Part shown: positions 1 to 34,804 of the stretch, piece after piece
How the letters are laid out: the number at the start of each line of letters is the position of its first letter
Position numbering within the stretch: the stretch's first letter is position 1
Origin: Candidatus Omnitrophota bacterium
GTDB lineage: Bacteria; Omnitrophota; JACPQZ01
Assembly (NCBI GenBank): GCA_016190205.1
Contig: JACPQZ010000042.1
Span: 1 to 34,804, forward strand
Reading direction: 5' to 3'
DNA length: 34,804 bases
Made by a program: the position numbers and the translations under genes
Notes under the pieces: model-generated
The model's database searches: none
What the model was told of the DNA's origin: nothing
What the model saw: the letters and a program-made list of their open reading frames with translations, nothing else

Positions 1-3000
1 CAGCTTGATGAGCTGCGGCAGGGATACGCTTTTGCAGCTCCGATACTTCAGGCCGACCTTCCTCGATTCGAGTGGGCCGGGAAGTTATGGAGGGATAAGT
101 ATAACGAACTTGTGGAACTCGTTCCGCTCCCTGAACTCCCGAAGGCCAAGCCAGGTATCCAGCCGGGGGTTTTAGTGGTTGTCCCTACGGGTGAAATGGC
201 TTACAGCCAGCCGGGTTCAAACCGCCTGGCTGGATGGCATGATGTCCCTTTGACAGACCAAGGCAGGCGCGAGGCGGCCGCGGCAGGGCAACTTCTTATT
301 CTCAATGAACTCAAGCTAGACCGGGCTTTCGCTTCGGATCAATCTCGTTCCATCGAGACGGCAGACATTATCCTTAAAGCAGGGGATTTCGGTGAGGTGC
401 CGGTCACGAAGCAGTCCGAGCTCAAGGGCCGCAATGCGGGACTCATGACAGGCTGGCGAATCCCGGATATGATCGACGTCTTCGGCAGGGAGACTTGTAA
501 GTACTGGAGCTTGGGATATTCGAGCAGTGACGCAAGACCCCCGGGCGGAGAAAATCTCTTAGACAGTCAGGAGAGGATTATCCCGCGTTTTGTGAATGAT
601 GTGATGCGTGAAGTAGTCGAGGGGAAAAATGTGCTGGTGTCACTTGATGATGACGCGATCCGCGCCATTCTGGTCTATCTTCGCAGACAGGAAGTGGACG
701 GGCCGCTTATGGAGGAGGATGTTATGGCACTCGAGATTCCGCGTGTCCCCTTCATCCATATTTCGTTCGAAGCAGGTCCGGATGGCCGCCTGACCAGTAA
801 TGAGATCTTTGTGTCGGGCAAGCAAGAGGTATCAGCAGAACGCGAGACTTCCGGGGATGGCCTTGGCGCTGTCGATGGTGTTTCGGAGCCGTCCATTCCA
901 TTTTTAGAGCGCGCGCCGCAGGATATGAAACTCAACGACCCCGTTCGGACAGTTGTGAGCGCCGATCTTGCGATTGACCTGGATGAAGATACCGGCATCC
1001 GTTCCATTAAGCTTAGCCGCCAGAGCCGGATCCTCGATGCCCTCATCCGGCAGATCGAGGGAAATCCCAACTGGGCTGTCACGGATATCTACGGGGTGGG
1101 CGATGTGGAGGCATTTGCCAGGTTCCTTAAGAACAATAAGGCGCACGGCCGGTTTAAAGGGAATCTTGAATATATGCTGGAACAGCCCATCGCAGGCAGC
1201 GACACCTCTGAGTTCGGTATTCTTCAGATAAACGGAGGTACAAGTATCGGGATCCACCGAAAGACGCTGGCACGTACTCACGGGATTATGCCGCCCGATA
1301 CCCAAAGGTTGATTCACTTCGCAGGGGCTGTTTCTCCGATCGGTTCTTACCCAAAAGATCTCAAGGTCATGTACATCCATCCCAGTCGCACGCCGGAGAA
1401 TGTTCCATTAACGGCCTGGGGCGTGTCCGGAACCCCAAGGGCTCATCATAAACACTTGTTACGCGTCTTACCCATGACCAGTCAAGGCGCTGCCCCGATC
1501 CTCCAAATACTCGGCAAGTATTTTGGAATTACCGCAGTCTCCATTGAAGCGGCCATGCCCTCCAATCAGATGGGTCAGGATCTCGACGTACAGCTCAATC
1601 AGCAGGTAGGCGGGGGACTCTCCCAGTTGCTGCCGGAAGTCTTCGGCCCGGGGAAGGCCCCTGTCATTAGTGGCGCCGGTGTGAGCTTTAGCCCGGTTAA
1701 GGGGGGGACAGAACTTTCTATTAATGTAGTTTTAAACAAACGAGATAGGCCTGTGACGGCGGATGAAGTAAACCAAGCGCTGAAGAAAGCTGTCCAGGAA
1801 GATCCGGCACTTTCTCAATTCATCTATTTTCCCTCTGACGACGAGGAGCCGGTTGCCTCGCACAGCGCAGACCGGCCGCAAGTGATCGTAGATTGGAAAC
1901 ACACAGGAGTAGTGGAGAGGGAATTTCAAGGAGGGCGTTATACACAGGTGAGCCTCAATGTTTGGATCAGCGAGTGGGCTTACGCGAGGGCCATCTGGGA
2001 CTTGGCCATCCGCGAGGAGCTTGCCCGTAACGCGCCGCGAGACCAGGATCCCGCACAGGCTCGGTTTCTCGCCTTTCAGCGCGGGCACGGGGCGGTTCCG
2101 CCGAGGCCGGAGTCTCAATACCGGGCTGTTTATGAACCCGTCCGGGATGCCGCCTTAAGCCTTGGACGGAAGGTGAAGGTGGCGATTCAGGGAGGCGGCG
2201 GGAGATCCGGCAAGCATGCCATTTGGGATCTCATCGGCAATCCTTATGTAGAACTTGTTGCGATCAATGGGGTGGACAACCTCGTTTCGTTGACGGAACA
2301 GCTTAAGCACGATGATGTATACGGGGATATTGATCTTGAGACAAGTTACGGACTTGACGAGAGCACGCGGCGGAACTTCATCATGCTCAATGGCCATAGG
2401 GTTTGGGTGTTTAACATAAGGGATGATATGACGAAACTTCCCTGGCGCGAGCTTGGGGTTGACGTCGTCGAGGAGATTTCAGGTACGCAGACCACGCGGG
2501 AGAAGGCCTATGGCCATATCGACGCGGGTGCCCAGGCCGTTCTCATTAATAACCCTCCGGGAGAAACGCTGGATGCCACCGTCATCCTGGGGGTCAACGA
2601 CGATGTGGGGCTGGACGGTACGGGCAGAATTTTCTCAATCGGATCATGCACGACGAATAATTGCGCGACACTCACGCAGGTGCTCGCACGGCGTTATGGG
2701 TCAGCCGGCATCTTAACAGAAAGTGGCAATACCATTCATGCCGTGACGAATACACAACGCCTCCTCGGCACCACCTCGGTAGAACCCCAGTCGCGGCGCG
2801 ACCGCTCGGGGCCTTATACGGCGCTTCGCACCTCATCGGGCGCCGGCGTACTCACGGCGCAGGTGGTGCCTGGAATGAAGGAAAACATCCAGGTAGCTGC
2901 CCTGCGGGCCGGAAACCCAACCGGTTCTGTGGTACCTCTTTTAATCCACCTGGCACCTGGGATTAAGACGTCCGTTGAGGAAGTAAACTCACTGTTTCAA

Positions 3001-6000
3001 GAGTCGGCTCAAACTGACCTACAGGGCATCCTGGCTGTTGAAGCTGGGGTCATGAGCTCCGGTGACATTTTGGGTAATCGCGCTTCGGCCGTCTTGGACC
3101 CGGAGCTGACGCGTGTCGAGGTGACCGAAGAAGGGACTTTGGTCTATCTGGTGGCTTGGTATGACAATGAGCCCGCACCCTCCGCCCGGATGAATGACAT
3201 GGCGGTTCTTGTGACCGCGAGGAAAGAAGCGTACCGACAGGGCCTGACCCCGCAAGAATCTCGCGCGCGGGAATTGGCCGAATGGTATTTCACCTCGAAT
3301 CAAAAAGAGGGCCTGACCGCACTTCGGCTGGAGCAATTGTGCAGATCGCGCGGAATCAGGATAGAACCTGCGCAGGCATTAAAAGTTTTGAATCGTATGG
3401 CGCATGAACGCCCGCTTGAGTTCCATCGGGAGATCGCAGACGCACAGGATAAGACCCATAACCTCTACAGCTACCGTCCGGTTCAACTCGCCACAGTGGG
3501 GCCCACCACTCCCAAACGCGGCGCGTTTACCGGGAAGGTGAGTATGGAGCATCTTGTAGAGGGCAGGGCAGGGGCCGTCTGGCTCGGCGACGATCCTTTA
3601 AGTGATGACAAAAGAACCGCTCTAGCAGTCAAAACGGCGCGATACTTGGGCCTCTACCCCATCGTTTCCATCAATGAGGCGACGGAGGTGGATCCCGAGC
3701 AGTTGAAGGGTCCAATCGAGCGGGCGCAGAGGAGCATAGCTCGAAGGCAACTCCTGGGGGAGGAGGGGGTCGCACGCCGCAGAAGAATCAGAAGCGATGC
3801 ACAGAGATCTGAACTCGTGGACCATCTCCTGGGCGAGCTCAAGGCACGCCTAAGCCCGACCTACCAGCTTACAAAGGAAGATCTTTTGCGGACCGCCCTT
3901 GCCTTCCGAATCGAGTCGGGAATGGAGGCCCAGGGTGTGCAAGAGGTGTTTAAGCATCTGCGCGCTCAACTGGCGCTGGAATACGGTATGGCGCCGGAGG
4001 AAGCCGCAAAGATTCCTTTCATTTATACTGGAAAACTTGCGGATGAAATTCCAGAAAATCATGTGAAGGCACTGCTCGCTCAAGAAGACGTCGGTGGCGT
4101 TTTCATTCCGGCGGAGCATTTTGAGGTGATCAGAAGACTCGAGGGCAATGAAGGTGACCCCCCCATTCTTCTAGTGGAGGCCCCGGCACAGCTCTCGGAG
4201 CGGGAGATCTTGGACGCCCTCGAGCCTTATCAGAAATCCTTCCGCATCGTCCTGCTCGCACCCTTTGAGCGTCTCTATGCCCTGGATCAGGAGCAAAAGG
4301 GTGCTCCCATTGATTGGGAGGCTCAAAGGCCGGTGGCGGTGTTTAGCCAGGGCATGGGCGAGCATCGCATCCTGGACGAGATTCTGAAACCCCTGGTTGG
4401 TCAACCCCAGCCTTTTGGCTGGAGTGCCAGGTTGAGCCCGGAACTTACCCCCCAGGCGCTCAAGGGAAGGGTCGACGGGGTGCTCGCCGGCCATTCTGAA
4501 ATCCGGAAGGATCTTAAGGATCGTATTGAAGCCCTTATCAACGCCGGCAGGCTGGTTGTGCCCCAGGGTGAGGTGCGGGAAACTTTCGTGCGCAGTCTGG
4601 TCGATCGGGTGATTCGGAAGGCCCTGGAGGAAGCCGTGGGAGTCCGCAGGCCCGGTGCGAAAAATATCCTAGCCATCAACGTGACGAATGAGGAGTACGA
4701 GGCGGGCCTTACGGAGCGGGTGATCGAGGCTCAACTTGTGGGAAATGCCTTCAACGGCGGGTTTGGCGCGCTTCGAAACATTTCACTGGAAGAGATGTTA
4801 GAGACCCTCGTGGTTTTTGAACCGGTATTTGCCATAGGCACGGGCAAGACGCCCACGTCGGACGTTGTGAAAAGTAAACTGGACCATGTGGAGAACGTTC
4901 TGGCGGGCCTCATTGCCGGCAAGTTGAGAATGATGGAAGCTGGAGCGCTGTCTGGGCTCATTCAGACGCATTTGAGCGAAGGTGAACGTGCGGCCCTAGA
5001 AGGCGCGACGGGTGCGGAGAAGATCGAGCGGTTGGCGCGGAGTTTGGCTAAACAGCAGATTTCGAGAGGATACGGCGGGAGCGTGAGCAAGGAAAATGTG
5101 GAGAGGCTCATCGCCGAGGCTGGCGGCGAGGTATGGCTGGTGGGAACCGCCAGCCGCAGTGCCGATGAATTTGCGGCCGTTGTAGACATGTCGGCGAGAA
5201 GGGGTGCCGCGGCAGGTGTGGTACCCTTTGCGATCGCCAACTGGAAGGCCGCAGTAAATAAACACTCTCCCCAGGAGCATGTTGCCACGCTCGCTCCTCT
5301 GATTGAACCTGAGTTTCGTTCGCCTGACGTGCGTGTGGGGCTATCCGTAGCGGCGACACAGATTCCCATCGTTGTGCAGGCGCTAAACGAGGCCACTAGC
5401 GAGAGGGAAGGGATGACGGGAGTGGCAAGTTCTGCAGGGGATGGCTTGGTGGAAGATGCGATTACGATCCCGCTGGAAAAGTTGCAAGTTACATTTGAGC
5501 AGGTGAATGCGACAGGCAGCGGCCGGATGGAACGCGTGTTGCGCCGTCAGCTCGCAAATCACCGTAGCTCTCTACTCGGACAGGTGATTTTGGCGCGTCA
5601 GGCGCGGGACTTGGTTAATATTTCAGCGACTCCTTTTTCCATTGTGGTGAGCGACGCGGCTATAACAGCGCAAGAGGGCTTAAGGGAGTTCGAAATCTTG
5701 CGGACTCTCTTCGGTCCGGAACAGGTCTTTACTGTGAGCGAATATCTTGGCAAGATTCGGCCGGTTTCTCCGAAGACCCTGTTTGTCGTGACGGAAAAAG
5801 AACAAGGTCTCATCGGGCTGGGAGATTTTGATCTCGGCCGGCTGTATCGCACAGAAAATTTTGAAGAGATCCACGTGTTTCGATGCGAGGGCAGTGTCCT
5901 TTCTGCCCTCCGGGGTATCAGTCGGGCCGTTCCTTTCCAGGATCACGTCCAGTTTTTACAAGAACTCATGCAGTCCATCGCCGAAGAAGTGACCCGCCAG

Positions 6001-6009
6001 GCCGCGTAA
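1..6009 (+). CDS. Giant multidomain glycolytic-enzyme-like fusion protein (5'-truncated by window edge): histidine-phosphatase/PGAM-like, pseudo-GAPDH, GAPDH, tandem TPI-like domains
   Basis: Frame 1 has no stop from nt 1 to TAA at 6007-6009 (listed ORF starts at GTG 112, but QLDELRQGYAFAAPILQADLPRFEWAGKLWRDKYNEL precedes it in frame). Motifs: GWHDVPLTDQGRREA / ASDQSRSIETADII (PGAM-like); FSIGSCTTNNCATL, HAVTNTQ, WYDNE (GAPDH); GHSEIRKD, FEPVFAIGTGKTPTSD, YGGSVSKEN, FAIANWK (TPI). Confidence 0.88.
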   Translation, partial: QLDELRQGYAFAAPILQADLPRFEWAGKLWRDKYNELVELVPLPELPKAKPGIQPGVLVVVPTGEMAYSQPGSNRLAGWHDVPLTDQGRREAAAAGQLLILNELKLDRAFASDQSRSIETADIILKAGDFGEVPVTKQSELKGRNAGLMTGWRIPDMIDVFGRETCKYWSLGYSSSDARPPGGENLLDSQERIIPRFVNDVMREVVEGKNVLVSLDDDAIRAILVYLRRQEVDGPLMEEDVMALEIPRVPFIHISFEAGPDGRLTSNEIFVSGKQEVSAERETSGDGLGAVDGVSEPSIPFLERAPQDMKLNDPVRTVVSADLAIDLDEDTGIRSIKLSRQSRILDALIRQIEGNPNWAVTDIYGVGDVEAFARFLKNNKAHGRFKGNLEYMLEQPIAGSDTSEFGILQINGGTSIGIHRKTLARTHGIMPPDTQRLIHFAGAVSPIGSYPKDLKVMYIHPSRTPENVPLTAWGVSGTPRAHHKHLLRVLPMTSQGAAPILQILGKYFGITAVSIEAAMPSNQMGQDLDVQLNQQVGGGLSQLLPEVFGPGKAPVISGAGVSFSPVKGGTELSINVVLNKRDRPVTADEVNQALKKAVQEDPALSQFIYFPSDDEEPVASHSADRPQVIVDWKHTGVVEREFQGGRYTQVSLNVWISEWAYARAIWDLAIREELARNAPRDQDPAQARFLAFQRGHGAVPPRPESQYRAVYEPVRDAALSLGRKVKVAIQGGGGRSGKHAIWDLIGNPYVELVAINGVDNLVSLTEQLKHDDVYGDIDLETSYGLDESTRRNFIMLNGHRVWVFNIRDDMTKLPWRELGVDVVEEISGTQTTREKAYGHIDAGAQAVLINNPPGETLDATVILGVNDDVGLDGTGRIFSIGSCTTNNCATLTQVLARRYGSAGILTESGNTIHAVTNTQRLLGTTSVEPQSRRDRSGPYTALRTSSGAGVLTAQVVPGMKENIQVAALRAGNPTGSVVPLLIHLAPGIKTSVEEVNSLFQESAQTDLQGILAVEAGVMSSGDILGNRASAVLDPELTRVEVTEEGTLVYLVAWYDNEPAPSARMNDMAVLVTARKEAYRQGLTPQESRARELAEWYFTSNQKEGLTALRLEQLCRSRGIRIEPAQALKVLNRMAHERPLEFHREIADAQDKTHNLYSYRPVQLATVGPTTPKRGAFTGKVSMEHLVEGRAGAVWLGDDPLSDDKRTALAVKTARYLGLYPIVSINEATEVDPEQLKGPIERAQRSIARRQLLGEEGVARRRRIRSDAQRSELVDHLLGELKARLSPTYQLTKEDLLRTALAFRIESGMEAQGVQEVFKHLRAQLALEYGMAPEEAAKIPFIYTGKLADEIPENHVKALLAQEDVGGVFIPAEHFEVIRRLEGNEGDPPILLVEAPAQLSEREILDALEPYQKSFRIVLLAPFERLYALDQEQKGAPIDWEAQRPVAVFSQGMGEHRILDEILKPLVGQPQPFGWSARLSPELTPQALKGRVDGVLAGHSEIRKDLKDRIEALINAGRLVVPQGEVRETFVRSLVDRVIRKALEEAVGVRRPGAKNILAINVTNEEYEAGLTERVIEAQLVGNAFNGGFGALRNISLEEMLETLVVFEPVFAIGTGKTPTSDVVKSKLDHVENVLAGLIAGKLRMMEAGALSGLIQTHLSEGERAALEGATGAEKIERLARSLAKQQISRGYGGSVSKENVERLIAEAGGEVWLVGTASRSADEFAAVVDMSARRGAAAGVVPFAIANWKAAVNKHSPQEHVATLAPLIEPEFRSPDVRVGLSVAATQIPIVVQALNEATSEREGMTGVASSAGDGLVEDAITIPLEKLQVTFEQVNATGSGRMERVLRRQLANHRSSLLGQVILARQARDLVNISATPFSIVVSDAAITAQEGLREFEILRTLFGPEQVFTVSEYLGKIRPVSPKTLFVVTEKEQGLIGLGDFDLGRLYRTENFEEIHVFRCEGSVLSALRGISRAVPFQDHVQFLQELMQSIAEEVTRQAA
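163..756 (+). other. Histidine phosphatase (PGAM-like) domain, catalytic His residues apparently lost
   Basis: VVVPTGEMAYS..NRLAGWHDVPLTDQGRREA aligns with LVRHGET..GWxDxPLTxxGxxQA; GGENLLDSQERI with GES..DxxxR; NVLVSLDDDAIRAIL with VLVVSHGGxIRAL. Confidence 0.75.
964..2031 (+). other. Degenerate GAPDH-like domain lacking the catalytic Cys
   Basis: AVTDIYGVGDVEAFARFLKNNKAHGRFKG (cf. INDLTDxETLAHLLKYDSVHGRF); PMTSQGAAPILQILGKYFGI at the position of SCTTNCLAPxAKVLxxxFGI; NVWISEWAYARAIWDLA (cf. SWYDNEWGYSNRVVDLA). Confidence 0.72.
2170..3216 (+). other. GAPDH domain with conserved active-site Cys (TGC 2647-2649)
   Basis: VKVAIQGGGGRSGKHAIWDL...FSIGSCTTNNCATLTQVL...TIHAVTNTQRLLGT...VAWYDNEP. 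Confidence 0.85.
3484..4146 (+). other. Degenerate triosephosphate isomerase-like domain 1
   Basis: GAFTGKVSMEHL...AVWLGDDPLSDD (HSERR lost)...GLYPIVSINEA...IPFIYTGKLADEIPENHVKALLAQEDVGGVFIPAEHFEVI (cf. ILYGGSVxxENxxELLAQxDIDGxLVGGASL). Confidence 0.7.
4159..5196 (+). other. Triosephosphate isomerase-like domain 2 (His and Glu catalytic residues retained)
   Basis: GVLAGHSEIRKDLKDRIEALINAGRLVVPQGE; VVFEPVFAIGTGKTPTSD; SRGYGGSVSKENVERLIAEAGGEVWLVGTASRSADEFAAVV. Confidence 0.82.
5221..5400 (+). other. TPI N-terminal-like segment carrying the NWK Lys
   Basis: PFAIANWKAAVNKHSPQEHVATLAPLI...DVRVGLSVAATQIPIVVQAL resembles TPI strands 1-2 (FVAGNWKMN...VEVVVAPPFTALPAV). Confidence 0.6.
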
Positions 6010-6041
6010 GCGAATTATTTTCAAAAACGCAAGAAAAATTC

Positions 6042-6070
6042 TTGACAAGGATTTCGGACTCACGTAGATT
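6042..6070 (+). promoter_or_regulatory. Sigma70-like promoter
   Basis: TTGACA (6042-6047), 17-nt spacer, TAGATT (6065-6070). Confidence 0.6.
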
Positions 6071-6088
6071 AGTGGAAGGTGAGTAGAC

Positions 6089-6283
6089 ATGTTGTTTTCT
6101 CTAATGCTTGCTCTGATCTTTACGGTCCCGGTCACCGGGTCGCCGATCACGCGCCCCGCAACTAGTGAACTTGCAACTCTGACTGAAGTGCTGGTTGATC
6201 CTTCGACCCGGCCGGGACCTTTTTTACAAGAGACCGTATTCCGCCGGGGCCGTCATTCGGATCTCTTAGCTAGAAACCTCTAG
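6089..6283 (+). CDS. Putative 64-aa small protein with hydrophobic N-terminus (or the body of an sRNA)
   Basis: ATG after GAAGGTGAG ribosome-binding-like sequence; MLFSLMLALIFTVPVTGSP start; lies between a promoter and an intrinsic terminator. Confidence 0.4.
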   Translation: MLFSLMLALIFTVPVTGSPITRPATSELATLTEVLVDPSTRPGPFLQETVFRRGRHSDLLARNL

Positions 6284-6306
6284 GTGACGACAACGGTTGG
6301 CTTTTT

Positions 6307-6346
6307 AGCGTGAGGGATTTGTAAAGCCCTCGCGCTGTTTTTTTTG
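6307..6346 (+). terminator. Rho-independent terminator
   Basis: AGCGTGAGGG / CCCTCGCGCT stem (one G-U type mismatch) followed by GTTTTTTTTG. Confidence 0.8.
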
Positions 6347-6412
6347 TTTGGATGGGACCGCGGCCCTTCCTAATATATAGAAGCTATCCCTCCTTGTAAG
6401 GCGGCACGCCCT

Positions 6413-7675
6413 ATGATAAAATCCCCTCTCGGAATGGCTGGTATCTTGCCCTTTCGCGCAACCCGCTATAACCTGCGCAAAATAAAGGTATTAGAGAAAG
6501 TCGTTGCCCCGCCATACGACTGTATCAGCCCTCTGGAACAGAAGGCCCTTTACCGGAAAAGCCCTTATAACTGCGTGCGGCTAATTTTAAGGAAGGGGTC
6601 CTTTACGCGTTCTGCGGGCCCTTTGCTTTACAAAGCGGCGGCCAGGGATCTTAAGCGGTGGAAGTCGGGCGGCGTTCTGGTGAAGGATGCCGAGCCGTCT
6701 TGCTACCTTTATGAGCAGCGGTACACGGCGGGCGGCCATCATGTTAGGAGAAAGGGTCTCTTCGTTTTAATAGCCCTTTCGTCGGGCAAGCGGAAGATAG
6801 TGCCGCACGAACGCACCCTTTCTGCTCCCAAGAAGGACCGGTTTGAGCTCACCAAGGCGACGCGTACGAATCTCTCGGCCATTTTTGGCCTCTACCGTGA
6901 TCCGGGCAGAAGGATAGAAAGGCTCACGCGTGACGCGCGGGGGGGCCGTCCCCTTTTTACAGTTCGGGGGCAGGATGGGGTGCTCAATAGCCTTTGGCAG
7001 GTGCGGGATCCCAAAAAGCTAAGCGCCTTGACCCGCGCGCTGGGCACCAAGCGAATTTGGATTGCAGACGGGCACCACCGTTTTGAGACGGCCGTTGAGT
7101 ATAACCACTGGGCCCGGTCGAGGGGGTTAAAGCTCAACACGGGATATATCCTGGCGTGCCTGGTGGCGATGGAAGATCCCGGTTTAAGGATTTTTGCCAT
7201 ACATCGGCTCATACGAATCCGGGACAGGGATGCCAAGAGTGACTTTCTCAGAGGGTTAAGACAGAATTTTAATATCCGGTCCGTCGCCAGCCTTGTAAAG
7301 CTCCTGCCCCTCCTGGAGAAAAGGAGCGCCTTCCATAATATAGGGATGACCGACGGGAGGGGTTTTTACCTGGTAACGGCCCGGCGCCGCCATCCGGGCG
7401 ATTTGGATGTGGAGTTCCTGGACCGCAAGATCATGCGGCCCCTCATGGAGCGGGCCCATCTCAAAAAGGGAACGGATATCCAGTTTGAGCACGAACCTGC
7501 GAAGGCGGTCAGGCGCGTGGCACGAGGCGAGTTTGACTACGGCGTTTTTCTCGCCCCTACGACCTTGAAGGACTTGAGGCGAAGGACGGGCCAGGGCAAG
7601 CGCCTCCCTGAAAAGTCGACATACTTTTACCCCAAGATTTTGTCGGGGCTCGTTTTTAATGAGTTAGAAAATTGA
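6413..7675 (+). CDS. DUF1015 family protein
   Basis: PFRATRYNLRKIKVLEKVVAPPYDCISPLEQKALYRKSPYNCVRLIL and IADGHHRFETAVEY are characteristic of DUF1015. Confidence 0.88.
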   Translation: MIKSPLGMAGILPFRATRYNLRKIKVLEKVVAPPYDCISPLEQKALYRKSPYNCVRLILRKGSFTRSAGPLLYKAAARDLKRWKSGGVLVKDAEPSCYLYEQRYTAGGHHVRRKGLFVLIALSSGKRKIVPHERTLSAPKKDRFELTKATRTNLSAIFGLYRDPGRRIERLTRDARGGRPLFTVRGQDGVLNSLWQVRDPKKLSALTRALGTKRIWIADGHHRFETAVEYNHWARSRGLKLNTGYILACLVAMEDPGLRIFAIHRLIRIRDRDAKSDFLRGLRQNFNIRSVASLVKLLPLLEKRSAFHNIGMTDGRGFYLVTARRRHPGDLDVEFLDRKIMRPLMERAHLKKGTDIQFEHEPAKAVRRVARGEFDYGVFLAPTTLKDLRRRTGQGKRLPEKSTYFYPKILSGLVFNELEN

Positions 7676-7678
7676 GGT

Positions 7679-7752
7679 TTCGTATCTCGTATCTCGTGAA
7701 GCGTATCTCGCAACGGTTTGCGATTCACGATTCACGATTCACGAACGACGAA
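7679..7752 (+). repeat. Heptad-phased imperfect inverted repeat / hairpin (solo element)
   Basis: CGTATCT CGTATCT CGTGAAG CGTATCT CGCAACG GTTTGCG ATTCACG ATTCACG ATTCACG AACGACG; 35-nt arms 7679-7713 and 7718-7752 match 25/35 in inverted orientation around a CGCAA-CGGT-TTGCG tip. Confidence 0.9.
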
Positions 7753-7773
7753 CCAGCACGCTAGGAGGAAGTC

Positions 7774-8772
7774 ATGGCTGATTTCGGTCCGGAAGACATC
7801 ATAAGAGGAGGTCGGTTCGGAAACATTCCTCCCGAAAAGATGAGGCAGCTCCTGATCAATGGGGGAGGTGTCCTCATGGCCCTGGTGCTTCTCTTGACCA
7901 GCTTTTATATGGTCAATCCCGACGAGGTGGGGGTCATCCAGCGATTCGGGAGGTATGTGCGCACCACTACTCCGGGGCCCCACTTTAAGCTTCCTTTATG
8001 GATTGAAAAGGTCACGAACGTTCCGGTCAAGCATGAGTTCACGGAGCAATTCGGGTTCCGGACGCTCCGGTCCGGCGTACGAACCGAGTACGTCCGGGGC
8101 GATTTCAGCAACGAAAGCCTGATGCTCACAGGGGATCTCAATAACGCGGTTGTGGAGTGGGCCGTACACTACCGGATCAGCGACGCCCGGGAGTTCATCT
8201 TCGACAACCGGAATCCCCGCGAGACGATCCGTGATATGTCTGAGGTGGCCATGAGACAAATCGTCGGCGACCGGAGCGTGAACGAGGTCATCACGACCGG
8301 AAGACAGGAGCTGGAGGGGGAGTCACAGAAAAAGCTGCAGGAAATCATGGATTCCTATCACATCGGCGTGGAGATCCGCAGGGTTGAGCTTCAGGACGTC
8401 AACCCCCCCGATGCGGTGGCTGCTTCCTTTGCCGAGGTGAACCAGGCCAAACAGGAGAGGGAGAAGCTCATCAACCAGGCCTGGGAGGATTACAATAAGG
8501 TGATCCCGAAGGCGAAGGGTGAGGCCGAGAAGGTGATCCGGGAGGCGGAAGGCTATCTCGCGCGGCGGGTGAACGAGGCGGAAGGCGATGCGAATCGCTT
8601 TCTCGCGACCTGGGAGGAGTATAAAAACGCTAAGGAGGTAACGAGGAAGAGGCTTTATTTGGAGACCCTGACCGACCTCTTGCCCCGGCTCAAGACCAAG
8701 ATTGTGGTAGACGAAGATCTTCAAGGGATTCTGCCTCTTTTGGATCTCTCAAAGGAAATGGGGGTGGAGTGA
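7774..8772 (+). CDS. hflK: SPFH/band 7 protein, HflK-like
   Basis: N-terminal TM then MVNPDEVGVIQRFGRYVRTTTPGPHFKLPLWIEKV; followed by an HflC-like gene; AGGAGG upstream. Confidence 0.85.
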   Translation: MADFGPEDIIRGGRFGNIPPEKMRQLLINGGGVLMALVLLLTSFYMVNPDEVGVIQRFGRYVRTTTPGPHFKLPLWIEKVTNVPVKHEFTEQFGFRTLRSGVRTEYVRGDFSNESLMLTGDLNNAVVEWAVHYRISDAREFIFDNRNPRETIRDMSEVAMRQIVGDRSVNEVITTGRQELEGESQKKLQEIMDSYHIGVEIRRVELQDVNPPDAVAASFAEVNQAKQEREKLINQAWEDYNKVIPKAKGEAEKVIREAEGYLARRVNEAEGDANRFLATWEEYKNAKEVTRKRLYLETLTDLLPRLKTKIVVDEDLQGILPLLDLSKEMGVE

Positions 8773-9725
8773 TGAGCATTCGTGCGATACTTCCTTCCAT
8801 TCTCGCGGTGATAGGGGTTATCCTTTTTGTGGGTAATCCCTTCTATATTGTGGATGAAACGCAGCAGGTCGTCGTCACAGAGCTTGGCAAGCCCGTCGGG
8901 GAGCCTATCACCCAGGCCGGACTCTACGTGAAAATCCCATTTCTTCAAGCCGTGAACCGGTTTGATAAACGGATCCTGGAGTGGGACGGCGATCCGAACA
9001 AGGTCCCAACGCGGGACAAGAAGTATATCTGGATAGACACGACCGGGCGCTGGCAGATTAACGACCCCCTTAAGTTCCTCGAGGCCGTGCACGGCGATGA
9101 GCGGATAGCGCAAAGCCGCCTGGACGACATCGTGGATTCGGCGACGCGCGATGCCGTGACCTCGAATCTCTTGATCGAGCTCGTGCGTAATACCCAGAGG
9201 GAGTTCGAGCCATCGGAGGAGGATATCCAGGTCGATCCAGAGGTCCTGGGAGACAGAATCCAGAGCGGACGAGACGAGATAACCCGGGGCATCCTGGAGC
9301 AGGCAAGGCCCGAGGTCGTAGAATTAGGCATTGATCTATTGGATGTCCGCATCACGCGCATCAATTACACCGATGAGGTCCTGCGCAATGTTTATGAACG
9401 CATGATTTCGGAGAGGAAGCGGGTCGCGGAGCTTTACCGGTCCGAGGGCCAGGGCAAAAGGGCGGGGATCGAAGGCGAGAAGCTCAAGGAGCTCGAGCGC
9501 ATCCGCTCCGAGGCCTACCGCGCGGCCCAGGAGGTGCGGGGAAAGGCGGATGCGGAGGCCACCCGCATCTATGCGGATGCCTTCAGCCGGGATCCGGAAT
9601 TCTATTCCTTCCTGAAGACCCTGGAGAGCTACAAAGGCACCCTCGGCGATCAAACCTCTCTCGTTCTTACCACGGACAGCGAATACCTCAAATTCTTGAA
9701 GGGCGTCGGGACCACTCCCGAGTAG
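8769..9725 (+). CDS. hflC: SPFH/band 7 protein, HflC-like
   Basis: FYIVDETQQVVVTELGKPVGEPITQAGLYVKIPFLQAVNRFDKRILEWDGDP...TRDKKYIWIDTTGRWQI. Confidence 0.88.
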   Translation: MMSIRAILPSILAVIGVILFVGNPFYIVDETQQVVVTELGKPVGEPITQAGLYVKIPFLQAVNRFDKRILEWDGDPNKVPTRDKKYIWIDTTGRWQINDPLKFLEAVHGDERIAQSRLDDIVDSATRDAVTSNLLIELVRNTQREFEPSEEDIQVDPEVLGDRIQSGRDEITRGILEQARPEVVELGIDLLDVRITRINYTDEVLRNVYERMISERKRVAELYRSEGQGKRAGIEGEKLKELERIRSEAYRAAQEVRGKADAEATRIYADAFSRDPEFYSFLKTLESYKGTLGDQTSLVLTTDSEYLKFLKGVGTTPE

Positions 9726-9740
9726 CTTGCGGGGTGCGGT

Positions 9741-11159
9741 GTGGGCATGACCTGCAAATCGTTTGCCATAGAGCTCCCCTGGCTGTGGTCTCCGGAAGAG
9801 TGGTTCGCCTCTGTCCGCGGTGAGCATCGCCCGTTTCTCTTTGAGAGCGGCCTTGAGCACCCCCAGACGGGGCGCTGGTCGTTCGTGGGATGTAACCCCT
9901 TCCTGACCTTTGAATCCCGCGGGGACGAGATCCTGATTGAAAAAGAAGGGCGCAGGGATGAAGTTCGGGGAGACCCCGTTTGCGTCCTTTCAAACTATCT
10001 GGCCCGGTACCACGCCATGAAAGTGCCCGCCGGCCTGCCTACGGCGGGAGGCGCCTTCGGATTTTTCTCCTATGATCTCGGAAGGCGCTTTGAGCGCCTG
10101 CCCGCGCTCGCGGTAGACGACCTGGGCGTGCCGGATATCGCCCTCGGGTTTTATGACGAAGTGGTTCTGTTTGACCACTGCCGGAAGAAGGTTTATTTGG
10201 GGGTGACGGTCTTTGACTCTTCCAGTCCGCGCGGCGAGCGGGAAGACATATTAGAAAGGGCCCGGGTCTGGACGGAAAGGAAAAAGGAGTTAAGACCGGG
10301 ATCCTTTCGCATCTTGGGCTCACCGAAGGCCCTGGTCACGGCGGAAGAATTTAAGAAGGGTGTGCGAAGGGCCTTGGACTATATTGCCCAGGGGGATATC
10401 TTCCAGGTGAATCTCTCCCAGAGGTTCGAGGCGCCTTATGAAGGGGATCCCTTCTCGCTCTACATGGCGCTTAAGAAGATCAACCCGAGTCCCTTCGGCG
10501 GATTTTTGGACTGGGGTGATGTGGTCCTGGCGAGCGCTTCTCCGGAGCGGCTGGTCTCGTGGGATGGCGAGCGGGCGAAGACCCGCCCTATCGCGGGCAC
10601 GTACCCGCGGGGGCGAGACGCCGCCCAGGCAGTCGCAAACCGGGAGGCCCTCATACTGGATCCCAAGGAGCGGGCGGAGCACCTCATGCTCGTGGACCTC
10701 GAGCGCAATGACCTGGGCCGGGTCTCGGAGTTCGGGACCGTGCACGTGAGCGAGCTCATGGCGCTTGAGGAATATTCTCATGTGATTCACATCGTTTCCC
10801 AGGTTGAGGCCAGGACGCGCCCGGGGACGGGGCCCCTGGACTTGGTGCGGGCCCTTTTTCCGGGCGGGACCATTACGGGGACTCCCAAGATCCGGGCGAT
10901 GGAGATTATCGAGGAGATCGAGCCGGTGCGACGCGGGGTTTACACCGGTTCCATGGGGTATTTGAGCTTTTCAGGCGGAATGGATTTAAACATCATCATC
11001 CGCACCTTTGTGCTCAAAGGGGGACGCGCCTTTATCCAGACGGGGGCCGGGATCGTGGCTGATTCCGACCCGGACCGCGAATATCTAGAAACCATGCATA
11101 AGGGAAGGGCTCTCTTTGAAGCGCTTGAGCGAAGCCGCGAGCCGGCAGCCGTTATCTGA
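9741..11159 (+). CDS. pabB: Aminodeoxychorismate synthase component I / anthranilate synthase component I family
   Basis: GDIFQVNLSQRFEAPY, KTRPIAGTYPRGRD, MLVDLERNDLGRV, GGTITGTPKIRAMEIIEEIEPVRRGVYTGSMGY. Confidence 0.88.
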   Translation: MGMTCKSFAIELPWLWSPEEWFASVRGEHRPFLFESGLEHPQTGRWSFVGCNPFLTFESRGDEILIEKEGRRDEVRGDPVCVLSNYLARYHAMKVPAGLPTAGGAFGFFSYDLGRRFERLPALAVDDLGVPDIALGFYDEVVLFDHCRKKVYLGVTVFDSSSPRGEREDILERARVWTERKKELRPGSFRILGSPKALVTAEEFKKGVRRALDYIAQGDIFQVNLSQRFEAPYEGDPFSLYMALKKINPSPFGGFLDWGDVVLASASPERLVSWDGERAKTRPIAGTYPRGRDAAQAVANREALILDPKERAEHLMLVDLERNDLGRVSEFGTVHVSELMALEEYSHVIHIVSQVEARTRPGTGPLDLVRALFPGGTITGTPKIRAMEIIEEIEPVRRGVYTGSMGYLSFSGGMDLNIIIRTFVLKGGRAFIQTGAGIVADSDPDREYLETMHKGRALFEALERSREPAAVI

Positions 11160-11907
11160 TTTGACTCATCCTGCGGGTGAGGTTTTTGAGACCCTTCGGA
11201 TGTACGAGGGGCGCGTGTTCCGCGCCGAGGAACATGTGGACCGTCTTTACGAGTCGGCAAGGACCGGAGGAGTGAGGACTCGTCTCGCCCGGAGCAGGGT
11301 TAAGGCCCAGCTCTCCCGCTTCGCGGGAGACTGCGGGCGCCGGAACGGCCTCGTTCGGATCATGCTGGGGGAGAAGGGGCTCAAGCTCGTTTCAGTCCCC
11401 GGCCGCAGATATTCGCCGAATTGCTATAAAAGGGGTGTGTGCCTAAGGACGTCGGTGATGAAGCGGTCCGGCGCGCGTTTTCTCTTAAGCCGCATGAAGT
11501 CCAAAGACTGCCTGACGGGTGTCATGGCGTCTTCCGAACGGAGTTCCAAGGATATTTTCGATACCCTGCTTTTGACGAACGAGGGGCATGTGGGTGAGGG
11601 CACGACCAGCAACGTTTTTATCGTCAAAGGCGGTGTGATTGTGACGCCGCCCTTGTGGGAAGGCATCCTCGACGGGGTTACGCGGCGTGCCGTCATGGAA
11701 CTTGCTTCGCGCGAGGGTCTTAAGGTAAGGGAGGACGTCCTCTTGCGTCACGATCTTTATAATGCCGATGAAGGTTTTCTCACCAATACCTCCATGGAAA
11801 TCATGCCTGTTTCGTACGTGGATGGACGTCGGATTGGCAGGGCGGCACCGGGTCCGGTGACCCGGCGGCTTCGGCACGCCTTCAAGAGCGTGGTGGCGAG
11901 CCTATGA
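11116..11907 (+). CDS. pabC: Class IV aminotransferase-fold protein, probable 4-amino-4-deoxychorismate lyase
   Basis: GEVFETLRMYEGRVFRAEEHVDRLYES; NVGEGTTSN-like VGEGTTSNVFIVKGGVIVTPPLWEGILDGVTRRAVMELA; directly after pabB. Real start may be TTG 11161. Confidence 0.78.
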   Translation: MKRLSEAASRQPLSDLTHPAGEVFETLRMYEGRVFRAEEHVDRLYESARTGGVRTRLARSRVKAQLSRFAGDCGRRNGLVRIMLGEKGLKLVSVPGRRYSPNCYKRGVCLRTSVMKRSGARFLLSRMKSKDCLTGVMASSERSSKDIFDTLLLTNEGHVGEGTTSNVFIVKGGVIVTPPLWEGILDGVTRRAVMELASREGLKVREDVLLRHDLYNADEGFLTNTSMEIMPVSYVDGRRIGRAAPGPVTRRLRHAFKSVVASL

Positions 11908-13454
11908 TAAAGATCAAGCGCGCCCTATTGAGCGTTTCAGACAAGAGCGGGATTGAGGTACTGGCAAAGGGCTTGGCGGACTTGAAGATTGAGATTATCT
12001 CGACCGGGGGCACTGCGGCGCTACTTAAGAAGCAGCGCATCCCGGTGCGGGATGTCGCGTCGGTCACCGGTTTTCCGGAGATGCTTGACGGGCGCGTCAA
12101 GACCCTGCACCCCCTGATCCATGGCGGGCTTCTGGCCGCGCGTTCGCGGTCCACTCATCTGGATGAGTGCCGGCAGCATAATATAGAGCTCATCGACATG
12201 GTAGTGGTTAACCTCTACCCCTTTGAAAAGGCGGCCTCCGAGCCGGGGGCTGCTCTGGAAAGGGTCCTCGAGGAGATCGATATCGGCGGGCCTTCCATGC
12301 TGCGCTCCGGCGCCAAGAATTTCGATTCCGTTGCGGTGGTGACGCATCCCGATCAGTATGAAGAAATCCTCGCGGAGCTCAAGAGTCGAAGAGGGGGCTT
12401 GGCACGAGAGACTTTAAGCCGCCTGGCCGTGGCGGCCTTTGAGCTGTCGGCCGCGTATGATGCCGCCGTAAGCCGCTATCTGCGCGCCCAGCTTCTCAAT
12501 GAAAGAGAAGGACTGCCGGAGCGCATCACCGTAGCTTTAAAAAAGGGCAAGGACCTTCGTTACGGGGAAAATCCCCATCAGCGGGGGGCATTTTATATGG
12601 AGCCCAAAGCCCGTTCCTTCGACGAATGGGCCCGGCTCTTGGGCGGCAAGGAACTTTCCTTTAATAACATAATGGACGCTTCTTGCGCCTGGCGCCTTGT
12701 GAAAAGTTTTAAGGGGTGCGCCGCCGCCATCGTCAAACATGGGACTCCTTGCGGGGTAGCCGTACGGCAGGGAGCCGGGGCGGCCTACTTAGCGGCGCTT
12801 AAGTCGGATCCCGAGTCGGCCTTCGGAGGAATTGTGGGGTTTAACCAGGCGGTGGATCGCCAGGTGGCCAGGAAACTTGTGGAATCCTTCCTGGAAGTGA
12901 TCGTGGCTCCTTCCTTTAGCAGGGAGGCCCTCGAGGTCCTAAGACTCAAGAAAAATTTAAGAGTGCTTGAGCCAGGTCCATTGCTGGAAAAAGGCCGGGG
13001 TACTTTTAACATTCGTTTCGTGCCGGGCGGCGCCCTGGTTCAGGATTTTGACGAGGCGGGCGATAAGGAAGGGCTTAAGGTGGTGACCAAGAAGAAGCCC
13101 GCGCCAGATGTAATTGCCTCCCTTCGCTTTGCCTGGCAGGTTGTAAAGTTTGCGCACTCCAATGCCATCGTGCTCGCGAAAGGAACCGAGACGGTGGGCA
13201 TAAGTTCCGGCGGCACGAGCCGTGTGGAGGGCGTGCGCGCGGCGTGTCGGAGGGCCGGCTCGCGCGCCCAGGGGGCGGTCATCGCGAGCGACGGGTTTTT
13301 CCCGAAGCCCGACAACGTGGAGGCGGCTCATGAGGCGGGGGTTACCGCCATCATTCAGCCCGGCGGTTCGATTAAGGATGCGGACGTGATTTCCGCAGCG
13401 GATAGATTAGGGGTGGCCATGGTTTTTACGGGTGTGCGGCATTTTTCGCATTAA
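11904..13454 (+). CDS. purH: Bifunctional AICAR formyltransferase/IMP cyclohydrolase
   Basis: ALLSVSDKSGIEVLAKGL, STGGTAALLK, DGRVKTLHPLIHGGLL, KDLRYGENPHQRGAFY, KHGTPCGVAV, SDGFFPKPDNVEAAHEAGVTAIIQPGGSIKD. Confidence 0.97.
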   Translation: MIKIKRALLSVSDKSGIEVLAKGLADLKIEIISTGGTAALLKKQRIPVRDVASVTGFPEMLDGRVKTLHPLIHGGLLAARSRSTHLDECRQHNIELIDMVVVNLYPFEKAASEPGAALERVLEEIDIGGPSMLRSGAKNFDSVAVVTHPDQYEEILAELKSRRGGLARETLSRLAVAAFELSAAYDAAVSRYLRAQLLNEREGLPERITVALKKGKDLRYGENPHQRGAFYMEPKARSFDEWARLLGGKELSFNNIMDASCAWRLVKSFKGCAAAIVKHGTPCGVAVRQGAGAAYLAALKSDPESAFGGIVGFNQAVDRQVARKLVESFLEVIVAPSFSREALEVLRLKKNLRVLEPGPLLEKGRGTFNIRFVPGGALVQDFDEAGDKEGLKVVTKKKPAPDVIASLRFAWQVVKFAHSNAIVLAKGTETVGISSGGTSRVEGVRAACRRAGSRAQGAVIASDGFFPKPDNVEAAHEAGVTAIIQPGGSIKDADVISAADRLGVAMVFTGVRHFSH

Positions 13455-13492
13455 AAGGCAAAATCAAAAGACAGAAATGAGAGGAGGCTTAG

Positions 13493-13915
13493 ATGAAAAA
13501 GTGGGCGTTGGGTGTTTTGGTATTAGGGATCTTGCTGGGTTCGCCGGCCGCAGCGGAGAAGGGGCAGGAGGGTGAGGCCCTGGACGCGGCGACGGCCTGG
13601 ATTGCGCTTGTTGATCAAGGCGATTATGCGAAGAGCTGGCAGGAGGCGGCCGAGGCCTTCAAGAAGGGGGTAACGCAAGAGGAATGGGTGAATGCCCTGA
13701 CCGCGAACCGCAGTCCGCTGGGACAGGCCATGTCCCGTAAAGTGGCGACCAAGGAATCCAAGACCTCGCCTCCGGGGGCGCCCGAGGGAGAGTATGTCGG
13801 GATCAAATATGAAACGGTCTTCGAGCGCAGAGGGACGATGAATGAAGAAGTCACTCCGATGCGCGATAAAGACGGAAAGTGGCGGGTTTCAGGCTACTAT
13901 ATTTATACGCCATGA
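13493..13915 (+). CDS. DUF4019-like secreted protein
   Basis: Signal peptide-like N-terminus, AATAWIALVDQGDYAKSWQEAAEAFKKGVTQEEWVNAL ... GEYVGIKYETVFERR ... GKWRVSGYYI. Confidence 0.78.
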   Translation: MKKWALGVLVLGILLGSPAAAEKGQEGEALDAATAWIALVDQGDYAKSWQEAAEAFKKGVTQEEWVNALTANRSPLGQAMSRKVATKESKTSPPGAPEGEYVGIKYETVFERRGTMNEEVTPMRDKDGKWRVSGYYIYTP

Positions 13916-15264
13916 CCTTTGAAGAAGCCCTGAAATATCTCGAGGGGTTCACGAACTACGAGCTCCTGATGCGCACTCCGTATGAGAGCGCCTATAAGCT
14001 CCAGCGGATGCAGGAGCTCTGCAGTCTAGTGGGCCATCCCGAGCAGGGGCTGACGTCCGTCCACATCGGCGGCACGAAGGGCAAGGGCTCGGTCGCCGCC
14101 ATGACGGAATCCATCCTCCGGGCGGCGGGGTTTAAAACGGGTCTCTACATCTCTCCGCACCTCGTGTCGATGCGTGAGCGCATCCTAATCTGCGGAAGGC
14201 CCATCCCAGCCGAGCACTTTGGACGGCTCATGGGGATTGTGAGAGATGCCTTGAAGAGCCGCGAGGTGAATCCGCGGCACGGGGCCTACACCTTTTTCGA
14301 GCTCGTGACCCTCGCAGCGTTTCTCGCCTTTCGGGAGGAGCAGGTGGACGTGGCTGTTCTTGAAGTGGGCCTGGGGGGCAGGCTCGACGCCACGAACGTC
14401 GTGTCGCCTCTCGCGGTGGGACTTGTCCCCGTGAGCTTTGATCATGCCTCCATCCTGGGGGTGACGCTCGAGCAAATCGCGCGGGAGAAGTGCGGCATCG
14501 TAAAAAAAAGAACGCCTGTTATTTCGGGAGTTCAGACCGACAGCGTGATGTCTCTTATCGATGACACGGCCCGAGAGCGCGGATGCCCCGTTTTGGCAGT
14601 CGAGAGAGACATCCACGTGGAGCGCAAGGGTTGGGACTTAGGCGGCGAACGGTTTAGCTGCGAGGGCCCATGGCCAGCGCGCTATGAGGATATGGAGGTC
14701 GCTCTCTTGGGGGCTCATCAGGTCCGGAACGCGGCCATTGCTATCGGCCTTATTGAAGTTCTTAAGAGCAGGGGTCTGGATATTTCCCTGGACGCGGTGC
14801 GTGTGGGTTTGAAGGCGGTGTCCTGGCCCGGGAGGCTCGAGGTGGTGGAAACCAAACCTTTTGTCGTTCTGGATGGGGCGCAGAATGTCGATTCGGCGCA
14901 GGCCCTTGTGCAGGCGGTCAAAGATCATTTCTGTTACCGAAGGCTTATCCTTATTCTGGGCATGTCTCAAGACAAGGACTTGGTGGGGGTGGGAAAAACC
15001 CTTGCGCCGCTTGCTGATGAAGTCATCTTCACCGAGTCAGGTCATCCCCGCGCGGCGAGCGCCGATTTTCTAAAGGGGGTGATGGGCGGCTTTTTTAAGT
15101 CAGGGCGCACCGTGTCCAATTGTGAAGAGGCCCTGGAGGCCGCCCGGCGGGCGGCGGATCCCGAGGATTTTATTTTGGTCACGGGCTCCCTCTATTTGAT
15201 CGGGCGTATCCGGAAGCTATTAAAGCCCGCCGAGGAATTGGAAGATGTCTCTCTTAGCAGATGA
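13912..15264 (+). CDS. folC: Folylpolyglutamate synthase/dihydrofolate synthase
   Basis: VHIGGTKGKGSVAAMTESILRAAGFKTGLYISPHLVSMRERI, LEVGLGGRLDATNVV, VLDGAQNVDSAQAL; ATG overlaps the preceding stop (ATGA). Confidence 0.95.
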   Translation: MTFEEALKYLEGFTNYELLMRTPYESAYKLQRMQELCSLVGHPEQGLTSVHIGGTKGKGSVAAMTESILRAAGFKTGLYISPHLVSMRERILICGRPIPAEHFGRLMGIVRDALKSREVNPRHGAYTFFELVTLAAFLAFREEQVDVAVLEVGLGGRLDATNVVSPLAVGLVPVSFDHASILGVTLEQIAREKCGIVKKRTPVISGVQTDSVMSLIDDTARERGCPVLAVERDIHVERKGWDLGGERFSCEGPWPARYEDMEVALLGAHQVRNAAIAIGLIEVLKSRGLDISLDAVRVGLKAVSWPGRLEVVETKPFVVLDGAQNVDSAQALVQAVKDHFCYRRLILILGMSQDKDLVGVGKTLAPLADEVIFTESGHPRAASADFLKGVMGGFFKSGRTVSNCEEALEAARRAADPEDFILVTGSLYLIGRIRKLLKPAEELEDVSLSR

Positions 15265-16651
15265 TTGGGACACCATCGTCGCGGTTGCGACGGCAAAGGG
15301 CGAAGCCCCGATTGCCGTCGTGCGCATGAGCGGTCGGGAGGCCATCGCGATTGCGGATCAGGTCTTCCGCGCACGCTCCGTGAAAAGGCTGGCGCAGGCG
15401 CCTTCCGCTACGGTGCACTATGGCCGTATCGTGGAAGAGAACGGCGCGCCGGGGGGCGGGGTCCTGGATGAGGTGCTCGTGACCGTGTTCCGGGCTCCGC
15501 GAAGTTACACGCGGGAGGACATGGTCGAGGTTTCCTGTCACGGCGGGCCCTTTGTCCAGGAGCGGATCGCGCGGCTCCTTCAGCGCCGGGGCGCGCGGCC
15601 GTCAGCGCCGGGCGAATTTACCAAGCGAGCCTTTTTAAACGGCCGGATGGACCTTGCCCAGGCCGAGGCGGTCCTGGATTTAATCCGCGCCCGCGGCGAC
15701 GCGGCCCTCAAAAATGCGGCCGAGCAGCTCGAGGGGTCGCTCTCGCGCACGATCCAAAATTTAAGATCCGAGCTTTTGGATCTATTGGCCCATTTGGAGG
15801 TGGCCGTCGATTTTCCCGATGAGGAGGTGGAGATCCTGGACCGGGGGGCGATGCTGGAACGGCTTACCTCCCTGGGTGTTCAGATAGAAAGTCTGTTGCG
15901 CGGGGCTTCCATGGGGAGGTTTCTAAGGGAGGGTATCCGGACGGTCATCGCGGGGCGGCCCAATGTGGGGAAATCATCCCTTTTAAACCGCCTGGTCGGG
16001 GTCGATCGCGCCATCGTGACCGACGTCCCCGGCACGACACGGGATGCGATCGAGGAGGAGGTGGAGCTTAATGGAATGCGCTTCCGGCTCGTGGACACGG
16101 CAGGTTACACGGAAACCGAGGATCGCGTCGAGCGCATCGGGGTGGCGCGAGCGAGACAGTGGATCTTAAATTCGGATTTGACCATTTTTGTGGTGGACGG
16201 AAGCGAGCCTCTTCAAGAAGAAGACCGCCGGGTGGCGGAGCTTCTTTCCCCGGGACGCGTCATACCGGTCATCAACAAGTGTGATTTAGGAACCGTGGTT
16301 TCTCGAGGCGAGCTGAAGGCCCTCCTGGGCGGGGCGCCGGAGGTCAAGGTATCCGCCCGTGAGGGGACGGGCATGGGCGAGCTCGAGCAGGCGCTTGTCC
16401 AGAAGGCGGCACGCGAAGGCCCCGAGGCCCCGGAAGGCTCCTGGGTGACCAATCTCCGTCACCGCGATTGTCTGGAGCGCAGCCAAGCAGCGCTTAAGCA
16501 AAGTCTCAAGACCCTGGGCGCGCATGAGCCCCCGGAGTTCGTCTCGGCGGATGTCCGGGAAGCGCTGGAGGCCTTGGGTGAGATCGTGGGCGAGGTCACG
16601 ACGGACGATCTCCTGGACCAAATATTTTCCCAGTTCTGTATCGGCAAGTAG
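15245..16651 (+). CDS. mnmE: tRNA modification GTPase MnmE
   Basis: DTIVAVATAKGEAPIAVVRMSG, GEFTKRAFLNGRMDLAQAEAVLDLI, AGRPNVGKSSLLNRLVGVDRAIVTDVPGTTRD, C-terminal FCIGK. Confidence 0.97.
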   Translation: MSLLADDWDTIVAVATAKGEAPIAVVRMSGREAIAIADQVFRARSVKRLAQAPSATVHYGRIVEENGAPGGGVLDEVLVTVFRAPRSYTREDMVEVSCHGGPFVQERIARLLQRRGARPSAPGEFTKRAFLNGRMDLAQAEAVLDLIRARGDAALKNAAEQLEGSLSRTIQNLRSELLDLLAHLEVAVDFPDEEVEILDRGAMLERLTSLGVQIESLLRGASMGRFLREGIRTVIAGRPNVGKSSLLNRLVGVDRAIVTDVPGTTRDAIEEEVELNGMRFRLVDTAGYTETEDRVERIGVARARQWILNSDLTIFVVDGSEPLQEEDRRVAELLSPGRVIPVINKCDLGTVVSRGELKALLGGAPEVKVSAREGTGMGELEQALVQKAAREGPEAPEGSWVTNLRHRDCLERSQAALKQSLKTLGAHEPPEFVSADVREALEALGEIVGEVTTDDLLDQIFSQFCIGK

Positions 16652-16655
16652 CTAA

Positions 16656-18161
16656 ATGACCGAGCTCGTCCGGCTGGCGAGGGATTTTGGCTTTGCAGAT
16701 GAATCCCTGGTGTCGTATGGCCCGGACCGCATCAAGGTTTTTTTTGATCTTACGGCCGCCCCGGCGGGGGACGGCAGGCTCTTTGTCATTGCGGGCATGA
16801 CCCCTCCCCGCGAAGGGGTTGGAAAGTCGAGCGTCGCCCTGGCCTTGACGGATGCCCTCAACCGGCGCGGGACGCGCGCGCTTGCGTCCATGAGGCATCT
16901 CTCATTAGGCGAGGCCGTTGGGAAGGGGCCGGGAAAAGGGTACCTGCCGCGCATAGAGCCTGAAGAGGTCTTTCGCTTCGCGGTAAACCAGGACTCGGGC
17001 CTGGTGGCCTCGTGCCAGAACCTTTTCGCAGCGCTCGCAGATCAGGCGCTAAAGACGGGCGCCTTCGCTCTGGATCCACAGAGGGTTTTCGTGAAGCGCT
17101 GCCACGACCTCTGCGACGACACCCTTCGCCGCGCAGGTTTTGTGCTGGCCGGATCGAGCGAGCTGATGGCCATACTGGCCCTGGTGACGGATCCCGATGA
17201 GGTTGAGTCCCGCGTGGGCCAGATGATCGTGGGGTGCAACACCGCAGGGGGTGCGGTCCGCGTCCGTGACTTTGGCGCCGGGCAGGCGGCCGCGCGTATC
17301 TTAAAGTGCGCGGCGCGTCCCGATCTTATGCGCACGTCGGGCGGTTCGCCCTGTCTGGTGCATACGGCCAGTTTCGCGCATACCTCCCTGGGCTCATCCT
17401 CAATCACCGCCGACCGGATGGCCCTGGCGCACGGGGCCGTCTGCGTGACCGAGACCGGATACGGGTCAGAGCTCGGCCTGGAAAAGTTTTTCGACATCAA
17501 GGTTCGTGCCTGGGGGCGCTTTCCCGAGCGGGTTATCCTGGTGGTCTCGGTGAGCGCCATTCGCGCCCAGGGCGACGGGGAAGAGCTGGATTCAGGAATG
17601 GCCAATCTCGGCGCGCATGTGGAAAACGTAAGGAAATTCGGCTATGAGCCTGTTGTCGTGGTGAACCGCTTTGAATCTGATTCCGCAAAAGATCTGGAGG
17701 CATTGGCCTCCGGGATCCGTGCGTTAGGATTCCTTTCCTTTACTGTCTCCCTCGGTGAGAAGGGGCATCCGGGAATGGACGAACTTGCAGAGGCCCTTTT
17801 TGTAAGAAAAGACGCTTGCTCGTTCACCCTCGGCTATAAACTGGCCGCGCCTCTTCAAGAGAAGGTGGAGTCGGTCGCCCGCACGTTTTTTGGAGCGGAA
17901 GGCGTGGAATTTTCGAATGAGGCTCTTGAGGAGATGGAAAACTTACGTAACGAGGGATATGACCGTTTTCCCGTCATGTTCGTCAAAACGCCCTTTTCCC
18001 TTGGCCATGCATCTTCGCTCAAGGGGCGTCCGAAGGGGTACATGTTACCGGTCAAGGATATTTCGTATTGGGCCGGGGCAGGTGTTGTGCGCGCTGATTG
18101 CGGAGGGGTGCCGCTCATGCCGTCCTTCAAAACGGGCCCGGAAGTGATCAACCTGACATGA
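16656..18161 (+). CDS. fhs: Formate-tetrahydrofolate ligase, divergent
   Basis: AGMTPPREGVGKSSVALALTDAL, SSELMAILALVTDPDEVESRVGQMIVG, CVTETGYGSELGLEKFFDIK; about 501 aa, glycine-rich loop diverged from the canonical form. Confidence 0.85.
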   Translation: MTELVRLARDFGFADESLVSYGPDRIKVFFDLTAAPAGDGRLFVIAGMTPPREGVGKSSVALALTDALNRRGTRALASMRHLSLGEAVGKGPGKGYLPRIEPEEVFRFAVNQDSGLVASCQNLFAALADQALKTGAFALDPQRVFVKRCHDLCDDTLRRAGFVLAGSSELMAILALVTDPDEVESRVGQMIVGCNTAGGAVRVRDFGAGQAAARILKCAARPDLMRTSGGSPCLVHTASFAHTSLGSSSITADRMALAHGAVCVTETGYGSELGLEKFFDIKVRAWGRFPERVILVVSVSAIRAQGDGEELDSGMANLGAHVENVRKFGYEPVVVVNRFESDSAKDLEALASGIRALGFLSFTVSLGEKGHPGMDELAEALFVRKDACSFTLGYKLAAPLQEKVESVARTFFGAEGVEFSNEALEEMENLRNEGYDRFPVMFVKTPFSLGHASSLKGRPKGYMLPVKDISYWAGAGVVRADCGGVPLMPSFKTGPEVINLT

Positions 18162-18781
18162 TCGTTGAAAAATCAGTCCAGCGTTTTATAAAGGAGCTTG
18201 CAAGTCCCAGCCCCGTGCCTGGAGGCGGCAACGTCTCCTGTGTAGTGGCGGCACAAGCTGCGGGGCTCGTTTCGATGGCTTGCCTCATTTCGGCGAGGCG
18301 TGAGGAGGCGCTGCGGAAGAGGACGGCCCTCAAGGAGCTTGCGGCGTCGGCGGACGTGCTTATCGATCTGGGATTAAGCCTTGCCGAGCTGGACGCAGAG
18401 GTCTTCACGCGGCTCATCCAGATTTTTAAAACGCGCTTTCGCAGCTCCGCCGAGAGAAGGCGCAGTCTAAGGGAGGCGCTCTCGTTTTGCGCGGCCGCAT
18501 GTCTCGACCTTTTGCTGCTCGCACGTGAGGGGGCCCTTTTGAGCGCGCGAGCCAGCCGGCTCGCCGGGCATGAGATGCTGTCGGAGATCCACACCGCCGT
18601 CTTTTTATGGGATGCTGCGTTTGAAGGCGCCCGGATCAATACCCGCGCGAATCTCGCGTGGCTTAAGGAGCGCGAGGTTGAGCGGCGGGTCCGCGGCTTC
18701 GTTGAGAAGGTATCCGTATCTTACAGGAAACAGAGGGCCATGACGCTCAAGGCATTGCGCGCGCGGGGTGCGCGTATATGA
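18158..18781 (+). CDS. fchA: Cyclodeaminase/cyclohydrolase family protein (FTCD_C; FchA-like methenyl-THF cyclohydrolase)
   Basis: FIKELASPSPVPGGGNVSCVVAAQAAGLVSMACLIS; between fhs and folD; ATG 18158 overlaps the fhs stop. Confidence 0.85.
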   Translation: MIVEKSVQRFIKELASPSPVPGGGNVSCVVAAQAAGLVSMACLISARREEALRKRTALKELAASADVLIDLGLSLAELDAEVFTRLIQIFKTRFRSSAERRRSLREALSFCAAACLDLLLLAREGALLSARASRLAGHEMLSEIHTAVFLWDAAFEGARINTRANLAWLKEREVERRVRGFVEKVSVSYRKQRAMTLKALRARGARI

Positions 18782-19662
18782 AGACTGGAAAACTTTTGAC
18801 CGGCAAGGACCTGGCCGTCAAGATGCAGGTGCCATTGGGGCAAGAAGTATGCAGACTCACCAGGCGTTTCGGGCGCCGGCCGACCTTGGCGGTCATCCGG
18901 ATCGGTGGGAGGAACCATGCCCAGGCCGCCTATTTGAGAAGCCAGGAGCGGCTCGCGTCCCTTTTAAATATCGGATACCGGCTCATCACGCTCCCCGCGA
19001 GGACAAATGAGGCCCGGCTCCTCCGGGTGATTCAGCGTCTTAACCGTGATGCCGCGGTGTCGGCCATCCTGGTTCTCATGCCGGTCCCCCGGCACATAGA
19101 CGTCAAGCACATCATGCATCACATCCTGCCCGCCAAAGATGCTGAGGGCCTGCATTCTGAAAACCTGGGCCGGCTTGTTATGGAGCGCGATCACGTGGTC
19201 CCGCCCACGCCGGGGGCGATCATGACGCTTCTAAAAAGCTCCCGCGTCAATCTTGCGGGAAGGGAAGCGGTGGTGGTGGGCCATAGTCAGGTGGTGGGAA
19301 GGCCCCTGGCCCTTATGCTCTTGAGGGAGCTCGCGACCACGACCGTCTGTCACATCGCGACCTCCCGGCGCGGGCACCTCAAGAAACATGTTGAGAAGGC
19401 TGAAGTACTGATCGTTGCGGTGGGCAAGGCGGGTCTTATTCCGGGGCGTTGGATTCGAAGAGGGGCCATCGTAGTGGACGTGGGGCTCAACCGCAAGGGG
19501 GGAAGGCTCGCGGGAGATGTTGACTTTGAAGGCGCGCGGAGGCGCGCGAGCCTCATCACCCCTGTTCCCGGAGGGGTGGGCCCGCTCACGGTGACCATCT
19601 TAATGAAAAATGTCGTGGAGTGCTTTAAGTGGCAGCATGGAGTGGGGAGGCATAGGATATAA
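18778..19662 (+). CDS. folD: Methylene-THF dehydrogenase (FolD family), cyclohydrolase residues substituted
   Basis: LLTGKDLAVKM, VVVGHSQVVGRPLALMLL, EVLIVAVGKAGLIPGRWIRRGAIVVDVGLNR, ASLITPVPGGVGPLTVTILMKN; YLRSQ in place of YxxSK. Confidence 0.92.
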   Translation: MKTGKLLTGKDLAVKMQVPLGQEVCRLTRRFGRRPTLAVIRIGGRNHAQAAYLRSQERLASLLNIGYRLITLPARTNEARLLRVIQRLNRDAAVSAILVLMPVPRHIDVKHIMHHILPAKDAEGLHSENLGRLVMERDHVVPPTPGAIMTLLKSSRVNLAGREAVVVGHSQVVGRPLALMLLRELATTTVCHIATSRRGHLKKHVEKAEVLIVAVGKAGLIPGRWIRRGAIVVDVGLNRKGGRLAGDVDFEGARRRASLITPVPGGVGPLTVTILMKNVVECFKWQHGVGRHRI

Positions 19663-19667
19663 ACGCA

Positions 19668-19752
19668 CGGGGTCAGGTCTTGCATTATAAGATTTCCGTG
19701 CCTGATCTGTGCATTTGAATACCAAAATGTGATAATGCAAGACCTGACCCCG
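19668..19752. repeat. REP/MITE-like element with 21-bp perfect terminal inverted repeats
   Basis: CGGGGTCAGGTCTTGCATTAT (19668-19688) and its exact reverse complement ATAATGCAAGACCTGACCCCG (19732-19752), 43-nt interior. Confidence 0.9.
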
Positions 19753-19766
19753 ATGACGAGGGCATC

Positions 19767-20636
19767 ATGACTCTTAAAGAGAAACTTAAGCAGGGCAAGT
19801 TCGTTGTCACGGCAGAGCTCAACCCCCCCAAGGGGACTGACCTCACGCAGCTTTATCAAGGCGTGGACCTTTTAAAGGGCAAGGTAGACGCCTGCAATAT
19901 TACGGATGGGACGGGGGCGCTTATGAAGGCCGCGCCTGTCCCCATTGCCTCCCTGGTTAAGGAGCGGGGGATTGAACCTATCCTCCAGCTTACGTGCAGG
20001 GACCGCAACCGCATGGCGCTTCAGTCGGAGCTTTTGGGGGCCTGGTGCTTAGGCGTCCGGAACATGCTGGCCCTGGGCGGGGATCCCATTCAGATCGGGG
20101 ATCACCCGGAGGCCAAGCCGGTGTATGATCTGGACACCCTGGGACTTATCAAGGCGGCCAAGACGCTTTCACAGGGCAAGGATCTGGCGGGGAAGGAGCT
20201 CACCGGCTCGCCTGATTTCTTTGTAGCGGCAGCCGCCAATCCAGGTGCGGATGATCTCGATAGCGAGATGAGTAAGACGAAGGCCAAGATAGACGCCGGC
20301 GCGGATTTTTTCCAGACCCAGGCGGTGTTTGAGCAAGCCGTGTTCGACCGCTGGTGGACGAAGGTCAAGGGGATAGGAAAACCTATGATCCTGGGGGTCA
20401 TCCTCGTGAAGTCTGTCAAGATGGCTCAATATATGAATAAGCACATCCCCGGAGTTCATATTCCCGACCCGCTGATGAAAAAGCTGGACGAAGCCCCTGA
20501 TAAGGCCGAGGCCTGTGTCGAGATCGCCTCGAGCCTCATTCGTATGGTTAAGGGTGCCGTTCAAGGCGTCCACATCATGGCAATCGGCTGGGAAGACAAG
20601 ATCCCCGCGGTGCTTAAAAGGTGCGGCCTTGGATAA
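19767..20636 (+). CDS. metF: Methylenetetrahydrofolate reductase family protein
   Basis: FVVTAELNPPKGTDL, VDACNITDGTGALMKAAPVPIASLVKERGIEPILQLTCRDRNRMALQSELLGAWCLGVRNMLALGGDP, DFFQTQAVF. Confidence 0.9.
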   Translation: MTLKEKLKQGKFVVTAELNPPKGTDLTQLYQGVDLLKGKVDACNITDGTGALMKAAPVPIASLVKERGIEPILQLTCRDRNRMALQSELLGAWCLGVRNMLALGGDPIQIGDHPEAKPVYDLDTLGLIKAAKTLSQGKDLAGKELTGSPDFFVAAAANPGADDLDSEMSKTKAKIDAGADFFQTQAVFEQAVFDRWWTKVKGIGKPMILGVILVKSVKMAQYMNKHIPGVHIPDPLMKKLDEAPDKAEACVEIASSLIRMVKGAVQGVHIMAIGWEDKIPAVLKRCGLG

Positions 20637-21555
20637 AAGTCTCCGCCACGGCTTCCGCCCGCGCGGGGCTGTGACAGGCGTGGGCAGTGTGGCGTGGACG
20701 GAGCCCGAGCGCGCCCTCGAGGTAATCCTGCGTTATTGCCCTGAAGTCCCTTACTGGCCGCAGCTTCCCTTAAGGGCCCAGTCGGAGGGTATGATTGAGC
20801 AGGCCTTGAGCGGAGCTGAATTGAGCGCCGAGAGTGCCGCTGGATTTTTCTATTGCATGGAGCGGCTCAAGGCGGGCCCGCCCGCCTTTCGTTATTTCAA
20901 GGGCCAGATCACGGGGCCGTGGACGCTGGCGTTTCAAACAAAGAAAAGTCCGGAGGCCGTGGTGGATAGCGTCCGCGCGAAGGCCCTGCAGCAGGCGCGG
21001 GAAATTAAGAGCCGCTCCTTAGTGCCCATCATCTTTTTGGATGAGCCCTGCTTGGTCCTTTTGGAAAAGCCCGCATTTCAGACCGAGAGAGAGAATCTCG
21101 CTCCACTCCTTAAGCATCTTATCGATGAACTGAAGGAGGAGGGGGCCCTGGTGGGAGTGCACCACTGCGCCGATGGCGCGTGGGACCTCATGCTCGAGTG
21201 CGGGGCTGATATAGTCCATTTTGACGCCTTTCATTTTATGGATTCGTTTCTTGAGTCACTGGAGGCCTTGCGCGGTTTTTTTCAGAATGGGGGGTGTGTC
21301 GCATGGGGGATTGTGCCGACGAGAGGCGAGCTCAGGCGGCTCAAAGCGGCAGAACTAGTTGAACGGATCCAAATGGCATTTCGAAAGCTGGCTGAAGTTG
21401 GCCAGGAACCCCCGGCCATTTTTGAGCGTTCCCTGGTCAGCCCGGCTTGCGGTCTTGCAGGTCTCGCCCAGGCGGACAATGTATGGGTTTTTGAAATCTG
21501 TCAGGCGGTATCGAGGCTCTTAAAGAAGCAGTTTAGTATAAAGGAGAAATTTTGA
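20629..21555 (+). CDS. MetE/UroD-superfamily methyltransferase-like protein
   Basis: GAVTGVGSVAWTEPERAL, FRYFKGQITGPWTLAF, IIFLDEPCL, VGVHHCADGAWDLM, VSPACGLAGL; TTG start overlaps the metF stop. Confidence 0.7.
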   Translation: MDKSLRHGFRPRGAVTGVGSVAWTEPERALEVILRYCPEVPYWPQLPLRAQSEGMIEQALSGAELSAESAAGFFYCMERLKAGPPAFRYFKGQITGPWTLAFQTKKSPEAVVDSVRAKALQQAREIKSRSLVPIIFLDEPCLVLLEKPAFQTERENLAPLLKHLIDELKEEGALVGVHHCADGAWDLMLECGADIVHFDAFHFMDSFLESLEALRGFFQNGGCVAWGIVPTRGELRRLKAAELVERIQMAFRKLAEVGQEPPAIFERSLVSPACGLAGLAQADNVWVFEICQAVSRLLKKQFSIKEKF

Positions 21556-22524
21556 ATGAAAACGACCGTAGTGGGAGGGTATCCCAAGATTCTCGAGGAT
21601 CAGCTCCTCCGCAAGACCCTTTGGGAGATTGATCGCGAGGGCGGTAAGGCCAATGGAAAGCTGGAAGAGGCGGTTCAAAAAGTCACGCGCTCCGCGATCC
21701 GCGAACAGGAGGAGGCGGGGCTTGACATTGTTTCCGACGGGGCCATCCGCTGGGAAGATGAAATTACGGCTTCCCTAAGGGGAATGGAAGGCATGGAGTT
21801 TACGGGACTCATCCGTTACTTTGACACGAACGTCCTCTACCGCCAGCCGGTCGTGACGCGTCCCGTAAAGCTCAAAATACCGGCCCTTGCGGCCGATTAC
21901 TCCTTCGCGGTGAAAAACGCGAAGAGGCCGGTAAAGGCTATTATGACAGGGCCCTTCACGATCGCGAAGGCCTCGCGGGATGAATATTACCAAAACGGGG
22001 AAAAGTTTGTTTTGGCCTTCGCGGAGGCCCTTCGGGGGGAGCGCGAGGCCCTCGAGCGGGCCGGGGCCAAAAAGATCCAGATAAATGAGCCATTCCTCTT
22101 AAGCGCCCCAGAAGAGTTTGAGCTTTTCCGCAAGGGGTTCCGGACCCTGGCCGAAGGGGCCAGGGCGGAGCTTGAGCTTTTCTTTTCCTTCGGCGATTTT
22201 TCGAAGGTGTTCCCCAAGATCATGGACGTGTGCGTCTGGCGCGTGGGGTTTGACTTAGGCACGGCGCGAAATCCCGAGCGCATCCTCAAAGACAAGGTCT
22301 GGAAAGGCAGAAAGCTCCTGGCCGGGGTCATAGATGCCCGCAACACGCGCCTTGAGACAAAGGAGGAGCTTCACGGAAGGCTCAAGGCGGCCTTGGCTTG
22401 CGTCGCGTCCCAAGACCTCGAGGTCGCGCCCAGCGCAAACCTGGAATTTCTGCCCCTCGACCGCTGCCGCGCGAAACTGAAGAACTTGGTAAAACTGACT
22501 CGTGATTTTAAGGAGGTTGTTTAA
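21556..22524 (+). CDS. Core-MetE-like paralog lacking zinc ligands
   Basis: VVGGYPKI, EQEEAGLDIVSDGAIRWEDEI, KAIMTGPFTIAKAS, KKIQINEPFLL parallel the next gene; HIC replaced by FFS, PDCGLKTR by PSANLEFL. Confidence 0.78.
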   Translation: MKTTVVGGYPKILEDQLLRKTLWEIDREGGKANGKLEEAVQKVTRSAIREQEEAGLDIVSDGAIRWEDEITASLRGMEGMEFTGLIRYFDTNVLYRQPVVTRPVKLKIPALAADYSFAVKNAKRPVKAIMTGPFTIAKASRDEYYQNGEKFVLAFAEALRGEREALERAGAKKIQINEPFLLSAPEEFELFRKGFRTLAEGARAELELFFSFGDFSKVFPKIMDVCVWRVGFDLGTARNPERILKDKVWKGRKLLAGVIDARNTRLETKEELHGRLKAALACVASQDLEVAPSANLEFLPLDRCRAKLKNLVKLTRDFKEVV

Positions 22525-23526
22525 ATGAGGCCCGTTTCAGAATGTCTTCCCACCACTTCGGTCGGAAGTTTCCCCAAGCCGGAGGAACTTAAAACGGCGC
22601 GCACGCGCTTCACGCGCGGCCAGATTAAAAAAGACGAACTCACGCGGCTCGAGAAAAAGGCCACCGAGTTCTGGATCCGCAAGCAGGAGGAGCTCGATAT
22701 TGACCTTGTGGTCGATGGCGAGATGTACCGCGGCGACATGGCGACTTACTTCGCTGAAAACGTGGGCGGGTGTGAAATATCCGGCCTCGTCCGCTCTTAC
22801 GGCAACCGCTACTACAAAAAGCCCATAGTTACGGGTCCCCTTAAGTTTAAGGGGGCGATCACGGTGGAGTGGTTTAAGTTCGCTCAAGGGTTGACCGACC
22901 GGCCCGTCATCGGGATGTTTACCGGGCCCTACACCATGATGGACTGGTCGTTTATCGAGTATTACAAGACGCGGGAGGAAGCGGCCATGGCCTGGGCTGA
23001 AGTGTTGCACGAAGAGGCCGCGGCGCTCGAGCGGGCCGGGGCCCAGTACATCCAGATTGATGAGCCGGCCGTGAGCGTGCGGCCCGAAGAGATGGACCTC
23101 GCCGTCCGCGCCATGGAGGTGGTGGTGGAAGGCCTCAAGGCCAAGACCATCACGCACATCTGTTACGGGGCTTTTGAAAAGATCTACCCAAAGGTCCTCG
23201 AAATCCCGGTGGACCGGATTGACCTCGAGATGTCCAACTCGGGCCTGGATCTTTTGGAGCACATGAAGAGAAATCCGTTCACGAAGGAGCTCGGCCTCGG
23301 CGTGGTAGACGTCCATTCCCACAAGCTGGAGTCCAAGGATGAGGTCAAGAAACGCATCCGTGATGTGATGAAGTATGTCCCGGCGGAGCGCCTCTGGGTG
23401 GATCCGGATTGCGGATTAAAGACGCGCACGGTGGACGAGGCAATTGAAAAGATGCGTGTAGTGTCGGAGGCAGCGAGAGAGGTCCGCAAGGAGCTCAAGG
23501 TAAAAGGAAAGGTATGCCGAAGCTAG
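22525..23526 (+). CDS. Short (core) cobalamin-independent methionine synthase-like protein
   Basis: LPTTSVGSFPKPEEL, GMFTGPYTMMDWSF, YIQIDEPAVSVRPEEM, THICYGAFEKIYP, WVDPDCGLKTRTVDEA. Confidence 0.9.
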   Translation: MRPVSECLPTTSVGSFPKPEELKTARTRFTRGQIKKDELTRLEKKATEFWIRKQEELDIDLVVDGEMYRGDMATYFAENVGGCEISGLVRSYGNRYYKKPIVTGPLKFKGAITVEWFKFAQGLTDRPVIGMFTGPYTMMDWSFIEYYKTREEAAMAWAEVLHEEAAALERAGAQYIQIDEPAVSVRPEEMDLAVRAMEVVVEGLKAKTITHICYGAFEKIYPKVLEIPVDRIDLEMSNSGLDLLEHMKRNPFTKELGLGVVDVHSHKLESKDEVKKRIRDVMKYVPAERLWVDPDCGLKTRTVDEAIEKMRVVSEAAREVRKELKVKGKVCRS

Positions 23527-24317
23527 CAGCCTCCGACTTTAAGCGCAAGAAGGCCCAAAAAGAGCGCATCATCGTGCTCACGGCCTACGACTATTTCTGC
23601 GCCCGCCTCATTCAGAAGGCGGGGCTGGATGCCATCCTCGTGGGGGATTCTTTGGCAATGGTGGCCTTGGGGTACGAAAATACCCTTCCGGTCACCATGG
23701 ATGAAATGGTCCACCACTCGAAGGCCGTCCGGCGCGGGGCGCCGGATATGTTTATGATCGGCGATCTCCCCTATGAGGCCCTGCGCGGCTCACCCGGAGA
23801 GGCTTTGGAGGCCGCCGAGCGCTTTCTGGAAGAAGGCGGGTGCGACGCGGTTAAAGTCGAGGGCGCTTACCCCGAAGCCCTCGAGGCCGTCCGCCTGATG
23901 CGTAGGAAAAAGATCGAGGTCATGGGACATTTGGGTCTTTTACCTCAAGTTCTTTTAAAAGATGGGAAACCCCTCAAGGCGCAGGGGAGGGATCCAAACT
24001 CAGCCCGGCGCATCTTGGATGAAGCACGAAAGCTCGCTGGTCTTGAAATCTTTAGCCTTGTCCTCGAGTGCATCCCGGCGGACCTGGCGGCCGAATTGTC
24101 CCGGGAGCATCCCTTCCCAACCATCGGTATCGGCGCCGGGCCTCACACCGACGGCCAAATTCTTGTCACCGACGATATCCTGGGCCGCTATGACCGCCTG
24201 AAGCCAAAGCACGTCAAACAGTACTTAAACTCTATAGAGCTCAGCCTGGAGGCCATCTCCAAGTTCAAACAGGAAGTCCAGGCAGGTTCCTTCCCCACCC
24301 AAGCGCACTCCTTCTAA
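23514..24317 (+). CDS. panB: 3-methyl-2-oxobutanoate hydroxymethyltransferase
   Basis: IIVLTAYDYFCARLIQKAGLDAILVGDSLAMVALGYENTLPVTMDEMVHHSKAVRRG, VKVEGA, GIGAGPHTDGQILVTDDILG. Confidence 0.97.
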   Translation: MPKLAASDFKRKKAQKERIIVLTAYDYFCARLIQKAGLDAILVGDSLAMVALGYENTLPVTMDEMVHHSKAVRRGAPDMFMIGDLPYEALRGSPGEALEAAERFLEEGGCDAVKVEGAYPEALEAVRLMRRKKIEVMGHLGLLPQVLLKDGKPLKAQGRDPNSARRILDEARKLAGLEIFSLVLECIPADLAAELSREHPFPTIGIGAGPHTDGQILVTDDILGRYDRLKPKHVKQYLNSIELSLEAISKFKQEVQAGSFPTQAHSF

Positions 24318-24378
24318 GAAACTTTATATAAGTTCCTCGCATTGACTAACTTTATAAAGTCAGGATGGGGAAAAGAGC

Positions 24379-24407
24379 TTTACAATTTGTATCAAATGTG
24401 GTACTAT
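24379..24407 (+). promoter_or_regulatory. Promoter with internal inverted repeat, first TA module
   Basis: TTTACA (24379-24384), 17-nt spacer containing ATTTG-TAT-CAAAT, TACTAT (24402-24407); TGTAG-AAGTG-CTACA just downstream. Confidence 0.6.
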
Positions 24408-24446
24408 TTGTTGTAGAAGTGCTACAGATAAAAGAAAGGAGATTGC

Positions 24447-24683
24447 ATGCCTCCATCTCAACCCAGATTAACCGCCGTAGTGGAAAAACCGCTCTATGAG
24501 GTTGTTGAGAACTTGGCTAAGCGAGACCACATGAGTCTCTCCCAGAAGGTGAGGGACCTCTTGTTAGGGGCCCTTGAGCTCATTGAGGATGCCTCCCTTG
24601 AGGCCCTTGTTGAGGAGCGAAGAAAGGTTTCCAAAAAGGGTTATTCGCTGGCCGAAACCAAGCGCCGCTTTCGGGTTGCGTGA
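24447..24683 (+). CDS. RelB/DUF6290-like antitoxin
   Basis: RLTAVVEKPLYEVVENLAKRDHMSLSQKVRDLLLGALEL; 5' neighbour of a RelE-like gene. Confidence 0.72.
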   Translation: MPPSQPRLTAVVEKPLYEVVENLAKRDHMSLSQKVRDLLLGALELIEDASLEALVEERRKVSKKGYSLAETKRRFRVA

Positions 24684-24689
24684 CCTGTC

Positions 24690-24971
24690 TTGAAGTACGA
24701 CGTTGAAATCCGGGAAGTGGTTTGGGATGACCTCGAGGAGGTCCCTCTGAACTTGCGGGCCCGGATCCTTCGGGCGCTTGAAAGGCGGCTGGCCGTCGCT
24801 CCCTCCAACTACGGCGTCAGATTGAGCCAGTCGCTCGCTGGTCTTTGGAAAATCCGTGTCGGCGATTACCGGGTGGTCTACGAGATCAAAGGTACTCACG
24901 TCACAGTCTGGGCGATTCGCAATCGCAGGGATGTCTACCCTCGAGTTCAGCAACGCTGGCTTAGACCGTAA
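24690..24971 (+). CDS. RelE/ParE family toxin
   Basis: RILRALERRLAVAPSNYGVRLSQSLAGLWKIRVGDYRVVYEIKGTHVTVWAIRNRRDVY; TTG start. Confidence 0.88.
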   Translation: MKYDVEIREVVWDDLEEVPLNLRARILRALERRLAVAPSNYGVRLSQSLAGLWKIRVGDYRVVYEIKGTHVTVWAIRNRRDVYPRVQQRWLRP

Positions 24972-24984
24972 CCTCTCACTCCGT

Positions 24985-25041
24985 CCCATCCGGCACAAAC
25001 ACGATGTCCGACTGGCCGGATATGGCCCAGATGTCGGTGCG
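24985..25041 (-). repeat. Remnant copy 1 of the 3' end of the 898-aa secreted protein gene
   Basis: CCCATCCGGCACAAACACGATGTCCGACTGGCCGGATATGGCCCAGATGTCGGTGCG, near-identical to 25795-25851. Confidence 0.88.
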
Positions 25042-25080
25042 GGTAAATTTCGCTCGTGTAAGCAATCCACCCTGTTATTA

Positions 25081-25109
25081 TTGACAGATATACGTATATC
25101 TGTTATAAT
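25081..25109 (+). promoter_or_regulatory. Perfect consensus promoter filled by a 20-bp perfect palindromic operator
   Basis: TTGACA-17-TATAAT; ACAGATATACGTATATCTGT (25084-25103) equals its own reverse complement. Confidence 0.9.
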
Positions 25110-25129
25110 GTATAAGAAGAGGTGATTTC

Positions 25130-25396
25130 ATGTACAGGACAGAAATGTATCTGCGGCAAGATCAGCTTGACGCCTTGCAGAACCTAGCCTTTTTAAGGAC
25201 GAAAAAAGGAAGGAAGCGGGTGGCGATGTCGGAGATCGTCCGAGAGGCGATCGACCTTTGGCTGAAACAACAGCCCAGCGCGACAAAGGCTTACAAGCTG
25301 ATCGAGCGCGCACTCGGCACAGCTATAGCGAGCGAGTCGGCCCTTAAAAAGGACTGGCTGCGAAAAGAAGAGGATGAGGCTTGGCGCGATTTATAA
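25130..25396 (+). CDS. Ribbon-helix-helix antitoxin
   Basis: MYRTEMYLRQDQLDALQNLAFLRTKKGRKRVAMSEIVREAIDLWL; overlaps the downstream PemK-like gene. Confidence 0.85.
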   Translation: MYRTEMYLRQDQLDALQNLAFLRTKKGRKRVAMSEIVREAIDLWLKQQPSATKAYKLIERALGTAIASESALKKDWLRKEEDEAWRDL

Positions 25397-25713
25397 AGGG
25401 GGATGTAGTTGTTCTGCCTTTCCCTTTTTCAGATCTTACACAGGCAAAAAGGCGTCCCGCCCTGGTCGTAGCAGATGCTGGGGGAGAGGATGTCATCCTC
25501 TGCCAGATCACGAGCCAACCGGTAAAAGATCGGGACGCGCTAGGGATCGATCACGAGGATTTTGAAACCGGAACGCTCAAGCTCAAGAGTAACATCCGGC
25601 CGAATCGCATCTTCACTGCCGATCAAAGCATCATTCTTTACAAGGCTGGCAGTCTGAAGGCCAAAAAAATCGGCGAAGTCATCGAGAAGATCATCCAAAT
25701 CTTAGAAAGGTAA
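25381..25713 (+). CDS. MazF/PemK-like toxin
   Basis: RFIKGDVVVLPFPFSDLTQAKRRPALVVADAGGEDVILCQITSQ...IRPNRIFTADQSIILYKAGSL; TTG start overlaps the antitoxin. Confidence 0.92.
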   Translation: MARFIKGDVVVLPFPFSDLTQAKRRPALVVADAGGEDVILCQITSQPVKDRDALGIDHEDFETGTLKLKSNIRPNRIFTADQSIILYKAGSLKAKKIGEVIEKIIQILER

Positions 25714-25720
25714 ATGAACA

Positions 25721-25757
25721 AAAAGACCGCTGCTCGAGCTTTGAGCAGCGGTCTTTT
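25721..25757. terminator. Bidirectional intrinsic terminator between convergent genes
   Basis: AAAAGACCGCTGCTC / GAGCAGCGGTCTTTT perfect 15-bp stem, 7-nt loop. Confidence 0.92.
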
Positions 25758-25788
25758 GATGTCTAGGGATATGGCTAATAAATCCCAG

Positions 25789-28422
25789 CTAATTCCCATC
25801 CGGCACAAACACGATATCCGCCTGGCCGAACATGGCCCAGATGTCGGTGCGCATGGGGATGGTGCTCACGTCTGTCCCATCGTACTGGCTGGACCACTCG
25901 ATGGAGTCTTTGATCTCAATGTCTCCGAACGTCCTGGGCAGTGTCCCTTGGCCATACCAAAAGAAGCGCTCTGACCCACCGGAGCCATTGATGTTGACGA
26001 CGACCGTATAGGTCCTTCCGGCCTGAAGAGCAACTGGTGTGATTTGGGTATAGCCCCAGTCATTGCAGGCCGAAACCAAAGTCTCCGCCAGCATCTCGCC
26101 AGGCCAGCCATCCCCGCGGTCATTGAATATCCTGGCTTTTTTGTTTCCGCAGAAGAAACCTCCTAGGTGAGTTACGACTCCATTCTTTTTGGGCGTGAAG
26201 CGATAACCCATCCAGTAGGGATAGCCGTGATGGGTGCCCAGCTCGCCAAAGGCATTGGTTTTCCAGGGGATCTGGACAGATTGAAACGTGACATCAACCT
26301 GACCATAAATGTAGTTGGTGAGGTTAATTGTGGGCCGCGCGTTGGGGTCGTTACCTGTGTAAGCATGGGTAGCGCCATCGATGCGAATGTCTTCATACGT
26401 CTGGGGAAGGGGAGGGTTAAGTGATTGGTATGCCCCTCCGGAGCCAGCGAGATAGACAGCCACCGTGTATTGAACCCCTTTTTTGACGGGTAAGGGTCTA
26501 ATGACAGTCCTGGCCCAGTTGTAGTTCATTGACGTGACATCCGCTGAAGCAAGCAAGGCTCCTGTACCTTTGTTAAAAAGCTTCACTTTCTTCGTGCCGT
26601 TGAATCGCCCTCCCAGGTGTGAGATCAAGCCATCGACCTGCGGGGTGAAGTGGTATCCCATAGCATAGTTCCAGGCGTATCCCGTTCGAAGTATGCCGTT
26701 ATTATTCGTTTCCCAGGGCGTTTGGCCGGGGACAAATGTGATGTCTACCTCCCCATACATCCGGCCAGGGGTAGTGAAGAAAGGAGGGAGGTTGGGTGTG
26801 TTCCACCCCCCGTTATAGGTACCGCTTACGATCGTAATATTACCGAAAGTCTTTGGAAATATGTCCTTGTCGTTGAAGGAATGCATACTGAGTTCAAGCG
26901 GATTGTCGGGATAGACTGCCACAATATAACTAGTGCCTGCCTGGACGTCCACCGGGGCAATGTCATTATAACTCCAGGCGTTTGATGCCGTGATTCTGGT
27001 GGATGCTAATAATGAACTCTCCAGCCATGCCTGCGTGTATCTGAAGAGTTTTACTGTAGCGGTACCATTAAATAAGCCCCCAAGACGTGTGATCTTTCCA
27101 GGAACCTTTGGGACAAAATGATATCCGTAAAAATTTGTCCCGCTCGTTTCAAATGTCCCAGGCTGTCCGAACGCGTTCGTGCTCCATGGCGTTTGAGGAG
27201 GGAACTCCATTTCGAAGGGGCCTTGGAACACGTAAACAGCACCTATAGCGTCTGCTGCTACTTGTTCTTGGGGACTCCCAATGATGATTTTATCTTTTGC
27301 AACTACTATGGACGCGCCAAAGGAGTCATAGTTCTGAGTGTTGGAACTTTTGTACGTGTGGAGCAGCTCGCCTGTCTCGGTATTGAAACCGTACACTATT
27401 CCTCCATACTTTTTACCATCGATGTAAGAAGTAAATGAGTCTCCAATCAGAACTAAGCATGTTCCATAAAATGCCACTGAAGATCCGTAATTCGAGTACG
27501 GATGTGCCTGAGGATTGGGAAAAGTGCGTAGGAGTCGACCGGTATTTAGATCGAACAAGTGGACCATATCGGACGAACTGGAAACGGCGCTGATCAATGC
27601 CTTTCCGTTCTTTGTTGCGAGCGCAGAACCGAATCGGCCCCATTCTGCGGGTAAAGGATTTTTGAAAGTGCGCTTTAATGTACCGTTGCTGCCGTCAAAC
27701 AAGTAGACCTCGCCAACGGCACGCCCAACGTCTGAGTCGGCGGCGCAGGGGTTTCCAATAAGTACGTCATTCTCCGAAGTGGCCAGCGCGTAACCAAAAC
27801 AATCCCCATCTCGTGCCGTCGGACTCTTGAGCGTACGGACGAGTTTTCCTGTTATGCCCGCGACTTCAAAGATTTGAACTGCGCCTTCGAGCGAGAACGC
27901 GGATCTGCGATAAGCGTAGGGATCTCCAACAACAATCTGATTGCCGAGGAAGGCTACCGAATAACCGAAGCCGTTGTTATCTATGGAACTATCTAAATTG
28001 GACCGAAAAGTGATCGGTTCGTTGAGAGTGCCGGTTCCGGTCCACTCGTCAAATATGACATACCCATTGTCACTAGGCTCTGAATCAAGCTGTGGAACTC
28101 CGATGATGAATTTGTTTCCTTTAGTGGCGACATTCGTTTGCCATGAGGAAGAGAGCCCCTTAATGAGACTAAGCACGCTGCCAGTATTGAAGTCGATGAG
28201 GTATACTGCGGCGTTGTCCTCACCAAGATAACCACTTGCGGTTGCAACCAAAATATCGTTGTCCAGAAGAGCAAGATGGGAGCCTAAGAAAAAAGTGCCC
28301 TCCCCTTGTGGGATCCCAATCCTCATGATCGGTTTGAGCTCTTCCGCATAGCCTGCTGGTGAGAACCAAGGCATCAGAGAGACAAATAATATAGAAATAA
28401 GTGGCAAGGTTATTTTATGCAT
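25789..28422 (-). CDS. Secreted beta-propeller (FG-GAP/PQQ-like) plus three DUF4082-like repeats
   Basis: Signal peptide MHKITLPLISILFVSLMPWFSPAGYA; FGYSVAFLGNQIVVGDP, FGSALATKNGKALIS, FGASIVVAKDKIIIGSP; three modules with GYxFTPKxxGxxTxLGGxFxGxKxxxLF..., ending WAMFGQADIVFVPDGN. Track ORF extends to 28485. Confidence 0.8.
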   Translation of the reverse strand: MHKITLPLISILFVSLMPWFSPAGYAEELKPIMRIGIPQGEGTFFLGSHLALLDNDILVATASGYLGEDNAAVYLIDFNTGSVLSLIKGLSSSWQTNVATKGNKFIIGVPQLDSEPSDNGYVIFDEWTGTGTLNEPITFRSNLDSSIDNNGFGYSVAFLGNQIVVGDPYAYRRSAFSLEGAVQIFEVAGITGKLVRTLKSPTARDGDCFGYALATSENDVLIGNPCAADSDVGRAVGEVYLFDGSNGTLKRTFKNPLPAEWGRFGSALATKNGKALISAVSSSSDMVHLFDLNTGRLLRTFPNPQAHPYSNYGSSVAFYGTCLVLIGDSFTSYIDGKKYGGIVYGFNTETGELLHTYKSSNTQNYDSFGASIVVAKDKIIIGSPQEQVAADAIGAVYVFQGPFEMEFPPQTPWSTNAFGQPGTFETSGTNFYGYHFVPKVPGKITRLGGLFNGTATVKLFRYTQAWLESSLLASTRITASNAWSYNDIAPVDVQAGTSYIVAVYPDNPLELSMHSFNDKDIFPKTFGNITIVSGTYNGGWNTPNLPPFFTTPGRMYGEVDITFVPGQTPWETNNNGILRTGYAWNYAMGYHFTPQVDGLISHLGGRFNGTKKVKLFNKGTGALLASADVTSMNYNWARTVIRPLPVKKGVQYTVAVYLAGSGGAYQSLNPPLPQTYEDIRIDGATHAYTGNDPNARPTINLTNYIYGQVDVTFQSVQIPWKTNAFGELGTHHGYPYWMGYRFTPKKNGVVTHLGGFFCGNKKARIFNDRGDGWPGEMLAETLVSACNDWGYTQITPVALQAGRTYTVVVNINGSGGSERFFWYGQGTLPRTFGDIEIKDSIEWSSQYDGTDVSTIPMRTDIWAMFGQADIVFVPDGN

Positions 28423-28510
28423 AGGGTTCCTTGTTGAGGCACCTCTTCTAAAAACGGGCACACACAACATTCTCTGCCTAAACAATAAAAACCGTACATC
28501 TTTTACGGCA

Positions 28511-28570
28511 TCCGGTCCGGCACAAACACGATGTCTGCCTGATCGAATATGACACAGGGTCTGTGCGCGT
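28511..28570 (-). repeat. Remnant copy 3 of the 3' end of the secreted protein gene
   Basis: TCCGGTCCGGCACAAACACGATGTCTGCCTGATCGAATATGACACAGGGTCTGTGCGCG, diverged from 25795-25851. Confidence 0.75.
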
Positions 28571-28582
28571 TCAAGTTGTGGA

Positions 28583-29164
28583 TCATGATTGCAACAATTG
28601 GCTAAACCGGGCCATGTCTTCCGAGTGGACGTGTGTGAGCTCTATCCCGGCCATCATGGAAGCGGCGCCGTTGCCGTTTTCGCGCATCCAGACGGCGTGG
28701 GCCGTGGCCTTCACAGGGGGAGCATCCATATGCTCCGGGTCGCGGATCTCAAGCTCCAGGCCCTGGTGAAAATCCAGAATGGGCTTGGGAGAGTCGAGGT
28801 AAACCTTAAGCCCGCCCATGCTGATATCGCCCGTCGTGGCAAACGAGAATTCGCTTCCGTTCTCGCGCTTGCGCAGGCGGATGTGGAGCCTCTTCTTGAG
28901 CCGGGGATGCTTCCTTCTTTCAGCGGGGTTGGAGCGTGCGGCAAGTATGCGTCTAGTAAGTTCCTGCTTATCCCTTAGCCCGACTCCCGACAGCCCCATG
29001 GCCATGGCACCCTGCACGAGGGCGCTCATGACGTCGACCTTGGTGAGCCGGTTTCCGGTTGAAAAGCGCGCGTCAATAATGAGCTTGTCTATAAATTCGA
29101 CTTGTTCGCGAGTGAGAAGGGCGATGACCCTTCCTCTAACAGCGTGGTCCAGTGGAGCGTTCAT
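28583..29164 (-). CDS. PilZ domain protein with RHH-like N-terminus
   Basis: ERRKHPRLKKRLHIRLRK (RxxxR) and GDISMGGLKVYL (DxSxxG) PilZ motifs; N-terminal LTREQVEFIDKLIIDARFSTGNRLTKVDVMSALVQGAM. Confidence 0.82.
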   Translation of the reverse strand: MNAPLDHAVRGRVIALLTREQVEFIDKLIIDARFSTGNRLTKVDVMSALVQGAMAMGLSGVGLRDKQELTRRILAARSNPAERRKHPRLKKRLHIRLRKRENGSEFSFATTGDISMGGLKVYLDSPKPILDFHQGLELEIRDPEHMDAPPVKATAHAVWMRENGNGAASMMAGIELTHVHSEDMARFSQLLQS

Positions 29165-29363
29165 GGTTAGGTTCCTTTCTCATGAGTTATGGATAAGTCT
29201 CTATAAAGGTGTAACCGAATGAGTATGAATAAAATAACCTGAAAACTATAACCTACAACTGTTAGTCTGTCAAATAAACTGTATGAAGGTTTATACAGAA
29301 CTTGCTTTCATTTAACAGGTTACAGCAATGAAAAATATTTATGGTGCCTGTGTGCGAATCTGC

Positions 29364-29406
29364 ACATATAGCCTCAATTGACTATATGTATGGCTTATGA
29401 TATTTT
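29364..29406 (+). promoter_or_regulatory. Promoter plus operator-like inverted repeat for the siroheme/heme operon
   Basis: TTGACT (29378-29383), 17-nt spacer, TATTTT (29401-29406); ACATATAG (29364-29371) / CTATATGT (29382-29389) overlaps the -35. Confidence 0.6.
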
Positions 29407-29415
29407 TAACTAACT

Positions 29416-30063
29416 ATGTATTATCCGATCAATCTGGACCTTAAAGGACGGCCAGTATTGGTCGTCGGCGGGGGCAGGGTCGCCGAGCGTAAGGTATTGT
29501 CGCTCATTGAGTACGGGGCACGCGTTACTGTTGTGAGCCCGGAGCTGACCCCAAAGCTTTCACGGTTTGCCAAAAGGGGTAGGATCAGGACTTTTAGCCG
29601 GCCAGTTCGCGTGAGAGATCTTAAAGGGCAGTTTGTCATCATCTGTGCCACCTCGAATCAAGCTCTCAATGCGCGTATCGGCCGCAGGGCGATTGCGAAA
29701 GGCCAGCTCGTCAACGTAGTAGATGCCCCAAGCGTTTCTAACTTCATAGCTCCTTCTGTCGTGCGGAGAGGGGCCCTCGTCATCGCGATTTCGACGGAAG
29801 GGCAGGTCCCGGCCCTCTCCAAGAGGCTCCGCAAAGACATTGAAAGGACCATCGGCCCCCGCTATACCGAGATCGTCCGCTTTCTGGCAAGGCTCCGCAA
29901 GGGGCTTCAGGATGAGGTCGAGGATATCCGCGTCCGCCGGCAGCTGATGAACCAAATTGTAGACCGCGACTTTCACCTTCTGGCAAACCGCGCCAAGAGG
30001 TCCGTTCTCGAAAAAAGGATCAAGCGTCTCATCAGGAAATTCACGAAGGACATCAAAGGATAA
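29416..30063 (+). CDS. Precorrin-2 dehydrogenase/sirohydrochlorin ferrochelatase-type (CysG N-domain/Met8-like)
   Basis: MYYPINLDLKGRPVLVVGGGRVAERKVLSLIEYGARVTVVSPELTPKL...VNVVDAPSVSNFIAPSVVRRGALVIAISTEGQVPALSKRLRKDIE. Confidence 0.92.
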   Translation: MYYPINLDLKGRPVLVVGGGRVAERKVLSLIEYGARVTVVSPELTPKLSRFAKRGRIRTFSRPVRVRDLKGQFVIICATSNQALNARIGRRAIAKGQLVNVVDAPSVSNFIAPSVVRRGALVIAISTEGQVPALSKRLRKDIERTIGPRYTEIVRFLARLRKGLQDEVEDIRVRRQLMNQIVDRDFHLLANRAKRSVLEKRIKRLIRKFTKDIKG

Positions 30064-30073
30064 GCGAATCTGT

Positions 30074-31162
30074 ATGGGCATAGCGGTCGTCGGACTTAAT
30101 CACCGGACGGCGCCTGTTGCCGTCCGCGAAAAATTGGCGTTTCCCCACGCAGGCCTGGAGGATGCCTACCGGCGTTTGCGTTCTATCTACGGCATTGAGG
30201 AGGCGGTCATCCTCTCGACCTGCAACCGGGTGGAGATTTACGCCCAAAGGTCGGCGGGCCCGCTCGGGGAGGAGTTGGAGGCTTTTCTGGGCTCTTTTCA
30301 CGGGATCAAGCGGGAGCGCTTTGCCGCGAGCCTTTATCACTATCACGAGATGGATGCTATTCGTCACCTCTTCTCCGTAAGTTCCAGCCTCGATTCCATG
30401 GTGATTGGGGAGTCCGAGATCGTGGGCCAGGTCAAACAGGCGTACCGCGTGGCGGATGAGAACGGCATGTGCGGCAAGCAGTTTCATCATATATTTCAGA
30501 AATCTTTCCAGGTCTCCAAGAGGGTGCGAACGGAGACGGGCATCAGCCAGGGAGCGGTGAGCGTGAGCTCCATCGCCCTGGACCTGGCGCGGAAGATTTT
30601 CGGCAGTGTATGGGGCAAAGAGGTCCTCATTATCGGCACGGGCAAGATGAGCGCGAAGACCGCGCTCCTTCTTAAGCAGGGCGGGGTGGGCCGGGTGATG
30701 GTCGTGAGCCGGACGGAAGAAAGGGCCTGCGATTTGGCCCGGGCGATGGGAGGGGTCGCGCTCGCCGCGCAAGACTTGGACCGCGCCCTGGCCCGGGCGG
30801 ATATCGTCATTGCATCGAGCACGGCGCCGCAGTTTTTGGTGCGCCGGGCGACCTTGGAGGGCATACTTCCGGCGCGGGGATTCAGGCCGCTCCTTTTTGT
30901 GGATCTCGGCGTCCCGCGGAATGTGGACCCGGAAGTGGGTCAGATGAGTCAGGTCCTCGTGTATGATATCGATAGCCTCGCCGCGATCTCCGAGGAAAAC
31001 GCCTGCAGGAGGCAGGCGGATCTACACAGGGGACTTATGCTCGTCGACGAAAAGGCCGGCCAAGTGGCGGGGTGGTTAAACTCGGCGAACGGCCGGGCCG
31101 ATGGCCCGCAAAGCCTCCGGCCGCGGGCTGAAAGCGTCCCCAGTGCCCAGGCCGCTCTTTAA
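30074..31162 (+). CDS. hemA: Glutamyl-tRNA reductase
   Basis: VGLNHRTAPVAVREKLAF, VILSTCNRVEIYA, SLDSMVIGESEIVGQVKQAY, VLIIGTGKMSAKTA, FVDLGVPRNVDPEV. Confidence 0.97.
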   Translation: MGIAVVGLNHRTAPVAVREKLAFPHAGLEDAYRRLRSIYGIEEAVILSTCNRVEIYAQRSAGPLGEELEAFLGSFHGIKRERFAASLYHYHEMDAIRHLFSVSSSLDSMVIGESEIVGQVKQAYRVADENGMCGKQFHHIFQKSFQVSKRVRTETGISQGAVSVSSIALDLARKIFGSVWGKEVLIIGTGKMSAKTALLLKQGGVGRVMVVSRTEERACDLARAMGGVALAAQDLDRALARADIVIASSTAPQFLVRRATLEGILPARGFRPLLFVDLGVPRNVDPEVGQMSQVLVYDIDSLAAISEENACRRQADLHRGLMLVDEKAGQVAGWLNSANGRADGPQSLRPRAESVPSAQAAL

Positions 31163-32078
31163 GATAGGTTCCCGTGCGAGTCTGCTCGCCCGGACCCAGG
31201 CGCTCTGGGTTCAAGCAGCGCTTAAAAGAAATTTTCCACGCCTTAAGTTTGAGCTGGTTTTAGTCCGTACGGAAGGCGACAGGAATCTTGCCCCCTTCGA
31301 TCAGGTGGGGACGAAGGGGATGTTTACCCGCGCGATCGATGAGAAGCTGGTAAGGGGCGCGGTGGATCTGGCCGTGCACAGCCTCAAGGATCTGCCTGCG
31401 GAGCTTCCCGAGGGGGTGGTCCTGGCCTGTGTTCCCAGGCGGGAGGATCCGCGCGACGCGCTGGTAAGTCTCGCCGGGGAAGTGGACTCGCTTCGAGGCT
31501 TGGCCGCGGGGTCCAGGATCGGGACCTCGAGCCCGAGGAGGGCGGCACAGATCCGGGCCTTAAGACCTGATTGCGCCGTCACCGATGTGCGCGGTAATCT
31601 GGATACCCGGCTTAAAAAACTTGAGGCGCGCGAATTTGAATGCCTCGTCGTGGCCCTGGCAGGGCTCATCCGGCTTAAAGTGCGCGATAGGCATGTGGTC
31701 CCCATTCCGGCAGATGACATGCTGCCCTGCCCGGGGCAGGGGGCTTTGGGGTTAACGGCGCGCGAGGGTGATTTAGAAGCCCGGGAGCTTGCCGGCAGCA
31801 TTGAAGATGAGCGCTCACGGCTGGCGGCCGACGCGGAGCGTTCATTTCTAAAGGCCCTTGGGGGGAGCTGCCGCCTGCCCTGCGGGGCGCTGGCCGAGGT
31901 AAGCAAGGAGCGAATAAAAATGTCCGGAATTCTTCTCTCTACGGACGGTACGAAGAGCTATAAAGCCTGTGTGGAATCTCAAGCGGCACAGGCAGAAGAG
32001 ATCGGGGCGCGGCTTAAGGAAGAGCTCCTTAACTTGGGAGCGGGAGATGTGTTGCCACGTGAGACGAAGGCGGTTTAA
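31101..32078 (+). CDS. hemC: Hydroxymethylbilane synthase (porphobilinogen deaminase)
   Basis: FKIGSRASLLARTQALWVQAAL, FTRAIDEKLVRGAVDLAVHSLKDLPAELPEGVVLA, SSPRRAAQI, DVRGNLDTRLKKL, ALGGSCRLPCGA. Confidence 0.96.
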   Translation: MARKASGRGLKASPVPRPLFKIGSRASLLARTQALWVQAALKRNFPRLKFELVLVRTEGDRNLAPFDQVGTKGMFTRAIDEKLVRGAVDLAVHSLKDLPAELPEGVVLACVPRREDPRDALVSLAGEVDSLRGLAAGSRIGTSSPRRAAQIRALRPDCAVTDVRGNLDTRLKKLEAREFECLVVALAGLIRLKVRDRHVVPIPADDMLPCPGQGALGLTAREGDLEARELAGSIEDERSRLAADAERSFLKALGGSCRLPCGALAEVSKERIKMSGILLSTDGTKSYKACVESQAAQAEEIGARLKEELLNLGAGDVLPRETKAV

Positions 32079-33600
32079 GAAAGGAAAGGTTTTCCTGGTC
32101 GGGGCAGGCCCCGGCGATCCGGGGCTTATTACGGTAAAGGGCCTTGAGCTTTTGCAAAGGGCGGATGCCGTGGTCTATGACGCCCTTGTGGATACCAGCC
32201 TTTTAGACCACGCCCGGGCGGGGGCGCGGCGCATTTTTATGGGTAAGCGGATGGGCCAGCCCTCCGCCAAACAGGGCGAGATCCACCGCCTGCTCATTCG
32301 CGAAGCGCGCAGGGGCCGCGCGGTCGTGCGGCTTAAGGGCGGGGATCCCTTGCTCTTCGGCCGCGGGGCGGAAGAAGCAAGCGCCCTGCGCCGGGCCCGT
32401 GTGCCTTATGAGATCGTCCCCGGCGTCTCGAGCGCCTGGGCGGTCCCCGCATACGCGGGAATTTCCCTCACAGACAGGCGCTTAAGTTCCAGTGTGATGC
32501 TCACGACGGCCCACGAGGCGTCTTTCAAGAGAAATTTAACCCCAATGCGTTGGAAACGGCTTGCGAGGGGAGCCGATACCCTCGTCATTTTTATGGGCCT
32601 AAGCCGCCTGGCCGACCTGACTCGTCACCTGATGCGGGCCGGTTTAAAGAGCAGCGCGCCTTGCGCATTGCTCTACTGGGGCACCACATCCAGGCAACGG
32701 TCTCTTTTTTCAACCCTTGGACGCGTGGCCCAACTGGCCGAGCGACTGCGTTTTAAGGCTCCCTCGCTTCTCATCGTGGGCCGGGTGGCCCGCCAAAGGC
32801 GTCTGGGGCGGTGGTGGCATCCGCCCGGGCTAAAAGGCAAAAGGATTTTGGTGACGCGGCCCCGCGGTCAGGCCGGTGCGCTCGCGCGGCTATTAAGGGC
32901 GAGGGGGGCGCGCGTCGTTACGGCCGCAACCATCCGCATCGAACCCGCTTCAAGTTACAAGGCGCTGGACCGTGCGATCTACGCGATCAGCCGGTTTGAC
33001 TGGCTCGTTTTTACCAGCGCAAACGGGGTCGAGGCGTTTTTCCGCCGCTGGAAGAAGGTTCGGCCGGGGCAGAGTCTTCCTGCAAAGCTGCGCGTGGCGG
33101 TGATTGGACCCGCGACACGCGCCGCGGCGCGGGGGTACAGACTCAAAGTGCACCTTTCACCCAAGCAGTACGTGGCCGAGGGGCTTTTGCAGGCCTTCCG
33201 CGACAAAAGGTTATCTTTAAAGGGAAAACATGTTCTGCTCCCGCGGGCCCGCGACGCCCGGCCGACAATGGTCCAGGGGCTTCGTCGGATGGGGGCAAAG
33301 GTGGAAGTGGTCGAGGCCTACCACACCGCGGTGGACCCGCGCGCGGCGCGGGCCCTGCGGGCCGTTTCGGCCAACGGGGGAGTGGATCTCGTCACATTCA
33401 CGAGTTCCTCCACGGCGGAGAATTTCGTTCGGATACTGGGGCCCGGAAAGGCGCAGAAAATCGCGCAGAGGGCCGTGACTGCAAGCATCGGCCCCGTGAC
33501 CAGCGAGACCCTGAACCGCTTGGGATTAAACGTGGACATCGAGGCGAATCCCTCGACCGTTCATGGACTTGTTCAGGCAATTGAACGATATTTTAACTAG
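32047..33600 (+). CDS. cobA-hemD: Uroporphyrinogen-III C-methyltransferase / uroporphyrinogen-III synthase fusion
   Basis: VFLVGAGPGDPGLITVKGLELLQRADAVVYDALV, VVRLKGGDPLLFGRGAEEA, VPGVSSAWAVPAYAGI; C-terminal HemD domain KRILVTRPRGQAGALARLLRARGA...DWLVFTSANGVEAFF...TFTSSSTAENF. Confidence 0.95.
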   Translation: MCCHVRRRRFKKGKVFLVGAGPGDPGLITVKGLELLQRADAVVYDALVDTSLLDHARAGARRIFMGKRMGQPSAKQGEIHRLLIREARRGRAVVRLKGGDPLLFGRGAEEASALRRARVPYEIVPGVSSAWAVPAYAGISLTDRRLSSSVMLTTAHEASFKRNLTPMRWKRLARGADTLVIFMGLSRLADLTRHLMRAGLKSSAPCALLYWGTTSRQRSLFSTLGRVAQLAERLRFKAPSLLIVGRVARQRRLGRWWHPPGLKGKRILVTRPRGQAGALARLLRARGARVVTAATIRIEPASSYKALDRAIYAISRFDWLVFTSANGVEAFFRRWKKVRPGQSLPAKLRVAVIGPATRAAARGYRLKVHLSPKQYVAEGLLQAFRDKRLSLKGKHVLLPRARDARPTMVQGLRRMGAKVEVVEAYHTAVDPRAARALRAVSANGGVDLVTFTSSSTAENFVRILGPGKAQKIAQRAVTASIGPVTSETLNRLGLNVDIEANPSTVHGLVQAIERYFN

Positions 33601-33605
33601 TTAGG

Positions 33606-33633
33606 GGTGTGTGGTGAGTGATGTGTGGTGAGG
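33606..33633 (+). repeat. Left heptad repeat arm of the four-helix-bundle element
   Basis: GGTGTGT GGTGAGT GATGTGT GGTGAGG, four 7-mers of form GRTGWGK; 33614-33632 is inverted-complementary to 34022-34040. Confidence 0.88.
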
Positions 33634-33651
33634 TTGGGAGACGAGGGCTTA

Positions 33652-34804: not shown

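Follow-up and report, generated by a model that had tools for sequence, protein, structure and literature searches.

An inverted period-7 repeat between the DUF1015 and hflK genes of an Omnitrophota bacterium: a likely gene-less member of a mobile-element family linked to PF05635 four-helix-bundle proteins

What is the hairpin of 7-nt units found at positions 7679 to 7752 in the genome of a Candidatus Omnitrophota bacterium: an ordinary intercistronic structure, or one copy of something more widespread? The window (the whole stretch of DNA analyzed here, 34,804 nt) places it between genes assigned by Pfam/NCBIfam to DUF1015 (6413-7675) and hflK (7774-8772), with 3 nt separating the DUF1015 stop codon from the start of the left arm and the right end lying upstream of the hflK ribosome-binding site. 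An earlier note, made from the sequence alone, had claimed this placement, the hairpin with its arm positions, equal 35-nt arms with the core kept in 7-nt register, and a 25/35 match with mismatches biased to the variable triplets. All of this held on recomputation, and the loop can now be specified as 4 nt:

7679..7713, plus strand: left heptad arm, TTCGTATCTCGTATCTCGTGAAGCGTATCTCGCAA, read as TTCGT, ATC, TCGT, ATC, TCGT, GAA, GCGT, ATC, TCGCAA
7714..7717, no strand: loop CGGT, 4 nt, closed by a TCGCAA/TTGCGA palindrome
7718..7752, minus strand: right heptad arm, reverse complement TTCGTCGTTCGTGAATCGTGAATCGTGAATCGCAA, with the minus-strand reading TTCGT, CGT, TCGT, GAA, TCGT, GAA, TCGT, GAA, TCGCAA

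Nine of the ten mismatches between the arms lie in the variable triplets, the remaining one being a T/G difference preceding a CGT core. Across the rest of the window, arms of this geometry scored at most 20/35 (34,530 positions scanned). Only two stretches exceeded 20/28 matches at lag 7, namely, 7709-7761 and 34010-34051, and a scan of the window at lags 2 to 13 and 15 to 20 returned nothing above threshold apart from lag 7 (lag 14 is its harmonic). The RNA fold of the hairpin (-30.5 kcal/mol, z -4.1) was not equaled by any shuffled sequence, the DNA fold gave a z of -4.7, and in the folded form 3x3 internal loops alternate with stacked 4-bp cores.

One reading of this structure is an ordinary regulatory hairpin between DUF1015 and hflK, serving mRNA stability or termination. 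In its favor, the fold is stable and the position just 5' of the hflK ribosome-binding site makes an effect on the transcript possible. Against it, no intrinsic terminator (a GC-rich stem and a trailing T run) was found at the hairpin, the hflK flanks of 28 relatives carried no lag-7 array (0/56), and the left arm proved to be a dispersed repeat. For these three reasons we do not regard the hairpin as an ordinary intercistronic one, and as an account of its origin this reading is virtually ruled out; a side effect of the hairpin on transcript processing may nonetheless exist. Rfam families and a promoter were also sought at the hairpin, and none was found.

The source genome (1.65 Mb, 92.8% complete) contains many copies of the arm. 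A genome-wide search for TCGTNNN runs, as the earlier note had suggested, gave 76+77 exact matches to the pattern TCGTNNNTCGTNNNTCGT, whereas its reversed control gave 3+4. A 25-nt core taken from the left arm was found exactly at 7 places and with at most one mismatch at 14 (reversed control, 0), with the order of the variable triplets conserved among the copies. Three copies (C31, C33, and C75) are closed hairpins in which the right-arm units have been swapped and the loops differ; copies of the hairpin other than the one at 7679-7752 have a loop longer than CGGT. Four further copies of the arm have another layout in common, which includes a GTGAGTG-type inner pair, and two more run on into a TCGGT-type array. 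The earlier note had named as its refutation a sequence that occurs only once in the genome and shows no change; the data point the other way, with dispersed copies, swapped units, and absence beside hflK in relatives. As a separate observation, contigs C9, C10, C12, C24, C33, and C38 of genome G036 start within TCGTNNN arrays, mostly TCGTATC, as though the assembly had broken there.

The hairpin's motif is one of many. In the 0.98 Mb of the source genome covered by the array survey, 434 arrays were detected at lag 7, compared with 3, 17, 3, 12, 7, and 4 at lags 5, 6, 8, 9, 10, and 11, respectively. About half of the surveyed stretches had been picked for TCGT matches, so that the array density for that motif is biased upward, the comparison between lags being much less affected. 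At least a dozen motifs were found, including TCGTGNN, CCAGNNA, GCGTACN, TCGGTNN, AATTCG, TCGCTGG, GGGAAGC, and ACGTCCN, and across many unrelated motifs the array length peaks at 30 to 33 nt, and smaller maxima are seen at 24 and 38 nt. The mode, 31 nt, equals five copies of a 3- to 4-nt core, or four heptads plus three nucleotides. Neighboring arrays with the same motif are convergent (+-) in 77 cases and divergent (-+) in 5, and the pairs are nested like brackets. Islands of arrays are copies of each other, up to 95.7% over 322 nt, with the homology bounded by the outer arrays. Their median distance is 11 nt to gene 3' ends and 54 nt to 5' ends, as estimated from rough gene calls (65 of 200 islands overlap a predicted open reading frame [ORF]). 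Similarity between the arms of a single element (0.559) is essentially that seen between arms of different elements (0.553), so arm pairing is not evidently under selection, a comparison that rests on only seven pairs. A search for a conserved motif outside the arrays yielded only weak preferences, such as a T preceding S-family arrays, the k-mer list being dominated by adjacent arrays; a PADLOC search for defense families gave no match.

Could these be plain tandem heptamers, generated by replication slippage, retained as G-quadruplex or spacing DNA, and immobile? The heptamers of Xanthomonas and Nostoc have indeed been attributed to four G tracts (PMC4692102), and a few arrays in the source genome and in cyanobacteria are long and slippage-like. 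However, motifs free of G runs (CCAGNNA, TCGTGNN, GCGTACN, and AATTCG) have the same 30- to 33-nt length as the G-run families, and slippage would be expected to yield a broad length distribution instead of the peak observed. The 77:5 convergent pairing, the copying of whole units, the conserved triplet order, and the empty sites described below also speak against this explanation, which we consider highly improbable overall and refuted for most arrays.

Near its right end, the window carries a second heptad-armed structure, this one enclosing a gene:

33606..33630, plus strand: left heptad arm, GTGTGTG/GTGAGTG family, starting 5 nt past the stop codon of ORF 31969-33600
33652..34053, plus strand: four-helix-bundle gene (PF05635, 115.9 bits; TIGR02436, 106.6 bits), fold like Xcc0516 (2gsc) and Avd
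34013..34051, minus strand: right heptad arm of the gene-bearing element, also coding for the C-terminal tail of the protein

The element (33601-34053, with GTGAGTG-type arms) sits directly 3' of the ORF 31969-33600 stop codon. The earlier note's claim that the hairpin has the same period and inverted layout as these flanks held, and its view of the hairpin as their ORF-less counterpart is supported by the genome-wide copies. Membership of the protein in PF05635 is clear (115.9 bits versus a curated cutoff of 33.8). Its predicted structure (pLDDT 97) resembles Xcc0516 (2gsc; TM 0.95), BT_0352 (0.88), and Avd (0.80), and the nearest PHROGs family is Avd. The structure entries of both Xcc0516 and BT_0352 contain five chains, and Xcc0516 is a toroidal homopentamer (PMC4990558). 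A structure of an S23/IVP protein has been available since 2006; the function of this protein is listed as unknown (PMC4990558). The possibility that the protein is Avd proper was rejected (21.9 bits versus the Avd model cutoff of 80), the source genome giving no match to the reverse transcriptase family RVT_1. A location within 23S rRNA was likewise tested, and no rRNA was found in the window or at 18 further PF05635 loci (mostly weak-armed or armless). Elsewhere in the window, at 25130-25713, translations alone point to a small gene pair, antitoxin-like and then PemK/MazF-like.

The association between heptad arrays and PF05635 genes extends well beyond this locus. All five PF05635 genes of the source genome were examined, and inverted heptads flank four of them, each with its own motif (GCGTACT, TCGTGCT, CCAGNNA, and GTGAGTG); three of these motifs rank as the most abundant genome-wide. 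In Omnitrophota, PF05635 flanks with lag-7 periodicity numbered 60/67, 62/82, and 24/34 (146/183 in total, with 37 below the array threshold), and only seldom did another lag pass the threshold. In Nostoc, Calothrix, Anabaena, Geminocystis, Pseudanabaena, Stanieria, and Riemerella plasmids, 20 of 28 flanks showed the lag-7 periodicity, mostly inverted. Heptad-armed PF05635 genes span at least three bacterial phyla. Where both arms were present (65 loci), 63 were inverted rather than direct. A few PF05635 genes (at L249 and L232) have heptads in the same orientation on the two sides (AAAAGCT/AAAAGCC and GTCAGAA), very long in L249. In the cyanobacterial plasmids L253, L249, and L256, the four-helix-bundle gene often lies within CRISPR gene clusters, flanked by cas6 and cas4 or by cas10 and cmr3, without heptad arrays in L256. 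A search for a PF05635-type protein in phages and viral contigs returned nothing useful.

Array abundance follows the gene. Ten PF05635-free genomes contained 1 array in 200 kb, versus 23 in 200 kb for ten genomes with three or more PF05635 genes. It had been predicted beforehand that GAAGGTN arrays would be commonest in genome G031, where this is the gene's motif, and 205 were observed there versus 0 in the other genomes searched. A second advance prediction, a TAAGTNN peak in G021 and G040, was only partly met: counts were high where expected (22 and 23), yet highest in G025 (46), with 7 in the PF05635-free G002. No PF05635 gene bearing the TAAGTNN motif was found in either G025 or G002. Arm motif and protein similarity are correlated between genomes (Mantel rho 0.17, p 0.0005; 62 loci in gene-sense orientation, restricted to loci whose two arms agree), an earlier test of 29 loci, which included spurious or missing second arms, having given a p of 0.11. 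The motif is shared by 52% of protein pairs with at least 60% identity, compared with 1.5 to 3% of those below 50%. Common descent of the whole element accounts for part of this correlation, although arms that were not maintained would decay. Many motif families in the source genome, including TCGGT, GGGAAGC, and TCGCTGG, have no resident PF05635 gene; the genes may have been lost, may lie in the missing 7% of the genome, or may not be needed.

Evidence that the elements move came from related plasmids. In Nostoc plasmids, a TCAGGAG-armed gene-bearing element separates two ORFs that in relatives with an empty site have 3 nt between them, and TTCTA flanks the insertion on both sides (target duplication of about 5 to 6 nt); the duplication is clear at this one Nostoc site only. 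Closely related plasmids likewise lack the elements that have GGGAAAA, AGGGTGT, or GGGAACA arms; in the position of the GGGAACA element, a third plasmid carries a GGGAAC-armed unit without a gene. In plasmid pNPM1 of Nostoc N6 (L309:733-914), a 182-nt gene-less unit with TCAGAAT/TCAGGAG arms interrupts a four-helix-bundle gene. From the empty and occupied sites and the interrupted gene, it follows that both gene-bearing and gene-less units insert. The gene-bearing elements examined contain no ORF other than the four-helix-bundle one, and no transposase. No catalytic partner acting in trans was identified in the source genome, where Y1_Tnp (4 genes) and RVT_1 (none) were looked at.

Such units might be miniature elements that owe their mobility to a conventional transposase acting in trans (of the Y1/IS200 type or from another insertion sequence), with the four-helix-bundle gene as a mere passenger. 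The source genome has the four Y1_Tnp genes, the inverted ends and the short target duplication at one Nostoc site resemble those of a transposon, and an enzyme encoded by an insertion sequence would account for the absent catalyst. Against this, in flanks of equal width, only 5/46 flanks of Y1 transposase genes have lag-7 arrays, compared with 45/48 flanks of PF05635 genes. Moreover, the arm motif covaries with the four-helix-bundle protein, cognate motifs are amplified in genomes carrying that protein, and a fixed transposase leaves the motif differences from genome to genome unexplained. We therefore regard this alternative as unlikely.

The best explanation, in our view, is that 7679-7752 belongs, as a gene-less (nonautonomous) copy, to a family of mobile elements with arms recognized by a pentameric four-helix-bundle protein. 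Mobility and linkage to PF05635 are well supported; the reading as a whole is likely, recognition being inferred in the absence of binding data. The period, the inverted layout, the approximately five motif copies, the dispersal, the PF05635 link in several phyla, and insertion as a unit are all demonstrated. The five copies per arm, the multiplicity of motifs, mobility as seen from empty sites, and the cross-phylum PF05635 link are additions to what the earlier note had claimed. In this scheme, a complete element measures about 400 to 450 nt and consists of an array of about five copies (a 3- to 4-nt core at 7-nt spacing), a PF05635 gene, and the same array inverted. Gene-less elements retain only the arms and a short middle, and are dispersed by the hundreds, mostly in intergenic DNA and often a few nucleotides from a stop codon. 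The pentamer ring may bind a single-stranded arm in such a way that each protomer holds one core and the variable triplets act as spacers, by analogy with TRAP on its triplet repeats. Ring-bound arms would then flag the DNA or RNA ends of the element to an inserting enzyme of host or foreign origin, the element itself encoding none.

The one-core-per-protomer step is inferred from the fact that an arm has as many cores (five) as the ring has protomers; three turns of B-DNA would also come to about 31 nt. A less favored possibility is that the element is mobile but owes the 31-nt length of its arm to DNA geometry (three turns, ~31.5 bp), the arm being bound double-stranded and not through five cores held by a pentamer. 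Two helical turns correspond to three heptads (21 bp), and double-strand binding would suit inverted ends. On the other hand, the minor lengths of 24 and 38 nt are whole-heptad steps, and with a 7-bp step consecutive sites face different sides of the duplex; neither point is decisive.

A bolder version of the preferred reading, recognition of the arms by the pentamer, would posit a widespread transposase-free mobile class with five-core, 7-nt-spaced ends read by a five-fold ring of the S23/Avd fold, a lineage-specific core motif, and the Xanthomonas/Nostoc heptamers and 23S S23 intervening sequences as members or remnants; here we lean, narrowly, against. If true, a mobile element would be spreading with a noncatalytic ring protein as its sole gene, and its end sequences would vary by lineage while period and copy number stay constant.

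Several known systems invite comparison. The GGGAATC and GGGGA(C/T)T heptamers of Xanthomonas and Nostoc have a strong four-unit bias, form 70 to 75 convergent pairs per Xanthomonas genome, are about 90% intergenic, and have the closest ORF on one side at a mean distance of 28 nt; they were ascribed to G-quadruplexes and stated not to be generally tied to mobile elements (PMC4692102). The 7-nt unit is shared, and the Xanthomonas species studied also encodes Xcc0516 (PF05635). That study, however, draws no PF05635 link, whereas here many G-poor motifs have equal length and whole units insert. As an explanation of unit number, the G-quadruplex was rejected, the four-G-tract feature not being met by the G-run-free families. 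The TAACTGA repeats of Beggiatoaceae, cyanobacteria, and Bacteroidetes are described as direct repeats with a regulatory role and one inverted pair (PMC4679880), and the cyanobacterial STRR heptamers (Mazel 1990) are reportedly intergenic tandem heptamers, also direct repeats with a regulatory role. Both resemble our arrays in being intergenic tandem heptamers, and some of the host groups also carry PF05635 genes; they differ in that inverted pairs are limited to the one case and a PF05635 link is not known to have been reported.

The 23S rRNA intervening sequences with an S23 ORF (Coxiella and Leptospira) have terminal inverted repeats, with a 28-bp stem in Coxiella, and have been termed a selfish element and suspected of mobility (PMC4990558). 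A PF05635-type ORF between terminal inverted repeats is a feature met here, but those sequences reside within 23S rRNA and are excised by RNase III, whereas the present elements occupy sites between protein-coding genes and are accompanied by abundant gene-less copies. REP/REPIN sequences with RAYT (PMC3116915) likewise combine palindromic, gene-less intergenic copies with a linked single-copy gene; the protein (Y1) and end structure are different, and the Y1 association is not met (5/46 versus 45/48). Avd of diversity-generating retroelements (DGR; 4dwl and 8ube) shares the fold and the five-chain ring and is a nucleic-acid partner protein, but it partners a reverse transcriptase, and the source genome has no RVT_1. 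As in miniature inverted-repeat transposable elements, gene-less dispersed copies with terminal inverted repeats are present; derivation from a transposase-encoding autonomous element is not met, since the gene-bearing elements hold the four-helix-bundle ORF only. No link between heptamers and PF05635 was found in the open-access literature searched (subscription papers and preprints fell mostly outside its scope). The system joins two unexplained items, the S23/IVP protein of unknown function and the bacterial tandem heptamers (hitherto ascribed to quadruplexes or regulation), and offers a testable partner for each. We rate it as new, and probably so in category, since every known kind falls short on one or more of the defining features tested, its parts being known separately as heptamers (PMC4692102 and PMC4679880), S23 sequences (PMC4990558), and Avd.

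Follow-up and report, generated by a model that had tools for sequence, protein, structure and literature searches.

The locus described here raises the question of how methylene-tetrahydrofolate (THF) is converted to 10-formyl-THF when FolD, whose bifunctional members act as both dehydrogenase and cyclohydrolase, has lost the residues associated with the second activity. The window, meaning the whole stretch of 34,804 nucleotides of Candidatus Omnitrophota DNA that was analyzed, encodes such a FolD beside a predicted FchA of the FTCD_C family. A FolD that acts only as a dehydrogenase and an FchA that takes the cyclohydrolase step very probably form a two-enzyme route from methylene-THF to 10-formyl-THF. 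We infer both enzyme activities from the observed residues, the operon, the way the two genes are paired in nearly all of the phylum, and the tie between lysine loss and FTCD_C seen in Spirochaetota and in Clostridia with their relatives.

FolD lacks three residues of the bifunctional enzymes

The gene and the three codons of interest are as follows.

18778..19662, plus strand: folD, 294 aa, FolD-family methylene-THF dehydrogenase, predicted to be without cyclohydrolase activity
18943..18945, plus strand: Gln56 codon CAG, aligned to Lys54 of E. coli FolD (1b0a) and Lys56 of the human enzyme
19075..19077, plus strand: Leu100 codon CTC, aligned to Gln98 (E. coli) and Gln100 (human)
19144..19146, plus strand: Glu123 codon GAG, aligned to Asp121 (E. 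coli) and Asp125 (human)

Judged from its sequence, the window FolD is a conserved, intact, and well-kept member of its family. It matches PF00763 (3.8e-24) and PF02882 (1.4e-58) with 85.6 and 197.2 bits, above the respective cut-offs of 32.8 and 27, and its matches to FolD structures in the PDB reach 3.5e-65. Only 1 of 59 positions conserved in the phylum is changed, the median for the other phylum FolDs being 3.3%. A search of the whole assembly (1.65 Mb, 92.8% complete) found it to be the sole FolD.

The fold family, the NAD(P) domain, the PVPGGVGP motif, and the substrate-stacking Tyr50, present here as Tyr52, are common to the window FolD and to bifunctional FolD and human MTHFD1 DC301 (1b0a, 1a4i). 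Unlike those enzymes, the window FolD has the catalytic lysine of YxxxK, Gln98, and Asp121 all replaced (E. coli numbering, used below for FolD alignment positions), so that the residue set of bifunctional FolDs is absent. Gln56 closes YLRSQ (residues 52–56, 18931–18945), Leu100 lies within ILVLMP (residues 97–102), and Glu123 belongs to KDAEG, which begins at residue 120. Translation and alignment confirm what the sequence-only reading had reported, namely Gln at the lysine of YxxSK, Leu at the glutamine of ILVQLP, and Glu at the aspartate of DVDG, and its placing of the CAG codon at 18943–18945 is exact. Yeast MTD1 (1edz) is a FolD-family enzyme with dehydrogenase activity only; assignment of the window FolD to this type was rejected on similarity: its E value is 2e-6, that of E. 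coli FolD (1b0a) 5e-65.

Predicted consequences for catalysis

With its dehydrogenase function kept, FolD would convert methylene-THF to methenyl-THF with NAD(P). In the absence of Gln98 and of the lysine on which the second step depends, it would stop at methenyl-THF, which FchA, an unrelated co-encoded enzyme, would hydrate to 10-formyl-THF.

Mutant enzymes bear on this scheme in both directions. Work by Sah in 2015 is said to have left E. coli FolD K54S without cyclohydrolase and with its dehydrogenase kept, human K56 mutants reportedly agree with a loss of cyclohydrolase, and the human Gln100 mutants of Sundararajan and MacKenzie (2002) reportedly lose it too. The claim that substitution of the lysine abolishes cyclohydrolase activity, made when only the window's sequence was considered, agrees with the reported human and E. 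coli mutants, but it does not extend to silkworm MTHFD. There, K53A keeps about three quarters of its cyclohydrolase activity (kcat/Km 0.097 vs 0.13) and Q97A likewise retains it (PMC6443876), so loss of the lysine is not decisive in every enzyme. Structural papers describe the lysine as the general acid/base of the cyclohydrolase (PMC3338484; PMC3368264), positioned by Gln98 (PMC3338484), and they have the pterin bound by Asp121 (PMC3338484; PMC3368264). In silkworm MTHFD, D120A loses dehydrogenase activity with the folate substrate (PMC6443876). The replacement of Asp121 by Glu had been read as a further sign of lost cyclohydrolase, a reading that does not hold: it falls at a folate-binding position, and because it is conservative and fixed throughout the phylum, it is compatible with function and gives no evidence of lost cyclohydrolase.

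The fhs–fchA–folD operon

The folD gene lies in a series of plus-strand genes comprising folC, mnmE, a diverged fhs, fchA, folD, metF, three small MetE-like genes, and panB. The fhs/fchA and fchA/folD junctions each overlap by four bases (ATGA). The proposed adjacency of folD to an fchA-like gene is borne out, since the gene just upstream belongs to PF04961, with its stop codon running into the start of folD.

16656..18161, plus strand: fhs, 501 aa, diverged formate--THF ligase (PF01268, 1.7e-107), sole copy in the genome
18158..18781, plus strand: fchA, 207 aa, stand-alone FTCD_C family, predicted methenyl-THF cyclohydrolase (PF04961, 6.5e-28)
18584..18586, plus strand: FchA Glu143 codon GAG, Asp in every FTCD_C sequence compared, 92 from the phylum and 48 others

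FchA, the only one found when the whole genome was searched, consists of one FTCD_C domain (98.1 bits, cut-off 24.5) without a fused formiminotransferase domain. In the PDB it matches the methenyltetrahydrofolate cyclohydrolase 7vg4 (8.2e-9), and the NCBIfam FchA equivalog cut-off of 275 bits is missed at 58 bits. PGGG, Asp79, and Asn165 are kept; from the near-invariant FTCD_C set (PGGG, Asp75, Asp142, and Asn164 in the numbering of the 7vg4 fragment), the window FchA deviates only at Asp142, which corresponds to Glu143. Three of 11 conserved FchA positions are changed. The activity of the window FchA could be reduced owing to Glu143, which may also be a sequencing error at a single codon.

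The window Fhs departs further from its relatives. Of 199 positions that 18 Fhs proteins of the phylum conserve, it is changed at 97, against at most 13% in the others, it lacks the GIKGGAAGGGY signature stretch, and it measures 501 aa against about 557. This divergence suggests that the protein may be inactive or repurposed. Among Fhs, FchA, and FolD of the window, FolD is the best kept at phylum-conserved positions.

FolD and FchA are paired throughout the phylum

Closest relatives were compared within the same phylum, using 242 Omnitrophota genomes at least 85% complete. FTCD_C is present in 236 of them and FolD in 235; the six genomes without FTCD_C are also without FolD, and every FolD-bearing genome has FchA (235/235). 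In nearly all members fchA adjoins folD, mostly just upstream. The 92 distinct FolDs carry Gln (91) or Leu (1) at position 54, Glu at position 121 in all cases, and Tyr50 in all cases. Gln98 is kept in 71 of the 92, and Leu98 occurs in the window FolD only. Replacement of Lys54 is phylum-wide, far from a chance event, and no peculiarity of the window genome: relatives with fchA that retain the lysine, an outcome that would have spoken against the sequence-only reading, were not found among these FolDs (0/92). The lone phylum FolD examined with Leu at position 54 (L177, from G030) sits on a long branch.

One genome (G239) has a stop-free frame of 8,199 aa (L384:1-15999; C38:1-15999), a giant ORF that fits Omnitrophota (PMC10066038). 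Its FolD-like NAD domain comes first and is fused to an FchA domain, followed by PanB-like and PPDK-like domains, and the same contig carries a separate fchA–folD pair at another place. The fusion of FolD and FchA domains would count in favor of the two-enzyme route.

Beyond the phylum, lysine loss is associated with FTCD_C

An Fhs alignment run against 85,488 species genomes turned up Clostridia, Coriobacteria, one synergistete, and one spirochaete, and 36 of the genomes so found were searched whole for FolD and FTCD_C. Where FTCD_C is present, Lys54 is absent from all 25 FolDs examined, mostly as Ala54 with Phe or Leu98; where it is absent, YxxxK and Gln98 are kept in 7/7 FolDs (L196 included). 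In an evenly drawn set of 89 Clostridia, Lys54 is kept in all 40 FolDs examined from genomes without FTCD_C and is missing from 27 of 29 FolD sequences from genomes with it. One clostridial genome (G383) carries both FolD types, a lysine-less FolD beside FchA and a second FolD that keeps the lysine. Three of the 27 lysine-less clostridial FolDs, L345 (G439), L346 (G413), and L349 (G463), have Gln54 with Gln98 and Asp121 kept, apparently a separate origin of this glutamine.

The 101 sampled Spirochaetota, in which a sub-threshold FTCD_C match in G287 was counted as none, divide in the same way. Lys54 is kept in 38/38 FolDs examined from genomes without an above-threshold FTCD_C and absent in 8/8 where FTCD_C stands beside folD. 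With FTCD_C elsewhere in the genome, 18 FolDs are without Lys54 and seven have it. Taking lysine-keepers with FTCD_C as a contradiction was rejected for most of them: in three of these seven genomes FTCD_C belongs to formiminotransferase–cyclodeaminase fusions (G310 by domains, G298 and G344 by frame length), and in two it lies beside an imidazolonepropionase-like amidohydrolase (G299, G311). A further lysine-keeper, G427, which is not one of the seven, has its FTCD_C beside an ABC transporter. Such contexts would fit a part in histidine breakdown, or another role, for the FTCD_C of most lysine-keepers. The true exceptions are two Spirochaetota FolDs, L288 (G324) and L286 (G332), which keep Lys54 in genomes that nevertheless have an fhs–fchA pair.

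Taken over Clostridia and relatives and Spirochaetota, all 85 FolDs sampled from genomes without FTCD_C have Lys54, and over the whole survey none of the about 170 lysine-less FolDs comes from such a genome. The proposed co-occurrence of lysine loss with FchA is therefore recovered, as loss is seen only with FTCD_C. Gln98 is kept in 47 of 51 lysine-type but only 41 of 83 lysine-less FolDs (Fisher p = 2e-7, a test that ignores ancestry), and the four lysine-type FolDs without it all fall in an FchA-linked clade. Glu at position 121 is not seen among tree-set FolDs from genomes without FTCD_C.

Few changes on the FolD tree

FolD trees were built without columns 54, 98, and 121. Lysine-less FolDs fall largely in one FchA-linked clade, with lysine-keepers nested inside. 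Several deep branches are weakly supported on these trees, which imply three Lys54 changes with 134 sequences and four with 183; were the loss irreversible, five to six losses would be needed (six in the 183-sequence tree). An initial reading of many independent losses was dropped because the tree shows few changes, and for the same reason the large genome counts are not independent evidence. An independent-pairs test of Lys54 against FTCD_C had too few pairs for significance. On these trees, a small number of deep changes, passed on by inheritance or transfer, accounts for the many genomes.

Position 54 of lysine-less FolDs is occupied by Ala, Ile, Val, Leu, Met, or Gln, and Gln arose at least two times on the tree. 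This diversity, together with the partial loss of Gln98, looks like released constraint once FchA is present. FchA likely came first, after which Lys54, and later the Gln98 that positions it, became free to drift, and the phylum of the window likely settled on Gln54 with Glu121. The two exceptional Spirochaetota FolDs (L286, L288) lie inside the FchA-linked clade and carry Glu instead of Gln98.

Alternative explanations

FolD might still be bifunctional, with Gln54 and Glu121 forming an alternative cyclohydrolase site and FchA being redundant or boosting flux. The near fixation of both residues in the phylum suggests a role rather than drift, the silkworm K53A enzyme retains its cyclohydrolase (PMC6443876), and two Spirochaetota have the lysine alongside Fhs and FchA. 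However, redundancy would not predict the constant company of FchA, which is found in every FolD-bearing phylum genome and, as FTCD_C, with every lysine-less FolD; the related clade, moreover, has Ala, Ile, Val, Leu, or Met at position 54, none a plausible acid/base. We consider a bifunctional FolD highly improbable. Slightly less so, though still improbable, is shared ancestry alone, by which an old lysine-less FolD lineage travels in the fhs–fchA–folD cluster and the residue carries no information on activity. The small number of tree changes (four, or six if irreversible) fits this explanation, and gene adjacency eases co-transfer, yet FolD types sort with FTCD_C in Clostridia and Spirochaetota even where fchA is distant (18/25 in Spirochaetota), and position 54 moved to six residues inside the FchA-linked clade, where lysine-keepers are nested.

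A third possibility concerns the window genome itself, whose cluster could be decaying, or whose fhs and fchA could be repurposed, making its formyl-THF step unlike that of the phylum. The extensive changes in its sole Fhs and the altered conserved positions of FchA, Glu143 among them, point this way. The three frames are nevertheless intact and translationally overlapped, FolD is better conserved than the phylum median, and the genome has no second FolD or FchA; we regard this alternative as unlikely. The two-enzyme route is itself weakened by the few tree events, by Glu143 of the window FchA, by the exceptions G324 and G332, and by the silkworm mutants. The association with lysine loss supports the proposal that FchA supplies the step lost by FolD. 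It does not support the accompanying description as a natural split, since no gene was split and the function would have been handed over to an unrelated family.

Relation to known systems and implications

The closest parallel is C. perfringens, whose FolD, in a study by Aluri in 2016, reportedly acts as a dehydrogenase only and needs FchA; this organism, like the window, combines a FolD-family dehydrogenase with a separate FTCD_C cyclohydrolase and Fhs. The window has the corresponding sequence feature, an FchA co-encoded with a FolD without Lys54. Clostridial FolDs with FchA compared here, which do not include that of C. perfringens, are also without Lys54. They differ in having mostly Ala54, Phe or Leu98, and Asp121, whereas FolDs of the window phylum combine Gln54 and Glu121 with, in most cases, Gln98. 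On this comparison, the window belongs to a two-enzyme arrangement that is already known, here seen at the scale of a phylum and with a distinct Gln/Glu variant of the active site. As far as the published cluster descriptions go, the acetogens Tepidanaerobacter acetatoxydans (PMC3584212) and C. autoethanogenum (PMC9040625) have fhs, fchA, and folD clustered, with FchA and FolD annotated separately as in the window, but the window Fhs is far more diverged than theirs.

A broader account, which we regard as doubtful, would have Lys54 loss mark FchA dependence in several phyla, the Gln54/Glu121 site fixed for dehydrogenase-only work in this phylum, and Fhs decayed in the window lineage, where 10-formyl-THF would come only from FolD and FchA working in the oxidative direction. 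Lys54 is absent in the whole phylum and in much of Clostridia and Spirochaetota, and the link of its loss to FchA is tight enough to give a rule for predicting an organism's need of FchA. Such a rule matters for the reconstruction of one-carbon pathways and for antifolate targets. Natural lysine-less variants also offer a test of the role of Lys54, on which mutagenesis results conflict.

Downstream genes

Downstream of folD lies the next enzyme of the methyl branch.

19767..20636, plus strand: metF, methylene-THF reductase family (PF02219, 2.6e-44)

The folD–metF gap holds a perfect 21-base inverted repeat, CGGGGTCAGGTCTTGCATTAT, at 19668–19688 and 19732–19752, with no further copies within the window; it is possibly a palindromic repeat element or a terminator. 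After metF, at 20515–23526, three consecutive small MetE-related proteins (346, 322, and 333 aa) are encoded, with no full-length MetE there, and they resemble either a split MetE or the core methionine synthases, of which MesB is an example (PMC7857596).
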